Source of the DNA: Agrobacterium tumefaciens str. B6
GTDB lineage: Bacteria; Pseudomonadota; Alphaproteobacteria; Rhizobiales; Rhizobiaceae
Length of the DNA stretch: 64,000 nucleotides
Reading direction: 5' to 3'
NCBI RefSeq assembly: GCF_001541315.1
Contig: NZ_LMVK01000012.1
Location: 496,001-560,000, forward strand
Shown piece after piece: positions 1-64,000 of the stretch. Both the position numbers and the translations under genes were made by a program. Positions within the stretch are counted from its first letter, which is position 1; every line of letters begins with the position of its first letter. Below the pieces are notes generated by a model. The model saw nothing but the letters and a program-made list of their open reading frames with translations, ran no database searches and was not told the origin of the DNA.

Positions 1-342
1 CATGGCGCGTTTGCAATAACCGCAATTGTAATCGAAGAACTCGACCAGCGTGACGTCGCCATCCGGATTGCCGAGCGCCAGATCGAATTTCGATTCGAAG
101 ATGGCCTTCTTGTTGTCGGCGACGGCTTCCGCCGCCTTGGCGTTACGCGTCGCATATTGCTTGCGTTCAAGCGCATCCTGAACCTCGAGCATGATTTCCG
201 GGTTCTCGATGAGATATTGCTTGATGAACTCGCCCATTTCCTTCTTCTGCTGCTCATCGAGCGCATGGGCGGGCAGGGAGGCGAATACCGTCGAAAGGGC
301 CGTCACGCTGGCGAGAAGGGTGGAACGGAGAAAATGCGCCAT
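1..342 (-). CDS. Exported DsbA-family thioredoxin-fold protein (C-terminal part outside window)
   Basis: The first 114 codons of a minus-strand gene are present; the rest lies beyond base 1. The product starts MAHFLRSTLL, has a hydrophobic signal peptide ending in A-H-A (about residue 27), then a charged helical stretch (EQQKKEMGEF) typical of the N-terminal extension of Com1/DsbA-like proteins. A thioredoxin-fold strand follows (LVEFFDYNCGYCKRAM) with the redox motif C-G-Y-C close to the window edge. Family knowledge: such periplasmic thiol oxidoreductases form or shuffle disulfides in exported proteins. The start ATG (342-340) is preceded by GAGGACCG. It is divergent from the aminotransferase gene. 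Whether it is a true DsbA or a DsbC/DsbG-like isomerase cannot be decided without the C-terminal part. Confidence 0.85.
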   Translation of the reverse strand, partial: MAHFLRSTLLASVTALSTVFASLPAHALDEQQKKEMGEFIKQYLIENPEIMLEVQDALERKQYATRNAKAAEAVADNKKAIFESKFDLALGNPDGDVTLVEFFDYNCGYCKRAM

Positions 343-509
343 ATCGGTCCTCATTCTGTGCGGCCGAAGCCTCTTGAAATCTTATGAAGGCAATTACCTT
401 ACTTTAAGCCAAATGCCATACGGCAAAAATACTTGTCCGCATTATGATCGCATGATTGTGAAGATTGTGATTCTGCGGCAAGTCTCTGAAATACGGTTCA
501 GGAAAGAGC

Positions 510-1673
510 ATGCCCTTGATCACGATGTCGAAGCGGAGCGCAGTCGAACCCTTTCACGCCATGGATATTCTGGCGGAAGCGAACAGGCGCAGGCAGGCGG
601 GACGCCCCGTCATTTCCATGGCGGTCGGCCAGCCCTCCCATCCCGCGCCGAAAGCGTCGCTCGAAGCCGCTGAGGCCGCGCTGAAACACGGGCGGATCGG
701 TTATACCGATGCGCTCGGCCTGCGCGAATTGCGTGAGGCGATCGCCGGCCATTACCGGCTGCGCCACCAGGTCGCCATCGATCCGGGCCGCATCGCGGTG
801 ACCACCGGTTCGTCTGCGGCCTTCAATCTCGCTTTCCTCACCCTTTTCGATGCCGGTGACCATGTCGCCATCGCGAGGCCCGGCTATCCCGCCTATCGGA
901 ATATTCTCAAGGCGCTCGGCCTTAATGTCGTGGAAGTGCCGGTCACGGCCGAAACCGGTTATACGCTGACGCCGGCAAGCCTCGAACGCGCGGAAACAAG
1001 AGCCGGCTGCAAGCTGAAGGGCGTGCTTCTGGCAAGCCCGGCCAATCCGACTGGCACAGTCACCGGCCGCGAGGCGCTGAAGCGGCTGGCGAGCTATTGC
1101 GAAAGCCGCGACATGGCTTTCATTTCCGACGAAATCTATCACGGTCTGACCTTCGTCGGCGAAGAGACGAGCGCGCTCGAAATCACCGATAATGCCGTGA
1201 TCATCAATTCCTTTTCCAAATATTATTGCATGACCGGCTGGCGCATTGGCTGGATGGTGCTGCCGGAGAATCTCGTCCGTCCGGTCGAGTGTCTGGCCCA
1301 GAGCCTCTATATTTCCCCGCCGGAACTTTCGCAGCTTGCGGCGACTGCAGCCTTTTCGGCGGCGGAGGAACTGGATGTCTACAGGGAAAGCTATCGCACC
1401 AACCGCGATTTCCTGATGGCGCGCCTGCCGGAAATCGGCCTGCCGCTGGCATCGCCCATGGATGGCGCTTTTTACGCCTATGTCGATACAAGCCGCTTCT
1501 CCAACGACAGCATGGATTTCGCCAAGCGCATGCTGGCGGAAATCGATGTGGCGGCGACGCCAGGCATGGATTTCGATCCCGAAGAAGGCCATCGCGCGCT
1601 GCGCATTTCCTATGCGGGTTCCGTGTCTGACATTGCCGAGGCCGTTGGACGTATTGCCGGCTGGCTGAAATAA
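510..1673 (+). CDS. PLP-dependent class I/II aminotransferase
   Basis: A 387-residue fold-type I aminotransferase, normal length for the aspartate/tyrosine aminotransferase superfamily. Visible landmarks are the N-terminal substrate loop (VISMAVGQPSHP), GRIGYTDALG, the cofactor-binding TTGSSAAF near residue 98, ASPANPTGT near 175 (the Asn stacking region), DEIYHGL near 207 (Asp and Tyr that bind pyridoxal phosphate), and the Schiff-base motif NSFSKYYCMTGWRIGW with Lys237. A C-terminal Arg in ALRISYAGS probably binds the substrate carboxylate. The amino-acid specificity cannot be read from sequence. AGGAAAG just upstream of ATG 510 supports this start over the internal ATG at 525. It stands alone, convergent with the ArsR-type gene. 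Confidence 0.92.
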   Translation: MPLITMSKRSAVEPFHAMDILAEANRRRQAGRPVISMAVGQPSHPAPKASLEAAEAALKHGRIGYTDALGLRELREAIAGHYRLRHQVAIDPGRIAVTTGSSAAFNLAFLTLFDAGDHVAIARPGYPAYRNILKALGLNVVEVPVTAETGYTLTPASLERAETRAGCKLKGVLLASPANPTGTVTGREALKRLASYCESRDMAFISDEIYHGLTFVGEETSALEITDNAVIINSFSKYYCMTGWRIGWMVLPENLVRPVECLAQSLYISPPELSQLAATAAFSAAEELDVYRESYRTNRDFLMARLPEIGLPLASPMDGAFYAYVDTSRFSNDSMDFAKRMLAEIDVAATPGMDFDPEEGHRALRISYAGSVSDIAEAVGRIAGWLK

Positions 1674-1697
1674 GCCCGGATCATCCGCTCGGGGAGA

Positions 1698-2381
1698 TCA
1701 GGCGGGTGTGCAGCTAAAGGTGCTGTTGAATGCCTTTTCACCCTTTGCGGTGAAGGTTAGCACCCGGCCGTTTCCGCGCCGCAGCCAGTCACGCTGCTGC
1801 ATGGCTTCCAGAAGAGACGCACCAAGCCCGCCGCCGAGGTGATGGCGGCGTTCGCTCCAGTCAAGACAATGCAGGCAGACCGGGCGGCGCGCCTTTTCCA
1901 GTGGCGAAAGGTCGATGCCGAAGCTCGAGAAGAAGTCGCGTCCGCTATCCGTCAGGGCAGGATCATCACCTAACGTCACGAGCCCCTTCGCGGTAATAGC
2001 GGCAAGCAGCGCCACGCCGCTTTCTCCGGCCAGATGGTCGTAGCAGATGCGCGCTTCACGCAGAGCCTTGTCCTTCGGTCCGGTGCGGACGCGGATTGCC
2101 CCTGTGCGTTGGGCAAGGCCCATAAGCGCTTCCAGAACCTGTGCAACATCCTCGTCTGACAGACGGAAGTAACGATGCCGCCCCTGTTTTTCCGCCTTCA
2201 ATAATTGTGCTTCTGAGAGTTTGGACAGGTGCCCGCTCGCGGTCTGCAGGGTTACACCAGCGGCTTCCGCAAGCTCGCTTGCGGTGAGCGCGCGCCCATC
2301 CATCAGCGCCGTCAGGATATTGGCGCGGGCAGGGTCGCCGATCAGGGCAGCGACGTTGGCGATGAGAGGTCCGTCTTTCAT
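1698..2381 (-). CDS. ArsR-family winged-helix transcriptional regulator
   Basis: A 227-residue protein with an N-terminal winged-helix HTH (ALIGDPARANILTALMDG, then LTASELAEAAGVTLQTASGHLSKLSEAQLL and the wing GRHRYFRLSDEDV), the classic ArsR/SmtB arrangement. No metal-binding CxC lies in the recognition helix, so arsenic sensing is not indicated. The C-terminal half contains CLHCLDWSERRHHLGG and a second small winged-looking region, as in larger rhizobial ArsR-like regulators. MKDGPLIANV at 2381 is taken as the start because a longer reading frame adds a non-conserved N-terminus. An 18-bp imperfect palindrome (2383-2400) abuts the start and is the likely autoregulatory operator. It is divergent from the NIPSNAP gene cluster, its probable target. 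Confidence 0.85.
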   Translation of the reverse strand: MKDGPLIANVAALIGDPARANILTALMDGRALTASELAEAAGVTLQTASGHLSKLSEAQLLKAEKQGRHRYFRLSDEDVAQVLEALMGLAQRTGAIRVRTGPKDKALREARICYDHLAGESGVALLAAITAKGLVTLGDDPALTDSGRDFFSSFGIDLSPLEKARRPVCLHCLDWSERRHHLGGGLGASLLEAMQQRDWLRRGNGRVLTFTAKGEKAFNSTFSCTPA

Positions 2382-2382
2382 A

Positions 2383-2400
2383 CTTCGATGATAACCGAAG
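2383..2400. promoter_or_regulatory. Candidate operator between the ArsR-type regulator and the NIPSNAP gene
   Basis: CTTCG-N8-CGAAG; 14 of 18 positions are symmetric. It lies directly before the regulator's start codon and about 55 bp before the divergent NIPSNAP start, the usual place for an ArsR-family binding site. No binding data; the site is inferred. Confidence 0.4.
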
Positions 2401-2455
2401 CATTGATGCGAGGCAATAGCGTAAAAAGATGCGGCAGAACACAAGGAGAGTGACG

Positions 2456-2782
2456 ATGCTGACCTGTTTCATCCGCTACGAGATCGACCCCTTCAAGGTC
2501 GATGCCTTCGAACAATATGCCCGCAACTGGGGTGAGGCGATCCCACGCTGCGGCGCCGATCTCATTGGTTATTACGCGCCGAAGGAGGGATCGAGCACGA
2601 TCGCCTATGGTGTTTACAACATCGAAAACCTCGCCGCTTACGAAGCCTACAGGGCGCGTCTTGCCGCCGATCCGGCCGGGCGGGAAAATTATGAATTCGC
2701 CCGGCGCGAGCAGTTCATCCGCCGCGAGGACCGGCTGTTTCTCCGTCTCGCTTCCGCCCCGCATGCCGGAGGCGGGCAATGA
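2456..2782 (+). CDS. NIPSNAP-family protein
   Basis: A 108-residue protein starting MLTCFIRYEIDPFKVDAFEQYARNW, the typical dimeric alpha/beta-barrel opening of the NIPSNAP family, followed by YYAPKEGSST, NIENLAAYEAYRARLAADP and a C-terminal FLRLAS strand. The biochemical role of bacterial NIPSNAP proteins is not established. The start at 2456 is chosen because AAGGAG lies at 2443-2448; an upstream ATG at 2429 is not preceded by a ribosome-binding site. The stop overlaps the next gene's start (ATGA), indicating translational coupling, and the gene is divergent from the ArsR-type regulator. Confidence 0.85.
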   Translation: MLTCFIRYEIDPFKVDAFEQYARNWGEAIPRCGADLIGYYAPKEGSSTIAYGVYNIENLAAYEAYRARLAADPAGRENYEFARREQFIRREDRLFLRLASAPHAGGGQ

Positions 2783-3144
2783 TCGCCGTCATCTTCGAGG
2801 TCTGGCCGGCCGACGGCGAAAAACAGCATTATCTCGATATCGCCGCCAGCCTGCGGGCCGGACTCGAAACCATTGATGGGTTCCTCTCCGTCGAACGGTT
2901 CCAGAGCATCAGCAATCCGGAAAAGATGCTGTCTTTGTCGTTTTTCCGGGATGAGGAGGCGGTGAAAGCATGGCGCAATACCCTGCCGCATCGCACCGCG
3001 CAGTCGCTGGGCCGGTCCGGTGTTTTTTCCGATTATCGCCTGCGCATCGCGCATGTGATACGCGACTACGGTTTGCAGGACAGGGAGGAGGCACCAGCCG
3101 ACAGCCGGGTAGCACATCCGGCAGAGGGGAGTGTGTCAGGCTGA
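2779..3144 (+). CDS. Antibiotic biosynthesis monooxygenase (ABM) fold protein
   Basis: A 121-residue protein with the ABM/dimeric ferredoxin-like fold signature: MIAVIFEVWPADGEKQHYLDIAASL, then LETIDGFLSVERFQSISNPEKMLSLSFFRDEEAVKAWR and HRTAQSLGR. This family includes small cofactorless oxygenases and many enzymes with no known reaction, so only the fold is claimed. The last 25 residues (after YGLQDREE) look disordered. It overlaps the NIPSNAP gene by 4 bases and probably shares its mRNA; the SDR gene follows 118 bases downstream. Confidence 0.82.
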   Translation: MIAVIFEVWPADGEKQHYLDIAASLRAGLETIDGFLSVERFQSISNPEKMLSLSFFRDEEAVKAWRNTLPHRTAQSLGRSGVFSDYRLRIAHVIRDYGLQDREEAPADSRVAHPAEGSVSG

Positions 3145-3262
3145 CATTTCCAGCATCAGTTTTTCTGCACGCCGCTCCAAGCCTTTCTGGTTCGAACTCG
3201 TCGTTGAAACCCGTTATAGATGGGGCAGTTTATGGATGCAGGCCTGGAAATGGAGAAAAACG

Positions 3263-3967
3263 ATGTCGGCAGAAAAAGTGGCGATTGTAACGGCGGGTGG
3301 CAGCGGCATGGGCGCAGCTGTGGCGAAACGGCTGGCCGCGGACGGTTACAAACTGGCGATCCTGTCATCCTCCGGCAAGGGAGAGGCGCTGGCAAAGGAA
3401 CTGGGCGGTATCGGGGTCACCGGTTCCAACCAGTCCAATGACGATCTCCAGCGGCTGGCGGACAGGACACTCGAAACATTCGGCCGCATCGACGTGCTGG
3501 TGAACAGCGCCGGGCATGGCCCGCGCGCCTCCATTCTCGACATTACCGACGAGCAATGGCACACGGGCCTCGATGTCTATCTGATGAACGTCATCCGCCC
3601 GACGCGTATCATCGCGCCCGTCATGGTGAAGCAAAAGGCGGGCGCGATCGTCAATATCTCGACGGCCTGGGCTTTTGAACCGAGCAGCATGTTTCCGACA
3701 TCCGCCGTGTTCCGCGCCGGCCTTGCCTCCTACACCAAGATATTTGCCGATACTTACGCTGCCGACAACGTGCGTATGAACAATGTGCTACCCGGCTGGA
3801 TTGACAGTCTGCCGGCCACGGAAGAACGCCGAGAGGCCGTGCCGATGCAGCGTTACGGCAAGAGCGAGGAAATCGCCGCCACCGTAGCATTCCTCGCGTC
3901 GGAAGGGGCGGGGTATATTACCGGCCAGAATATCCGGGTTGATGGTGGCCTGACGCGGTCTGTTTGA
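3263..3967 (+). CDS. Short-chain dehydrogenase/reductase with altered catalytic residues
   Basis: A 234-residue Rossmann protein. The nucleotide motif is T10-A-G-G-S-G-M-G17 and the NAG motif is N81-S-A-G. The active-site serine is probably S133 (NISTAWAF), but where classical SDRs have Tyr-x-x-x-Lys this protein reads S147-A-V-F-R151, so both the catalytic Tyr and Lys appear to be replaced. The C-terminus is conventional (NNVLPGWIDS, then YITGQNIRVDGGL). It may be a reductase with a rearranged active site or a non-catalytic, ligand-binding SDR. MSAEKVAIV at 3263, preceded by TGGAGAA, is taken as the start; the open frame extends upstream without conserved sequence. It is probably co-transcribed with the NIPSNAP and ABM genes. 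Confidence 0.85.
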   Translation: MSAEKVAIVTAGGSGMGAAVAKRLAADGYKLAILSSSGKGEALAKELGGIGVTGSNQSNDDLQRLADRTLETFGRIDVLVNSAGHGPRASILDITDEQWHTGLDVYLMNVIRPTRIIAPVMVKQKAGAIVNISTAWAFEPSSMFPTSAVFRAGLASYTKIFADTYAADNVRMNNVLPGWIDSLPATEERREAVPMQRYGKSEEIAATVAFLASEGAGYITGQNIRVDGGLTRSV

Positions 3968-3985
3968 CGGGCTGGCCTTCCCAAC

Positions 3986-4101
3986 CCTCATCCCTGTGCT
4001 TGTCACAGGGATCCAGCCAGCCCAAGTCCTTGGGCTGAAAGGACTCTCCCGCCACGCGTACGCGCGTCGACTGGATTCCTGTGACAAGCACAGGAATGAG
4101 G
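3986..4101. repeat. Intergenic palindromic repeat element (RIME-like)
   Basis: Two 31-nt arms (3986-4016 and 4071-4101) are inverted copies matching at 29 of 31 positions; the core is CCTGTG-CTTGTCACAGG. A nested hairpin GCCCAA-GTCC-TTGGGC lies at 4020-4035. It falls between the SDR gene and rne. This resembles the mobile intergenic palindromes (RIME and related elements) described in rhizobia; the exact family is inferred. Confidence 0.65.
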
Positions 4102-4150
4102 AAATCTCAGCGGCTCAAGAAAACGCCCGTTCTTTGCATCGACAAAACAA

Positions 4151-4177
4151 AACGCCCGCAACGATGTTGCGGGCGTT
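4151..4177 (-). terminator. Rho-independent terminator after rne (probably bidirectional)
   Basis: A 12-bp perfect stem AACGCCCGCAAC / GTTGCGGGCGTT with loop GAT. On the minus strand it is followed by a T-rich run, 22 bases after the rne stop codon. The plus strand also has TTTTT, so it can end transcription from both sides. Confidence 0.8.
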
Positions 4178-4198
4178 TTTCATTCAGTCTTTCTTCTC

Positions 4199-7096
4199 TC
4201 AGAAGAAGCCTTTGCGCTGCCACCAGCCGCCCTTGCGCGGCTTCGGCTCGTCGCCATCGGGGTTCGGCGAAGACGAGGTTACCACCGGCTCCGAACTGGA
4301 GACATTGCTGCCCCGGTTGGCGCGGACTTTTTCTTCCGTGGCCGGTGCTTCCGCTTCCGGAGCCAGATCGGCCGAAGCCTCACCAGCTTCTTCAACCGCG
4401 ACCTCGGCGACTGTTTCCTCGACGATCACCGGCTCCACCGTTTCAACGGCTTCAGCTTTCGGCGCTTCCTCGGTTTCAGTCTTGACCTTCGCCTTGCGGG
4501 TGCGGCGTGGCTTCTTCGGCACTTCCTCTTCCGCAACCTCGGCAACCACACCTTCCACCGCGGCGGCGGCGGTCGGTTCTTCGGTTACAGATGCTTCAAC
4601 GGAAACCTCTTCGCTTTCGCTCTCACCTTCAGCTTCCGAGCCGGCAGCATCAAGAGCTTCGTCTTCCGCACGGTTGCGGCGTCCACCGCGCTTGCCGCGA
4701 CGGCGGCGCTTGCGCTTGCCATCCTCTTCGGAACCTACTGCGTCCGCTGCACCGTTTTCGTTTTCAGCATCGGCCTCATCGGTTTCGATTCCATCGTCGT
4801 CACCTTCGGCATCATCGCCTTCCGCATCGCCGGACTGGGCGTCGAGCGCACCGTTCTGGTCGCCCTGGCCACCCTTGCCGCGACGGCGACGACGACGCTT
4901 GCGCTTGCGCTTGCCTTCTTCACTATTGTCGCCCTGTGGCTGCTGCTGGCGTGGCTCGGAGGTCTGCGCCTTGACGATTTCTTCCTCGTCTTCGTCCTCT
5001 TCCACCTCGGCGACGAAATCGTCTTCCTCTTCCACGAAGCTCGGCAGCATCTGGATGAGGCTTTCGATCTTCACCGGATTTTCGACGGCTTCACCACGGT
5101 CGATGGCGAAATGCTGCGCGCCGACGCCGGCGTCAGCAGCGATGATGATAGACACGCCGAAGCGGCCTTCATAATCGACGATCGTGCCGCGCTTGTGGTT
5201 GAGCAGGTAAAGCGCCGTTTCCGGCGTGCAGCGCACCGTGATGTTATGCGTGGTGTTACGCAGCAGATATTCCTCGACGCCGCGCAGAACATGCAGGGCG
5301 ATGGAGGATTCCGAGCGGACATGACCCGTGCCGCCGCAATGCTGGCAGACCTGCGTGGTCGATTCCAGCACCGAAGCGCGGATGCGCTGGCGCGACATTT
5401 CCAGAAGGCCGAAATGCGAGATGCGGCCGACCTGGATGCGGGCGCGGTCGTTCTTCAGGCAATCCTTGAGCTTCTTCTCGACGGAGCGGTTGTTGCGCTT
5501 TTCTTCCATGTCGATGAAGTCGATGACGACAAGACCGGCAAGGTCGCGCAGGCGCAGCTGGCGCGCCACTTCTTCCGCAGCCTCGAGGTTCGTCGTCAGC
5601 GCGGTTTCCTCGATGGAATGCTCGCGCGTCGAACGGCCGGAGTTGACGTCGATGGAAACAAGCGCTTCCGTCTGGTTGATGATGAGGTAACCGCCGGACT
5701 TCAGCGTGACCTGCGGCTGCAGCATCCGGTCGAGCTGGGCTTCGATACCGGAGCGCGAGAAGATCGGATGAATGTCGCGGTAAGGCTGAACCACCTTGGC
5801 GTGGCTCGGCATCAGCATCTTCATGAAGTCTTTGGCTTCACGGTAGCCTTCTTCGCCCGAAACGATGATCTCGCCTATATCCTTGTTGTAAAGGTCGCGG
5901 ATCGAACGCTTGATGAGCGAGCCTTCCTCATAAACGAGGCAGGGGGCCGTGGAGTTCAGCGTCAGCGTGCGGACGTTTTCCCACAGGCGCATCAGATATT
6001 CGAAGTCGCGCTTGATTTCGACGCGGGTGCGGTTGGCGCCTGCGGTACGCAGAATGACGCCCATGCCCTGCGGAACCTCCAGATCGCGCGCGATTTCCTT
6101 CAGGCGCTTGCGGTCGGTCGGCTGGGTGATCTTGCGGGAAATACCACCGCCGCGTGCCGTGTTCGGCATCAGCACGGAATAGCGGCCGGCAAGCGACAGG
6201 TAGGTGGTGAGTGCAGCACCCTTGTTGCCGCGTTCTTCCTTGGCCACCTGCACCAGAAGAATCTGGCGACGCTTGATGACTTCCTGAATGCGATACTGCT
6301 TGCGCGGCTTGCGGGCGACGCGATCCGGAACTTCTTCCATGGCGTCTTCGGCGCCGACGGATTCGATCACTTCCTTTTCGTGATGATCGTCATCATCGTC
6401 GTCATCATCGTCATTGCCACGACGAAGACCCTCGACTTCTTCGGAAATCGTGTCCGTATCGACCATGGCGGCCATTTCGCCACCGGTGCTGCCGTCGTCT
6501 TCGGAAGAAGCTTCGGCGGCCTCGGCTGCTGCGGCTTCTTCTTCGGCGGTCTTCTTCTTCGCGCGGGGGCGGCGGGGGCGCTTCTTCGGCTTTTCTTCCT
6601 CGGCGGGCGCTTCCACGGCTACGGCCTCGACGGTGGTTTCCTCGGAAACCTCTTCAGCGACGGACGCAGTCTCTTCCACGACGACCGTTTCAGTGGTTTC
6701 GCTGGCGGAAACAATGCCGACATCCGGCTGATCCACCTGCGAAAGGTCGATCATGGGGGCGCCGGGCTCGGGTGCATCAGCGGATTCGAAGTCGTCGCTG
6801 CGGCGATGATCCTCGGCTTCTGCCTTCAGGAGAGCCTGACGGTCGGCAAGCGGGATCTGGTAATAATCCGGATGGATTTCCGCGAAAGCGAGAAAGCCGT
6901 GACGGTTTCCACCGTAATCGACGAAGGCCGCCTGAAGGGAGGGCTCAACGCGAGTGACCTTGGCAAGATAGATATTGCCGCGGATCTGTTTTTTGTGCTC
7001 CGATTCGAAATCGAATTCTTCGATCCGGTTCCCACGGACAACGACTACGCGTGTCTCCTCTTCGTGGGAGGCGTCGATAAGCATTTTGTCTGCCAT
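4199..7096 (-). CDS. rne: Ribonuclease E
   Basis: The 965-residue endoribonuclease that starts most mRNA turnover and processes rRNA and tRNA, and is the scaffold of the degradosome. The start is MADKMLIDASHEEETRVVVVRGN. The S1 RNA-binding domain begins at about 35 (GNIYLAKVTRVEPSLQAAFVDYGG) and is split by a roughly 180-residue insert rich in Glu/Ala and Lys/Arg, with a run of nine Asp codons near 6388-6414, before resuming at RQILLVQVAKEERGNKG. The catalytic aspartates are D483 (VSIDVNSG) and D526 (VVIDFIDM). The Zn-link cysteines are C584 and C587 (CQHCGGTGH). The C-terminal third is low-complexity, with alternating basic (KRKRRRRRRG) and acidic blocks, the likely RNA- and partner-binding scaffold. 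The S1 insert is known in other alphaproteobacterial RNase E proteins. A terminator follows at 4151. Confidence 0.97.
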   Translation of the reverse strand: MADKMLIDASHEEETRVVVVRGNRIEEFDFESEHKKQIRGNIYLAKVTRVEPSLQAAFVDYGGNRHGFLAFAEIHPDYYQIPLADRQALLKAEAEDHRRSDDFESADAPEPGAPMIDLSQVDQPDVGIVSASETTETVVVEETASVAEEVSEETTVEAVAVEAPAEEEKPKKRPRRPRAKKKTAEEEAAAAEAAEASSEDDGSTGGEMAAMVDTDTISEEVEGLRRGNDDDDDDDDDHHEKEVIESVGAEDAMEEVPDRVARKPRKQYRIQEVIKRRQILLVQVAKEERGNKGAALTTYLSLAGRYSVLMPNTARGGGISRKITQPTDRKRLKEIARDLEVPQGMGVILRTAGANRTRVEIKRDFEYLMRLWENVRTLTLNSTAPCLVYEEGSLIKRSIRDLYNKDIGEIIVSGEEGYREAKDFMKMLMPSHAKVVQPYRDIHPIFSRSGIEAQLDRMLQPQVTLKSGGYLIINQTEALVSIDVNSGRSTREHSIEETALTTNLEAAEEVARQLRLRDLAGLVVIDFIDMEEKRNNRSVEKKLKDCLKNDRARIQVGRISHFGLLEMSRQRIRASVLESTTQVCQHCGGTGHVRSESSIALHVLRGVEEYLLRNTTHNITVRCTPETALYLLNHKRGTIVDYEGRFGVSIIIAADAGVGAQHFAIDRGEAVENPVKIESLIQMLPSFVEEEDDFVAEVEEDEDEEEIVKAQTSEPRQQQPQGDNSEEGKRKRKRRRRRRGKGGQGDQNGALDAQSGDAEGDDAEGDDDGIETDEADAENENGAADAVGSEEDGKRKRRRRGKRGGRRNRAEDEALDAAGSEAEGESESEEVSVEASVTEEPTAAAAVEGVVAEVAEEEVPKKPRRTRKAKVKTETEEAPKAEAVETVEPVIVEETVAEVAVEEAGEASADLAPEAEAPATEEKVRANRGSNVSSSEPVVTSSSPNPDGDEPKPRKGGWWQRKGFF

Positions 7097-7711
7097 GTAA
7101 GCTGTGCTCCTCGGCGCAGCCTTGTTTTATACGAGAACAGGCCCGCCACACGGACGAGCCTTTCATATGAGTGCAAGGATGTGCCGGAAATGAAGTCTCC
7201 AGCCGGGCCTCTGTAAACTGGCAGCATCCGGACCGACGGCGAGGCATTTGGCCTGCTCCTGGTATCCGGTTCATGTGAAAACTGCTGCGACATCATTGGC
7301 CAGGCGGAACGACAATAATATATAGACCCCTTGGGGTCCGATGAATTTGCTCTCCTCAGAGCAGCGGTGGCAGCGCCACCGGGTAGGTCTCCGGCCACGG
7401 CCGGAATTGATCCAGTTTCAGGATAAATGTAACGACGGCAGATGATTGCCCGTTTTGCAGCGCCAGCGTCTTTTCCGATTGGCAGCCGGCGGGCATCTAT
7501 CCCGTCAACACTTTTAACCCTCATCCGTGTTGTATGTTTTCTCTGTCATAATAGCAATAGGCTGGCTAAATATGCCATATTATTGGTGGAATTTCCGGGT
7601 TAACAATTGGTTCACCAAGGCCTGCGATTGTGGGGCGCAAACGCGCAAACTATCGTACGGCGTGGTTGAAACGGCACTGTTGCCGGCGTTTTTCCGCGCC
7701 GTTTATCGAAA
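7097..7711. other. Long divergent intergenic region, rne / amidase
   Basis: No convincing gene in these 615 bases: the open frames have no ribosome-binding site or recognisable product. The left part should contain the rne 5' leader. It includes GACCCC-TT-GGGGTC at 7326-7339, beside an AT-rich ATAATATATAG stretch that could be a promoter on either strand. The right part (7527-7711) is AT-rich and includes GGGTTAACAATTGG about 110 bases before the amidase start. Nothing firmer can be assigned. Confidence 0.4.
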
Positions 7712-9001
7712 ATGACTGACATACGGAATTTCTTGAGGACCATGGATTTCACGCGCAACGCAGCGATATCAGGCGGGGCAGGGCGGCTTGGCGCGCGAAT
7801 CGCGCGGGCTTTGGCGGCTCTGGCATTTTCCGTCGCCGCCTCTGTTTCCGTCGTGCCGGCAGCCCATGCCGTGGAGCCGCTTGTCGCCCATCAGGCGCGT
7901 ATCATCGGTGATGAGGCGCGCACGCGCATCGTTCTCGATTTTGCGGAAGAGCCGGAATTCGACGTTCACTATCTCGATTCGCCCGCGCGCATCGTCGTGG
8001 ACTTTCCCGCGGTGAATTTCGCTTTCCCCACATCCGACCTCAAGCCAACAGGTCTTTTCTCGGATATCCGCTTCGGCACCATGGGCCAGAACAGCGCCCG
8101 CATCGTGCTGACGGCGAAAAAGCCGGTACAGGTGACTGTTGCCGAAACGAAGAAGGCTGACGACGGGCAATCTTTCCGTTTCGTGCTCGATGCCGAGATC
8201 ACCACCAAGGGCAAGTTCGCGGAGCTGGTGAAGGATCAGCAATGGCAGGCGCCCGCCCCGGTGACGACTGCCGCGATCACGCCTGACGACAAGACATCGC
8301 GTCCTGCGGAATTTGTCATCGCGGTCGATGCCGGTCATGGCGGCATCGATGCCGGCGCCACCGGCGGCACGACGGGCACCGAGGAAAAGGTCATCACTTT
8401 GACCTTTGCGAAGGAACTCGCGGAACGGTTGAACCGCGAACCCGGCATCAAGGCGTTTCTGACGCGCGATTCCGATACATTCCTTGCCCTGTCCGAACGG
8501 GTGACGATTGCCCGCCAGAACAATGCCAACCTCTTTATATCGCTGCATGCGGATACATTGAAGCAAAAGGGTATCCGCGGCGCGACCGTTTATACATTGT
8601 CAGACCGGGCGTCGGACCGGCAGGCGCAGGAACTGGCGGAGCGCGAAAACAAGTCCGACCAGATTGCGGGTGTTGCGGCCTCCAGCGAGCCGCCGGAGGT
8701 CGCCGATATTCTTCTCGATTTCACCCGCCGCGAAACTCAGGCCTTTTCGGTGACGCTCGCCGAAAACATCGTCTCATCCTTCGAGGGGCAGGTGGGCCTC
8801 ATCAACAATCCGCACCGTTATGCCGGTTTTATGGTGCTGCGCGCTCATGACGTGCCGTCTGTGCTGCTGGAACTCGGTTTCCTCTCCAATGCGGAAGACG
8901 AAAAGCTGCTTCTCGATGGGGAATGGCGCAAGAAGGTGGCCGATACGCTGGCAACGGCCGTCGGGCGATACCGCGCCAAGGCCATGGCGAACGGCGGCTG
9001 A
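7712..9001 (+). CDS. amiC: N-acetylmuramoyl-L-alanine amidase, AmiC type (AMIN + Amidase_3)
   Basis: A 429-residue exported zinc amidase that removes stem peptides from peptidoglycan, normally for daughter-cell separation. An N-terminal signal sequence ends near PAAHAVEP (about residue 54). An AMIN domain (about 58-165, ARIVVDFPAVNF) for septal peptidoglycan targeting follows, then the catalytic domain from about 200. Zinc ligands and catalytic residues are H209 (VDAGHGG), E224/E225 (GTEEKVITL), H279 (ISLHAD) and E387 (VLLELGFLSN). The first ATG (7712) is used; ATG 7742 would also keep the signal peptide. It is followed 327 bases later by the PBP1A gene, a common pairing in rhizobia. Confidence 0.93.
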   Translation: MTDIRNFLRTMDFTRNAAISGGAGRLGARIARALAALAFSVAASVSVVPAAHAVEPLVAHQARIIGDEARTRIVLDFAEEPEFDVHYLDSPARIVVDFPAVNFAFPTSDLKPTGLFSDIRFGTMGQNSARIVLTAKKPVQVTVAETKKADDGQSFRFVLDAEITTKGKFAELVKDQQWQAPAPVTTAAITPDDKTSRPAEFVIAVDAGHGGIDAGATGGTTGTEEKVITLTFAKELAERLNREPGIKAFLTRDSDTFLALSERVTIARQNNANLFISLHADTLKQKGIRGATVYTLSDRASDRQAQELAERENKSDQIAGVAASSEPPEVADILLDFTRRETQAFSVTLAENIVSSFEGQVGLINNPHRYAGFMVLRAHDVPSVLLELGFLSNAEDEKLLLDGEWRKKVADTLATAVGRYRAKAMANGG

Positions 9002-9328
9002 GAAGGGAACCAGCGGAGCGACGATGCTGTTGCCTCCCTGCCATTGACCGCCGAAAAGCTGTTCAATTCTTGGGTCTTGCGGACGATTGCGGAGGCGAAG
9101 CCCTATTTTACTCACATTCGCCGCGTTACTCGAAGCGCGGATTCGGTGGCGATCCGCAAGCGTCCGCAACGCGATTGCGGGCCTGCCGCCCGGTAACATA
9201 TCAGCGAATGCTGCCGTATCCGGCTTGTCATCGAAGGTATGGTGTGCAAAACGGCACGCGATATGCAAGGATGCGCCCGTAAATCGTCGGGCGTTGATGG
9301 TTACGATTCGAATTATCGGTAGCTTGGT
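9002..9328 (+). other. Spacer between amidase and PBP1A genes
   Basis: These 327 bases hold no supported gene: the overlapping short frames lack ribosome-binding sites and recognisable products. No clear terminator or promoter consensus was seen. It probably holds the mrcA promoter. Confidence 0.3.
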
Positions 9329-11776
9329 ATGATCAGACTGATTGGATATTTTTTCGGCTTGGCCAGCGTGCTCTTCCTGTGCGCCGCCGTCGTCGGTGCG
9401 ATTTATTTGCACGGCGTGACGAAGGACCTGCCGGATTACGCAGTTCTGAGCACCTATGAGCCGCCGGTAACGACGCGCGTGCATGCCGGCAACGGTGCGC
9501 TGATGGCGGAATACGCGCATGAAAAGCGCTTGTTCCTGCCGATCCAGGCCATTCCCGACCGTGTGAAGGCCGCTTTCCTGTCCGCCGAAGACAAGAATTT
9601 CTACAACCACCCCGGTGTCGACATCTTCGGTCTCGGCCGCGCCATTCTCGTCAATCTCCAGAATGTCGGCTCCGGCCGTCGTCCGGTCGGCGCATCCACC
9701 ATCACCCAGCAGGTGGCGAAGAACTTCCTTCTGACCAACGACCAGACCATTGACCGCAAGCTCAAGGAAGCCATTCTCTCCTTCCGCATCGAGCAGACCT
9801 ATTCCAAGGACAAGATCCTTGAACTCTATCTCAACGAGATCTTTTTCGGCCTGAATTCCTACGGCATCGCCGGTGCGGCGCTTACCTATTTCAACAAGTC
9901 TGTAACGGAACTGACGATTGCTGAGACCGCTTATCTCGCATCGCTGCCGAAGGGACCGAACAACTATCATCCCATCCGCCGTGAAAAGGCTGCGCTCGAG
10001 CGCCGCGACTGGGTGATCGACCGTATGGCCGAAAACGGCTACATCACCGTCGCCGACGCCACTGATGCGAAGAAGCAGCCGCTCGGCGTCAACCTGCGCC
10101 GCGGTGGCGCGCATATTTTCGCGTCCGATTATTTCGCCGAGGAAGTCCGCCGCCAGATCGTCGAGAAATATGGCGAGGAAGCGCTTCTTGAGGGCGGGCT
10201 CTCGGTTCGTACCTCTTTCGACCCGCAAATCCAGATGGAGGCGCGCAAGGCGCTTCAGGACGGGCTTGTGCAATATGACGAGCGCCGCGGCTTCCGCGGA
10301 CCGGTGGAAAAGATCGAGACGGCCGGCGACTGGACGGCGGCGCTGGCCAAGGTCAAGGGTCTCCGGGACGTTCCGGAATGGAAGGTCGCGGTCGTGCTCG
10401 CGGTTGCCAACGATGGCGTCGATATCGGCGTCCAGGCCGATCCCGATGCGGAAGATGGCGACAAGCGCACGCGCGGCCATATCTCTGCTGAAAACATGCG
10501 CTGGGCTTTCCGTGATGCAAGCGGCAAAAGAGCAACCGCCAAGTCGCCGGGCGGTGTCCTGACCGCGGGTGACGTCGTTTATGCACAGCCGCTTTCCGGC
10601 TCCGGCAATGAATATCGCCTGCGCCAGCCGCCAAAAGTGCAGGGCGGCATGGTGGTGATGGACCCGCATACCGGCCGTGTTCTGGCGATGGTCGGCGGCT
10701 TCTCCTATGCGCAGTCGGAATTCAACCGCTCGACGCAAGCCATGCGCCAGCCCGGCTCCTCCTTCAAGCCGTTCATCTATGCGGCCGCGCTCGACAACGG
10801 CTATACGCCCGCCTCGGTCATTCTCGACGCGCCGATTGAGGTGGTATCTGGCAATCAGGTCTGGAAGCCGCAGAATTACGGCGGGGGGTCCGCCGGGCCT
10901 TCGACCCTGCGTCTCGGTATTGAAAAATCCCGTAACCTCATGACCGTGCGTCTGGCGCAGGATATGGGCATGAATCTGGTCGCGGAATATGCCGAGCGCT
11001 TCGGCATTTACGACAAGATGCCGCCGCTTCTGTCCATGTCGCTCGGTTCGGGCGAAACGACCGTCATGCGCATGGTTTCTGCCTATTCGGTCATCGCCAA
11101 TGGTGGCAAGCAGATCAAGCCGACGCTGATCGACCGTATTCAGGACCGCTACGGCAAGACGATCTTCCGCCACGAGGAGCGCGCCTGCGAGGGCTGCAAC
11201 GCGACCAGCTGGCAGAACCAGGACGAGCCTGTCATCGTCGACAATCGCGAACAGGTTCTCGACCCGATGACGGCATACCAGACGACCTCTATGCTGGAAG
11301 GCGTCGTGCAGCGCGGCACGGCGGCGGGCAAGATCAAGGTCGATCTGCCGGTTGCCGGCAAGACGGGCACCACCAATGATGAAAAGGACGCCTGGTTCGT
11401 CGGTTACACGCCGGACATGGTTGCCGGCCTCTATATCGGTTTCGATTCGCCCGCACCTCTCGGTCGCGGCGGTACCGGCGGTTCGCTGTCGGCACCGATC
11501 TTCGGTGAATTTATCGCCGATGCGGCCAAGCACATGGAACCGAGCAAGTTCATCGTGCCTGCTGGCATGAACTTCGTCGCCGTCAACCGCAAGACCGGCA
11601 TGGCGGCGGTCGAGGGCGAGCCGGACACCATCATGGAAGCCTTCAAGCCGGGCACGGGTCCCGCTTCCACCTTCTCTGTCATTGGCGATGACGGATACAT
11701 GTCGCAGGAAGACATTCTGAAGACCTCGCCGCAGGCGCAGCAGGCCATCACCGGCGGTGGCGGCGGTCTTTATTGA
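9329..11776 (+). CDS. mrcA: Penicillin-binding protein 1A (bifunctional glycosyltransferase/transpeptidase)
   Basis: An 815-residue class A PBP that polymerises lipid II and cross-links peptidoglycan in the periplasm. A single N-terminal membrane anchor (residues about 4-28, LIGYFFGLASVLFLCAAVV) precedes the GT51 domain with catalytic E87 (SAEDKNFYNHPG) and the GASTITQQVAKN and RKLKEAILSFRIE motifs. An OB-like insert (about 300-430) is followed by the transpeptidase domain with S477-S-F-K480, the K-S-R-N motif near 533, and K678-T-G-T-T. In Agrobacterium the PBP1a homologue is the main synthase for polar elongation, which fits the nearby growth pole ring gene. The sequence before ATG 9329 is a weak ribosome-binding site. 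A GC-rich hairpin follows. Confidence 0.96.
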   Translation: MIRLIGYFFGLASVLFLCAAVVGAIYLHGVTKDLPDYAVLSTYEPPVTTRVHAGNGALMAEYAHEKRLFLPIQAIPDRVKAAFLSAEDKNFYNHPGVDIFGLGRAILVNLQNVGSGRRPVGASTITQQVAKNFLLTNDQTIDRKLKEAILSFRIEQTYSKDKILELYLNEIFFGLNSYGIAGAALTYFNKSVTELTIAETAYLASLPKGPNNYHPIRREKAALERRDWVIDRMAENGYITVADATDAKKQPLGVNLRRGGAHIFASDYFAEEVRRQIVEKYGEEALLEGGLSVRTSFDPQIQMEARKALQDGLVQYDERRGFRGPVEKIETAGDWTAALAKVKGLRDVPEWKVAVVLAVANDGVDIGVQADPDAEDGDKRTRGHISAENMRWAFRDASGKRATAKSPGGVLTAGDVVYAQPLSGSGNEYRLRQPPKVQGGMVVMDPHTGRVLAMVGGFSYAQSEFNRSTQAMRQPGSSFKPFIYAAALDNGYTPASVILDAPIEVVSGNQVWKPQNYGGGSAGPSTLRLGIEKSRNLMTVRLAQDMGMNLVAEYAERFGIYDKMPPLLSMSLGSGETTVMRMVSAYSVIANGGKQIKPTLIDRIQDRYGKTIFRHEERACEGCNATSWQNQDEPVIVDNREQVLDPMTAYQTTSMLEGVVQRGTAAGKIKVDLPVAGKTGTTNDEKDAWFVGYTPDMVAGLYIGFDSPAPLGRGGTGGSLSAPIFGEFIADAAKHMEPSKFIVPAGMNFVAVNRKTGMAAVEGEPDTIMEAFKPGTGPASTFSVIGDDGYMSQEDILKTSPQAQQAITGGGGGLY

Positions 11777-11794
11777 CATTAGTCCTGACGTTTG

Positions 11795-11836
11795 GCGGGG
11801 GGGCGGGGCTTTACATCCGCGCCCCCCGCATTTATT
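11795..11836 (+). terminator. Possible terminator after mrcA
   Basis: A GC-rich imperfect inverted repeat (GCGGGGGG arm near 11795, CCCCCCGC arm ending 11829) is followed by ATTTATTT. The stem is imperfect, so termination is only likely. Confidence 0.4.
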
Positions 11837-11874
11837 TGAGCAACGAGTTTCAATGAAGGTGAAGAACCAGCGAA

Positions 11875-13006
11875 ATGCGCAATGAAATCGTGAACGTAGT
11901 CGACGAAATCAAGCAGGCCATAAGCCTGCTGAGGAGGCATCTTTGACTGGGACCAGGCGATAAGACGGCTGGACTGGTTGAATAACAAGGCAGAGGACCC
12001 GACCCTCTGGAACGATGCCACTGAGGCCCAGAAGCTGATGCGCGAACGCCAGCAGCTGGATGACAGCATCAACGGCGTCAAGGCGCTGGAGCAGCAGCTC
12101 CGCGACAATATCGAGCTGATCGAACTCGGCGAGATGGAAGGCGATGACGAGATCGTCAAGGACGCCGAAGATGCCCTGAAGGCGCTGAAGAGCGAGGCGA
12201 ACCGCCGCCAGGTGGAAGCCATGCTTTCAGGCGAGGCCGATGGCAACGACACCTATGTCGAAGTGCATTCCGGCGCCGGCGGCACCGAAAGCCAGGACTG
12301 GGCGAACATGCTTCTGCGCATGTATACCCGCTGGGCCGACCGCGAAGGTTTCAAGGTCGAGGTTCTCGAAGTTCACGACGGCGAAGAAGCCGGCATCAAG
12401 TCCGCGACGATCCTCGTCAAGGGCCACAATGCATTCGGCTGGATGAAAACGGAATCGGGCGTGCACCGCCTCGTTCGTATTTCGCCCTATGACAGCAATG
12501 CGCGTCGCCACACATCGTTCTCTTCCGTCTGGGTTTACCCCGTCGTCGACGATTCGATCCAGATCGACATCAATGAGAGCGATTGCCGTATCGATACCTA
12601 TCGTTCGTCCGGTGCGGGCGGCCAGCACGTCAACACGACAGACTCGGCCGTGCGTATCACGCATATTCCGACCGGTATTGCCGTTGCCTGCCAGCAGGAG
12701 CGTTCGCAGCACAAGAACCGCGCCAAGGCGTGGGACATGCTGCGCGCCCGCCTCTATGAGGTGGAGCTGCAGAAGCGGGAAGAGGCGGCAAACGCCCAGG
12801 CCGCGTCCAAGACGGATATCGGCTGGGGCCACCAGATCCGTTCCTACGTTCTGCAGCCTTACCAGCTGGTCAAGGATCTGCGCACCGGCGTGGAAAGTAC
12901 AGCACCCGGCAACGTGCTGGATGGCGACCTGAACGAATTCATGGAAGCCGCACTCGCCCACCGCATCAGCGGCGGCGCGGATGTGGAAGTCTCGGATATC
13001 GATTAA
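11875..13006 (+). CDS. prfB: Peptide chain release factor 2, with programmed +1 frameshift
   Basis: RF2 reads UGA and UAA stop codons and triggers peptide release. Translation starts at ATG 11875 ([17 protein letters not shown]), reads 23 codons to CTT, meets TGA at 11944, and must shift +1 to continue at GAC 11945 ([15 protein letters not shown]), giving about 376 residues. The shift site has the standard elements: AGGAGG just upstream, then CTT-TGA-C. This is the classical RF2 autoregulation, in which low RF2 leaves TGA unread and raises frameshifting. The peptidyl-hydrolysis motif GGQ is in [12 protein letters not shown], and the stop-codon loop reads S-P-Y where E. coli has SPF. A reader that ignores the shift would wrongly start the gene at TTG 11978. 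Confidence 0.95.
11932..11947 (+). promoter_or_regulatory. prfB: Programmed +1 frameshift site of prfB
   Basis: AGGAGG (11932-11937) acts as an internal Shine-Dalgarno, then CAT, slippery CTT (11941-11943) and the in-frame stop TGA followed by C. Frame 0 ends here after 23 codons; the +1 frame runs on as conserved RF2 sequence. Confidence 0.92.
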
Positions 13007-13034
13007 GGCGTCCGGCGCGTCGACTGGAAAATTG

Positions 13035-13064
13035 CCCCTCGCAAACCCATTGTGAGGGGTTTTT
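13035..13064 (+). terminator. Rho-independent terminator after prfB
   Basis: Stem CCCCTCGCAA / TTGTGAGGGG (one G-U pair on the plus strand RNA), loop ACCCA, then TTTTT. It lies 29 bases after the prfB stop and ends just before the isochorismatase-like gene. Confidence 0.8.
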
Positions 13065-13079
13065 CGTTGGAGGACTAGC

Positions 13080-13550
13080 ATGAAACAGGCGCTCTATATC
13101 GTCGACGTCCAGCCGAGCTTCAATCCGCCGGCTGCGCTGGTGGCGGAAATATCCGCACTCGCCCTGACCATGCCCAGCATTGCCACCGTCGAGCGTCATG
13201 ATGAAAGCGTGACGCCCTTCGAGCGGCAACTAGGCTGGAAGCCGGGCAGGCATGACGAGTCGCTTGTTGCGGCAGATCGCATATTCATCAAACACGGTTA
13301 TGCGCCTCCACAGGAGGTCATCGACTATCTCCTGTCGCTGAAACTCGACAGGGTGCTTGTCTGCGGCATTCAGGCTGATACCTGCGTGCTGGCCGCTGGT
13401 TTTGCCCTTTTTGATGTGGGGCTGCATCCCACGCTGTTGCCATGGCTGACGGTGGGCTCCAGTCTCGACCGCAGTGGTGGACTCGGTGCAAGATTATGGA
13501 AGCATCATTTTGGAGCGGTTCTTGCCGGGCCGGAGGCACTGGAAGCATAA
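13080..13550 (+). CDS. Cysteine hydrolase, isochorismatase superfamily
   Basis: A 156-residue protein with the Asp-Lys-Cys triad of the isochorismatase/nicotinamidase superfamily: D9 (YIVDVQPSF), K71 (IFIKHGY) and C102 (VCGIQADTCVLAAG). At under 160 residues it is shorter than nicotinamidases (about 200), and no metal-binding D-x-H signature is evident, so the substrate is unknown. GGAGG lies just before ATG 13080. It sits behind the prfB terminator and is convergent with the NAD kinase pair. A link to NAD metabolism with the nearby NAD kinase is tempting but is inference only. Confidence 0.85.
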   Translation: MKQALYIVDVQPSFNPPAALVAEISALALTMPSIATVERHDESVTPFERQLGWKPGRHDESLVAADRIFIKHGYAPPQEVIDYLLSLKLDRVLVCGIQADTCVLAAGFALFDVGLHPTLLPWLTVGSSLDRSGGLGARLWKHHFGAVLAGPEALEA

Positions 13551-13577
13551 CCTTGCCCGGCCGCGTATCCGGTCCAA

Positions 13578-14084
13578 TCAGTTCGAAGCTTTTTCGATCT
13601 TCATCTCACCCAGCTCGTCGATCAGGATCGTCCAGCTTTCCGCTTCCTTGCTCATCGGGTCCGTTTTCAGATAAACGGTCACGAACAGGCCGGGCGAAGC
13701 GGGCGCGCCATTCGAGCTTTCAGGACGAATATCCGTGACATAGGATTTCATCTGGCTGAATTCCTCCAGCTCGATATTTTCGAGGAGATTCGGCCCATCG
13801 GCGGTAAAGACGATGCGCTGCAGGTAGATTTTCGCCGTGCCGTCGCCCTGGCGGATGGCGATGACCTTGTAATAACCGCGTGTGGGCGAGGCAGGCGGCG
13901 GCCGCAACTGTCCGTCTGGGCCCTTCACCGGCTCAAGATTCCGATCTTCCCACATGCCGCTGCTGACGACGAAGATTGCCGAAACCGGCAGGGCGTCGAT
14001 CGCTTCCGTCTGCGCCCGCGCAGGAAGCACGGCGGCGGCGAAAAGGAAAGCAGCGAGGATAGGTCTTGTCAATTGCATGGCCAT
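13578..14084 (-). CDS. Exported protein of unknown function, downstream of NAD kinase
   Basis: A 168-residue protein with a signal peptide (ILAAFLFAAAVLPARAQ, cleavage near residue 25) and a predicted beta-rich mature part: SAIFVVSSGMWEDRN, YYKVIAIRQGDGTAKIYLQRIVFT, then LFVTVYLKTDP and SWTILIDELGEM. No family was recognised and there are no cysteines in the mature part. The start is 15 bases after the NAD kinase stop with no clear Shine-Dalgarno, suggesting coupling to ppnK translation; ATG 14078 is an equally possible start. It ends convergently with the isochorismatase-like gene. Confidence 0.75.
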   Translation of the reverse strand: MAMQLTRPILAAFLFAAAVLPARAQTEAIDALPVSAIFVVSSGMWEDRNLEPVKGPDGQLRPPPASPTRGYYKVIAIRQGDGTAKIYLQRIVFTADGPNLLENIELEEFSQMKSYVTDIRPESSNGAPASPGLFVTVYLKTDPMSKEAESWTILIDELGEMKIEKASN

Positions 14085-14099
14085 TATCGATTGTGGGCG

Positions 14100-14873
14100 T
14101 CAATTGTTGAACTGTTCGGCGAGAACCCGGTCCGACCATGAACGATCCGGATCCGAGAGAATTCTGGCCGTCCGGTCCTGCGATTGTGCGATCCTAACGT
14201 GACGAACGGATTTCACCTCGGTGTGGTCGGCCACCGCGTTCACCGGGCGCTTGTCGCGTTCCAGAACATGAATGTCGACCGTTACCTTATTCGGCAAAAG
14301 CGCGCCGCGCCAGCGCCGTGGGCGGAAAGCACTGACGGGGGTGAGCGCCAGAAGCGGCGATTCCAGCGGCAGGATCGGTCCATGGGCGGAGAAATTGTAG
14401 GCTGTCGACCCTGCGGGGGTCGCCACCATCATGCCGTCGCAGATCAGCTCTTCCAGCCGCACCTTGCCATCCACCTCGACACGAAGCTTGGCGGCCTGAT
14501 GGGACTGGCGAAACAGGCTGACCTCGTTCATGGCGAGAGCGGTAAACTCGTCGCCGTCGGAATCCGTCGTCGTCATGCGCAGGGGGTGAAAATCATTGCC
14601 GCTCGCCACCGCGATGCGCTCGAGCAGGCCCTCCACCCGGTAGTCATTCATCAGGAAGCCGACGGACCCCCGGTTCATGCCATAGACACGCTTGCCGGAA
14701 TTCATCGTCTCGTTGAGAATCTGCAGCATGAAGCCATCGCCGCCGAGTGCAACGATCACCTCCGCCTCTGCAAACGGCGTATCGCCGTAAATGCCTTTCA
14801 GCTCTTTCAGCGCCGTCTGCGCCTCCTCTGTTGCGGAGGCGACGAAGGACAGTGAATAGGTAGAATGCGACAT
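14100..14873 (-). CDS. ppnK: NAD kinase
   Basis: A 257-residue kinase making NADP from NAD and ATP in the cytoplasm. The diagnostic motif is V-A-L-G-G-D46-G (EVIVALGGDGFMLQ), followed by YGMNRGSVGFLMNDY (the NE/D region appears later as ALAMNEVSLFR), and the glycine-rich DGMMVATPAGSTAYNFSAHGPILP. The length is at the short end for the family, as usual in rhizobia. The start at 14873 (MSHSTYSLSF) has GAGGGA upstream; the open frame continues far upstream but without conserved sequence. A foldable block lies 80-250 bases upstream on this strand (see ncRNA entry), within what would be the ppnK leader. Confidence 0.93.
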   Translation of the reverse strand: MSHSTYSLSFVASATEEAQTALKELKGIYGDTPFAEAEVIVALGGDGFMLQILNETMNSGKRVYGMNRGSVGFLMNDYRVEGLLERIAVASGNDFHPLRMTTTDSDGDEFTALAMNEVSLFRQSHQAAKLRVEVDGKVRLEELICDGMMVATPAGSTAYNFSAHGPILPLESPLLALTPVSAFRPRRWRGALLPNKVTVDIHVLERDKRPVNAVADHTEVKSVRHVRIAQSQDRTARILSDPDRSWSDRVLAEQFNN

Positions 14874-14953
14874 TCGCTTCCCTCGACAACGGCGCAGACC
14901 GGGCCGGTCCGAGCAAGGCACTGTAACCTGTTGAAGCGGCTTGAAATCTTTAA

Positions 14954-15126
14954 ACCTCAACAAGGAGGTGGATAACATGCCGCCAGACGCACCCTTGGTA
15001 CATGAAGACGGCGGCTGGCGACAAGGCCTTTCGCAGACGCAGGCGTTCCCTGGAGGCGGACCGCACCGCTCCGGTCCACAGCTTCTTGATTTGCGCCCAC
15101 CGACAAGGGTTGCGATGCGGGACGGC
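14954..15126 (-). ncRNA. Self-complementary block: candidate structured RNA or ppnK leader
   Basis: Pairings visible by eye: GCCGCC (14979-14984) with GGACGGC (15120-15126, one bulge); CGCACCCTTG (14988-14997) with CAAGGGTTGCG (15104-15114, one bulge); CGGCTGGCG (15012-15020) with CGCCCACCG (15094-15102); an internal hairpin GGACCG / CGGTCC (15058-15063, 15072-15077). Read on the minus strand the third helix gains a G-U pair, a mild argument for that strand. A small hairpin ACCTC / GAGGT (14954-14969) followed by TTTAAAG closes it. It could be a free-standing RNA (a 6S-like rod was considered) or a cis-regulatory leader of NAD kinase. No promoter was identified. Confidence 0.35.
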
Positions 15127-15186
15127 CTGATGCAGTTTGCCAAGGCAGCCGGAATGACGAGTGGCAGGAGACGGATGTGGCGCTGA
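14977..15186 (+). CDS. Possible small ORF (69 codons) running into phzF
   Basis: ATG 14977 has a near-ideal ribosome-binding site, AAGGAGGTG, eight bases upstream. The frame reads MPPDAPLVHEDGGWRQ and ends at TGA 15184-15186, overlapping the GTG start of phzF by 10 bases, an arrangement suited to translational coupling. Third-codon-position GC is lower than in neighbouring genes and the product (Gly/Pro/Arg-rich, ending SGRRRMWR) resembles nothing known. The same DNA folds into the structure described for 14954-15126, so the apparent Shine-Dalgarno may instead be part of an RNA stem on the other strand. Confidence 0.3.
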   Translation: MPPDAPLVHEDGGWRQGLSQTQAFPGGGPHRSGPQLLDLRPPTRVAMRDGLMQFAKAAGMTSGRRRMWR

Positions 15187-16094
15187 ACTACGATATCTAT
15201 GATGTCTTTACCGAGACGAAAATGGCGGGAAATCCGCTGGCGGTCATGTATGACGCCGATGATCTTTCCCAAGCCACGATGCAGGCGATTGCGCGGGAAA
15301 TGAACCTCTCCGAGACGGTTTTCGTTAACGGCTCCCCCAACCCGGCGCATGCGGCTTCGCTGCGCATCTTCACGCCATCAGGCGAATTGCCCTTTGCCGG
15401 CCATCCGACGGTGGGCGCCGCAGTCGCCATCGCCGAGCGAAATCGCGGCGAGGGTGATGACGACATCGATATGGTCTGCGTGCTGGAGGAGAAGGTGGGG
15501 CCGGTGCGTTGCGCGGTGAAGATGCGCGCGGGAGCCGTCAGCTTCGCGGAATTCGACCTGCCGCGCAAATCATCCCGAGTTGACCTGCCGCTCGATCACA
15601 CCGCGCTTGCCGATGCGCTCGGCGTCAGCGAAGGACATCTCGGCTTTGAGAATCATGTGCCGTCTATCTGGACAGCAGGTGTGCCGTTCCTGCTCGTGCC
15701 GCTGCACAATATCGCCGCTATCAGGGACATGGATTTCGACGCCAATCTGTGGCTGCGCACCGCGCCGCTGGTCGAGGGACGCCTGGCGGCGGCCTATATC
15801 TACTGTCGCGGCGGCGTCAATCACGCGGCAAAGTTCCACGCCCGCATGTTCTCCCCGGATATGGGCATTTCGGAAGACCCCGCAACCGGTTCCGCCGCCG
15901 CCGCCCTGTCCGGCGCGATCCACCATTTTGACGGGCTGACGGACGGCCATCATCCGCTCCTGATAGAGCAGGGCGTGGAGATGGAAAGACCGTCCCACAT
16001 CCATCTGCGTATGGACATCAAGGACAACGAAATAGCCCGCGCGCGCATCGGTGGTCACGCGGTGCGTGTGGCGTCGGGCACGTTCGAGGTTTGA
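15177..16094 (+). CDS. PhzF-family isomerase/epimerase-like protein
   Basis: A 305-residue protein of the PhzF (diaminopimelate-epimerase fold) family. The acid/base glutamate is E46 in MNLSETVFV. The two pseudo-repeat signatures are GELPFAGHPTVGAAVA (about 72) and ISEDPATGSAAAAL (about 232). PhzF itself isomerises a phenazine precursor, but no phenazine genes are nearby and most homologues have no known substrate. The start is GTG 15177 (M-A-L-N-Y-D-I-Y-D-V-F, the family's usual opening), overlapping a small upstream frame. It is divergent from NAD kinase. Confidence 0.88.
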   Translation: MALNYDIYDVFTETKMAGNPLAVMYDADDLSQATMQAIAREMNLSETVFVNGSPNPAHAASLRIFTPSGELPFAGHPTVGAAVAIAERNRGEGDDDIDMVCVLEEKVGPVRCAVKMRAGAVSFAEFDLPRKSSRVDLPLDHTALADALGVSEGHLGFENHVPSIWTAGVPFLLVPLHNIAAIRDMDFDANLWLRTAPLVEGRLAAAYIYCRGGVNHAAKFHARMFSPDMGISEDPATGSAAAALSGAIHHFDGLTDGHHPLLIEQGVEMERPSHIHLRMDIKDNEIARARIGGHAVRVASGTFEV

Positions 16095-16195
16095 GGCGAA
16101 CTGTCGTTTGATTGTCCGGCAACATCCCGTACCGGTGGCTTCTGTGATCGCGCGCCGCGCGACGCCTGATGGAGCGGACACAGAGATGTCCGTCC

Positions 16196-16224
16196 TTGAC
16201 ATATATCCCGACGAGGGTTTTAAA
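16196..16224 (+). promoter_or_regulatory. Candidate sigma-70 promoter upstream of the TetM-like gene
   Basis: TTGACA (16196-16201), a 17-base spacer, then TTTAAA (16219-16224). The -35 is perfect and the -10 matches 4 of 6. It lies about 130 bases before the ATG of the ribosomal protection gene. Confidence 0.45.
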
Positions 16225-16354
16225 TTCGCGCGCATCTCCGCGAACCGGCGGAGATTTGCGCACCAGATCATGGTTTTTTAGCACATAGAGGTCCCAATGC
16301 GCCGAGTCCCTTCTCACGAAAATCACCTTGGAGTTTCTGAGAAGTTGAGGGTTC

Positions 16355-18305
16355 ATGCGCACTTTGAATCTGGGCATTCTCGCCCACGTAGACGCAGGCA
16401 AGACTAGCCTTACGGAGCGTCTCCTATTTGACACCGGCGTAATCGACAGGCTGGGCAGCGTCGATACCGGTAATACACAGACAGACAGCCTCGAACTGGA
16501 GCGGCAGCGCGGCATCACCATCAGGGCCGCTGTCGTGTCCTTCACCATTGGCGATACCGTCGTCAATCTCATCGATACGCCCGGCCATCCCGATTTCATT
16601 GCGGAAGTCGAGCGTGTGTTGGGGCTGCTTGATGCAGCGGTGGTTGTGGTTTCGGCCGTGGAAGGCGTGCAGGCGCAAACGCGGATACTTGTTCGGGCGT
16701 TGCAACGTCTCGCAGTCCCGTTCGTATTCTTCATCAACAAGGTCGATCGCCCCGGCGCGCGCTATGATGAGGTCGTGCAGAACCTCGCCGATCAGTTGAG
16801 GGTGCGCCCGATCGCCATGTCGACTGTCACTGGCGCTGGCGGCAAGTCCGCGCGGGTGGAGGCTACGGATGTGAAGAGCGAGCCATTTTTCTCCATCCTC
16901 TGCGAAATCCTTGCCGAGAATGACGGAGGACCTGTTGCGCGACTATCTTTTGACGCCCGACGGTGTGGAGGCCGAAAGACTCCTCCAATCGCTCGCGCAT
17001 CAGACCGCCCATGGGCTGGTGCATCCGGCTTTTGCCGGTGCGGCGATGACGGGAGCCGGCCTGCCGGCTTTGATATCTGCCATTGTCGACATGCTGCCCG
17101 CTCGTCAACCCGACCCCGAGGGAGAAGTCTCGGGAAAAATCTTCAAGATCGAACGCGGATGGGGCGGTGAAAAGCTGTCATATCTGCATTTGACATCCGG
17201 AACGATCCAGCTCCGGCAGTATCTGCCTTTGCCGCAGGGACCGGTAAGAGTGACCGGAATACAGCTGTTCGAGGACGGTCACGTTCACAATTCGACGCAT
17301 CTCCGCGCCGGTCAGATCGCCCGCGTCACCGGCCTTACGAGTGCCCGGATCGGCGACAGGGTTGGCGCGGACGCGGTTGCCGACAGCCCGTTTCATTTCG
17401 CTCCACCCACGCTTGAAACACGAGTCGTTTCCCGCCGTCCGGCTGAGCACGCGGCGCTCTGGCTGGCGCTGAACCAGCTGACCGAGCAGGATCCGCTTAT
17501 CGGATTGCGAAGGAACGACGAGACGAACGAGGTTTTCGTATCGCTCTATGGCGAGGTGCAAAAGGAGATCATCCAATCGGAACTGTTGACGGGGTTTGGC
17601 ATCGAGGCCGAATTTGAGGACAGCACGATTATCTGCGTGGAAAGGCTGGCAGGTATCGGGCACGGACTTCAAACCATCTTCAAGGCACCAAACCCCTTTA
17701 TCGCCACCGTCGGATTGCGGGTCGAGCCAAGACCGGATGGTGCGGGAAACAGCTTCGCACTGGAGGTGGAGGTGGGCCAGATGCCCGCAAGCTTTTATCG
17801 AGCGGTCGAGGAGACCGTATTCGAAACGCTGAAGCAGGGCATATTCGGTTGGCGGGTGGTGGATTGCCATGTCGCCATGACGGCCGCCCGGCAGAGTGCA
17901 CCGTCAAGCACGGCTGCCGATTTCCGGCAGCTGACACCATGGGTGCTGGCAATGGCGCTGACCGAAGCGCAAACCTACGTTTGTGAACCGATCGATCACT
18001 TCCACCTCGAAGCGCCGGCGGCAGCGATGACACGCCTGAGCACCGTTCTTGCCAAAGCGGGTGCAGTCACCAGAAACGCCGTTATCTCCGGCGGCATGGC
18101 AAGGCTTGAAGGGACGATAGCGTCGGCAATGGTTCAGGGTGTTCAGCAGCAGGTGCCGGGGCTGACGGGTGGCATGGGCGCGATGGAAACGTCGTTCAGC
18201 CACTATGCACGGGCGGATAATCCGCCGCCGCCGCGCCGGCGGTCGGGTGCTGATCCGTTCAATGAGCGCGATTATCTGCTGAGCCTGCGCCGAAATGCAG
18301 AATGA
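16355..18305 (+). pseudogene. TetM/TetO-type ribosomal protection GTPase, broken by a one-base frameshift
   Basis: Two overlapping frames together encode one EF-G-like protein of about 650 residues, the length of TetM-type tetracycline ribosomal protection proteins. Frame 1 (from ATG 16355) carries the GTPase domain: P-loop AHVDAGKTSL, RGITIRAAVVSF, DTPGHPDF and NKVD. It loses similarity after CEILAEND near 16925. Frame 2 resumes with EDLLRDYLLTPDGVEAERLL and continues through domains II-V to SLRRNAE at 18305. The break fits one extra G in GACGGAGGACC; without it the sequence would read END-EDLLRDYL. No stop codon lies near the shift (frame 1 runs on to 17170), so this is not an RF2-like programmed site. 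Either the gene is inactive or the base is a sequencing error. Everything else looks intact. Confidence 0.8.
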
Positions 18306-18343
18306 CCGCCGCGGAAATCAAATATTCCGCGACGGTCATTTTT
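18301..18343 (+). terminator. Rho-independent terminator overlapping the TetM-like stop codon
   Basis: Stem AATGACCGCCGCGGAA / TTCCGCGACGGTCATT (one mismatch/bulge) followed by TTTTT at 18339-18343. The stop codon TGA (18303-18305) is inside the stem. Confidence 0.7.
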
Positions 18344-18364
18344 CACATCAGACTTGAACAGGCA

Positions 18365-18389
18365 ACGCGGAGAGGGATCCTCTCCGCGT
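18365..18389 (-). terminator. Perfect hairpin 10 bases after the growth pole ring gene
   Basis: 11-bp arms ACGCGGAGAGG / CCTCTCCGCGT with loop GAT. It lies directly after the stop codon of the minus-strand gene. The following minus-strand sequence is not T-rich, so it may need Rho or act as an mRNA 3' end stabiliser. Confidence 0.5.
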
Positions 18390-18398
18390 GACCTCCTG

Positions 18399-21300
18399 TC
18401 AGTTGAACCGGCCCGCGGCATGGGCAAGCATCGTATAGACCTTGCCGGTATCGGAGGTGAGGTAGGACTGGGTGACTGTCCGGTCGCGATCCGTGCGGGC
18501 CACATCGGCGAGCAGCTTTTCGAAATCGGTGATGTAGCGGTCCACGGCGGTGCGGAATTCAGCCTCCCGCTCGTATTTGCGCTTGATCTCGTCAAACGTC
18601 GTCTGGCCCTTCAGCGTGTAGAGGCGACGGGTGAAGACGTCGCGCTCGCCGCGCTGGTAACGGCGCCACAGTTCCACGGACGCATCGTGGTCGATGGCGC
18701 GGGCGATGTCGACGGAGAGCGAGTTCAGCGATTCCACCATGTGCCGCGGATTGCGGGTATCGGCCGCACGCGTTGGCTGCTGCTCGGTGCGGGGTGCGGA
18801 AGCGGCTGCCGTTTCCTGTGAGGCGCCGCGCAGAAGATCGCTGATCCAGCCACCGCCTTCTTCACGACGTCCAGCGGGAGCGGCAGCGCCAGTGGGAGCC
18901 GGGGCAGGTGCCTGACGGTTCTCGACCTGGCGGTTTTCAAGCGGCAGGGTGCCACGCAAGGCAGGGGCAGCAGCAGGCTGCGGCTGTGCCGGGCGCTGTT
19001 GTACCGGAGCGGCTGCTGCCGGCTGCGGACGCGTCTCGACGCGGCGTTCAGCGGCAGGCTGGGTCGCGGCGATGGCACGGGCGACCGGTTCGGACACTTC
19101 CATCTGGTGGGTCGAACGACCGACAAGGGGGGAAATATCCTGCAGGGCCTTGATCTGCTCGGAAACGGCGCGGCGCATGGCGGCAGCGCTTTCCTTGGCT
19201 TCTTCCGGCAGGTCGAAGGCGCCGCGCTTCAGTTCGGCGCGTGTCGCATCCAGCTCGCGGCGGATGTCGTGGCTGGAGCGGCGGATTTCGTCCGTTGCAC
19301 CGGCAAAGCGGCTAACGGCTTCCTCGACGGCCTGACGCAGCGTTTCCTTGAGGTTGGCGGCGGCGGCATTCGATTTTTCCGAGGCGCTGCCCAGAAGATT
19401 GTCGACTTCCGAAAGCGAGGACTCGACACCGCCGCGCAGGCGGTTCACCAGCTCGTCGGAGTATTTCTGCGCGTCGGAGAGCGTGCTTTCGATCGAGCGG
19501 CTGGCATCCTGACCGGCGGAGAGCAGGGCGCCCCGCATGGTCTGTGCCGCCGAGCGGGCGCGCTGTTCGGTCTCGTCGAGCGAGCGGCCGATATCGGTGA
19601 AGGACGCCTGCAGATTGTCACGCAGATTGCCGGCGACATTCTGCGAACGCTCTTCGGCTTCGTTGAGCGTGGTTTCCACGACGCCGACGACGTTGCGCAT
19701 GGCGCTTTCGATTTCCTCGGAGCGCTTGACGAGGCCGACGGACAGGCTGCGCAGCGCATCCTGGCGTTCCTCCAGCGTGCCGACGAGGCTCGACTGTGCG
19801 GCATTGAGCAGTTCGGATGCCTGGCTCAGCACCTTCGAATGTTCTTCGAAGCGTCCGACGATACCGGCAACCTGCGCCAGCGTCTGGCCGGAAATATTCG
19901 ACAGGCGGTCGATCTTTCCTTCGAGCAGACGGCTGGAGCTGGACACCATGTCGGCGGCCTGCGAGGCAGATTCGGAGAAGCGGGTCGCCGAGGCGTTCAA
20001 TGCCTCATCTGCCGCGCCGAAGCCCTGTGCGGCGCGCTCAACGGCGGAATTGAAGTTGGTTGCCGACTGTTCAACGATCTCTGCCATGCTGTTATGGGTC
20101 TGCGACAGCATGTCCGTGCTCTGGCGGGTGGCGGCGACCAGCTTGTTGGCGGCATCGCTGCCGGCGCGGGCATATTTGTCGATGCCCTGTTCGACGGCGT
20201 CCGCCATAGCAGTATGGGTCTCGGACAGCATATCCGTGCTCTGGCGGGTGGCTGCGACGAGCTTGCCCGCCGCATCCGTTCCGGCAGCGGCATAGTCACT
20301 GATCGCCTGTTCCACCATGCCGACCATGCCGCTGTTGCTCTGCGAGAGAAGCTCGGCGCTCTGCTGGGCGGCGGAAACGATCTTCTCGGCGGCTTCGCGG
20401 CCGATGGTGGCATATTCGTCGACGATAGGCTTGGCTTTCTCCTCGATCAGGCGAGACAGCTCCGCAGAGCGGCTGGCCAGCATCGAGTTGAGTTCGCGGG
20501 TGCGGTTGTCCAGCGCCGAGCGGATGGATTCGCCGCGCGCGTCGAGGGCCGATTCGACACCCGTCAGCGTTTCGGAAATGACACCGACCTGAGAGCGGAC
20601 GACGGCTTCAGCCTCGGCAACCTTGTTGACGATAATGTTGCCTGCCTCGGAGAAGGTCTGGGCCACGGCGGCGGCCTGGCCGGAGAGACGGGTCTGCGCA
20701 TCCGAGATGCGGTTAACGATCTCGCCGGAGCGCTCTTCGATGGCCTTGGTGAAGGCTTCGTTCTGCGCCTGCACCTGTTCTGCAAATTCCGAACCGGATT
20801 TCGAGAGCAGGGCGGATGAGCGGGCCGCTTCATCGCCGATGCTCTGGGTGGCCGACGTGACCGCGCCGCGCAGGCTGACAGCGAGATCGCTCGCCTTGCC
20901 TTCAATGGTGCGGTTGACGTTTTCGAGGCCGATCGTCAGCGCACGGTCCATGGTGCCGAGGCGCTCATCGATGCGGGCCGTGCCGCTATCGAAGGTTTCT
21001 GCCAGGCGGCTGGTGCGGCTTTCCAGCGTATCTGCGACACGCGTGGTCTGTTCGTCCAGAATGCCGGTGATGCGCTCGGCGGCCTCGTCGCTGGTGCGGG
21101 CGAACACGGCCGTCTTGTCTTCCAGCGCGTCGGCGAAGCGGCGGCCGGCGTCCTCGATCGAGCTGTTGACGTTGGCGAGATCGCCACCGACGCGGGTCTG
21201 CAGGGTGTCGAGAGAGGTCTCGATGCGGGCGCCTGTCTCGTCGAGACGGGTTGTGACATTGCCGATCGATGTTTCGATGCGGGCGGAGAGGGCGTCGGTG

Positions 21301-24300
21301 GCCCCGCCGATTTCGCGGGCTGCCTCGCCGATCTTGACGGCGATATCACCGGCGCTGTTGCGAAGACGCTCTTCCAGCGTCGCAGCACTGCCGTCGATTG
21401 CCTTCTGCAGCGTGTCCTGCTGGGTCTCGAGCGACAGTTCAAGCATGCTGGCGCTGGAGGCGACCGTGGTGCCGATCATCATAGCCTGCTCGGAAAGCAT
21501 GTCGCCCATCTGCGTCGTGGCGGAGCTGAGCGTCGCAGCAAGGTCCGCCTGGCGCTGGTCGAGCGCCGTGCGAATATCCTCATGCGATTGCGAGAGGTTG
21601 GTTTCGAGGCGGGACACACCTTCTTCCACCGTCTGGGCAAAACGGGTGCTGCCGTCTTCAACGACGCTTTCGATGCGGTTGGCCGCGCCCGAGACACTCT
21701 GCTCGATCAGGCCGCTATTGCGCTCCAGCGAGCCGGCAATGCGCTCGGCCTGCGAGCCGAGCATGGTTTCGAGCCGCTCGTGACCGCTGGCAAGCGCGTT
21801 CTCAAGCGTGAATGCGGTGGATTCGAGACGCTGGCCGACACCGGCCGCCGCAAGCGAAAGCGACGATGCTCTGGCATCCATCGCCTCGGCGATACGCTCC
21901 TCGACACCAGAAATCGTCATATCGAGCGCAAGAGTGCGGCTGTCCAGCGCATCCGCGATGCGTTCTTCCGCGCCTGCCACGATGCCGGAAAGGGCAGCGG
22001 TACGGCTGTCCAATGCGTCTGCAATGCGGTCTTCGACACCGGAAACGGCGTTCTGCAGGGCCGTGGTGCGACCATCGAGGATATCGGCGATCTTTTCCTC
22101 GACGCCGGAGAAGCTCATGTCGAGCGCCATGGTGCGGCTGTCGAGAACATCCGCAATCCGCTCTTCGGCGCCGGAAACGACGGTCTTCAGCGAATCCGTG
22201 CGGCTGTCAAGCGCGCTGGCAATACGGGTCTCGGCGCCGGCCACCAGTTCGCCAAGGGCTGCGGTGCGCGTGTCGAGCGCTTCGGTGATTTTTTCCTCCG
22301 CGCCGGAGAATGCCATGTCGAGCGCCATGGTACGGCTGTCGAGCGCATCGGCGATGCGTTCTTCAGCGCCGGAGACCACGGCGTTGAGAGCGGCGGTGCG
22401 GCCATCCAGCGTTTCCGCGATACGGGTTTCAGCACCGGCGACCACGTCGCCGAAGGTGGCCGTGCGGCTGTCGAGCGCGCCGGCGATTTTCTCTTCAGCG
22501 CTCGCCACAATGCCGGTGAGGGCAGAGGTACGGTTGTCGAGCGTCTCGGACAGTCTTTCCTCGACATTGGCAAAGGTCATGTCGAGCGAAAGGGTGCGGC
22601 TGTCCATCGTATCGGCGATGCGTTCCTCGACGCCGGAAATGGCGCTGGAAAGAGCGGCCGTGCGGCCGTCAAGCGTATCGGCGATACGGCTTTCCGCACC
22701 GGCGACGACGTCGTGCAGGGCAGCCGTGCGGCTTTCCAGCGTATCGGAAATACGATCCTCGATGCCGGAAACAGCACCGGTGATGGCGGCAGCCCGGGTT
22801 TCGAGCGTTTCCGAAAGGCGGCGCTCGACATCGGCAACGACACTGTTGATCGCGGCGGCGCGTTCGTCGAGCATGGCGGCAAGGCGTTCGGCCGTGCCGG
22901 AGACGGAGCCGGTAATCGCCATCGAACGGCTGGCGAGTGCCTCGTCGAAACGGTTCTGGCTGGCTGAGAGCGCGCCGAACAGGGCGTTGCTGCGTTCCGA
23001 CAGCACAGCGTCGATCTTCTCGTGAGAATTGGCGAAGGCGTCGGTGATTTCGGCGGTGCGCTGGCCGATCGCGTCGCTGAAGGCCTGTGTCCGGATTTCA
23101 AGCGCGCTTTCCAGCATTTCCTGACCCGTGCCCAGCGCAGTTGCAAGCGCCAGCGACTGATCGGTCATGGTGGTGCCGATACGCTCCAGACCGGCGCTCA
23201 GCATGGTGTCGAGCGCTTCGGAGCCGCCGGCAACGGTTTCGTTGATGCGGGCGAGACTTTCCATCAGCTTGCTGTCGAGGCTGCCGGCGCGCTGGTCGAA
23301 GGCGCTGGCGAATTGCGCCACATGCACGTCGAAGGCCGAGTTGACCTGGCCTACCGTCGCCTGCATGCGCTCCTCGTAGAGGCCGGAGCGAAGATCGAGA
23401 TCCATGATCGCATCGTCAGCCGTGCTCTGCAGGCTCTGGCGGAAGGAGAGGCCCTTTTCTTCAAGCGTCGTGGACAGCTTATCGAGAACCGTATCGAGCG
23501 AACCGCCGATGACCTGCTGGCCGCGTTCGATATTGCGGTTGAGTTCCAGCGTGCGGTTGGACAGCGTCTCGTTGAGCTGGCGGGTGCGTTCCTCAAGCGC
23601 GCTGTTGAGGCTTTCCACGCCGCTATCCAGCGTCGAAGCATGGATCGCGAAACGCTCCAGCAGCACTTCACCGCGCTCGTCCAGCGTCGAGGTAAGATTA
23701 TGCAGGCGCATGTCGAATTCGTTGGAGATCGTCGAGCCCGAGGAGTTCAGCGCCTGGAGCAGGTTTTCGGTCTTGGCGGCGATCAGGCTGCCCATCGCTT
23801 CGGTCGAGGCGCGCGATTTTTCGAGCAGCGCAGCCGAACGCGTGTCGATCATAGAGGCGAAAGCCTCGCCGGTCGTGGCGATCCGCATCGAAAGCTCTTC
23901 GCCGACGATGGAAAGCTCTTCTTTAATCTGTTCCTGCGCGCCGACGATGGAGGAGCGGATGCGCTCGGCGTGATTGACGATGGCGTCACGCTCGGCGGTC
24001 AGTTCCTGCACGAGGCTGCGCACGCGCAGTTCATTGTCGGCATAGCTGCGTTCGAGCGCGTTGACTTCGGAATGAACGAGGGTTTCGAGTTCCGTCGCGC
24101 GGGCGATTGTTCGCTCGATGCCGTCATTCATGGCCGAGACTTCGCGGCGAACCGCCTGGCCGACGGACATGATGCGGTCGGATGCCACGGTTTCCGGTTC
24201 CGCAAGGCGAAGGGCGACTTCGGCCATGGAGCGGGCGGCATTCCGCAGATCGCGGGCGCGCGCCATCATGATCGCGAAGGCGAAGAACAGCATGATGGGA

Positions 24301-24746
24301 ACGAGGATGCCGACGACGATTGCCATCAGGCCGGGGATAGCGGTGAGATCAGCCAGCGAGGCGATGTTCCAGAGCGCATTGCCATAGAGAAGATGTGCGA
24401 TACCAAGGCCGCCGAGCGCCCAGATGACCGACATGATCGTGGCGTTGCGCAGCGCGCCGCCGATGGAGCCGCCTTCCAGCGATTTCAGGATCATGGCCGG
24501 GCTGCGCTTGGAACCGTCATTGGCCGCTTCGAGATTGGGCGATCTGGGTGTCTGTTCGGCAGGCGCGCGCGCGGCCTCGGGAGCAGGGGTCTGTCTGCTT
24601 GCTTCCTTCAATCTGGCCTCCGGCTGCTTCGGCGCTGCAGTTTTCCGCGTCTCCGGCTTTTCTTCGAAAGCGCCAAGCTGCAGGGCATCTTCCAATGCCT
24701 GAAATGCAGTCTCGTCGACAGAGTCGCTGATCTTGTTATTCGCCAT
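18399..24746 (-). CDS. gpr: Growth pole ring protein (giant apolipoprotein-like coiled-coil membrane protein)
   Basis: A 2115-residue protein. The length, repeat character and surrounding genes match the Agrobacterium GROWTH POLE RING protein (RgsE in Sinorhizobium), known to form a ring at the growing pole and to be needed for polar growth and rod shape; this identity is from recall. Residues about 40-95 are Pro/Ala/Glu-rich. Hydrophobic segments (about 105-160; IMSVIWALGGLGIAHLLYG and LMAIVVGILVPIMLFFAFAIM) anchor it in the membrane. A very long helical region follows, including fifteen exact-length 22-residue repeats at 640-969 and three 40-residue repeats near 1443-1562. A Pro/Gln/Ala linker (about 1895-1975) leads to a conserved C-terminal domain (HMVESLNSLSVDIARAI to AHAAGRFN). 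MANNKISDSV at 24746, with GAGG upstream, is taken as the start rather than the longer frame from 24794. Confidence 0.92.
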   Translation of the reverse strand: MANNKISDSVDETAFQALEDALQLGAFEEKPETRKTAAPKQPEARLKEASRQTPAPEAARAPAEQTPRSPNLEAANDGSKRSPAMILKSLEGGSIGGALRNATIMSVIWALGGLGIAHLLYGNALWNIASLADLTAIPGLMAIVVGILVPIMLFFAFAIMMARARDLRNAARSMAEVALRLAEPETVASDRIMSVGQAVRREVSAMNDGIERTIARATELETLVHSEVNALERSYADNELRVRSLVQELTAERDAIVNHAERIRSSIVGAQEQIKEELSIVGEELSMRIATTGEAFASMIDTRSAALLEKSRASTEAMGSLIAAKTENLLQALNSSGSTISNEFDMRLHNLTSTLDERGEVLLERFAIHASTLDSGVESLNSALEERTRQLNETLSNRTLELNRNIERGQQVIGGSLDTVLDKLSTTLEEKGLSFRQSLQSTADDAIMDLDLRSGLYEERMQATVGQVNSAFDVHVAQFASAFDQRAGSLDSKLMESLARINETVAGGSEALDTMLSAGLERIGTTMTDQSLALATALGTGQEMLESALEIRTQAFSDAIGQRTAEITDAFANSHEKIDAVLSERSNALFGALSASQNRFDEALASRSMAITGSVSGTAERLAAMLDERAAAINSVVADVERRLSETLETRAAAITGAVSGIEDRISDTLESRTAALHDVVAGAESRIADTLDGRTAALSSAISGVEERIADTMDSRTLSLDMTFANVEERLSETLDNRTSALTGIVASAEEKIAGALDSRTATFGDVVAGAETRIAETLDGRTAALNAVVSGAEERIADALDSRTMALDMAFSGAEEKITEALDTRTAALGELVAGAETRIASALDSRTDSLKTVVSGAEERIADVLDSRTMALDMSFSGVEEKIADILDGRTTALQNAVSGVEDRIADALDSRTAALSGIVAGAEERIADALDSRTLALDMTISGVEERIAEAMDARASSLSLAAAGVGQRLESTAFTLENALASGHERLETMLGSQAERIAGSLERNSGLIEQSVSGAANRIESVVEDGSTRFAQTVEEGVSRLETNLSQSHEDIRTALDQRQADLAATLSSATTQMGDMLSEQAMMIGTTVASSASMLELSLETQQDTLQKAIDGSAATLEERLRNSAGDIAVKIGEAAREIGGATDALSARIETSIGNVTTRLDETGARIETSLDTLQTRVGGDLANVNSSIEDAGRRFADALEDKTAVFARTSDEAAERITGILDEQTTRVADTLESRTSRLAETFDSGTARIDERLGTMDRALTIGLENVNRTIEGKASDLAVSLRGAVTSATQSIGDEAARSSALLSKSGSEFAEQVQAQNEAFTKAIEERSGEIVNRISDAQTRLSGQAAAVAQTFSEAGNIIVNKVAEAEAVVRSQVGVISETLTGVESALDARGESIRSALDNRTRELNSMLASRSAELSRLIEEKAKPIVDEYATIGREAAEKIVSAAQQSAELLSQSNSGMVGMVEQAISDYAAAGTDAAGKLVAATRQSTDMLSETHTAMADAVEQGIDKYARAGSDAANKLVAATRQSTDMLSQTHNSMAEIVEQSATNFNSAVERAAQGFGAADEALNASATRFSESASQAADMVSSSSRLLEGKIDRLSNISGQTLAQVAGIVGRFEEHSKVLSQASELLNAAQSSLVGTLEERQDALRSLSVGLVKRSEEIESAMRNVVGVVETTLNEAEERSQNVAGNLRDNLQASFTDIGRSLDETEQRARSAAQTMRGALLSAGQDASRSIESTLSDAQKYSDELVNRLRGGVESSLSEVDNLLGSASEKSNAAAANLKETLRQAVEEAVSRFAGATDEIRRSSHDIRRELDATRAELKRGAFDLPEEAKESAAAMRRAVSEQIKALQDISPLVGRSTHQMEVSEPVARAIAATQPAAERRVETRPQPAAAAPVQQRPAQPQPAAAPALRGTLPLENRQVENRQAPAPAPTGAAAPAGRREEGGGWISDLLRGASQETAAASAPRTEQQPTRAADTRNPRHMVESLNSLSVDIARAIDHDASVELWRRYQRGERDVFTRRLYTLKGQTTFDEIKRKYEREAEFRTAVDRYITDFEKLLADVARTDRDRTVTQSYLTSDTGKVYTMLAHAAGRFN
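21840..22829 (-). repeat. Fifteen tandem 66-bp (22-residue) repeats inside gpr
   Basis: Consecutive units of exactly 22 residues with the consensus [VA]-E-E-R-I-A-D-A-L-D-S-R-T-x-A-L, then six variable residues ending in S/A-G. Unit 1 begins VERRLSETLE at 22829; unit 15 begins VEERIAEAMD at 21905. There are no insertions or deletions. 22-residue amphipathic repeats are typical of apolipoprotein A/E-like domains. Confidence 0.9.
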
Positions 24747-25224
24747 GCGGTTACGCCTCGTTACACATACGCCCGGCTTCATGCCGTTGACCACTTGCGA
24801 TCCGCAAGCAGACTGCCGCCATCATGCCAGCGGAACATCATCCCTTTAAAAGATAACAATTCCGCCATTTACCAAATCCCGAATTGCTGGTGGTCCAGCT
24901 TTCGGGCGAAATTACATCACTGTGCCGCAATAACAAAGCTTGAGCTTAAGCCCTGCGGGAACGGCAGTACCGTAGTGACACATTTAGGTGTTCGAAACAA
25001 TTAATGCGGATTTGCGGCGGTGGCGAAGTGTCGGCTTTTTAACAGTTTTTAAACCTGAGTTTCACGCTGAACGCCTTGTTTCGCATAAGTTTAACATAAA
25101 TTAACCATAGCAGAAGATTTTCGCCTGCGTCACGCCGTAATTTAAGCCGATAGCAGCCGCCCGGATGCGTGAATACGACACAGATGTGACACGAAACAGG
25201 AAACGGTGAGACAGGATTTCAGCC
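24747..25224. other. Divergent promoter region, gpr / Hpt gene
   Basis: 478 bases without a supported gene. It is AT-richer than its surroundings and should hold both promoters. Two TTAA-N6-TTAA elements lie at 25039-25052 and 25091-25104, the second continuing as TTAACCAT, which resembles CtrA half-sites. No ORF with a ribosome-binding site was seen. Confidence 0.45.
25039..25104. promoter_or_regulatory. Two CtrA-like TTAA-N6-TTAA sites
   Basis: TTAA-CAGTTT-TTAA at 25039-25052 and TTAA-CATAAA-TTAA at 25091-25104. The CtrA consensus from Caulobacter has a 7-base spacer; these have 6, so the assignment is tentative. They lie between gpr and the Hpt gene. Confidence 0.3.
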
Positions 25225-25593
25225 ATGGCAGCGGTCAGTATTGTTTTCGAAGCTCCCGATAATTGCGGCGGCGCGCCTGCCACCGGTAAAAAACCGATCG
25301 ATTTCGATCATCTCGCCCGGCAGACGATGGGCGACAAGGATCTGGAGATCGAGGTGCTGCAACTCTTCAGCCGCAACGCCCGCGCCGCCCTGCATGAAAT
25401 GGCGGGCGCGGACAACAAGACCGTCATGGCGACGGCCCACCGTCTGAAGGGGTCGGCGCAGGCCGTCGGCGCATCCGCCGTTTCCGCAGCCGCGGCAGCA
25501 GTGGAAGACAAGGGCAATGACAGCGCGGCGATCGCAAAACTTGCCGCAACCATTGTCGAGGCTGAAAATTTCATCCTCAAGCTCTGCCGCTGA
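25225..25593 (+). CDS. Histidine phosphotransfer (Hpt) domain protein
   Basis: A 122-residue protein consisting of one Hpt four-helix domain. The phospho-accepting histidine is H72 in TAHRLKGSAQAVGA, the family signature. The preceding helix (FDHLARQTMGDKDLEIEVLQLFSRNARAALHEM) is also typical. Such stand-alone proteins pass phosphate between a hybrid kinase and a response regulator. The partner is unknown; CckA (10 kb away) normally uses ChpT, which has a different fold, so no link is claimed. AGG lies upstream of ATG 25225. It is divergent from gpr. Confidence 0.88.
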   Translation: MAAVSIVFEAPDNCGGAPATGKKPIDFDHLARQTMGDKDLEIEVLQLFSRNARAALHEMAGADNKTVMATAHRLKGSAQAVGASAVSAAAAAVEDKGNDSAAIAKLAATIVEAENFILKLCR

Positions 25594-25723
25594 GGCGTAA
25601 TTCATCAAATTTGCCATTTTACAAGGCCGGTTGCGTCTATGCGCCCTCGAAGCGGGTTGCCAAGGCGGAGCGGCCTTTCTATGTGTTTAGAACAGTTCTT
25701 AGATCACATTTTGGATTTCCGGC

Positions 25724-26044
25724 ATGACAAAACTGACCATCGTTGCCTTTGACGGCACGCCCCATGAACTCGACGTGAGCAACGGTTCCACCGTCATGGA
25801 GAATGCCGTGCGCAACTCCGTACCCGGCATCGATGCGGAATGCGGCGGCGCCTGCGCCTGTGCGACCTGTCATGTCTATGTGGATGATGCATGGGCGGAA
25901 CGCGTCGGTGGACCCGAGCCGATGGAAGAAGACATGCTGGATTTCGCCTTCGACGTGCGCCCCACCTCGCGGCTCTCCTGTCAGATCAAGATGAATGACG
26001 AGCTTGATGGTCTCGTCGTTCATGTTCCCGAGCGCCAGGGCTGA
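25724..26044 (+). CDS. fdxB: [2Fe-2S] ferredoxin, adrenodoxin/FdVI type
   Basis: A 106-residue cytoplasmic electron carrier. The cluster ligands follow the C-x5-C-x2-C...C pattern: C40, C46, C49 and C86 ([13 protein letters not shown] and SRLSCQIKM), with a further non-ligand Cys at 44. The region [28 protein letters not shown] is the conserved part of adrenodoxin-like ferredoxins. Homologues serve Fe-S assembly or monooxygenases, but no partner is adjacent. It is a monocistronic gene 130 bases after the Hpt gene. The identification is firm; the symbol is by analogy. Confidence 0.9.
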
Positions 26045-26065
26045 AAATTTCCGTATTGCTTCACG

Positions 26066-26096
26066 CAGAAAAAGCCCCGCTCACCTAGTAGCGGGG
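26066..26096 (-). terminator. Rho-independent terminator of a minus-strand transcript
   Basis: Stem CCCCGCT (26075-26081) / AGCGGGG (26090-26096) with an 8-base loop. On the minus strand it is followed by CTTTTTCTG. No T-run exists on the plus strand, so it does not serve the ferredoxin gene. No protein gene ends here, which points to a small RNA. Confidence 0.6.
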
Positions 26097-26276
26097 AGCG
26101 GGGCGAGGCGGGTACGCGCATGCAGGCGGGGGAGGAAACCCCTGCGAGCCCTCAAGTGCGCACCGGGAGAACCGGAGACGGTTGCAACCGCCGGACCCGC
26201 CTTGGGCCGCAACCATTTCAAACCGTATGAACAAGCTACAATGAGTCTTGCCGGCCGCACCACGGCGAGAATTCAC
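26070..26276 (-). ncRNA. Candidate small RNA of about 200 nt with its own promoter and terminator
   Basis: A minus-strand transcription unit between the ferredoxin and DUF922 genes: promoter-like elements at 26282-26310, a terminator at 26066-26096, and no credible protein frame between. The body folds: GGCGGGT (26107-26113) pairs with ACCCGCC (26195-26201) and encloses GCGCA / TGCGC (26116-26120, 26157-26161), an arm GCAGG / CCTGC (26122-26126, 26141-26145), and a hairpin on the 12-bp palindrome CGGTTGCAACCG (26179-26190) flanked by CCGG repeats. It was not recognised as 6S, SRP, RNase P, tmRNA or a known riboswitch. Confidence 0.45.
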
Positions 26277-26281
26277 GGGTG

Positions 26282-26310
26282 ATATAGGACATGACGTTAC
26301 GTCATGTCCG
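26282..26310 (-). promoter_or_regulatory. Promoter with embedded 23-bp palindrome upstream of the candidate small RNA
   Basis: On the minus strand CTATAT (26287-26282) matches the rhizobial -10 consensus; CGGACA (26310-26305) sits 17 bases upstream as a -35. A perfect inverted repeat GGACATGACGT-T-ACGTCATGTCC (26287-26309) spans the spacer, as a repressor operator would. Confidence 0.45.
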
Positions 26311-26350
26311 TGATTTTCCCCGAGATTCTGGAAGGTACGGCCAATGACCG

Positions 26351-26977
26351 TCAGCGACGATTCTGGCCCTGCTCGAGCCGGTTTTTCAAAAGCCGGGTCA
26401 TGCGGGCATCGAAATTTTTCGATTCCACGACGTCGAAGCGCATCTGGTCCCGGTCATGCTCGTCCATCACCGTCTGGGTGATCTTGCCGACCATTTCCTG
26501 TAGCGTCTCGCAGCTTTTCTGCGGCCGAAGCGAGGTCAGCTGTCTTTCAAGCGAACGGGCATGGGTGCGGGCGATTTCCGCATGGCGCTCCTCGTGGCGC
26601 TTGATATCGGCAAGCAGCGTATCCCAGATGAAGGCCAGTTCCGCCGTGGTGCGACGGCGGTTTTTCCATTGCGGCAGGAGAATGCGGGTGTTTAGCACCA
26701 CTTTGGCGGTTCCGACGCTGCAAAGGCCGTTTTTCTCCACATAGGTGAGCTCGCCCCCGAATTTGATTTCGGTAGCGCCGGGATGGCGCGCGCCGGTATT
26801 GCGGGTCAGGGGGCCGTGCTTGGAAAGCTGCTGGTCGAGATCGGCCGCCGTTTTGCCGCCAATCGAAAAATAGGAATAGGTCTTGCGGACGATGGTGTCG
26901 GAAAATGCCGATCCGGGTAGGGAAAGTGCCATTGCGCCCGCCAAAGCGACGCAAAGAGCACGTGATGATTTAGTCAT
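26351..26977 (-). CDS. DUF922 exported zinc-protease-like protein
   Basis: A 208-residue protein with a signal peptide (VALAGAMALSLPGSAFS, cleavage near 26) and a DUF922 domain. The mature part opens YSYFSIGGKTAADLDQQLSKHGP, has the pair of cysteines C86 and C156, and carries a zincin motif H128-E-E-R-H132 (HEERHAEIA). This predicts a periplasmic metallopeptidase, but activity has not been shown for the family as far as I know. It is divergent from the folate operon. After its stop comes the small-RNA region rather than an obvious terminator. Confidence 0.85.
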   Translation of the reverse strand: MTKSSRALCVALAGAMALSLPGSAFSDTIVRKTYSYFSIGGKTAADLDQQLSKHGPLTRNTGARHPGATEIKFGGELTYVEKNGLCSVGTAKVVLNTRILLPQWKNRRRTTAELAFIWDTLLADIKRHEERHAEIARTHARSLERQLTSLRPQKSCETLQEMVGKITQTVMDEHDRDQMRFDVVESKNFDARMTRLLKNRLEQGQNRR

Positions 26978-27081
26978 GACCCGGCCTTCCGGTTGAACTT
27001 CAAAAAGGTTTGCTGCATAGGCGGAGCGGAACTTATAAGAATTGGCATAACACTCCGTTATTCCCGAAAGGCGCGTGTTAC

Positions 27082-27942
27082 GTGATAACAGCCGGCAGCA
27101 ACGCGTGGCAAGCGGCCCATGGTCGCTCCCTGAAACTTGATGGGCGTGGCCGTATTATGGCCATCGTCAATGCAACGCCCGATTCCTTTTCCGATGGCGG
27201 CCGTTATCTTGCCGTCGATTCGGCTTTTTCCCATGCGCTGACCTGCGTGGAAGAGGGTGCTGACATCATCGATATCGGCGGCGAATCCACGCGGCCGGGT
27301 GCCGCCGCGGTGACGGAAGCCCAGGAACAGGACCGGGTGCTGCCGGTCATCGAGAAATTGCGCCGGGAGACGGATGTGCTGATCTCCGTCGATACCTATC
27401 GCGCTTCGACGGCGAAGCTGGCGATCAGCGCGGGCGCACATATCGTCAATGACGTCTTCGGCCTGCAGAAGGACATGGAAATGGCCGGCGTGGTAGCGGC
27501 CACCCGCGCCGGGGTCTGCATCATGCATACCGGCCGCGACCGGCAGAAGCTTGCCGATGTGATCGCCGACCAGTTCGAATTCCTCAATCGCTCGCTCGAG
27601 ATCGCCGAGGATGCGGGTATTGCCCGCGATGCCGTCGTGCTCGATCCCGGTTTTGGTTTTGCCAAGGACGAGCGGGAAAATGTCGAACTGATGGCACGTT
27701 TCGGCGAGCTTGCCGCTTTCGGCCTTCCGGTTCTCGCCGGTACGTCGCGCAAGCGTTTCATCGGGTCGCTGACGGGCCGGGATGCGGCAGCGGAACGCGA
27801 TATCGGAACGGCTGCGACCACCGCGATCCTGAGGTTGGCGGGTGCTTCGATTTTTCGCGTGCACAATGTCGCTGCAACGCGCGATGCACTGGCAATCGCC
27901 GATGCGGTTCTTGCCAAAACGTCGGCAAAGGCCGATGCGTAG
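27082..27942 (+). CDS. folP: Dihydropteroate synthase
   Basis: It condenses p-aminobenzoate with dihydropterin pyrophosphate in folate synthesis and is the sulfonamide target. About 286 residues with all family signatures: IMAIVNATPDSFSDGG, DIIDIGGESTRPGA, ISVDTYRASTAKLAI, DPGFGFAKDERENVELM and LAGTSRKRFIG. The start is uncertain: GTG 27082 (VITAGSNAWQ) gives the normal family length, and an in-frame TTG at 27010 would add 24 residues. It is the first gene of folP-folB-folK, with folB 78 bases downstream. Confidence 0.93.
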   Translation: MITAGSNAWQAAHGRSLKLDGRGRIMAIVNATPDSFSDGGRYLAVDSAFSHALTCVEEGADIIDIGGESTRPGAAAVTEAQEQDRVLPVIEKLRRETDVLISVDTYRASTAKLAISAGAHIVNDVFGLQKDMEMAGVVAATRAGVCIMHTGRDRQKLADVIADQFEFLNRSLEIAEDAGIARDAVVLDPGFGFAKDERENVELMARFGELAAFGLPVLAGTSRKRFIGSLTGRDAAAERDIGTAATTAILRLAGASIFRVHNVAATRDALAIADAVLAKTSAKADA

Positions 27943-28020
27943 ATCAATGAGTGCCGGAATGCCATGTCCCCAAGAGGGGGCGGCTTTCTGGAGAAACAGT
28001 CCTGCCATGGAGGCGATGCG

Positions 28021-28386
28021 ATGAGCCGCTATACCATCATCCTGAAAAACTGTTCTTTCTTCGCCCGTCATGGTCTTCTTGAGCAGGAGGAGGTGCTGGG
28101 CCAGCGCTTTTTCGTCGATGCCGAGATGGAAGTCGAGGCGGGTGATGCGCTGGAAACCGACGATATCGAAAATACCGTCGATTACGGCGTGGCCTTTGCC
28201 GTCATCGAAAAAATCGTCGTCGGGCAGCGCCGTTACCTTATCGAGGCGCTGGCTAACGATATCGCCAAGGCGCTGCGTGCCCGTTATCCGCAGATCGTCT
28301 GGCTCAGGATCACGGTGCGCAAACCCTCCGCACCCGTTCCCGGCATTCTCGATTATGCGCAGGTCAGCGTTGAACACCGTGCCTGA
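28021..28386 (+). CDS. folB: Dihydroneopterin aldolase
   Basis: A 121-residue enzyme cleaving dihydroneopterin to hydroxymethyl-dihydropterin. Recognisable motifs are LKNCSFFARHGLLEQEEVLGQRFFVD (the Glu of the substrate pocket), DDIENTVDYG, and VRKPSAPVPG with the catalytic Lys. The start ATG 28021 has GGAGG seven bases upstream; an upstream in-frame ATG at 27964 lacks this. It lies between folP and folK, so three consecutive folate steps are encoded together. Confidence 0.93.
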   Translation: MSRYTIILKNCSFFARHGLLEQEEVLGQRFFVDAEMEVEAGDALETDDIENTVDYGVAFAVIEKIVVGQRRYLIEALANDIAKALRARYPQIVWLRITVRKPSAPVPGILDYAQVSVEHRA

Positions 28387-28906
28387 GAAGAAGACCGTCG
28401 CCGCATTGGGCCTTGGCGGCAATATCGGCGATCCCGCCGCCGCCATGGCAAGGGCGCTCCGCGAACTCGATGCACACGAGGATTGCCGCGTGCTGGCCGT
28501 TTCCGGACTTTATCGCACGCCGCCCTGGGGCAAGACGGATCAGGCGGATTTCTTCAATTGCTGCGCTTTGGTCGAAACCTCGCTTTCAGCGCCCGCGCTC
28601 TTGCAATTGTGCCTTGATATCGAAAAGGGCATGAAACGCGTGCGGACGGAGCGCTGGGGCCCACGCACCATCGATATTGATGTGCTTACCTATGGGAATG
28701 AGTCTCTCGTAACGGAAAGCATTGAAGTACCGCATCCACGCATGACGGAACGCGCTTTCGTGCTGATGCCGCTCGCCGATATTGCACCCGATCTCGAAGT
28801 CAGGGGCAAGGCCGTGCGGGAATGGCTACGGCAGGCGGACAAAACAGGCATTGTCAGCGCAAACGAAAAGCGGGAGTGGTGGACACTCCCGCTTGGTGAT
28901 GGCTGA
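28370..28906 (+). CDS. folK: Hydroxymethyl-dihydropterin pyrophosphokinase
   Basis: About 178 residues; transfers pyrophosphate from ATP to hydroxymethyl-dihydropterin. Family motifs: ALGLGGNIGDP, VSGLYRTPPWG, DFFNCCALVETSLS, then RWGPRTIDIDVLTYG (the metal-binding D-x-D) and PHPRMTERAFVLMPL. The start is either TTG 28370 (MNTVPEKK) or GTG 28379 (MPEKK); both overlap the folB stop, so translation is coupled. A perfect hairpin lies inside the last codons (28869-28893) and probably ends the opposing gene's transcript. Confidence 0.92.
   Translation: MNTVPEKKTVAALGLGGNIGDPAAAMARALRELDAHEDCRVLAVSGLYRTPPWGKTDQADFFNCCALVETSLSAPALLQLCLDIEKGMKRVRTERWGPRTIDIDVLTYGNESLVTESIEVPHPRMTERAFVLMPLADIAPDLEVRGKAVREWLRQADKTGIVSANEKREWWTLPLGDG
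28869..28893 (-). terminator. Terminator of the minus-strand unknown gene, inside the folK coding end
   Basis: 10-bp arms AGCGGGAGTG / CACTCCCGCT with a 5-base loop. On the minus strand the hairpin is followed by TTTTCGTTT; it begins 27 bases after the stop of the exported unknown protein. Confidence 0.55.
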
Positions 28907-28920
28907 GAAGAGTATGGCGT

Positions 28921-29481
28921 TTACGGCTTGATGGAGCCGACAGCGATCTGATCAATATCGCGCGCCAGTGTCACGCCGATGACCGGGATCATCTGGTCGG
29001 CGACCTTGACGGAAATGGTGATGTTCATCGAATTGTCTTTGGAGACGCGGGCGACCATGGCGCCGTTGAGCTTGGCGCGGTTGATGCCGACGACGACCTT
29101 GTCACCGCTCACCTGTCCGGAGGTGATGTCTAGTCCCTTGCCTTCGGCGCCGTCGAGGAACTTGCCCTCGTAGCTGTTGCCGTTCTGGCTGATGACGGCC
29201 GACATGGGCTGGCTGAAGACGCCGACGCGGCAGGTGCCGCCGAGCTTGATGCCGGTCTGCTTGTCGTCGAGCGGTTCGCCCGTCAGGTCGCAGGTGAATT
29301 TGGTGCCTTTGTATTTGCCGGCGACGATTTCGCCCGGACCTTTCCAGACACCGGCCACGGAGCGGAAAAACACGTCGTCGCGATCGCGCGATGCGGCATG
29401 GACGTCAGACATGCCGAAACCACCGCTGACGGACAATATGGCGGCAAGCCCGCCCACAAGCGAAAAGAAGCGCGAATACAT
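28921..29481 (-). CDS. Exported protein of unknown function
   Basis: A 186-residue protein with a signal peptide (FFSLVGGLAAILSVSGGFGM, cleavage near SDVHAAS, about residue 30). The mature part looks like a small beta-barrel: VAGVWKGPGEIVAGKYKGTKFTCDLTGE, GIKLGGTCRVGVFSQPMSA, then alternating strands to ARDIDQIAV. Two cysteines (in KFTCDL and GGTCRV) could form a disulfide. No family name was recognised. It is convergent with folK. Confidence 0.8.
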   Translation of the reverse strand: MYSRFFSLVGGLAAILSVSGGFGMSDVHAASRDRDDVFFRSVAGVWKGPGEIVAGKYKGTKFTCDLTGEPLDDKQTGIKLGGTCRVGVFSQPMSAVISQNGNSYEGKFLDGAEGKGLDITSGQVSGDKVVVGINRAKLNGAMVARVSKDNSMNITISVKVADQMIPVIGVTLARDIDQIAVGSIKP

Positions 29482-29610
29482 GATACTTTCCCCGGCGAAG
29501 AAGCCTGTTCGATAGGCTGCAATCTACCGGCGGAATGGGTAATGCTTGGTTTATTTCACTCTCATTTGCGGCTTTGTCCGTAACCTTTTGAACCGTCAAT
29601 GCCCGGTAGA

Positions 29611-30690
29611 TCAGGCTTTTTCACCGGTTTTCCCCCCGCTTAGATCGGGTGTGAGGTCGGACATGAAATCGCCGATCCCCGGACGCTTCACCGCCCTGAA
29701 CGGCAGCGGACGGCACAGATCCATCGCCGCAATGCCGATTCGCGCCGTCATCAGGCCGTTGATGACGCCTTCGCCGAGACGTGCGGAGAGTTTCGAGGCA
29801 AGGCCGTGACCGAGAACCTGCTGGGCAAGGCCGTCGCCGACGGCAATCGACCCCGTGACGGCGAGATGTGCGACGACATCCCGCAGAAGCTTGAGCATGC
29901 CGAGCGTGCCGGGGCGGCCGCCATAAAGCTCCGCCATGGCGCGCACCAGCCGCGTGACTTCAAACAGCACGTAAGCGAGATCGACCACAGCGCGTGGGCT
30001 GACGGCAGTGACGACGGAGACGCGCTTGGACGAATTGAGAATCAGTGCCCGCGCTTGCCGGTCGAGCGGCACGAGCAGCTCGCGTTCGGCAAGCTCGATC
30101 AGATGCGGGCCGTCGATGACGTCACTTTCCGTTTCCTTCAGCGCCGCTCGCCCCTTGGCCGTTTCGGCCCGGTGGGAGAGGACGGCATTCAGGCGGGTGA
30201 CGATGGCGCGGGCGGGTTTCGAGCTCTTGTCGAGACTCGCTGTTTCAGCGTCCGCCTTGAGAGACTGCACGGCATTGAGCCGCATGATGCCGAAGACTTC
30301 GCGGCCGACGAGGGCGAGAACTGCAAAAAGCGCCACGATGAGGGCGATTGTCGCGGTATAACCCAGCCAGTCGGAGCGGGAGAAGAGATTGCGGATAAGC
30401 TGATCCGCCCACAGCCCGAAGGCAAGCGAGAACAGGACGCCCAATGCACCGAGCGCGAGCTTGCCGAAGGAGAAACGGCTCTTCTTCGGCGTCGCCACCG
30501 GCAGCGCATTGGCATCTATGCCCTCGGGCGCCAGAAACGGATCGTCTTCGTCCGCCGTCAACGAAACCTCGGCGTCGAAGCTGCGCGGCGCGCGCTTCTG
30601 TGTGGCGGACGACCGTGTCGTCTCCTCGGTATCGAGCGTGAAAGCCGCGGGGCGGCGTGTCTGCGGATCGTTTTGTGTGGGAGCCTTCAT
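29611..30690 (-). CDS. ycjF: YcjF-like membrane protein (DUF697 / TIGR01620)
   Basis: A 359-residue inner-membrane protein. A disordered N-terminus (to about 70) is followed by two transmembrane helices (LALGALGVLFSLAFGLWADQL, and TATIALIVALFAVLALVG), a helical linker (LNAVQSLKADAETASLDK) and a C-terminal DUF697 region with VSVVTAVSPRAVVDLAYVLFEVTRLVRAMAELYGGRPG and HLAVTGSIAVGDG. Family knowledge: it is paired with YcjX and envelope-stress induced in enterobacteria; the molecular role is unclear. Its ATG overlaps the ycjX stop by four bases, so the pair is co-translated. Confidence 0.88.
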   Translation of the reverse strand: MKAPTQNDPQTRRPAAFTLDTEETTRSSATQKRAPRSFDAEVSLTADEDDPFLAPEGIDANALPVATPKKSRFSFGKLALGALGVLFSLAFGLWADQLIRNLFSRSDWLGYTATIALIVALFAVLALVGREVFGIMRLNAVQSLKADAETASLDKSSKPARAIVTRLNAVLSHRAETAKGRAALKETESDVIDGPHLIELAERELLVPLDRQARALILNSSKRVSVVTAVSPRAVVDLAYVLFEVTRLVRAMAELYGGRPGTLGMLKLLRDVVAHLAVTGSIAVGDGLAQQVLGHGLASKLSARLGEGVINGLMTARIGIAAMDLCRPLPFRAVKRPGIGDFMSDLTPDLSGGKTGEKA

Positions 30691-32165
30691 GCGAGCTTGT
30701 CTCCGAACAGGAACTGCATGGCGCGGTCGAGCCTGATATGGGGAACGGAAAGCCGGATGCCGCCGCTGCCCGGCTCATCTATGTTCGGCGGGCGGAAGCG
30801 CACGACATTGACATCGGGCAGCGATGCCTTGTCGCCATCCCTATCGATGCTGCGGAACAGCGGTTCCGGATCCTCGGGCAGGTCGCCGGGAAAGATCGCC
30901 GTCTTGCGATTGCCATCGAAGGTCTCGCCATTGATGGTTTCACCTGCTATCGGCGTGCCGACGATGACAGGCAGCTCGTGGCCGTCCTGGCGCACGCTCG
31001 CCTCGCGGGTGGCGCGCACGGAAGCGAGCGCCATGACCTCGATGCCGGCGCCGTTCATGCCGATTGTCGTGATGGCGCGGTCCACCAGACGGCGGGTCAG
31101 GCGCTCCAGCCGGTCATGGCTTTCATGGTGCAGATGGTCGGCCTTGGTGGCGGCAATCAGCACCTTGTCGATTCGCCTGCCGATCAGCGACGACAGCAGG
31201 CTGTTGGTGCCGGGGCGGAAACAGGCAAGCACATCACCGAGCGCACGCCCCAGATCCTGCACGGCTTCCGGCCCGCGATTGACGGCCTGCAGCGTGTCGA
31301 TCAGGACGATCTGCCGGTCGAGGCGGGCAAAATGCTCGCGGAAGAAGGGGTTGACCACAATCGACTTATAAGCGTCGTAGCGCCGTTCCATCATGGCGCG
31401 CAGCGAGCCCTTGGGCGCTTTCTCGTCGGTGAGGCCCGGAAGCGGCGCGAAGGTCAGTGCGGGCGACCCTTCCAGATCGCCGGGCATCAGGAAACGGCCG
31501 GGCGGCAGGGTTGAGAGTGATCTCTCGTCGGACTTGCAGGCTTTCAGATAGGCTGCGAAACTTTCGGCCAGACGTCGGGCCGTCATTTCGTCGGCCGGCG
31601 CGTTGATATCGAGCGAAGAGGCGATCGCCAGCCATTCCTGCGCCAGTTCGGCACGGACGCCGCTTCCGGCAAGGGCGACGGTCGCATCGCTGAACTGTTT
31701 GTAATCCTGCGATAGAAGCGGCAGGTCGAGCAGCCATTCGCCGGGATAATCAACGATATCAATGGAAAGCTTGCCGGCGGAAAACCACCGGCCCCAGCCG
31801 CTGGCGCTCTGGTAATCCAGCGTGATCCTGAGTTCCGATATCGCCCGCGTCGAATCCGGCCACAGCCGGTCGCGCACCAGCGCCTGAATATGATCCTCAT
31901 ATTGAAAACGGGGAATGGCGTCGTCCGGCTGCGGTTCAAGACGCACATTCGAGACGCGCCCGGACCGCATGGCCTCGAACAGCGGCAGTCGCCCGCCATT
32001 CAGAAGATTGTGGACCAGGGAAGAGATGAAAACCGTCTTTCCCGCCCGCGAAAGGCCGGTGACGCCAAGCCGCAATGTCGGATGGGTGAGGTTGCTCGCA
32101 CGGTCGGCCAGATTATCGAAAGCGATCAGCGCGCTGTCTGTCAGGGACGTAAGAGAAGGCGACAA
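30687..32165 (-). CDS. ycjX: YcjX-family P-loop GTPase/ATPase
   Basis: A 492-residue nucleotide-binding protein. The Walker A is G37-L-S-R-A-G-K-T44 (LGVTGLSRAGKTVFI), a Walker-B-like strand is LSIDIVDYPGEW, and ATKADHLHHESH is an NKxD-like specificity motif. The length fits the YcjX family. It is thought to act with YcjF at the inner membrane; the substrate or client is unknown. The next minus-strand gene begins 4 bases before its stop. Confidence 0.9.
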   Translation of the reverse strand: MSPSLTSLTDSALIAFDNLADRASNLTHPTLRLGVTGLSRAGKTVFISSLVHNLLNGGRLPLFEAMRSGRVSNVRLEPQPDDAIPRFQYEDHIQALVRDRLWPDSTRAISELRITLDYQSASGWGRWFSAGKLSIDIVDYPGEWLLDLPLLSQDYKQFSDATVALAGSGVRAELAQEWLAIASSLDINAPADEMTARRLAESFAAYLKACKSDERSLSTLPPGRFLMPGDLEGSPALTFAPLPGLTDEKAPKGSLRAMMERRYDAYKSIVVNPFFREHFARLDRQIVLIDTLQAVNRGPEAVQDLGRALGDVLACFRPGTNSLLSSLIGRRIDKVLIAATKADHLHHESHDRLERLTRRLVDRAITTIGMNGAGIEVMALASVRATREASVRQDGHELPVIVGTPIAGETINGETFDGNRKTAIFPGDLPEDPEPLFRSIDRDGDKASLPDVNVVRFRPPNIDEPGSGGIRLSVPHIRLDRAMQFLFGDKLA

Positions 32166-32293
32166 TGGCAGTTTCCTGGCTGTGTTTAACGGTCACCGCT
32201 GCAATATAGGGAGCTGCGGCTGCCCAAAAAAGAAGCGCTTCAGCGGATTTTCAGAACGCCGCTCTGCAAAATTCTTATGAAAGGCCGCAGCGA

Positions 32294-32803
32294 TTATTTG
32301 CCCGGTGCGAGGAAATCGACCAGCCGCCAGCGATTTTTACCGTTTGCGGCGCTGTCATCATGGTCGAGAACTGCAAGGCCCGATGTCGGAAAGCCCGAGG
32401 GCAGGGCGGCATGCAGCAGGTCCTCGCCGATCATCGCCTCCAGCGTCGCCTCCATGGTGGGGTTGTGACCCACCAGCATCACCGACGGCGCCTCCGCCTG
32501 AGCGGCGATAAGCGACAGATAGGTCTCGCTGCGCGCATTATACATCTCATCGACGTAGAAGATGTCTATGCCTTCGTTGAAGGCCCGTTGCCAGGCCTGC
32601 GTGGTTTGCCGGCAGCGCGCGGCCGTGGATGACAGAAGCAGATCGGGGCGGTAATGCCGGTCGGCGGCAAGGTCGGCGATGACCTCCGCCTCGGCAAAAC
32701 CGGCTTCGTTCAATCCCCGGTCGAAATCCCGTTCTCCAGGTGCCGCCCAGGCGGCCTTGGCGTGGCGCAGAAGATAAACTCGGCTCGGGGAAGATGCTGT
32801 CAA
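32294..32803 (-). CDS. sixA: SixA-type histidine phosphatase
   Basis: A 169-residue histidine phosphatase superfamily protein. The catalytic motif is L-R-H14-A-K (VYLLRHAKAAW; the usual RHG is RHA here, as in SixA proteins), with the second catalytic histidine in MLVGHNPTME. SixA removes phosphate from histidine on phosphocarrier domains such as NPr of the nitrogen phosphotransferase system or ArcB. It is upstream of ycjX on the same strand, 128 bases apart, possibly as one transcript. Confidence 0.88.
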   Translation of the reverse strand: MTASSPSRVYLLRHAKAAWAAPGERDFDRGLNEAGFAEAEVIADLAADRHYRPDLLLSSTAARCRQTTQAWQRAFNEGIDIFYVDEMYNARSETYLSLIAAQAEAPSVMLVGHNPTMEATLEAMIGEDLLHAALPSGFPTSGLAVLDHDDSAANGKNRWRLVDFLAPGK

Positions 32804-33072
32804 GGGCGGGGACCGGCGTTCGAATGTCAGGGCACGGTATGAATGCTACAGGATAGGGTTGCAGGACCGCAAGTCCTCTTTCCTGTTGGTAAGTCGCGTT
32901 GACGTGATTGAAGAAGAGTTCGCTTCAATACGAATAAAGAATAAAAATTAGTCATTTAGATGATTTTTGTGTCAGTTTTAAAAATGCCTGAAAACTGATC
33001 TGCAGACTTGAATCGGCCACTATCATTGGAGTATACACCGCCGCATTGAGATGTTCTTCGAGGAGAATCGCG

Positions 33073-33492
33073 TTGAGTGAGAAGATCGATCTTAGCAAAT
33101 ATGTACTCTCGGAAGACGATGAGTTCATGAATGCCAGCCAACGGGCATACTTCCGCGCGAAGCTGGTCGCCTGGAAAAATGACATCCTTAGAGAAGCGCG
33201 CGAGACCCTCGGACATCTCGCTGAAGAAAGCGCCAACCATCCCGATCTCGCTGATCGGGCTTCTTCCGAAACGGACCGGGCGATCGAACTTCGCGCCCGC
33301 GACCGTCAGCGCAAGCTGATTTCAAAGATCGATGCAGCCCTTCAGCGGATCGAAGACGGCACTTACGGTTACTGTGAGGAAACGGGCGAGCCTATCGGCC
33401 TCAAGCGTCTGGACGCCCGCCCGATTGCAACGCTCTCCATCGAGGCGCAGGAGCGTCACGAGCGTCGCGAAAAAGTCTACCGCGACGAATAA
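33073..33492 (+). CDS. dksA: DksA/TraR-family RNA polymerase-binding regulator with one zinc-finger cysteine
   Basis: A 139-residue DksA. It enters the RNA polymerase secondary channel and, with ppGpp, controls stable RNA and amino-acid promoters. The coiled-coil tip motif is D58-L-A-D61-R-A (DxxDxA). The C-terminal globular domain keeps only C101 of the four zinc ligands, reading C101-E-E-T104 and S122/A125 in place of the others, so it should not need zinc; this C-T-S-A pattern is known in alphaproteobacterial DksA proteins. TTG 33073 (MSEKIDLSKYV) with AGGAGAA upstream is taken as the start instead of ATG 33046. A strong terminator follows. Confidence 0.92.
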   Translation: MSEKIDLSKYVLSEDDEFMNASQRAYFRAKLVAWKNDILREARETLGHLAEESANHPDLADRASSETDRAIELRARDRQRKLISKIDAALQRIEDGTYGYCEETGEPIGLKRLDARPIATLSIEAQERHERREKVYRDE

Positions 33493-33531
33493 GGCGCTGC
33501 GGCAAGCAGGCCTTCAAATCGCAGGCAAATA

Positions 33532-33565
33532 AAAAGGGCACGGAATTCGCTTCCGTGCCCTTTTT
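33532..33565 (+). terminator. Rho-independent terminator between dksA and the FliO-like gene
   Basis: Stem AAAAGGGCACGGAA / TTCCGTGCCCTTTTT, loop TTCGC. Perfect and followed by T-runs on both strands, so it serves the convergent genes on both sides. Confidence 0.88.
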
Positions 33566-33600
33566 CTGTTCCGAACTTATGGTCGGAAGACCCGCGCCCG

Positions 33601-34836
33601 TCAGCGGTCACGGGTAACGGAAAGTTCTCCGAAGATACGCGCCATTTCCTTCTGCATGTCTCCATCCGGTGAAGCGCCGGTGACAGGCGGGGAGGCGGGC
33701 TGGGTCTTGGCCTGCTTTTCCGCGACAGGGGCGATGGACGGTTCGTTATCCGCCTCCTTGCTTTTGGCGATCTCCGCCTCGAGGAAGCTTTCGAAATCGC
33801 TGGCGAGCTCGTCGGAAAATTTTGGTTCGGCGTCGTTGGAAGCCACAGCCGGATTTTCAGGTCTGGGCGGAAACGGTGCGGGGGGCGTCGTCTGCCCTGG
33901 ATTCAGGTCGGGAAGGACACGCTCCCGGGCCGCGTCGAGAAAATCAGCGGCGATGGATTGGTCGATCACCGGCTCGCGTGCGGCAAAAACCGGCGGGGCG
34001 AATTCCGCAGTCCGTTCTTCCGCCTTTGCCTGTACGGGCGTCTGTGCCGGGATCGGCGGTGCGACGGGTGCCGGGGCCGGCACGACAGGTTCGGCACGCC
34101 TGGGTTCCGTCCGGGCTGCGGCCATGTCGAGCGATGCGGCCGCCATGGGCAAGACGGCAGCAGCCGGAGCCGCAGCAACGGGTATTGGCGGCGGCGTGGG
34201 CCGAACTGTCTCCCGCTCGGGCGCTACCTGTCTTGCCGGCGGAACGGGTTCGCGCGCCGTTACAGGCGTGGAGACGGGTTGCGGCGGGGTTGGTGGGCGT
34301 GGCGGAACCTGAGCGGCTGCTGCTGCAACGGGTGCGGGACGCGGCGCAGGTGCCGGCGGCTCCGGCCGTTGTGGTTGCCTTGCGGGTTCTTCAGGCACGG
34401 AAACGGGGGCCGCAGCGGCAACGGGCTGCTGTTGCGGCAGGGCGGGGCGACGTTCCTGCTGGATCGTCGGCTCGGCTCTCTTCTGTTCGCTTTCCTGACG
34501 CGGCAGCGCCTTCAGTTCCGGCTCCTGCACATCCCTGACGATTGGGATCGCGCCTATGCCGCTTTCGATGACGATATCCGTCGGGCCGCCGATCATGACC
34601 AGATGCTCGACATTGTCGCGGCGCACCAGTACCAGACGGCGGCGCGCATCCACGGCCGTTGCGTCGAGAACCTGCAGACGCGGCTGCCGGTTGCGCCCGC
34701 CTCGAATGAATGGGGCCGAACCGCTGCGTCTGCGCATAAGCCACAGCGCAATCGCCAGAATGAGCAGGGCCACGCCCACACCAACAACGGCGACGATGAG
34801 ACGGTTTCCATAGGTGCCGATAAAATCTTCCATCAT
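33601..34836 (-). CDS. FliO-like single-pass membrane protein with a long Pro/Ala-rich tail
   Basis: About 411 residues. An N-terminal transmembrane helix (RLIVAVVGVGVALLILAIALWLM) is followed by basic RRRSGSAPFIRGGRNRQ and a compact domain LQVLDATAVDARRRLVLVRRDNVEHLVMIGGPTDIVIESGI, which has the FliO (PF04347) pattern. The rest is low-complexity Pro/Ala/Gln/Glu. FliO assists assembly of the flagellar export gate, but the tail is unusual and no flagellar gene is nearby, so this is best called a FliO-domain protein of unknown role. MMEDFIG at 34836 is used as the start; ATG 34845 is in frame upstream. Confidence 0.75.
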   Translation of the reverse strand: MMEDFIGTYGNRLIVAVVGVGVALLILAIALWLMRRRSGSAPFIRGGRNRQPRLQVLDATAVDARRRLVLVRRDNVEHLVMIGGPTDIVIESGIGAIPIVRDVQEPELKALPRQESEQKRAEPTIQQERRPALPQQQPVAAAAPVSVPEEPARQPQRPEPPAPAPRPAPVAAAAAQVPPRPPTPPQPVSTPVTAREPVPPARQVAPERETVRPTPPPIPVAAAPAAAVLPMAAASLDMAAARTEPRRAEPVVPAPAPVAPPIPAQTPVQAKAEERTAEFAPPVFAAREPVIDQSIAADFLDAARERVLPDLNPGQTTPPAPFPPRPENPAVASNDAEPKFSDELASDFESFLEAEIAKSKEADNEPSIAPVAEKQAKTQPASPPVTGASPDGDMQKEMARIFGELSVTRDR

Positions 34837-34901
34837 GGAGATCATCCCTTCAGATTTTCTGGCTTTTTAATTTCTTGGGCAATTAATATTGCCGTGGTTC
34901 T

Positions 34902-34907
34902 TATAAT
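34902..34907 (+). promoter_or_regulatory. Possible -10 box upstream of the small Cys-rich gene
   Basis: TATAAT at 34902-34907, a perfect -10 hexamer in an AT-rich spacer; no good -35 lies 16-18 bases upstream. A palindrome GGCAAT-TAAT-ATTGCC is just before it. Confidence 0.25.
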
Positions 34908-35080
34908 GTGAACATCAAGCAGGAAAAGACGATTTTTTTAGGCGCGACACAAGGTTTATTCATTTCGCCCCACAGGATTGCCGCCTCAAACGTAGAAACG
35001 CCACCAAAGCGCCTCATCTCGTCCTTCAATGCTGAGAGGCAGTGAAAGTTGCAATTCTTTTGCCAAAGGAGCGGTTCTGA

Positions 35081-35353
35081 ATGTTCCAAGCATTGCGCAT
35101 TGACGGCTCTCTTGCCCGGCGTTTCATGGTTGTTTTGCTACTATCGCTTTTCGCGTCGCCGCATTCGATCGTGAGGGCCGAAGACAAGGCACCGGATCGC
35201 TCAGCGACCATGGCGGAGTTCGTGCGCGATAATCCCTCCTGCCTCGACTTCACTGACGGATGCTCGGTTTGTACCGTCGCTGACGGCAAGATCGTCTGTT
35301 CCGCGCCACGCATCCAATGTCAGGTGAAGGAGCTTACCTGTACCAGGCAGTAG
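35081..35353 (+). CDS. Small secreted cysteine-rich protein of unknown function
   Basis: A 90-residue protein with a signal peptide (FMVVLLLSLFASPHSIVRA, cleavage near residue 33) leaving a mature part of about 57 residues with six cysteines: C54, C61, C64, C73, C80 and C87. In the periplasm these could form three disulfides. AAGGAG lies about 10 bases before ATG 35081, and base composition is normal for the genome. No family was recognised. It is followed by cckA 174 bases later and divergent from the FliO-like gene. Confidence 0.7.
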   Translation: MFQALRIDGSLARRFMVVLLLSLFASPHSIVRAEDKAPDRSATMAEFVRDNPSCLDFTDGCSVCTVADGKIVCSAPRIQCQVKELTCTRQ

Positions 35354-35527
35354 TCTCTCAATGCTTTTATACACCTTTCAGGCCGTTTTCGCTGTGCGTT
35401 TTTAAGCCTTTGTGTCCTGGCGGAGCTTTTTGCCGGTCAAGCGAGTTGCTACAAGAAATTCTGCTGCCCGATTCCGTCAAGGAAATAAGGCTGACCGAAT
35501 GACGACCTGCACGACTGCGAGGCCAAG

Positions 35528-38110
35528 ATGACACGGGTGCGCGAGACAAGCGACAACGACCTTCCGCTGGTGGACAGGCGTGCCCGTTCCGGGACGGTGC
35601 TGCGCATTCTGCTTCTGGCGCTGGTTCTGATCGCGGCTGCCGCCGCCTTTGTCTATTTCAAGGATTCGCTGGAAAACGAAATCGTGCTCGGCATTCTCGG
35701 CGTGCTGGCGATGATGGGCATCTTCTTTCTGGTGTCGTCGATCATCGGCTTCATCGAGGTCATGCCGCAGTCGCAATCTGATGGGCTTGCCCGCCGCTTC
35801 CTGTCGGCTCACCCCGAAGGTACGCTGATTACCGACGCCAAGGGGCATATGGTTTATGCCAACGCCACCTATTGCCGCATGAGCGGCACCACGAAGGCGA
35901 GCGATATCCAGAGCCTCGAGACGCTTCTGTCGCGCAGCCGGGAATCCACCGAAGCGCTTTACCGGCTCATCAACGTGCTGCGCGAAGGCCGCGATGGCTA
36001 CGAAGAATTTCGGCTGCTGAAACCGCTGGGCGGGGATTCCAATGCGGGGCCGCACTGGTACCGGCTGAAGGGCCGGGTGCTGAAGGATGCGGGCGGCGAG
36101 GGGCTGCACGTCTTCCAGATCGCCGACATCACGCCGGAGCGCGAGGATCAGGAGCGCTTTTTCCGCGAATTGCAGAATGCCATCGATTACCTCGATCATG
36201 CCCCGGCCGGTTTCTTTTCCGCCGGGCGCAAGGGCGAGATCGTTTATCTGAACGCCACCCTGTCCGAATGGCTCGGCATAGATCTCGCGCAGTTTTCACC
36301 CGGTTCGATGACCGTTTCCGACATCGTCGCCGGCGAAGGCATGGCGCTGATCGAATCCGTCCAGCCCCAGGGGTCTGCCAAGCGCACCGAAATCCTTGAT
36401 CTCGACATGCGCCGCGTCAACGGCCAGAGCATGCCGGCCCGCCTTGTGCATCAGGTCACGGCAAAGGACGGCGCGCCGGGTGAGAGCCGGACCATTGTGC
36501 TTATGCGTCCGAAGGGGCAGGAGGACACCGAATCCTCCTCCGCCATGCGCTTTACCCGCTTTTTCAACAACACGCCGATGGCGATTGCCTCGCTCGACGG
36601 CGATGGCCGCATCCTGCGCATCAACGCGCCTTTCCTCAAGCTGTTCTCCGGCGTTGTCGGGCGCGATGATATCGACCGTGGCGTGGCGCTTGAAACCGTG
36701 CTTCACGACAACGAAAAGCAGCGGCTCGAACAGGCGCTGGCCGAAGCCAAGGATCGTCAGGGCGATATCGCGCCCTTCGATTCCCGTCATCCGAGCGACG
36801 AGGGCAGGCATTTCCGTTTCTACGTCAATGCCGTGATCGATCAGGATGATGAAGCCCCGGAAGAGGTGGCGATCGTTTACGCCATAGAAGTGACCGAGCA
36901 GAAGGCGCTCGAAACCCAGATGGCGCAGACGCAGAAGATGAATGCGGTGGGCACGCTCGCAGGCGGCATCGCCCACGATTTCAACAACGTGTTGACCGCC
37001 ATCCTGCTGTCGTCCGACCATCTGCTGCTGCAGGCGAGGCCGGCCGATCCGAGCTTTGCCGACCTCATGGAGATCAAGCGCAACGCCAATCGCGCAGCGG
37101 TGCTGGTGCGCCAGCTGCTGGCATTCTCGCGCAAGCAGACCATGCGTCCGGCCATCCTCAACCTGACTGACGTGATCGGCGATCTGCGCATGCTGGTCGA
37201 CCGGCTGATATCAGGCACCAATGTCAAGCTGGAAGTCGATTACGGCCGTGATCTGTGGCCGGTGAAGACCGACCTGTCGCAATTCGAGCAGGTGCTCATC
37301 AATCTCTGCGTCAATGCGCGCGACGCCATGCCTGACGGCGGCAAGATCACCATCAGGACGCGCAACGTCGACGAGAAAGAGATCGCAGCGCTTGGCCGTC
37401 CGGAATTCCCGGCAGAAGACATGGTGATGGTGGAAGTTGCCGATAACGGCACGGGTATTCCGCCCGAGATCATGGACAAGATTTTCGAGCCCTTCTTCAC
37501 CACCAAGGAAGTGGGCAAGGGCACGGGCCTTGGCCTCTCTATGGTCTATGGCATCGTCAAGCAGTCGGGCGGTTACATTTATCCCGAATCGGAAGTGGGC
37601 AAGGGCACTGCCTTCCGTATCTACCTGCCGCGCCATGTGGTGGAAGCCGTTGCCGGCCAGCAGCCTGGTCAGGCGGCTCTCGCCCCCGTGGCCGCCCCCG
37701 AGCCCGTGAAGGAAGAACCGCTGGACCTCACCGGCAACTCCGCCGTCGTGCTTCTGGTGGAAGACGAGGAGGCGGTGCGGCGCGGTGGCAAGCGCATGCT
37801 GGAAACCCGTGGCTACACCGTGCACGAGGCCGGTTCCGGCACCGAGGCGCTGGAGGTGATGGAGGAACTGGAGGGCAAGGTCGATATCGTCGTTTCCGAC
37901 GTCGTGATGCCGGAAATGGATGGTCCGTCGCTACTGAGAGAATTGCGCAAGTCCTATCCCGACCTGAAATTCATCTTCGTTTCGGGTTATGCCGAGGATG
38001 CCTTCGCAAAGAACCTTCCGGCGGACGCCAAGTTCGGTTTCCTGCCGAAACCGTTCTCGCTGAAGCAGCTCGCCATCGCCGTCCGCGAAATGCTTGACGA
38101 CAAGGAGTAA
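35528..38110 (+). CDS. cckA: Cell-cycle hybrid histidine kinase CckA
   Basis: The 860-residue bifunctional kinase/phosphatase at the top of the CckA-ChpT-CtrA phosphorelay. Two N-terminal transmembrane helices ([18 protein letters not shown] and [23 protein letters not shown]) are followed by PAS domains (about 90-205, 215-330 and 345-460), a dimerisation domain with phospho-accepting H483 ([14 protein letters not shown]), an ATPase domain ([34 protein letters not shown]), and a C-terminal receiver with D791 ([12 protein letters not shown]) and KPFSLKQL. The domain order and length fit CckA, and clpS-clpA follow. The ATG at 35528 is the first in frame. Confidence 0.96.
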
Positions 38111-38392
38111 GGCCAGCGGCGGCGAACCGGATTCGGCAGCGCTGAGACCTGTCGTACCCATTTGCGTCCGGCCTGAAAACATGCCGCCAATGCTGGCTCA
38201 TGTCTTCCCGCGCTTTAGCTGCCTCCATATCCGCACTTTTCCCGAGGTTTGCCTCTTCGCAAACGCAATAGTGATTGCACCGTTTCGCAAGGGGCTTAAA
38301 ATCGCGTCTTAACGACCTAGATATGAAGAGGCGAAGTTCTCCCTCCTGGCAAAGAACTGTCGGTTTGAGAACAGTTTGGAGAATGATGAAAG

Positions 38393-38749
38393 ATGATCGC
38401 TAAGCCGATCTACATGCAGGGCGAGGGCGAAGGGGAAGACGGCGGCGGCACCAACCGCGGAACGTCTGTTATCACCCGCGTCAAGCCTAAGACGAAAAGA
38501 CCGAATTTGTACCGTGTTCTTTTACTGAATGACGACTACACTCCCATGGAGTTTGTCATCCACATTCTGGAGCGTTTTTTCCAGAAGGATCGCGAAGCGG
38601 CAACCCGTATCATGCTGCACGTGCACCAGCACGGCGTGGGCGAATGCGGGGTGTTTACATATGAGGTCGCAGAGACGAAAGTAAGCCAGGTCATGGATTT
38701 CGCCCGACAGCACCAGCATCCGCTGCAATGCGTCATGGAAAAGAAATGA
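38393..38749 (+). CDS. clpS: ClpS adaptor of the ClpAP protease
   Basis: A 118-residue adaptor that binds N-degron substrates and the ClpA N-domain. A flexible acidic/glycine-rich N-terminus ([10 protein letters not shown]) precedes the core: [24 protein letters not shown] (N-degron pocket), then [24 protein letters not shown]. Rhizobia often have two ClpS proteins; adjacency to clpA marks this one as the classical partner. It ends 10 bases before clpA, as in many bacteria. Confidence 0.95.
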
Positions 38750-38759
38750 GGATCGCAAC

Positions 38760-41267
38760 GTGCCAACTTTTTCCCCGAGTCTCGAGAAGGCGCTGCACCA
38801 GGCACTGACCTTTGCAAATGAGCGTCACCACGAATATGCGACGCTGGAACATCTCCTTCTGGCGCTGATCGACGACGCGGATGCCGCCGCCGTGATGGGC
38901 GCCTGCAATGTCGATCTCGATGCGCTGCGCAAGACCGTCAGCGATTACGTCGACAACGAACTGACCAATCTCGTCACCGGTTACGACGAGGATTCCAAGC
39001 CCACATCCGGCTTCCAGCGGGTCATCCAGCGGGCCGTCATTCACGTGCAATCATCCGGCCGCGAGGAAGTGACCGGCGCGAACGTGCTCGTCGCCATTTT
39101 CGCCGAGCGCGAAAGCCACGCCGCCTATTTCCTGCAGGAGCAGGAGATGACCCGTTACGATGCGGTCAATTACATCTCCCACGGCATCGGCAAGCGTCCG
39201 GGCACGTCGCAGACGCGCGCGCCGCGCGGTGCTGATGAGCCCGAAGGTGAAAACAAGGCGAGCCGCAGCAATCCCGAGGAAGAGGGATCTTCCGCCAAGA
39301 AGCAGCAGGATGCGCTGAAGGCCTATTGCGTCAACCTCAATGAAAAGGCGAAAAACGGCAAGATCGATCCGTTGATCGGCCGTCACGACGAGGTCAACCG
39401 CACGATCCAGATTCTCTGCCGCCGCTCCAAGAATAACCCGCTCTATGTGGGCGATCCCGGCGTGGGCAAGACGGCGATCGCCGAAGGTCTGGCCAAGCGT
39501 ATCGTTGAAGGCAAGGTGCCGGAAGCGCTCGCCAATGACACGATCTTCTCGCTCGACATGGGCACGCTGCTCGCCGGAACCCGTTATCGCGGTGATTTCG
39601 AAGAGCGTCTGAAGCAGGTCGTCAAGGAACTCGAAGAGTATCCGGGCGCGGTTCTGTTCATCGATGAAATCCACACCGTTATCGGCGCGGGCGCCACCTC
39701 GGGCGGCGCAATGGATGCTTCGAACCTGCTGAAGCCGGCGCTATCGTCGGGTGCGATCCGCTGCATCGGTTCGACCACCTATAAGGAATATCGCCAGTTC
39801 TTCGAGAAGGATCGTGCGCTCGTGCGCCGCTTCCAGAAGATCGACGTCAACGAGCCTTCTATCGATGACACCATCGCGATCATGAAGGGCCTGAAGCCCT
39901 ATTTTGAGGAATATCACCACCTGCGATATTCCAACGATGCGATCAAGGCGGCCGTTGAATTGTCGGCCCGCTACATTTCCGACCGGAAACTGCCGGACAA
40001 GGCAATCGACGTGATCGACGAAACCGGTGCGGCGCAGATGTTGCTGCCAGCGTCCAAGCGCCGCAAGCTGATAACCGAAAAGGAAATCGAGGTCACCATC
40101 GCGACGATGGCCCGCATTCCCGCGAAGACGGTTTCCAAGGATGACGAGATGGTCCTCGCCAACCTTGAAAAGGAACTGCGCTCGGTTGTTTACGGTCAGG
40201 ATATCGCCATCGAGGCTCTCGCCACGGCGATCAAGCTGGCGCGTGCCGGACTTCGCGAACCGAACAAGCCGATCGGCTCCTATGTCTTCTCCGGCCCGAC
40301 GGGCGTGGGCAAGACGGAGGTGGCCAAGCAGCTTGCCGCCTCGCTTGGCGTCGAGATGCTACGGTTTGACATGTCGGAATATATGGAACGCCATACCGTG
40401 TCGCGTCTGCTCGGCGCACCTCCCGGTTATGTCGGCTTCGATCAGGGCGGTCTTCTGACCGACGGCGTCGACCAGCATCCGCATTCCGTGGTGCTGCTAG
40501 ATGAAATCGAGAAGGCGCATCCGGATATCTACAACATCCTGTTGCAGGTGATGGACCACGGCTCGCTGACCGACCATAACGGCAAGAAGATCGACTTCCG
40601 CAACGTCATCCTCATCATGACGACCAATGCGGGTGCGTCCGAAATGGCGAAATCGGCGATCGGTTTCGGCTCTTCACGCCGCACGGGTGAGGATGAAGAG
40701 GCGATCAACCGCCTGTTCACGCCGGAGTTCCGCAACCGTCTGGATGCGATCATTCCGTTCTCGCCGCTGCCGACTGCCGTTATCCACAAGGTGGTGCAGA
40801 AGTTCGTCATGCAGCTGGAAACCCAGCTCTCCGAGCGCAACGTCACCTTCGACCTGCACGAAGACGCGATCTCCTGGCTGGCGGAAAAGGGTTACGACGA
40901 AAAGATGGGCGCACGCCCGCTGTCGCGCGTGATCCAGGAGCACATCAAGAAGCCGCTCGCCAACGAAATCCTCTTTGGCAAGCTCAAGAAGGGCGGCGTC
41001 GTCAGCGTCACCGTCGGCAAGAAGGATGACGGCTCCGACGGCCTCAAGCTTGAGGTTCTGCCGGAAACCGCGCCCGTTAAGCCGCAGCCGGAGGCCGAAC
41101 TGAAGGCGGCCAAATCGCCGGGCAAGGCAAAGGCAAAAACTGCTTCCAAGGCGGCAAAAACCAAGGAAGAGGCGGATGTCCTTGTTGCCGAGGCCGATAA
41201 GTCCGATGAGGCCAGCAAGCCGCGGCGCAAGACCAATACGGTGCCGAAAGTGCCGAAGAAAAAATGA
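38760..41267 (+). CDS. clpA: ClpA, ATPase subunit of the ClpAP protease
   Basis: An 835-residue AAA+ unfoldase. The double Clp_N repeat starts at residue 1 ([33 protein letters not shown]). The first AAA module has Walker A with K237 ([12 protein letters not shown]) and Walker [15 protein letters not shown]. The second has K518 ([12 protein letters not shown]) and [13 protein letters not shown]. The D2 small domain ends near [10 protein letters not shown]. About 80 extra residues of Lys/Ala/Glu-rich sequence extend beyond the E. coli length. The start is GTG 38760 with GAGG upstream. A terminator follows. Confidence 0.96.
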
Positions 41268-41292
41268 TCACGGTCTTTGATCTATAAACCGG

Positions 41293-41316
41293 TGCCGGGC
41301 GAAAGCCCGGCATTTT
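41293..41316 (+). terminator. Rho-independent terminator after clpA
   Basis: Perfect 8-bp stem TGCCGGGC / GCCCGGCA with a GAAA tetraloop, then TTTT. 25 bases after the clpA stop. Confidence 0.78.
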
Positions 41317-41434
41317 CATGTATGAAATGCGTCGCGTTTTACCTGATACCTGCGGCGCGTTTCATTTTTGTTTCATGCATGACGTTACCCCGAGGCCACG
41401 GCATTTTCGGGCGACATGCTCGAGTGGGTCAGCA

Positions 41435-42295
41435 ATGCACACTGCCGACAGCGATACCATCCCATTGCGCGGCTGGTTTTTCCGGGGGATGCGGGGCATA
41501 TTCTCGCTGCCCTCGCTCATTCTCATGACATCTTTCGTCGGTTTCAGCGCTTTCGCACTCGAATCCGGGGTTGCGCGCGGCGAAGCCGTGTTCATGACGC
41601 TTGCCATCTGGGCCTTGCCGGCCAAGATGATCCTGATCGGTTCCATGGTCGGCGGCGCCAACCTCGCCGCCTGTTTTCTGGCGGTGACGCTGTCTTCGGT
41701 CCGCATGATGCCGATGGTCGCCTCCATCGTTCCGGAAATGCGTGGCGCGAAGACGCCGACATGGATTTTACTGTTCCTCTCACACTTCGTTGCAATCACC
41801 GCCTGGGTCTTTGCCACGCAGAATCTTTCCAAGGTGCCGCGTGAAGCCCGCGCCGCCTGGTTTGCCGGTTTTGGTATTACGCTCACCGTGGTCAATGCCA
41901 TCATCGTCGGCCTGTGTTACGGCATCGTCGCCGCCTTTCCGCCTCTCGTCGCCGGCGTGCTGTTTTTTCTCACACCGGTCTATTTCGTGGCATCGATCTG
42001 GGCTTCGGCCCGTCATTCCGTCGTCAAGGTCGCCTTCGTCATCGGCGTCATCGCCGGACCCGCCTTCGCGGTGATTGCGCCGGAATTCGACATTCTCTAT
42101 GCCGGGATCGGCGGCGGTACGGCGGCCTATCTGATCGACCGCCTCGTGTTTCGTCGCCGGATAAAGCCCGTCTCGCCGGAGAGCGAACCATGGGGACCGA
42201 ACATTGGTGGGCACCCTATCTTTTCATCGCGATTGCCGGCTGGCTGGCGACCGATCTCTGGCGCTGGCTCGGCGTTCTCGCCGGTAACCGCCTGA
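41435..42295 (+). CDS. azlC: AzlC-family branched-chain amino-acid exporter, large subunit
   Basis: A 286-residue inner-membrane protein. The start MHTADSDTIPLRGWFFRGMRGIFSLP leads into a series of hydrophobic helices with AzlC motifs GVARGEAVFMTLAIWALPAK, AVTLSSVRMMPM and NAIIVGLCYGIVAAFPPL. AzlC/AzlD pairs export branched-chain amino acids. The last 37 residues (SPESEPWGPNIGG onward) lie in DNA shared with azlD and look non-conserved, so the functional protein may effectively end near RRRIKP. ATG 41435 is preferred over the longer frame from 41318. Confidence 0.88.
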   Translation: MHTADSDTIPLRGWFFRGMRGIFSLPSLILMTSFVGFSAFALESGVARGEAVFMTLAIWALPAKMILIGSMVGGANLAACFLAVTLSSVRMMPMVASIVPEMRGAKTPTWILLFLSHFVAITAWVFATQNLSKVPREARAAWFAGFGITLTVVNAIIVGLCYGIVAAFPPLVAGVLFFLTPVYFVASIWASARHSVVKVAFVIGVIAGPAFAVIAPEFDILYAGIGGGTAAYLIDRLVFRRRIKPVSPESEPWGPNIGGHPIFSSRLPAGWRPISGAGSAFSPVTA

Positions 42296-42534
42296 AGGAA
42301 GATTCCGAGGCCCTGCACTGGGTAAGGGCGGGTGCCACCGCACTCGTCATGGCCGTCCCCGCCAAGCTGATCGTCTTTCCAACCGGTACACTTGAGGCGT
42401 CACCCCTATGGCTGCGCATTGGAGCCGCCACGCTCGGTTTCATCGCATTTCTGCTGGCGGGCCAGCGGGTCATCGTCGGTGTGGCGGTTCCGATCCTGCT
42501 TCTGGCGGGTGGATTGTTCGCACTCGGTTTCTGA
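42190..42534 (+). CDS. azlD: AzlD-family branched-chain amino-acid exporter, small subunit
   Basis: A 114-residue membrane protein with four predicted helices (WWAPYLFIAIAGWLATDLW, ALVMAVPAKLIVF, IGAATLGFIAFLLAG, VAVPILLLAGGLFALGF), the normal AzlD size. ATG 42190 lies inside the azlC frame and the two genes overlap by 106 bases in different frames, which is long for this pair; coupling is likely. Confidence 0.85.
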   Translation: MGTEHWWAPYLFIAIAGWLATDLWRWLGVLAGNRLKEDSEALHWVRAGATALVMAVPAKLIVFPTGTLEASPLWLRIGAATLGFIAFLLAGQRVIVGVAVPILLLAGGLFALGF

Positions 42535-42604
42535 TGCTCGCTTTATCCGAATATTAAGCTCATTGCCCTACTTTGCCGCTGGTTGAAACAGGGACCGGAA
42601 TTCA

Positions 42605-43555
42605 ATGCGACTCTTTGCGGCAGAGCGTCTTGTACTTGGATTTATCGCAACATTATTCGTTATCGATGCGGTATTGATTGCGATCAAAGGCATTCGTGTC
42701 GATTACGCCGGATATCTTCTGTGCGTTCTGGCAGGCGTCGGCGTTTTTATCCTCGGTCAGCTATATCGCACTAGCGGGCGCGATCTTCGCATCGCAGTCG
42801 CCCTGATTTCTGGCGGGCTATTCATCCTGTTCACGCTTGCCGCTTCGATTTTCAACTACATGTTCCTACCTGTCGCCTTTCCAGCGATTGATCATGTGCT
42901 TTTCGGTGTGGATGCAGCGTTTGGCTACAGTTGGACGGGCGTCGTCTTGTGGGCGGCAACCCATCCATGGATCGGAACCGGACTGTTTTTCGTCTATGCC
43001 TCATCGTTGCCGCAGCTTCTGGTGATCGTCCTTACGCTCGGCTTCACCGGCAACCAGCGGATGCTGCACCACTTTCTGGTGACGGGAGTGCTGGGGGCGT
43101 TTGCATGTATCGTCTTTTGGATATTCTTCCCGACATTCGGACCTTCAGCCTATGTGCAATTGCCGCAGTGGGTATCACAGGCTATCCCCCTGGCCGTTGA
43201 TAATAATTACGGCCAAGAGTTGAACCGCCTTATAACCGAGGGAGTGGTCTATCTTTCTCCCAAAAATGTCCTGGGGCTGATCGGCTTTCCATCGTTTCAT
43301 ATCTTCATGGCGGCAATGTCAGTCTGGTTCATGCCGCGTCACTGGGCGGTGATGGCAGCGATCTTGCCGATAAACCTGTTGATGCCGCTGGCCGTTCTTG
43401 TTCAGGGTGGACACCATCTTTCGGATGTTTTCGGCGGTCTCGCTGCTTTTGTCGTCATTTGTGCTGTATCGTCCCGCCTGCTCAACCGGCTGTCGGCAAG
43501 GGAACTGACCGAAGCGGCGGCCGCCTCCCGTATTCAGATCGTCGCGGCAGAATAA
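42605..43555 (+). CDS. PAP2-superfamily integral membrane phosphatase-like protein
   Basis: A 316-residue protein with about eight hydrophobic helices. PAP2/AUR1-type catalytic motifs are S230-F-H232 (GFPSFHIFMA) and H270-H271-L-S-D274 (QGGHHLSDVFGG). Relatives act on lipid phosphates or make phosphosphingolipids; the substrate here is unknown. The first motif (K-x6-R-P) is not obvious. Its 3' end overlaps the convergent LysR gene by 22 bases. Confidence 0.82.
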   Translation: MRLFAAERLVLGFIATLFVIDAVLIAIKGIRVDYAGYLLCVLAGVGVFILGQLYRTSGRDLRIAVALISGGLFILFTLAASIFNYMFLPVAFPAIDHVLFGVDAAFGYSWTGVVLWAATHPWIGTGLFFVYASSLPQLLVIVLTLGFTGNQRMLHHFLVTGVLGAFACIVFWIFFPTFGPSAYVQLPQWVSQAIPLAVDNNYGQELNRLITEGVVYLSPKNVLGLIGFPSFHIFMAAMSVWFMPRHWAVMAAILPINLLMPLAVLVQGGHHLSDVFGGLAAFVVICAVSSRLLNRLSARELTEAAAASRIQIVAAE

Positions 43556-44424
43556 TTGCGACGCGTTTCGCTCTCCCGGGCTTCCGCAACAAGCCAGTCC
43601 GATAATATGCGGGCCGGAGCGGTCATCTCTTCTGCTTCCATCAGCCAGTAATATTTCTCCGTATCGGCGGCCCGGTCGAAAAGCACGGTCAGTCGACCGT
43701 TGGCAATCTCGTCGTGAAGAAGCGCCGTCGGGCAAAGGCCGACGCCTTGTCCGGCTTTGAGTGCGGTCACGAGCAGATTGAAATCCGCGAAAACGGGGCC
43801 GGCATTATCGGGGAGGGATATCCCGTCGGCTGCGAACCAGTTCTGCCATGCCGTTTCGGTATCGTCATGTAGCAATTCCGCTCGCAACAGGCTGTCAACG
43901 TCGTCGAAAGGACCGAATTCGGCGGCATAGCTTGGCGCGCATGTCGGCCGGGTCTCAGCGCTAAAGAGAGCTACGGCATTTTCCCCGGAGACCACCCCAT
44001 GCCCTATGGTAAGATCGGCCGGCACTGCATGATGCGCTCCGGAATAGCTGATGGATACCTGGATATCCGGGTAAAGCGCCCGGAAGCGGGGCAGGCGGGG
44101 AGTCAGAAAATGCGCCACGACGGAGGGCAGGCTGGCAAGGCGGACGGTCATGCGGTCACGGCCGCAGCTGATCCGCTCTGCGCCGGAGGCGATCTGCCGC
44201 AGGCCTGACGAAACCGTAAGACCGAATTCCCGGCCGGCCGGGGTGAGCCTCACGCCTCTGGCATGCCGCTCGAACAGGGCCACGCCAAGCCAGGCCTCCA
44301 GATTGCGCACATGCTGGCTCACGGCAGCCGCCGTCATGCCGAGTTCCTGCCCGGCTAGAGAAAAACTCGTTCTTCTGGCGGCGGCTTCGAATGCGCGGAG
44401 GGGGGCAAGGGGAGGCAGCTTCAT
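43534..44424 (-). CDS. LysR-family transcriptional regulator
   Basis: A 296-residue LTTR. The N-terminal HTH reads PLRAFEAAARRTSFSLAGQELGMTAAAVSQHVRNLEAWLG, followed by LFERHARGVRLTPAGREF and a substrate-binding domain. This is the GcvA-like subgroup by its MKLPPLAPLRAFEAAAR opening. MKLPPL at 44424 is taken as the start. It is divergent from the DUF1989 gene with a 110-base shared promoter region, making that gene the likely target. Confidence 0.9.
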   Translation of the reverse strand: MKLPPLAPLRAFEAAARRTSFSLAGQELGMTAAAVSQHVRNLEAWLGVALFERHARGVRLTPAGREFGLTVSSGLRQIASGAERISCGRDRMTVRLASLPSVVAHFLTPRLPRFRALYPDIQVSISYSGAHHAVPADLTIGHGVVSGENAVALFSAETRPTCAPSYAAEFGPFDDVDSLLRAELLHDDTETAWQNWFAADGISLPDNAGPVFADFNLLVTALKAGQGVGLCPTALLHDEIANGRLTVLFDRAADTEKYYWLMEAEEMTAPARILSDWLVAEARESETRRNYSAATI

Positions 44425-44534
44425 GATTGCCAAGGCTAAGTCAGACTTGGCCTGAGCGCAAGAAAAACCCGTCTTGTCAGGCGGATATTCCTGACGCAAT
44501 TTCGCATCGGTATTTTCATCGCTCAGAGGATTTC

Positions 44535-45386
44535 ATGACCCCCATGCCCGTCGCCGAACCCGCTGACGCCGCTGCGCGCCGCGCCGTCCGTCCCGTTGTC
44601 GTTTATCCGAACGGCACGCTTGAGACGCCGGACCTCGCGCGCATGGCGCAGGCAAAGAATGGCATGGAAAAGATCGATGAGGTCATCGTGCCGCCGCGTG
44701 ACGGTCGCGCCTTTCATGTGCCGAAGGGACATTTCTTTCGCATCGTGAGCATTGAAGGTCCGCAGGTGGGAGACCTGAACCTCTGGAACGCCCATGATCT
44801 GACCGAGCGGTTTTTCAGCGGCAAGACCCGCGCCCTGCACGCCACCCACGTTTCGGTCGGCAATCGGCTTTGGAGCAACCTGCCATCGCTGCGGCCAATG
44901 GCGACCATCACGCACGACACGCTGTCATGGTATGGCTTCGACGAAGACGGCGGCGGCGTGCATGACGTGATCGGCACCCGCTGCGATCCCTATACCAACA
45001 GGCTTTTGAGCGGCGGCGACTATCACCATTGCTGTCATTCGAACCTGACGAATGCGCTCGCCGCGGCCAAGGGCCTGTCGTTCGCGGAGGCTGAGCCGCA
45101 TGTGCACGACGTGCTGAACGTGTTCATGTGCACGGGCTTTACCCGCGACACGCATCAATATTTCATGAAGGCGAGCCCGGTGCGGCCGGGAGATTATCTG
45201 GAGCTTTTTGCGGAGATCGATCTTATCGGCGCACTTTCCGCCTGCCCGGGCGGCGATTGCAGCGCCACGCATTCCAGCGATACGGCGGCCTGTTATCCGT
45301 TGAAGGTGGAGATATTCCGGCCGGATATGGCGGTGCTTGAAGGCTGGCCATGGCCGCAGAGGAATGCGTATCAGCCTGTGGAATGA
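44535..45386 (+). CDS. Urea carboxylase-associated family protein (DUF1989)
   Basis: A 283-residue protein with the DUF1989 core: VIVPPRDGRAFHVPKGHFFRIV, GDLNLWNAHDLTERF, THVSVGNRLWSNLPSLRPM, then HDVIGTRCDPYTNRL and HCCHSNLTNAL, rich in candidate metal ligands (His/Cys). Members UAAP1/UAAP2 of this family are carboxyguanidine deiminase subunits next to guanidine carboxylase. Here the gene stands alone beside a LysR regulator with no urea or guanidine carboxylase gene in view, so its substrate is open. MTPMPVAEP at 44535 is used as the start. Confidence 0.85.
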   Translation: MTPMPVAEPADAAARRAVRPVVVYPNGTLETPDLARMAQAKNGMEKIDEVIVPPRDGRAFHVPKGHFFRIVSIEGPQVGDLNLWNAHDLTERFFSGKTRALHATHVSVGNRLWSNLPSLRPMATITHDTLSWYGFDEDGGGVHDVIGTRCDPYTNRLLSGGDYHHCCHSNLTNALAAAKGLSFAEAEPHVHDVLNVFMCTGFTRDTHQYFMKASPVRPGDYLELFAEIDLIGALSACPGGDCSATHSSDTAACYPLKVEIFRPDMAVLEGWPWPQRNAYQPVE

Positions 45387-45403
45387 TGATAAGCACCACC
45401 GCC

Positions 45404-45513
45404 GTCATGCCGGACTAGATCCGGCATCCAGTCACGGCGCGTCGGCGCCGTAAGGATAGTCTTTGCGATCAAGGACTTGATCGCGCTGGACCCCGGATCC
45501 AGTCCGGGGTGAC
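45404..45513. repeat. Intergenic palindromic repeat element (RIME-like)
   Basis: Inverted 28-nt arms at 45404-45431 and 45486-45513 match at 23 of 28 positions (core CCGGACT-GATCCGG). Each arm is itself a hairpin (TGCCGGA / TCCGGCA and CCCCGGA / TCCGGGG). It fills the space between the convergent DUF1989 and HIT genes. It is similar in architecture to the element at 3986-4101. Confidence 0.65.
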
Positions 45514-45563
45514 GATCTGCGGAAGCTGCGGTTTTGCCAGACGCGTTGGCGTCTTGGCACGCA

Positions 45564-45995
45564 TCACGAAGCAAGCGCAGCCTTTATCTTCGCCGCGTGG
45601 GCCTTCAGTACCTCGCCATCGGCCATCACGCCGGAATGCGGCTTCAACGGCTCGCCTTCCTTGCGCGGAATGACGTGGAAATGCAGATGGAAAACGGTCT
45701 GTCCGGCCGCCGGCTCATTGAACTGGGCGACGAAGACGCCGTCTGCATCGAAGGCTTCCTTGGCCGCGACGGCCAGTTTCTGCACCACGGGAATTGTCCT
45801 TGCCAGAACCTCGGGGTCGGCATCGAGCAGATTGCGCGAGCCGGTCTTGGGAACGACGAGCAGATGGCCGGGGGCCTGCGGCATCACATCCATGAAAGCA
45901 AGCGTATGCTCGTCTTCGTAAAGCTTGTGGCTCGGAATTTCGCCACGCAGGATTTTTGCGAAGATATTGTTGTCGTCATAGGCGCTGGCCGTCAT
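45564..45995 (-). CDS. HIT-family nucleotide hydrolase
   Basis: A 143-residue Hint-branch HIT protein. The histidine triad is H103-L-H105-F-H107 (QTVFHLHFHVIP). The N-terminal NNIFAKILRGEIPSHKLYEDEHTLAFMDVMPQAPGHLLVVPK is typical. Such enzymes hydrolyse nucleoside phosphoramidates or related adenylates. The start ATG 45995 has GAGGAGA upstream. It is the last gene of the ridA-glpQ-acetyltransferase-HIT cluster, 22 bases after the acetyltransferase stop. Confidence 0.9.
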   Translation of the reverse strand: MTASAYDDNNIFAKILRGEIPSHKLYEDEHTLAFMDVMPQAPGHLLVVPKTGSRNLLDADPEVLARTIPVVQKLAVAAKEAFDADGVFVAQFNEPAAGQTVFHLHFHVIPRKEGEPLKPHSGVMADGEVLKAHAAKIKAALAS

Positions 45996-46017
45996 CGTGA
46001 TCTCTCCTCGTAGCGGA

Positions 46018-47211
46018 CTATACGTCCGGTTCCTGTCTCTCGCCCTTGCGGAAGGGCGTGTGTTCATCAAGATAATCGCCGATATGTTCGACCTCTTCGC
46101 GTTCGCGCTGAAGATAATCGGCAATGGCGCGGCGCAGGCCCGGATGGGCGATGAAATGCGCCGAATGGGTGGTCACCGGCACGTAACCACGCGCCAGCTT
46201 GTGCTCGCCCTGGGCGCCCGCTTCCACCCGTTTCAACCCCTTCGCCAGCGCAAAATCGATTGCCTGATGGTAACAGACCTCGAAATGCAGGAAGGGATGA
46301 TCCTCGATGCAGCCCCAATGGCGACCATAAAGCGCATCCGAGCCTATGAAGTTGATTGCCCCCGCAATATAGCGCCCATCGCGTTTCGCCATCACCAGCA
46401 GCACATCATCGGCCATGCGCTCGCCGATCAGCGAATAGAACTCCCGCGTGAGATAAGGCCGGCCCCATTTGCGGCTGCCGGTATCCATGTAGAAGGCGAA
46501 GAACTGGTCCCAGATGTCTTCGGTGAGGTCGCTTCCGGTCAACCAGTCGATCTCGATACCGTGTTCCAGCGCCGCACGGCGTTCCTTTTTCAGCCCCTTT
46601 CGCTTGCGCGAAGAAAGGGCATCGAGAAAATCATCGTGGTCGCGATAGCCATCATTGATGAAGTGGAACTGTTGGTCTGTCCTGTGCAGGAAATCGCGGG
46701 GCAGAAGAGCAGACAGATCGTCTTCTTCGAGAAACGTGACATGGGCGGAAGAGACGCCGATCTTTTCGGTCACCTGGGCGAGGCCGGAGGCAAGAAGCGG
46801 TTTAAAGCGCGTTTCGTCCACCGCTTCGGAAACGAGCAGGCGTGGCCCGGTTGCCGGCGTGAAGGGCACCGAGCATTGCAGCTTCGGATAATAGTGGCCG
46901 CCGGCCCGCTCGAAAGCATCCGCCCAGCCGTGGTCGAAGACGTATTCGCCCTTGCTGTGGTTTTTCAGATAGGCCGGCACTGCGCCGACGAGCACACCGG
47001 AGGCATTTTCGAGAAGAAGATGGTGGCCAAGCCAGCCGGTCTTGGCTGTCGCTGACCCTGACTCTTCCATGGATGATAAAAATTCATGGGAGATAAAAGG
47101 GTTGTAGTATTTTCCTGATGTATTGCGCGATGTTCCGGAAAGCCGTTTCCAGCTTTCCGGATCGATATCCCCAAAGGATTGCGCAATGCTGATGGAATAG
47201 TCTTCTGTCAT
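46018..47211 (-). CDS. GNAT-like N-acetyltransferase (FemAB-like, DUF482/PF04339)
   Basis: A 397-residue protein of the PF04339 family: PFISHEFLSSMEESGSATAKTGWLGHHLLLE, AVPAYLKNHSKGEYVFDHGWADAFERAGG, FLDALSSRKRKGLKKERRAALEHGI, and a C-terminal acyltransferase half with INFIGSDALYGRHWGCIEDHPFLHFEVCYHQAIDFA. The acceptor is unknown. Its ATG overlaps the stop of the phosphodiesterase gene by four bases. Confidence 0.88.
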   Translation of the reverse strand: MTEDYSISIAQSFGDIDPESWKRLSGTSRNTSGKYYNPFISHEFLSSMEESGSATAKTGWLGHHLLLENASGVLVGAVPAYLKNHSKGEYVFDHGWADAFERAGGHYYPKLQCSVPFTPATGPRLLVSEAVDETRFKPLLASGLAQVTEKIGVSSAHVTFLEEDDLSALLPRDFLHRTDQQFHFINDGYRDHDDFLDALSSRKRKGLKKERRAALEHGIEIDWLTGSDLTEDIWDQFFAFYMDTGSRKWGRPYLTREFYSLIGERMADDVLLVMAKRDGRYIAGAINFIGSDALYGRHWGCIEDHPFLHFEVCYHQAIDFALAKGLKRVEAGAQGEHKLARGYVPVTTHSAHFIAHPGLRRAIADYLQREREEVEHIGDYLDEHTPFRKGERQEPDV

Positions 47212-47948
47212 GCCGTCGCGGATGGGTTCTCTCTAGGGTCGAAACCTTCGAATGTCATCTGGTCCGCATATTTATAGGTAGTCTCGCGCGCATTTTCATC
47301 CCTGACCGTCCAGGTAATCACCGGAAGCCCGAGTTTTCTTTGCGCCTCGATAAAGCTGTTGGGCAGATGACCCCAATGATAGGAAATGAAATCGAGCCCC
47401 AGCTGCATCGCTTCATCATGTTTGAAGAAGTCTTCCGGCTTGTCGCCTTCGGCGGTGAGGCCCAGCGGCCAGGGTGAACCCGCAGCCTTCAGGTCCTTCA
47501 GCAGGTGATGGTCGAAGCTCATCAGCGCCACATGGCCCTTATAGCCTTCGAGGTCCTCCAGAACCGCCTCGGCAAAACCGTCATCGACGCCTTCGCCGGC
47601 ACGGCCCTTGAGCTCGATCACCAGCGGCACCTTGCCGGCGCAGAGCGCCAGAAGCTGCTTGAGGATAGGCACGCGGTCCTTGGTCTGCCCGACGGCAAGA
47701 AGGGACAGCTCGGCCGATGTGCGTTCGCGCACGTCGCCCTTGATGCCCGTCAGGCGGGCCATGTCGTCGTCGTGAAAAATCACCGGAACGCTGTCGGCTG
47801 CCAGCTGAACGTCGCATTCGATGGCGAAACCGGCCTCGATGGCGCGGGAAAAGGCGGAAAGCGTGTTTTCCCAGACCGCCTTGTTGAGATCATGATAACC
47901 GCGATGGGCGACAGGCTCAGCCGTCAGCCAGGAAAGCTTGAGCGTCAT
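47208..47948 (-). CDS. Glycerophosphodiester phosphodiesterase
   Basis: A 246-residue GDPD-family enzyme that releases glycerol-3-phosphate from glycerophosphodiesters. Active-site residues: H15-R16 (VAHRGYHD), E27-N28 (WENTLSAF), E44-x-D46 (IECDVQLA), H59 (VIFHDDD) and a late E-L-K (LVIELKGRAG). No signal peptide, so it should be cytoplasmic. Four-base ATGA overlaps with both the upstream ridA and the downstream acetyltransferase gene indicate a tight operon. Confidence 0.92.
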   Translation of the reverse strand: MTLKLSWLTAEPVAHRGYHDLNKAVWENTLSAFSRAIEAGFAIECDVQLAADSVPVIFHDDDMARLTGIKGDVRERTSAELSLLAVGQTKDRVPILKQLLALCAGKVPLVIELKGRAGEGVDDGFAEAVLEDLEGYKGHVALMSFDHHLLKDLKAAGSPWPLGLTAEGDKPEDFFKHDEAMQLGLDFISYHWGHLPNSFIEAQRKLGLPVITWTVRDENARETTYKYADQMTFEGFDPRENPSATA

Positions 47949-48415
47949 ACGTCGATTTCCACGATGGCGTCGATTTCGACTGATGCGTTGAAGGGCAGGC
48001 AGGCCATGCCGACGGCGGCGCGGGCATGTTTGCCGGCATCACCGAGAACATTGGCGAGAAGATTGGAGGCGCCATTGATGACGAGATGCTGTTCCACGAA
48101 CTCCGGAACCGAGGCAACAAAGCCATTCAGCTTGATGACACGGCGGATTTTCGAGAGGTCACCATTCAAAGCGGCCTTGACCTGTGCGAGAATGTTGACG
48201 GCGCATAATTCGGCCGCGCGCTGGGCGCCTGGCACGTCGACATCGCGGCCAACGAGGCCCGTCACCGCAATCTTGCCTGATTCCATCGGCAGTTGACCCG
48301 ATACATAAAGAAGATTGCCGCTGATGGTGAACGGAACGTAGTTTGCGGCTGGCGCCGCGGCGACGGGAAGCGTGAAGCCAAGTTCCTTGAGGCGGCCTTC
48401 GATGACGTCCGACAT
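47945..48415 (-). CDS. RidA (YjgF/YER057c/UK114) family protein
   Basis: A 156-residue protein of the longer RidA-like subgroup (canonical RidA is about 128 residues). The motifs are LYVSGQLPMESGKIAVTGLVGRDVDVPGAQRAAELCAVNILAQVKAAL and VRVIKLNGFVASVPEFVEQHLVINGASNLLANVLG. The C-terminal arginine that binds carboxylate in canonical RidA (usually in an R-x-A-V) appears as HARAAVGMACLP. Enamine/imine hydrolysis is therefore plausible. It is the first gene of the minus-strand operon and divergent from the EipB-like gene. Confidence 0.88.
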   Translation of the reverse strand: MSDVIEGRLKELGFTLPVAAAPAANYVPFTISGNLLYVSGQLPMESGKIAVTGLVGRDVDVPGAQRAAELCAVNILAQVKAALNGDLSKIRRVIKLNGFVASVPEFVEQHLVINGASNLLANVLGDAGKHARAAVGMACLPFNASVEIDAIVEIDV

Positions 48416-48531
48416 TTTCGTCTCCGGTTTTGTTGTAAATCCTTCAAGAATCCGGCATTCAGAAGATGTTGATCCAAAAGCCGGGCGGTTGCTTGTACAA
48501 TATGAGCGGCGAGTCCAACAGGAGATATTGC

Positions 48532-49374
48532 ATGTTTGTCAGGACGCTTGGTTTCGTTGCCGCAACAGGGCTTATGACCGGCCTGTCAAGCGCTGCCAAT
48601 GCCTTGCCCGTCACGGTTCCGGATCTCGTCGCCCACCGCGCCGTCTACGATCTCGAACTCAAGGATGCGTCGGATCGCTCCGGCATCGAGGGCATGACCG
48701 GCCGCATGGTCTATGAATTCACCGGCTCATCCTGTCAGGGTTACAAGACCGATTTCCGTTTCGTGACGCAGATCAACACCGGCGACGCCGTGCGCATGAC
48801 CGACCAGCAGACCACGACTTTCGAAGACCTTGCCGCGAAGAAATTCACCTTCGAGACCAAATCCTACACCGACGACAAGCTGGACAAGGAAGTGCAGGGG
48901 GCCGCAACCGACAGCACCGAGGGCGTGAAGGTCGATCTGACCCGGCCGGATGCCCGCCAGATCAGTCTCGTCGCCAGCGAATTCCCGACACAGCACATGT
49001 TTCAGGTCATCGAACATGCGAAACAGGGAAAGCGCATTTTCGAATCCCGGATATTCGACGGTTCTGATGATGGCGACGAAAGCCTGATCACCTCCACGCT
49101 GGTCGGCAAGTCGCAAATGCCGAAGGATGGCGATGCCGACGCCGGCAAGGCGGGCGAATTCGCCAAGGCTGCCTTCTGGCCGGTAACGATCGCCTATTAC
49201 AACGACAAGACCGGCACTGACGCCCTGCCGATCTACCGCATGTCGTTCAAGCTTTACGAAAACGGAATCACCCGCGATCTGACGATGGATTACGGCGATT
49301 TCGTCCTGACGGGAAAGCTTGCGAAGCTCGATATTCTCAAGCCCGAAACCTGCGAAAACAAGCCGGTTCGCTGA
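48532..49374 (+). CDS. EipB-like periplasmic envelope protein (DUF1849)
   Basis: A 280-residue protein with a signal peptide (VRTLGFVAATGLMTGLSSAANA, cleavage near 24). The mature part opens VTVPDLVAHRAVYDLELKD and continues as DUF1849 (GRMVYEFTGSSCQGYKTDFRF, PIYRMSFKLYENGITRDLTMDYGDF). The two cysteines C68 and C274 match the conserved disulfide of Brucella EipB, which folds as a beta-spiral and supports envelope integrity. AGGAGA precedes ATG 48532; an upstream in-frame ATG at 48466 is not used. It is divergent from ridA. Confidence 0.9.
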   Translation: MFVRTLGFVAATGLMTGLSSAANALPVTVPDLVAHRAVYDLELKDASDRSGIEGMTGRMVYEFTGSSCQGYKTDFRFVTQINTGDAVRMTDQQTTTFEDLAAKKFTFETKSYTDDKLDKEVQGAATDSTEGVKVDLTRPDARQISLVASEFPTQHMFQVIEHAKQGKRIFESRIFDGSDDGDESLITSTLVGKSQMPKDGDADAGKAGEFAKAAFWPVTIAYYNDKTGTDALPIYRMSFKLYENGITRDLTMDYGDFVLTGKLAKLDILKPETCENKPVR

Positions 49375-49566
49375 AACGCGGCTATTTCGCCGGTTTTTTC
49401 GCATAAATGCTTGCATTTTCACGCGGGCGACTGTATGCGGCTCACCATTCCACACGCGAAGCTTGGGATGTTCCGGGAGAAATCCGGTCCGTTCCGCCCG
49501 GTGGTGTCGATGAAAATCGGCGCTGTTCGCTTCGCGGGGGTTAAACCGGAAAAGGAGTAACAAGGC

Positions 49567-50334
49567 ATGGCATTGCCCGATTTTTCTATGCGTCAGCTTC
49601 TGGAAGCTGGTGTTCACTTCGGCCACCAGACGCACCGCTGGAACCCGAAGATGAAGCCGTACATCTTCGGCGATCGTAACAACATCCACATCATCGACCT
49701 GGCTCAGACCGTTCCGATGCTGTCGCGCGCCCTTCAGGTCGTGTCCGACACCGTTGCCCGTGGCGGCCGCGTTCTGTTCGTCGGCACCAAGCGTCAGGCG
49801 TCCGAAATCATCGCCGACAGCGCAAAGCGTTCGGCCCAGTACTACGTCAACTCCCGCTGGCTCGGCGGCATGATGACCAACTGGAAGACCATTTCGAACT
49901 CGATCCAGCGTCTGCGCAAGGTTGACGAAATCCTGAACTCGGAAGGCTCCGGCTACTCCAAGAAGGAACGCCTGAACCTTGAGCGCGAGCGCGAAAAGCT
50001 TGAAAAGGCTCTCGGCGGTATCCGCGATATGGGCGGCGTTCCGGACCTGATGTTCATCATCGACACCAACAAGGAAAAGATCGCGATCGAAGAAGCCAAG
50101 CGTCTTGGCATTCCGGTCGTTGCGATCATCGACAGCAACTGCGACCCGGACCATATCGACTACCCGATCCCGGGTAACGACGATGCTTCGCGCGCCATCT
50201 CGCTCTACTGCGACCTGATTGCCCGCGCTGCCATCGACGGTATTGCCCGTCAGCAGGGTGCTTCCGGCCGCGACATCGGCGCTTCTGAAGAAGCTCCGAT
50301 CGAGCCCGCTCTCGAAGACGAGGCTGGCGCCTGA
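49567..50334 (+). CDS. rpsB: 30S ribosomal protein S2
   Basis: A 255-residue S2. Signature motifs are [65 protein letters not shown] and [31 protein letters not shown] short acidic C-terminal tail ([15 protein letters not shown]) follows. AAGGAGTAACAAGGC precedes the ATG. It heads the translation/lipid cluster, with a strong hairpin before tsf. Confidence 0.98.
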
Positions 50335-50694
50335 TTTAGGCCCTGTCTGGCGGCGATTTCTTAATCGCCGTCTCCTCGACCAGGATATGACAAGGCCGTC
50401 AAAGACCTTCAATGGGTTGACGGCCTTGTTCGTTTCAAGCGCTCCGCCACGTTTTTTGGAAACCGCTGGCGTCTGACGTGGTTGAAACGCAAGGCAGTCT
50501 TCATAACGCTGTCACACTTCGGCGGCACCCATCATTTCGATGTATGGAGACGCCGCAGCACTTGGGAATGCGCATGCCCCTTTCCTGAAATCCTCTTCGG
50601 TTTCAAAGGGTGTGCGGCCGGGTACAGTCATCACCCAGAACTTCGGCACGGCAAATTCCGCCGGCTGACCGATCGAACCGATAAGAGGCAAACA
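50335..50694 (+). other. Spacer between rpsB and tsf
   Basis: 360 bases. Two hairpins lie near the rpsB end: CGGCGATT-TCTT-AATCGCCG (50351-50370) and the stronger one at 50390-50429 listed as a terminator. The remaining 250 bases hold no supported gene; an open frame from 50482 continuous with tsf has no conserved sequence before MTEITAAM. A tsf promoter or leader is expected here. Confidence 0.45.
50390..50436 (+). terminator. Strong hairpin after rpsB
   Basis: 13-bp perfect stem ACAAGGCCGTCAA / TTGACGGCCTTGT with a 14-base loop, followed by TCGTTT. Likely partial termination between rpsB and tsf; the tail is not a pure T-run. Confidence 0.55.
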
Positions 50695-51621
50695 ATGACC
50701 GAAATCACAGCCGCAATGGTGAAGGAACTGCGCGAGAAGTCTGGCGCAGGCATGATGGACTGCAAGAAGGCTCTTGCTGAGACCAATGGCGACATGGAAG
50801 CGGCGATCGACTGGCTGCGCGCCAAGGGCATCGCAAAGGCCGACAAGAAGTCCGGCCGTACGGCTGCCGAAGGTCTGGTCGGCGTTGCCACCATGGGTCA
50901 CAAGGCTGTTGTTGTCGAGCTGAACTCCGAAACCGACTTCGTTGCCCGCAACGATGCGTTCCAGGACCTCATCCGCGGTATCGCCCAGGTTGCCCTCACC
51001 ACCGACGGCACCGTTGACGCTGTTTCCGCTGCGACCTATCCGGCAACCGGCAAGTCCGTTTCCGACAGCATCAAGGACGCGATCGCGACGATCGGTGAAA
51101 ACATGACGCTGCGCCGCTCGGCTGCACTCGAAGTGCCGCACGGTGTTGTTGCGACCTACATCCACAACGCTGCCGGCGACGGCATCGGCAAGCTCGGCGT
51201 TCTCGTTGCCCTGAAGTCGGACGGCGACAAGGCCGTTCTGAACTCGATCGGCCGCCAGGTTGCCATGCACATCGCTGCGACCAACCCGCTCGCCATCCGC
51301 GCTGAAGAAGTCGACGCTGCCGTGGCCGAGCGCGAGCGCAACGTCTTCATCGAACAGGCCCGCGAATCCGGCAAGCCGGAAGCCATCATCGAAAAGATGG
51401 TTGATGGCCGCATGCGCAAGTTCTTCGAAGAAGTCGCCCTTCTGTCGCAGGCTTTCGTCATCAACCCCGACATCACTGTCGGCGCTGCCGTCAAGGAAGC
51501 CGAAAAGGAAGCCGGCGCGGCTATCGAAGTGACGGGCATGGTTCGCCTGCTGCTCGGCGAAGGCGTCGAGAAGGAAGAAAGCGATTTCGCAGCAGAAGTC
51601 GCCGCAGTCGCCAAGGGCTGA
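50695..51621 (+). CDS. tsf: Elongation factor Ts
   Basis: A 308-residue guanine-nucleotide exchange factor of EF-Tu. It starts [52 protein letters not shown] with the TDVPF-equivalent region as [17 protein letters not shown]. The two core subdomains and C-terminal module are complete. AAGAGGC lies before ATG 50695; the open frame begins upstream but without conservation. Standard rpsB-tsf-pyrH-frr order. Confidence 0.98.
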
Positions 51622-51718
51622 TTATATTTACCCAATCTTGGGAAAACGGGAGGGCATCGCGTGACAACGCGGTGCCCTTCGTGTATCCGCGTTTCGGTTA
51701 CATTTCCGAGGAGTCATG

Positions 51719-52441
51719 ATGTCTTCCAAGCCGATCTACAAACGTGTTCTTCTCAAGGCTTCCGGCGAAGCCCTTATGGGCGATCAGGGTTTCGGTATCG
51801 ATGTGGCGGTTGGAGACCGTATCGCCTCCGATATTGCCGAGGCGAGGGCGATGGGCGTTGAAGTCGGCGTTGTCGTCGGCGGTGGCAATATTTTCCGCGG
51901 CGTTGCCGTGGCGTCCAAGGGCGGTGATCGCGTTACCGGCGACCATATGGGCATGCTGGCCACCGTCATCAACGCGCTGGCGCTCGCAACCTCCCTGCGC
52001 AAGCTCAGCATTGACACCGTCGTTCTGTCCGCAATTGCGATGCCGGAAATCTGTGAGAGCTTCTCGCAGCGTGCAGCGCTCCACCATCTGGCGCAGGGCC
52101 GTGTGGTGATTTTTGCCGGCGGCACGGGCAACCCCTTCTTCACAACCGATTCCGCTGCAGCGCTGCGCGCCGCGGAAATGGGCGCGGAAGCAATCTTCAA
52201 GGGCACCCAGGTGGACGGCATCTATTCCGCCGATCCGAAAAAGGACCCGACAGCCACCCGTTTCGACGAGCTGACCCACAGCGAAGTGCTCGGCAAGGGA
52301 CTGGCGGTCATGGATATCGCAGCTGTCGCGCTTGCCCGCGAGAATCACATCCCGATCATTGTTTTCTCGATCCACGAGAAGGGCGGTTTCGCGCAGATAT
52401 TGACCGGCGGTGGCCGCAAGACCATCGTGCACGACAAGTAA
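51719..52441 (+). CDS. pyrH: Uridylate kinase
   Basis: A 240-residue hexameric UMP kinase of the amino-acid kinase fold. Motifs: [48 protein letters not shown], and [26 protein letters not shown]. The two ATGs at 51716 and 51719 are both possible; GAGGAG is better spaced for 51719 ([10 protein letters not shown]). It supplies UDP for nucleotide and sugar synthesis. Confidence 0.97.
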
Positions 52442-52503
52442 TCAAAAAAGACGCCGCCCCCTGGGCGAATTCCGGCCACAGCCGACAGAGACGGAGTATC
52501 AAG

Positions 52504-53061
52504 ATGAGTGGTATTGACCTCAACGATATCAAGCGCCGCATGGATGGCGCCATCAACGCATTCAAGAGCGATATCGCATCGCTGCGCACCGGCCGGGCTT
52601 CGGCAAACATTCTCGATCCGGTCACCATTGAAGCTTACGGTTCGCGTGTGCCGCTCAACCAGGTCGCAAACATCACGGTTCCGGAGCCGCGGATGCTCGG
52701 GGTCAACATCTGGGACAAGTCGATGGTCAATGCCGTCGATCGCGCGATCCGCGAATCCAATCTCGGCCTCAACCCGATCGTCGATGGTCAGAACCTCAGA
52801 ATTCCGCTGCCTGAACTGAACGAAGAGCGCCGCAAGTCGCTCGTCAAGGTCGCTCATGATTATGCCGAAAAGTCCAAGGTCGCGATTCGCCATGTGCGCC
52901 GCGACGGCATGGATGGTCTGAAAAAAGCCGAAAAGGATGGTGACATCGGTCAGGACGAAAGCCGTGGACAGTCGGAAAAGGTGCAGAAAATGACCGACGA
53001 CACGATTTCGGAAATTGACCGCTTGCTTGCCGAGAAGGAAAAGGAAATCATGCAGGTCTGA
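52504..53061 (+). CDS. frr: Ribosome recycling factor
   Basis: A 185-residue RRF that, with EF-G, splits the post-termination ribosome. It reads [53 protein letters not shown] and then [49 protein letters not shown] (helical domain). The length matches the family. 62 bases after pyrH. Confidence 0.98.
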
Positions 53062-53126
53062 TATCGCTTGCGATAGACCTGTATTTTATTCGTTTTAATT
53101 CCGCGCTGCCCTGTTACTGGATCGAT

Positions 53127-53870
53127 ATGCCGACGACGACACGTTCCTCCATACCCGAGCACGTCGCCATCATCATGGATGGCAATGGACGCTGGGCAAA
53201 GCAGCGCGGTCTTCCGCGCGTGATGGGGCATCGCCGCGGGGTGGAGGCCGTACGCGAGACCGTGCGCGCGGCCGGTGATTGCGGAATACGCTATCTCACG
53301 CTGTTTGCCTTCTCGTCGGAAAACTGGCGCAGGCCCGAATCCGAGGTGAGTGACCTGATGGGGCTTTTGAAGGCTTTCATCCGGCGTGACCTTGCCGAAC
53401 TGCATCGCGAAAATGTCCGCGTGCGGATCATCGGTGACCGGCAGGGGCTGAAGACCGACATACGCTCTCTCCTCGAAGAGGCGGAGCAGATGACGGCTGG
53501 CAATACCAAGCTGACGCTGGTGATCGCCTTCAACTATGGAAGCCGTGACGAGATTGCGCGCGCGACGGTGGCAATCGCCCGCGATGTCGCCGAAGGCCGG
53601 CTCGATGCCGCTTCGATCACGCCGGAGATGATTTCGGCCCGGCTTGACACGTCGGGCATGCCGGATCCGGATCTTATCATCCGCACCAGTGGCGAAGAGC
53701 GCCTGTCGAACTTCCTGCTCTGGCAGGCCGCTTATTCTGAGTTCCTCTTCGTTCCCGAATATTGGCCCGACTTCGACCGCCAGCGATTCTTCTCCGCAAT
53801 CGAGCAATATGCAACGCGTGACCGCCGCTTTGGTGCACTCACCGAGCAGGTTGCCGTGGCAGGCGCCTGA
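53127..53870 (+). CDS. uppS: Undecaprenyl pyrophosphate synthase
   Basis: A 247-residue cis-prenyltransferase making the C55 lipid carrier for peptidoglycan and polysaccharide. It contains the catalytic D18 ([14 protein letters not shown]), [26 protein letters not shown], and the C-terminal [21 protein letters not shown] with the substrate-binding Arg pair. The stop TGA shares its final A with the cdsA ATG. Confidence 0.97.
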
Positions 53871-54703
53871 TGAGCCGTGAACTCAGACTGCGGATCGTCT
53901 CCGCAATCGTCATGGCAGCGGTCATTCTGGCCGCGACCTGGTATGGCGGCATTCTGTTCCGCATCGTCGCGGGTCTTCTGGCGATCCTCATCTATTATGA
54001 ATGGTCGACGATTACCCGGCTGTCGGAGGCCAACCCGACCGGCAATGCCTGGGGCTGGTTCGCGGTCGCCGTTATCGCCGGCAACACGATTTTCGGCGAA
54101 TCCTCGCTCGATCTGCCGCTTTTATCCGGCTTCACGCTGACCGCAGCCCTGTTTCCGGTTTTGCGCGGCAGGAACTGGTGGCTGGTGGGTGGCATTTTTT
54201 ATGCGGGTCTGAGCGGCATATCGCTGGCGGCCATTCGCGGTGATGAGCTGACGGGCTTCGTGTCCATCCTTTTCATCTTCGCCGTTGTCTGGTCGACGGA
54301 TATTCTCGCCTATTTCGTTGGACGCGCCATTGGCGGGCCGAAGCTTGCGCCTTCGATTTCGCCCGGCAAGACCTGGTCGGGTGCGATCGGCGGGGCAGTG
54401 GCGGCTGTGATCGGCGGCGGCGCGGTGTCCATGGCCTATCACGGCAGAATCAGCCTGCTGGTGCTGGGGCTCGCGTTCATCCTGTCGGTATTCAGCCAGA
54501 TCGGTGATCTCTTTGAATCCTTCGTGAAACGACGTTTCCAGGTCAAGGATTCCAGCCATCTCATTCCGGGCCATGGCGGCTTCATGGACCGTGTTGACGG
54601 TCTTGTTTTCGCCTGCTTTACGGTATTCCTCATTGCTTTCGTGCATGCGGCGGCAACCGGTGACGTGCCCGGATCGGGCGGCGGTCTGTTGCCGGGTTTC
54701 TGA
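53870..54703 (+). CDS. cdsA: Phosphatidate cytidylyltransferase
   Basis: A 277-residue membrane enzyme making CDP-diacylglycerol. About eight hydrophobic helices, and the C-terminal CDS signature VKRRFQVKDSSHLIPGHGGFMDRVDGL (the usual S-x(2)-K-R-x(4)-K-D...GHGG-D-R-D pattern with the final Asp as V-D). One-base overlap with uppS implies coupled translation; rseP starts 37 bases later. Confidence 0.96.
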   Translation: MSRELRLRIVSAIVMAAVILAATWYGGILFRIVAGLLAILIYYEWSTITRLSEANPTGNAWGWFAVAVIAGNTIFGESSLDLPLLSGFTLTAALFPVLRGRNWWLVGGIFYAGLSGISLAAIRGDELTGFVSILFIFAVVWSTDILAYFVGRAIGGPKLAPSISPGKTWSGAIGGAVAAVIGGGAVSMAYHGRISLLVLGLAFILSVFSQIGDLFESFVKRRFQVKDSSHLIPGHGGFMDRVDGLVFACFTVFLIAFVHAAATGDVPGSGGGLLPGF

Positions 54704-54740
54704 GCGGCGCGAAAGGTCACGACATAAAGGGCAGATTGTC

Positions 54741-55874
54741 ATGAACACAGTAATGGCGGCGCCCGGCTTTCTGACCGGCTATATCGTGCCCTTCATCCTG
54801 GTGCTGTCCCTGCTCGTTTTTGTCCATGAAATGGGCCACTATCTGGTCGGGCGCTGGTGCGGCATCCGTTCCACGGCATTTTCCATCGGCTTCGGCCCGG
54901 AGCTGATCGGTTTCACCGACAAGCGTGGTACGAGATGGAAGATTTCCGCGATCCCGCTCGGCGGTTACGTCCAGTTCTTCGGGGATGAGGATGCCGCCAG
55001 CAAACCGGATAGTTCCGGCCTGTCGCATATGTCGCTGGAGGGGAGGGCGCAGACGCTTTCAGGCGCAAAGCTGTGGAAAAGAGCGGCCACGGTTGCTGCG
55101 GGCCCGATCGCAAATTTCATTCTCGCCATTCTCATCTTCGCGGTGCTTTTCGGCATTTATGGCCGGATGATTGCCGATCCAGTCGTGGCGGAAGTGCGCG
55201 AAAACAGCGCTGCCGCCGCAGCTGGCGTGCGGCCCGGCGACCGACTGGTCGCGATCGATGGCGAAAAGGTGATGACTTTCGAGGATGTCCGTCGTTACGT
55301 CGGCATCCGCCCGGGCACGCCGATCACCGTAACTGTCGAAAGGGCAGGCGAGGAGCTGAAGCTGCCGATGGTTCCGACGCGCACGGAAACCACTGACCAG
55401 TTCGGCAACAAGCTGGAAATGGGCATTATCGGCATCGTCACCGACCAGACCAGCGGCAATTTCCGCCACATCGAATATTCGCCGACCGAGGCGCTGGTTG
55501 AGGGCGTGCGCGAAACCGGCCACGTCATTACCGGCACCTTCAACTATATCGGCAACCTCGTGACCGGCCGCATGAATGCCGATCAGCTGGGCGGTCCGGT
55601 GCGTGTCGCGCAGGCGTCCGGCCAGATGGCGACGCTCGGCATTTCCGCCGTTATCCAGCTTGCCGCAGTCCTTTCCGTTTCGATCGGTCTGCTGAACCTG
55701 ATGCCCGTCCCGGTTCTGGACGGCGGCCATCTGGTGTTTTACGCGATCGAGGCCATTCGCGGCAGGCCGCTCGGCGCGGGCGCGCAGGAAGTCGCGTTCC
55801 GTATCGGCATGATGATGATTTTGGGTCTTATGGTTTTTGCAACATGGAATGATATCAGCAGCTTGATCGGCTGA
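54741..55874 (+). CDS. rseP: Site-2 intramembrane zinc protease RseP
   Basis: A 377-residue membrane protease that cleaves anti-sigma factors and signal-peptide remnants. The N-terminal helix carries the zinc motif H29-E30-M-G-H33 (VFVHEMGHYLVGR). One PDZ domain is clear (AAAAGVRPGDRLVAIDGEKV), and the third metal site is in NLMPVPVLDGGHLVFYAIEAI. A single PDZ is typical outside enterobacteria. MNTVMAAPGF at 54741 is used as start; the frame extends upstream within cdsA without conservation. Confidence 0.96.
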   Translation: MNTVMAAPGFLTGYIVPFILVLSLLVFVHEMGHYLVGRWCGIRSTAFSIGFGPELIGFTDKRGTRWKISAIPLGGYVQFFGDEDAASKPDSSGLSHMSLEGRAQTLSGAKLWKRAATVAAGPIANFILAILIFAVLFGIYGRMIADPVVAEVRENSAAAAAGVRPGDRLVAIDGEKVMTFEDVRRYVGIRPGTPITVTVERAGEELKLPMVPTRTETTDQFGNKLEMGIIGIVTDQTSGNFRHIEYSPTEALVEGVRETGHVITGTFNYIGNLVTGRMNADQLGGPVRVAQASGQMATLGISAVIQLAAVLSVSIGLLNLMPVPVLDGGHLVFYAIEAIRGRPLGAGAQEVAFRIGMMMILGLMVFATWNDISSLIG

Positions 55875-56073
55875 GGATTGTGTTTTAACGGTTTTGTTAG
55901 TTGTTTGTTTACCTTGTTTTTATGCCGAAGTGGCGAATGCGCCACTCTGGATCACGAAGTAAACAGAATTTAACGTTCTGACTTGCTTGTAGGGGAAAAG
56001 CAGGTAAAACGACGCACATGGCCGGAGTCGGGTTCCGCCCGCTGAGGGACAACGTAAAAAGGTAAGAATTGAA

Positions 56074-58398
56074 ATGAAGGCTGGTTCAAGATTTTTGAAC
56101 GCGGTGTCGGCGGTTGCGCTGTCTGCTGGTGTTTCTTCGGTTGCGGGCCTTGGCGTGCTTGCCTCTGCTGGTGTTGCGAATGCAGCCGTCATCAGCAAGA
56201 TCGATGTTCGCGGGGCCGAGAGGTCCGGTGCGGACTCCGTGCGCTCCAACATCACCATTGCGCCGGGTAAGAACTTTTCCAATTCGGATATCGATGAATC
56301 GGTGAAGCGTCTTTACGCCACCGGTTACTTCTCGAATGTCTCCATGCGCGTTTCCGGCAGCACGCTGGTCGTCACTGTTAACGAGAACCAGCTGGTCAAC
56401 CAGGTGGTCTTCAACGGTAACCGCAAGATCAAGGACGACAAGCTCGCCGGCGTCGTGCAGACACAGGCGCTTGGCCCCTTCAATCAGGCTATCGTGACGG
56501 CGGATATCGCCCGCATCAAGGAAGCCTATGCCGCGATCGGCCGTAGTGACGTCGAAATCACCACGCAGACCGTTTCCGTCGGTCAGGGCCGTGTGAACAT
56601 TGCTTTCGTCATCAATGAAGGCGAGCGCACGAAGATCGGCCGTATCGATTTCGTCGGCAACAATGCCTACAGCGATGGTCGTCTGGCCGCCGTCATCAAT
56701 ACCAAGAAGTCCAACATGCTGTCGTTCCTGACGCGTAAGGACGTTTATAACGAGGACAAGCTGCGCGCCGACGAAGAGGCGCTGCGCCAGTTCTATTACA
56801 ACCGCGGTTACGCCGACTTCCGGGTCGTGTCCTCCGAGGCGGTGCTGGACGAGTCCAAGAACGAATACACCGTCTCCATCACGGTCGATGAAGGTCAGCG
56901 TTATAACTTCGGCAACGTTGCGGTCGAATCGACCGTTCCGGGCGTCGATGGTTCCGAACTTCAGGGCCTCGTGGAAACCCGTCAGGGTGGCAGCTACAGC
57001 GCCAAGGAAGTTCAGCAGAGCATGGAAGCGATTTCCAAGCGCGTGGCCGGCGAAGGTTATCCCTTTGCCCGCGTAACGCCGCGCGGCGACCGTGACATGG
57101 CTGGCAACACCATCGGCGTAACCTATATCGTCGATCAGGGCGAGCGCGCCTATGTCGAGCGCATCGAAATCCGTGGCAACACCCGTACGCGTGACTACGT
57201 CATTCGTCGCGAGTTCGATATCTCCGAAGGCGACGCGTTCAACCAGACGGTCATCACGGCTGCAAAGCGCCGTCTCGAGGCGCTCGGCTATTTCTCGAAG
57301 GTCAATATCTCGACCGCCGGCGGCAGCGCGCCTGACCGCGTCGTGATTGTTGTCGATGTGGAAGACCAGTCGACGGGTTCGTTCGGTATCGGTGCGGGTT
57401 ACTCGCAGAACGACGGCGTTCTGCTCGAAGCCTCCATCGAAGAAAAGAACTTCCTCGGTCGTGGACAGTACATTCGTCTCGCCGCTGGTGCGGGTGAAGA
57501 CGATGCACGTAGCTACACGCTGTCCTTCACCGAGCCTTACTTCCTCGGCTATCGTCTTGCCGCAGGTTTCGACCTGTTCAAGAGCCAGAGCCGCAGCGAA
57601 GATTATTACGACTACGACGAGCAGGGTTTCGCGCTGCGTGTAACCGCGCCGATTACCGAAGATCTCTCGACGACGTTCAAGTACACCTACAAGCAGCTCA
57701 ACTATGATGGCGAAGGCGACTGGGAAACCGGCAGCAATCTTGCCGCGCCTTATAAAGACCTGATCCGTGGCGGTGACTGGACGCAGTCCATCATTTCGAA
57801 CACGCTGAACTACAATACGCTCGACGACCGCAACATGCCGCGTGAAGGCTGGCAGGCTGCTCTGACGAACGAATTTGCAGGCCTCGGCGGCGATTCTGAA
57901 TATTACAAGATCTACGCCAAGGCTCGTTTCTTCTATACGCTGTCTGACGAATACGATGTCATCGGCTCGCTCACGGGTCAGGCCGGTCACGTAGTGCCGA
58001 CGGGCGACAATCTGCTGGTCTTCGATCAGTTCAAGTTCGGCGGCCGTCAGGTTCGCGGCTTCAAGAACGACGGTATCGGTCCGCGTATCGGCTCCGACTC
58101 CATCGGCGGCACGACCTATTTCGCCGCGTCTGCTGAAGTCACGGCTCCGATGCCTGGCGTTCCGGAAGATTTCGGTCTGCGCCTCGCAGGCTTCGTTGAT
58201 GCCGGCACGCTCTATGGCAACAAGGTTGCCAACAGCGCAGGTGTGAAGGACGACAACTCCATCCGTGCATCCGCTGGTATCGGCGTGATGTGGGCGTCGC
58301 CCTTTGGTCCGATCCGAGTCGACTACGCGGTACCGATCGCCAAGGAAGACTACGACGAGGAACAGCGTTTCCGGTTTGGCATGTCCAACACTTTCTGA
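56074..58398 (+). CDS. bamA: Outer-membrane protein assembly factor BamA
   Basis: A 774-residue Omp85 protein that inserts beta-barrel proteins into the outer membrane. A signal peptide (SAVALSAGVSSVAGLGVLASAGVANA, cleavage near 38) leads to five POTRA domains (about 40-420; IDVRGAERSGADSVRSN, VVFNGNRKIKDDKL, IDFVGNNAYSDGRL and so on) and a 16-strand barrel. The barrel has FGGRQVRGFKNDGIGPR (the conserved R-G-F loop near 645) and the C-terminal strand ends RFRFGMSNTF with terminal Phe. 199 bases separate it from rseP; lpxD follows after 49. Confidence 0.97.
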   Translation: MKAGSRFLNAVSAVALSAGVSSVAGLGVLASAGVANAAVISKIDVRGAERSGADSVRSNITIAPGKNFSNSDIDESVKRLYATGYFSNVSMRVSGSTLVVTVNENQLVNQVVFNGNRKIKDDKLAGVVQTQALGPFNQAIVTADIARIKEAYAAIGRSDVEITTQTVSVGQGRVNIAFVINEGERTKIGRIDFVGNNAYSDGRLAAVINTKKSNMLSFLTRKDVYNEDKLRADEEALRQFYYNRGYADFRVVSSEAVLDESKNEYTVSITVDEGQRYNFGNVAVESTVPGVDGSELQGLVETRQGGSYSAKEVQQSMEAISKRVAGEGYPFARVTPRGDRDMAGNTIGVTYIVDQGERAYVERIEIRGNTRTRDYVIRREFDISEGDAFNQTVITAAKRRLEALGYFSKVNISTAGGSAPDRVVIVVDVEDQSTGSFGIGAGYSQNDGVLLEASIEEKNFLGRGQYIRLAAGAGEDDARSYTLSFTEPYFLGYRLAAGFDLFKSQSRSEDYYDYDEQGFALRVTAPITEDLSTTFKYTYKQLNYDGEGDWETGSNLAAPYKDLIRGGDWTQSIISNTLNYNTLDDRNMPREGWQAALTNEFAGLGGDSEYYKIYAKARFFYTLSDEYDVIGSLTGQAGHVVPTGDNLLVFDQFKFGGRQVRGFKNDGIGPRIGSDSIGGTTYFAASAEVTAPMPGVPEDFGLRLAGFVDAGTLYGNKVANSAGVKDDNSIRASAGIGVMWASPFGPIRVDYAVPIAKEDYDEEQRFRFGMSNTF

Positions 58399-58447
58399 TA
58401 TCGGCAGTCCAGAACTGCAACTTTGAACGTTCTGGAGTTTCCGGCTG

Positions 58448-59515
58448 ATGGAATACAATGCCTTTTTTCCGCCCCACGAGGGACTGCGATTGAAAGATAT
58501 CGCAGATCATTTTGGGGCGGAACTGTCTGACGATGCGGCGGGAGAACGGATTATCAGGTCCGTTTCGCCGGTCTATAGGGCAAAGCCCGATCAGCTCTGC
58601 TATATTCTTTCGCGCAAGAGCCGCGATGAGCTGCAGACCTGCGAAGCTGGCGCCGTCATTTGTGATGCAGCGCTTGTAGACATGCTTCCGTCTCACACCC
58701 CCGCGCTGATATCGAAAAACCCCCACACCCTTTTTGCGCAGGTCGGTGCATTGTTGCATCCTTCCGCCATGCGACCCGGTCCGATCGCGCGGATGGACGC
58801 CGAAATTTCCCATGCTGCCCATGTCGATCCATCCGCGAAACTGGAAGCGGGCGTCATTGTCGAGGCGCTTGCCGTGATCGGAGCCGGCGCCCATATTGGC
58901 GCTGGCACGCGGATTGGCCCCGGCGTCATCATCGGGCAGGATGTGCAGATAGGGCGTGATTGCACCATTGCGGGCGGCGCAAGCGTTCTTGCCGCGCTCA
59001 TCGGTAATAATGTGATTATCCACAACGGCGCGCGCATCGGTCAGGACGGTTTCGGTTATGCCCCCGGTCCACGCGGCATGCTGAAGATCGTGCAGATCGG
59101 TCGTGTCATCATTCAGGACAATGTCGAGATTGGCGCCAACACCACGATCGATCGCGGCACCATGGATGACACGGTCATTGGCGAAGGCACCAAGATCGAC
59201 AATCAGGTCCAGATTGGCCACAACGTTCGTATCGGCCGCCATTGCGGCATCGTCAGCAAGGTTGGCATTGCGGGCAGCACCCGCATCGGCGACGGTGTGA
59301 TGATTGGCGGCGCGGCCGGCATCAATGGCCATATCAACATTGGCGACGGCGTGCAGATTGCGGCGATGAGCGGTGTTGTAGCGGACGTACCGGCAGGCGC
59401 CCGTTATGGCGGAACGCCTGCGCGTCCAATGAAATATTTCCTGCGCGACATGGCCGAAATTCTGGCACGCGCTGAAGGGCGTGATAAAAAAACAGGAGAG
59501 AAAAACAATGACTGA
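58448..59515 (+). CDS. lpxD: UDP-3-O-acylglucosamine N-acyltransferase
   Basis: A 355-residue enzyme of the third lipid A step. An N-terminal uridine-binding domain ([31 protein letters not shown]) precedes a left-handed beta-helix of hexapeptide repeats ([27 protein letters not shown]). The catalytic His is probably in [21 protein letters not shown]. Its stop overlaps the fabZ start by eight bases. Confidence 0.97.
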
Positions 59516-59975
59516 AGAAACGAAGACGACGCTCGGCGCGGCTGACATTCTGGAAGTCATGAAGCTTCTGCCGCATCGTTACCCATTCCTGCTGATCGAC
59601 AAGATCATCGAGATCGATGGTAACAACTCGGCGATCGGCATCAAGAACGTCACGGTCAACGAACCGCATTTCACCGGCCATTTCCCGGATCGCCCGATCA
59701 TGCCGGGCGTTCTGATCGTCGAAGCCATGGCGCAGACGGCAGGCGCGATCTGCGCCCGTAGCCAGGGTGAGGGCGGTTACCTCGTCTATTTCATGACCAT
59801 CGACAATGCGCGCTTTCGTAGACCCGTCGTTCCCGGTGATCGTCTGGAAATCCACGTGGTCAAGCAGCGCCAGCGCGGCAATGTTTTTAAATTCCATTGC
59901 GAGGCGAAGGTGGACGGCGCGCTGGTGGCGGAAGCCGATGTCGGCGCCATGATGATCCCCGAGGACCAGCAATGA
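59508..59975 (+). CDS. fabZ: 3-hydroxyacyl-ACP dehydratase FabZ
   Basis: A 155-residue hot-dog-fold dehydratase. Catalytic H58 (FTGHFPDRP) and E72 ([12 protein letters not shown]) are present, with the conserved opening [15 protein letters not shown]. It competes with LpxA for hydroxyacyl-ACP, and the fabZ-lpxA pair is a common arrangement. AGGAGAGAAAAAC precedes ATG 59508. It overlaps lpxD and lpxA (ATGA). Confidence 0.97.
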
Positions 59976-60787
59976 GCACGATTGCCGCCTCGGCCAGAAT
60001 TCACCCGACGGCCGTCATCGAAGACGGCGCGGTGATCGGTGAAAACGTCGTCATCGGCGCGCTGAGCTATGTCGGCGCGAAAGTCACGCTGCATGACGGT
60101 GTCTGGCTGCACAATCACGCCGTTGTTTCCGGCCGGACCGTCATCGGCCGCGGTTCGGTCGTCCATCCCATGGCGGTCATCGGCGGCACACCGCAGGCGG
60201 TTCGCCACGACGGTTCGGAAACGACGCTCGAGATCGGTGAACGCTGCGTCATGCGTGAAGGCGTGACGATGAACGCCGGCAGTTCCGATGGCAGCGGCAA
60301 GACCATTATCGGTGATGATAATCTCTTCCTCGCCAATTCGCATGTGGCGCATGATTGCCGCCTCGGCAGCCACATCATCCTGTCCAACAATGTGATGCTG
60401 GCGGGCCATGTTACCATCGAGGACCGCGCTATTCTGGGCGGGGGCTGCGCCGTGCACCAGTTCACCCGTATCGGCCGCCAGGCTTTCATCGGCGGACTGT
60501 CGGCGGTCAATTACGACGTCATTCCCTATGGCATGCTGAATGGCAACCCCGGCATTCTCGGCGGGCTGAACGTCGTCGGCATGACACGTGCAGGCATCGA
60601 GCGTGCGGATATCCACAAGGTCAGACGCGTCTACAAGGCGATTTTCGAGGCCGAAGGCACGATCCGCGGCAATGCCGCAGCCCTCGACCGCAACGACTAT
60701 CTGGACTGCCCGCAGGCGCTTGAAATCCTCGATTTCATCGGCGCGGATAGCGACCGCGCGATCTCTTCGCCCAACCGGGGCAAGTGA
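59972..60787 (+). CDS. lpxA: UDP-N-acetylglucosamine acyltransferase
   Basis: A 271-residue first enzyme of lipid A synthesis. The left-handed beta-helix is built from hexapeptides ([20 protein letters not shown]). The catalytic base is H127 ([12 protein letters not shown]125 in E. coli). The C-terminal helices follow [26 protein letters not shown]. It overlaps fabZ by four bases; lpxI starts three bases after its stop. Confidence 0.97.
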
Positions 60788-60790
60788 GCC

Positions 60791-61663
60791 GTGACAGGCG
60801 GCGGGCGTCTCGCCATCGTGGCCGGCAGCGGCCAGCTGCCGCTTTATGTGGCGGCTGCCGCCCGTGAGATGGGCGAGAACCCTTTCATCGTGCGCTTGCG
60901 CGACGATTCCCGTTTCGACTGGAGCGGTTTCGACAATGCCGTCATCAGTGTCGGTGATGTCGCCGGGCTGGGCCGTCTGCTGCGTGAAAATCAGGTAGAC
61001 CGTGTCGTGCTTTCCGGCGGCGTTGCGCGACGGCCGGAATGGCGGGAGATCCGCCCCACGGTCGGCATCCTGCTCAAACTGCCGTCCATTGTCAGGACGC
61101 TGCTGTCGAGCGGCGATGACGCCGTTTTGCAGATGGTCATCAAGATCATCGGCACACTTGGCGCAAAAGTCATCGGCGCGCACGAGATCGCGCCCGGCCT
61201 GCTGGCCGCGACAGGCCCTTTCGGTGCACAAAAGCCCGCCGAGGAAGATCTGCGTGACATACGCAAGGCGGCTGAGGCGGCACTTGCACCCGGCAAGCTG
61301 GATGTGGGGCAGGGAGCAGTCGCCGTGGGTGGCCGTATCGTCGCGCTGGAAGGCGTTGAGGGCACGGATGCCATGCTGGCGCGCGTCGCGGCATTGCGCG
61401 CCGAAGGACGTATATCCCCGCGCCGCAAGGGTGTACTCGTAAAGCTGTGCAAGCCGCAGCAGGATGTGCGCGCCGACCTGCCGACAATCGGTGTGGAAAC
61501 GGTGGAGAATGCACGCAAGGCGGGATTGGCCGGCATCGCCGTCGAAGCGGGACGGGCGCTGGTGCTTGATCGCGAGGCGATGTTGAAGGCGGCCGATGAG
61601 GCGGGCATATTCGTCTGCGGCATCGATACGTCACTCGGCGGAGACATGATGGGGGAGAGTTGA
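60791..61663 (+). CDS. lpxI: UDP-2,3-diacylglucosamine pyrophosphatase LpxI
   Basis: A 290-residue LpxI (DUF1009), the alphaproteobacterial replacement for LpxH. The start is GTG 60791 (MTGGGRLAIVAGSGQLPLYVAAAAREMG). The C-terminal half carries the conserved LAGIAVEAGRALVLDREAMLKAADEAGIFVCGID. LpxI hydrolyses the pyrophosphate bond to give lipid X. It is four bases before lpxB. Confidence 0.95.
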   Translation: MTGGGRLAIVAGSGQLPLYVAAAAREMGENPFIVRLRDDSRFDWSGFDNAVISVGDVAGLGRLLRENQVDRVVLSGGVARRPEWREIRPTVGILLKLPSIVRTLLSSGDDAVLQMVIKIIGTLGAKVIGAHEIAPGLLAATGPFGAQKPAEEDLRDIRKAAEAALAPGKLDVGQGAVAVGGRIVALEGVEGTDAMLARVAALRAEGRISPRRKGVLVKLCKPQQDVRADLPTIGVETVENARKAGLAGIAVEAGRALVLDREAMLKAADEAGIFVCGIDTSLGGDMMGES

Positions 61664-61667
61664 TCGG

Positions 61668-62852
61668 ATGACGGCGGCATTAAAAGTGGCGGTCATTGCC
61701 GGAGAGGTATCCGGTGATCTTCTGGGTGCGGATCTGATCCGGTCGCTCAAGGCCCGATATGCGGGCCCCGTCGAGCTGGTGGGTGTCGGCGGCGATGCGC
61801 TGGAAGCACAGGGCCTGGTTTCCCTGTTCGACTATTCCGAACTCTCGATCATGGGCTTCACGCAGGTTTTGAAAAAGCTGCCGAAGCTCATTGCGCGGAT
61901 CAACCAGACCGCCCAGGCAATCGCCGCTGCAAAGCCCGATATTCTGCTGATCATCGACAGTCCGGATTTCACCCATCGCGTTGCGAAGAAAGTCCGCCGG
62001 CAATTACCGCATCTGCCTGTTGTCAATTATGTCTGCCCCAGCGTCTGGGCGTGGAAGGAATATCGCGCCACCGCGATGCTGTCCTATGTCGATCATGTTC
62101 TGGCCCTGCTGCCCTTTGAGCCGGAAGCGATGCGCCGTCTCGGCGGCCCCCCGACGACCTTTGTCGGCCATCGGCTCAGCGTCGATGCCGATGTGCTCTC
62201 TGTGCGGCAGAAGCGGGCGGAACGCTCTCTGCCGGCAGATGGCCAGCCGAAAACCATCCTCCTCCTGCCGGGCTCGCGCTCCACTGAAACGACGCGGCTG
62301 ATGGAGCCTTTTCAGGCGGCAGCGAGAGCTTTTGTAGAGCGCAACGGTCCGACGCGGTTTCTTTTGCCCACTGTGCCACGTCAGGAAAAACGCATCCACG
62401 AACTGGTGGCATCATGGCCGGAGGATATAAGGCCCGAAATCGGCATCGATTCCGCCTTCAAATGGAACGCGTTTGCTGAAGCCGATGCGGCCATCGCCGC
62501 TTCCGGCACGGTCATTCTGGAACTCGCACTCGCGGGTGTGCCGACCATCTCGGTCTACAAGACCGACTGGATTTTCACCATGCTGAGCAAGCGGGTGAAA
62601 ACCTGGACCGGCGCCCTGCCGAACCTGATTGCCGATTACGCCATCATTCCGGAATATTTCAACGAGGTCGTCAGGGCAGGCTCGATGCTGCGCTGGGCCG
62701 AGCGTCTGTCGTCCGATACCACCGAGCGGCGGGCGATGCTCGAAGGTTATGCGCTGGTGCAGCGGCGTTTGCACACGGATGTACCGCCGGGCGAAACCGG
62801 CGCGCGCATTCTTCTCGATGTCCTCAAAAACAAGAATAGCTCCTCGGTATAA
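61668..62852 (+). CDS. lpxB: Lipid A disaccharide synthase
   Basis: A 394-residue GT-B glycosyltransferase (GT19). Family motifs: VIAGEVSGDLLGADLIRSLKARY, GVGGDALEAQGLVSLFDYSELSIMGF, DSPDFTHRVAKKVR, NYVCPSVWAWKEYRA, LLLPGSRSTETTRL and AIAASGTVILELALAGVPTISVYKT. It completes bamA-lpxD-fabZ-lpxA-lpxI-lpxB. The following gene is a GntR regulator. Confidence 0.97.
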   Translation: MTAALKVAVIAGEVSGDLLGADLIRSLKARYAGPVELVGVGGDALEAQGLVSLFDYSELSIMGFTQVLKKLPKLIARINQTAQAIAAAKPDILLIIDSPDFTHRVAKKVRRQLPHLPVVNYVCPSVWAWKEYRATAMLSYVDHVLALLPFEPEAMRRLGGPPTTFVGHRLSVDADVLSVRQKRAERSLPADGQPKTILLLPGSRSTETTRLMEPFQAAARAFVERNGPTRFLLPTVPRQEKRIHELVASWPEDIRPEIGIDSAFKWNAFAEADAAIAASGTVILELALAGVPTISVYKTDWIFTMLSKRVKTWTGALPNLIADYAIIPEYFNEVVRAGSMLRWAERLSSDTTERRAMLEGYALVQRRLHTDVPPGETGARILLDVLKNKNSSSV

Positions 62853-63022
62853 TCGCAGCCATCCTGTCCTCAGGCGCCGGAAATAGCGGTTTTTCCGACA
62901 GGTTAAGCCAGCTGCCGCCTTGCCGCCAATACAGGCAGGCGAGGGGTTGGTTTTAACGCATTTGATCGTTAGGGCGGCAATGCCCAAGCTTTTATAGGGT
63001 TCGCGGCCCGCGAATTTACGTC

Positions 63023-63038
63023 TGGCACACCTCTTGCT
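63023..63038 (+). promoter_or_regulatory. Sigma-54 promoter upstream of the GntR gene
   Basis: TGGCAC-ACCTC-TTGCT: GG (-24) and GC (-12) are 12 bases apart as in the sigma-54 consensus, with a single common deviation at the seventh position. Transcription should begin near 63049, at or next to the ATG at 63050. Confidence 0.65.
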
Positions 63039-63042
63039 TTCA

Positions 63043-63058
63043 ATCTTGTATGCAAGAT
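63043..63058. promoter_or_regulatory. Palindromic operator overlapping the GntR start codon
   Basis: ATCTTG-TATG-CAAGAT, perfect 6-bp arms around the start ATG. Its TTGTATGCAA core resembles FCD-type GntR operators, which suggests autoregulation. Confidence 0.5.
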
Positions 63059-63760
63059 AGCCATACATCAGAAAGCGCCCAGAGCGCGGTAGAAGACGCC
63101 ATCATCTCAGGCATTCTTTCCGCGCGCATCCGCCCGGGCACCCGCCTCAGCGAGAACCAGCTCGCCAGCCTTTTCAGCGTGTCGCGCACGCGCATCCGCG
63201 AGGCGATGATGCGGCTGGAGACGCGCGGCATCGTCACGGTCAGCCCGCGCCGCGGCTGGTTCGTGGTGGAGCCTTCCGCCGAAGAATCCATCAAGGTCTA
63301 TGAGGCACGGCGCATCATCGAATATGGACTTTTGCGCAACCTTTCCGCCATCAGCGCGGAAGGCATAACGATCCTTGCCAATCATCTCGATGAAGAAAAG
63401 GCGGCGATTGTCAAAGGCGACCGCCAGCGCCTGACCTGCCTGATGGGCGATTTCCACATCCGCATCGCCGAAATCGCCGGAAATGACATCATCGTCGAAA
63501 CGCTGCGCGACCTGACGGCCAGAACCATCCTCATCTCCATGCTCTATCAGTCCGATTTCCATGCGCAGCAATCGCATGACGGGCACTGCCGCATCTTCGA
63601 GGCGATCAAGGCGGCTGATTTTCACGGCGCCGCCGAACTCGCCATCCGCCATCTCGACGAAGTCGAAACCGGCCTCGATCTCACCCGCAGGCCGGACCCG
63701 CTCTACGAGCTTCGCAATTCGCTTTCACTGCAGCCTCTTTCCTCAAGCCCCAAGGAGTAA
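63050..63760 (+). CDS. GntR-family regulator, FadR/FCD subfamily
   Basis: A 236-residue regulator. The N-terminal winged helix reads IISGILSARIRPGTRLSENQLASLFSVSRTRIREAMMRLETRGIVTVSPRRGWFV, and the C-terminal all-helical FCD domain carries metal-binding candidates (DFHIRIAEIAGND, then HDGHCRIFEAI and HLDEVE). ATG 63050 has no ribosome-binding site and lies at the predicted sigma-54 start point, so the message may be leaderless. The stop codon region contains AAGGAG, which is the ribosome-binding site of the next gene. It probably controls the downstream transporter. Confidence 0.9.
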   Translation: MQDSHTSESAQSAVEDAIISGILSARIRPGTRLSENQLASLFSVSRTRIREAMMRLETRGIVTVSPRRGWFVVEPSAEESIKVYEARRIIEYGLLRNLSAISAEGITILANHLDEEKAAIVKGDRQRLTCLMGDFHIRIAEIAGNDIIVETLRDLTARTILISMLYQSDFHAQQSHDGHCRIFEAIKAADFHGAAELAIRHLDEVETGLDLTRRPDPLYELRNSLSLQPLSSSPKE

Positions 63761-63766
63761 TTCCCA

Positions 63767-64000
63767 ATGTTTTCCAGACGTTCATTGCTTGCCATTGCCG
63801 CGATTTCCGCAACACTTGGTTTTTCGCCCGCAGCCTTTGCCGACGCGCTCGGCGATATCACTTCCCGAGGCACGATCCGCGTCGCCGTCCCGCAGGATTT
63901 TCCGCCGTTCGGCAGCGTTGGCACCGATATGGCGCCGCAGGGTTACGATATCGACGTCGCCAACCTGATCGGCGAGAAGCTCGGGGTGAAGGTCGAGCTG
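63767..64000 (+). CDS. Periplasmic solute-binding protein of an ABC transporter (5' part)
   Basis: The first 78 codons only; the gene continues past the window. It starts MFSRRSLLAIAAISATLGFSPAAFAD (signal peptide, cleavage about residue 25), then LGDITSRGTIRVAVPQDFPPFGSVGTDMAPQGYDIDVANLIGEKLGVKVEL. This is the N-terminal lobe of family-3 solute-binding proteins, which usually bind amino acids. AAGGAG is seven bases upstream. Together with the sigma-54 promoter and GntR gene it suggests a nitrogen-regulated amino-acid uptake operon. Confidence 0.85.
   Translation, partial: MFSRRSLLAIAAISATLGFSPAAFADALGDITSRGTIRVAVPQDFPPFGSVGTDMAPQGYDIDVANLIGEKLGVKVEL

Follow-up and report, generated by a model that had tools for sequence, protein, structure and literature searches.

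The window, by which we mean the whole 64,000-nucleotide stretch of DNA that was analysed, carries a 2Fe-2S ferredoxin gene (Fer2; 25724–26044, plus strand) and a DUF922 gene (26351–26977, minus strand) separated by a spacer. Within this spacer lies a full-length match to the small RNA (sRNA) Atu_C7 (26069–26225, minus strand), the gene of which is situated directly downstream of the DUF922 gene on the same strand and is convergent with the ferredoxin gene. A small Hpt-domain (histidine phosphotransfer) protein is specified upstream of the ferredoxin gene (25225–25593, plus strand). The longest open reading frame lying mostly inside the spacer amounts to 95 amino acids, and a 146 amino acid frame opposite DUF922 reaches the edge of the spacer only. 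With no convincing frame present, the original prediction, made from the letters of this DNA, was right to place no protein gene here.

Screening of the window against Rfam revealed two elements above their cut-offs, an rpsB element and family RF02501 (Atu_C7). The latter was matched by nucleotides 26225–26069 of the minus strand over model positions 1–157 of 157, with 169.7 bits (E-value=5.7e-40) against a gathering cut-off of 45 bits, and the locus is a member of the family by score. RF02501 was presumably taken by Rfam from Wilms 2012. The Rfam scan had been proposed as a check by the original prediction, which considered the unit unannotated and could not match it to 6S, SRP, RNase P, tmRNA or a riboswitch; it belongs to a catalogued family, the C58 copy of which has been seen on Northern blots.

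In the C58-like genome (G005) the RF02501 match is at 1345653–1345809 on the minus strand, coinciding with the published place of sRNA C1_1345805R. The latter (Lee et al. 2013, Table 4, row 10; PMC3738593) has ends at 1345805 and 1345651, is 155 nt long by RNA-seq, and appeared on Northern blots as two bands, of ~200 and ~140 nt, which according to that paper may represent two promoters or processing. Its ends convert to approximately 26221 and 26067 in the window. The RPKM values without TEX were 471 in YEP log phase, 1602 in YEP stationary phase, 3667 in AB medium and 1634 in AB plus acetosyringone; in AB medium the +TEX value (7684) exceeded the −TEX value (3667), and in YEP medium +TEX was not above −TEX (PMC3738593). 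The prediction of a minus-strand small RNA is thus borne out by the family match and the published C58 transcript, and that of a regulated one by the differences between media in C58. The window copy resembles C1_1345805R and RF02501 in full-length sequence, strand and terminator and, as regards C58, in mapped position. It departs from the family in nothing essential, the differences being a few substitutions, one missing base and GGGG/CCCCC around the loop. We are highly confident, as to both identity and anatomy, that this locus represents the trans-encoded sRNA Atu_C7 in its Agrobacterium version.

No reported function for Atu_C7 appeared among the papers listed by the literature searches, several of which extended to the best-ranked entries, Wilms 2012 lying outside their scope. 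PMC2573895 and PMC2245857 make no mention of folP, fdx or ferredoxin, and ferredoxin, fdx and Atu13 are absent from the available text of PMC3596533, Table 1 apart. The available part of PMC3927594 assigns C1, C2, C5, C6 and L5 to families and does not name C7.

The order DUF922 – Atu_C7 – ferredoxin is conserved among relatives. The RF02501 model found matches in 46 of 151 genomes including that of the window, 38 of them above the cut-off, and in the first 46 loci the sRNA gene is adjoined by DUF922 in every case and by ferredoxin in 44. In 86 further loci, where neighbours were sought within stretches of 1.5–3.1 kb, both genes were present in 78, DUF922 only in five, ferredoxin only in one and neither in two. 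Our own model of Atu_C7, built from 34 sequences, found matches in 108 of 394 Rhizobiaceae genomes, covering 26 of 109 genera of this family, and a few of these matches were weak (near E 1e-4); the weak family matches G040, G045, G170, G260 and the second of G297 were left out of the locus set. Among 397 genomes drawn from the order, 28 matched, those with E-values below 1e-14 belonging exclusively to the same family and the best match outside it reaching 4.2e-9. The matches listed in named records include Sinorhizobium meliloti, S. fredii, Rhizobium leguminosarum, Ensifer, Shinella and Neorhizobium. All four copies tested (S. meliloti, S. fredii, R. leguminosarum and Shinella) passed RF02501.

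The secondary structure was investigated for the single copy and comparatively. The minimum-energy fold of a 221-nt stretch is unremarkable (z=−0.94; 32 of 200 shuffles equal or better), for which reason the comparative fold is to be preferred. The latter was derived from 34 of the first 46 loci (alignment A1), nine near-identical Agrobacterium loci being omitted together with L042, L045 and L046, which have a different 3′ end. It consists of one long hairpin, with an 8-bp closing stem, an inner 4-bp stem and a CCUCC loop, followed by a terminator; this is the architecture of RF02501, an inner hairpin within the closing stem and then a terminator, and it was found in the 34 sequences. The named pairs form in 97.2% of the alignment cells, the window copy included. 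Changes on both sides of a pair were observed in 10 of 21 pairs and 86 cells, whereas shuffles averaged 30.4 such cells and slid structures gave no more than 16, so that the covariance check suggested at the outset came out in favour of a conserved fold; the number of further pair types was not above that in shuffles (137 of 500 reach it). In the closing stem alone, five of eight pairs had changed on both sides and 97.8% of cells were paired. The 5′ third of the RNA is not shared beyond close relatives.

In the window this core hairpin occupies 26111–26164 (minus strand). The covariation-backed closing stem pairs GGUGCGCA with GCGUACC, or in DNA terms GGTGCGCA (26164–26157) with GCGTACC (26117–26111), and encloses the inner hairpin. 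Relative to the consensus stem, the window copy lacks one pair. A body closed by a 7-bp stem around two arms had been proposed. Hairpin structure is indeed present, and that particular stem is less solid: GGCGGGUC, which closes the minimum-energy fold, encloses three arms and is not the conserved stem.

The T-tailed hairpin of the original prediction is present as an intrinsic terminator (GCCCCGCTC / GAGCGGGGC then TTTTT; 26069–26104, minus strand), which was recovered by the terminator scan, the consensus fold and covariation, and it is conserved among relatives. Its weight comes from this conservation, because the scan gave four terminator-like sites in 1.5 kb versus 1.8 expected. In L042, L045 and L046 the usual terminator sequence at the matched 3′ end is replaced by GAGCGGCAGG...CCGCTCAATCT.

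In an effort to define the promoter, the regions upstream of Atu_C7 were searched by expectation-maximisation. From 132 regions 115 were used, 17 being dropped as at least 90% alike over the last 150 bases; L072 was excluded for its short stretch and loci repeating a genome were not counted twice. This revealed a conserved block with the consensus AATnAcYGGTGAaTTCTaGcgATgGcgc (26255–26288, minus strand; about −30 to −65), present in 90 of the 115 non-redundant regions with scores above 8 and missing in 25. None of 575 shuffles reached that score, a comparison that favours the real regions since the model was fitted to the regions it scores; five of 115 reverse complements exceeded 8 and none 15. 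The genome contains no other match to the block with fewer than three mismatches.

Downstream of the block a −10 stands at a fixed distance. Among the 89 strong cases, 57 have a sequence agreeing with TATAAT at four or more of six positions when read at offset 49 (counted from the start of the block), versus 14 or fewer for other offsets between 30 and 75, and TA is present at offset 49 or 50 in 88; these columns lie outside the 34 fitted block columns and were not seen by the block model. In S. meliloti the block is followed by GACTC-AGC-TATATT. The −10 of Agrobacterium is weak, and its distance from the block exceeds that in most other genera by one base; in the window it reads TAGCTT (26233–26238, minus strand), with three of six positions in agreement with TATAAT. 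By eye no TTGACA-like −35 stands out, that place being occupied by the block, which is the reason for inferring an activator-dependent promoter; the block is probably an activator site in place of the −35. The block begins 82–121 or 161–271 nt before the core, and from this variation the 5′ part of the RNA must vary in length between genera.

The RNA-seq 5′ end in C58 and the start of the Rfam model agree on the proximal start. Together with the block and its −10 they place the main start, as read from sequence and published ends, near 26221–26226, rather than near 26275 as originally proposed. The resulting RNA of 155–157 nt begins with a 5′ part of low conservation, has its covarying core in the 3′ part and ends with the intrinsic terminator. 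A transcription factor bound to the block would switch Atu_C7 on in poor (minimal) medium, as suggested by the lack of a conserved TTGACA-like −35 and by the higher levels in C58 in minimal medium.

The distal start rested on CGGACA (26310–26305) and CTATAT (26287–26282) on the minus strand, 17 bases apart, and on an operator palindrome overlapping them, by which a regulator would control an RNA of ~208 nt. Both boxes, with their spacing, and the palindrome exist, the palindrome is kept with no or one mismatch in all 21 best-matching loci, and the ~200-nt band beside that of ~140 nt (PMC3738593) has the length expected from such a start, so that an additional, distal start in the vicinity of 26275 may exist. 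Conservation tells against the boxes. CTATAT, which forms the 5′ edge of the conserved block, was found in the window copy but was lacking from all 22 other close loci, two of which have CTATCT and the rest CGATAT, CGATCT or CGATTT; C58 itself (L002) has CGATAT at this place and shows the ~200-nt band regardless. The pair was not listed by a promoter scan that used its own consensus, the mapped 5′ end and the Rfam start are both proximal, and the conserved −10 lies downstream. We regard the distal promoter as an unlikely source of the main transcript, and the proximal start as the one from which the RNA is chiefly made.

A perfect 23-bp inverted repeat, the palindrome, is present at 26287–26309, as claimed, with its centre ~74 bp upstream of the main start; it lies upstream of the conserved promoter. 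It has one match in the window, and none of 100 shuffles contained one even with three mismatches. Of 46 loci, 16 have its 19-bp core (ACATGACGTNACGTCATGT) without mismatch, five have it with one mismatch and two with three or four, and 23 lack it (six or more mismatches); the perfect and one-mismatch cores all belong to best-matching Agrobacterium loci. In five of these 21 best-matching loci a single mismatch breaks a pair, with no compensating change, a pattern that favours a protein site over an RNA hairpin. The palindrome is probably an extra, putative protein site gained by the lineage of close Agrobacterium. Two other roles were considered for it. As the operator of a multi-site regulator it would be expected in several genomic copies, yet the 5.65-Mb genome contains one exact site and one with three mismatches, a search of the whole genome gave no second copy within two mismatches, and no regulon was found. 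As a terminator of DUF922 it lacks a T run after it on the minus strand. In loci such as L053, L055, L060, L064 and L074, direct repeats of the AAGCTTGCGC kind or the DnaA-box-like TGTGAATAA were noticed by eye upstream of the block or at its edge, where close Agrobacterium have the palindrome.

A GANTC site, GACTC (26243–26247, minus strand), lies just upstream of the −10, and this raises the question of whether Atu_C7 belongs to the CcrM/GcrA cell-cycle circuit, the site coupling transcription to replication. In S. meliloti, as in Agrobacterium loci, GACTC directly precedes the −10, L028 retains a GANTC with another middle base (GAATC), and the idea looked promising in the first 46 loci. Once other genera were included, 45 of 89 loci had the site near the −10 and 44 lacked it, having for example AAATC (Shinella), AGATGAG or AAGTTCG instead, and the available part of a paper on A. 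tumefaciens CcrM names no such sRNA (PMC11514494). Membership of the cell-cycle circuit is on this evidence improbable. It is very unlikely that the RNA acts in cis, either processed from the 3′ end of the DUF922 mRNA or controlling the convergent ferredoxin gene: the position just 3′ of DUF922 on the same strand, converging on ferredoxin in a conserved order, is what such a role would predict, but inheritance suffices to account for that order, Atu_C7 has its own conserved promoter, +TEX exceeds −TEX in AB medium (PMC3738593), and the RNA ends at ~26067–26069, short of the ferredoxin stop codon at 26044.

An action in trans was considered from the sequences left unpaired. The apical loop TTTCCTCC (26131–26138, minus strand) is unpaired in the consensus fold, its CCTCC being at least 90% conserved in the 34 sequences, and resembles an anti-Shine-Dalgarno sequence; CCUCC has been lost in L043. 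Since the complement of the loop is a Shine-Dalgarno sequence, pairing at ribosome sites is proposed, in which the exposed UUUCCUCC loop would bind the Shine-Dalgarno sequences of trans mRNAs and block their translation. In the window copy GGGGUUUCCUCCCCC surrounds the loop and may make part of the seed inaccessible. Immediately 5′ of the closing stem, outside the consensus stems, lies TTCTCC (26166–26171, minus strand), a possible second pairing site with four of six positions at least 90% conserved; as unpaired UUCUCC it perhaps aids the pairing of UUUCCUCC.

Candidate targets would be solute-uptake genes with GGGAGGAAA sites. In the genome of the window GGGAGGAAA followed by ATG occurs at 18 sites, 15 of which have a frame of at least 55 amino acids, and eight of these 15 specify uptake components: four Peripla_BP_4 proteins, one other solute-binding protein, one TctC receptor, one ABC ATPase and one permease. 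Under the same frame requirement the control AAGGAGAAA (19 of 24 sites) gave no uptake genes in 19, which differs from the GGGAGGAAA set with a Fisher p of 3.5e-4 that is post hoc, the uptake class having been named after the genes had been seen, and derives from small sets in one genome. The control AAGGAGGT (12 of 17 sites) gave one in 12 and is weak, with 17 matches versus eight for the reversed sequence, so that about half are expected by chance and many are probably not start sites. In four genomes GGGAGGAAA sites numbered 18, 18, 20 and 19, the class being scored in the window's own genome. Duplex energies of the candidates were disregarded because the sites had been picked for complementarity. 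The bias of GGGAGGAAA may reflect a ribosome-site habit of uptake genes, common to other anti-Shine-Dalgarno RNAs. Control of uptake genes through pairing of the loop with their Shine-Dalgarno sites is a lead, and a rather doubtful one.

The closest parallel in action is with AbcR1 and AbcR2, the alpha-proteobacterial ABC-transporter sRNAs. The likeness is by proposed action alone, a loop complementary to the Shine-Dalgarno sites of uptake genes; they differ from Atu_C7 in locus and family. AbcR1 of C58 is a separate transcript, C1_2163256F, at suhB (PMC3738593), and the Rfam scan of the window gave no match to an AbcR-type family at the Atu_C7 locus. One might tentatively picture Atu_C7 as a Rhizobiaceae-wide partner of AbcR, a second, unrelated anti-Shine-Dalgarno RNA that would be induced by an activator in poor medium through the −35-less block and would shut off the GGGAGGAAA uptake genes; we hold this to be possible, at rather long odds.

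ChvR of Caulobacter crescentus is likewise a trans sRNA with higher levels in minimal medium, and it acts by pairing through a stem-loop; it was likened to Atu_C7 by description, and differs in that it needs ChvI and has the single target chvT (PMC6237742). ChvI was rejected as the regulator acting on the block, its motif in Caulobacter being TTGC-N3-GCAA (PMC9731502), which by look is unlike the Atu_C7 block. EcpR1 and GspR, the cell-cycle sRNAs of Sinorhizobium, are also conserved rhizobial trans sRNAs that act by pairing. EcpR1 (SmelC291), however, groups with C6 of A. tumefaciens, and the GspR gene lies between SMc03844 and SMc03845 (PMC5928217, PMC3927594).

As a discovery the locus is ordinary, the gene being known from Rfam and from blots of the C58 copy. 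What is added here is a covarying core hairpin with its UUUCCUCC loop, a probable start, a promoter block with its −10, and a candidate class of targets. Relatives across the Rhizobiaceae, the bearers of Atu_C7 including plant pathogens as well as nitrogen-fixing symbionts, keep the fold, the start signal and the exposed sequence resembling the complement of a ribosome site, and the block offers a handle for finding the regulator of Atu_C7.

Two other features of the window were noted. The Rfam rpsB element (RF01815; 49451–49564, plus strand) scored 40.5 bits against a cut-off of 40 and lies directly upstream of a frame (49567–50334) that by eye resembles ribosomal protein S2, of which it is probably the leader. 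On the minus strand, 18399–24794 specifies a repetitive 2131 amino acid frame that by eye appears coiled-coil-like and contains many similar segments.
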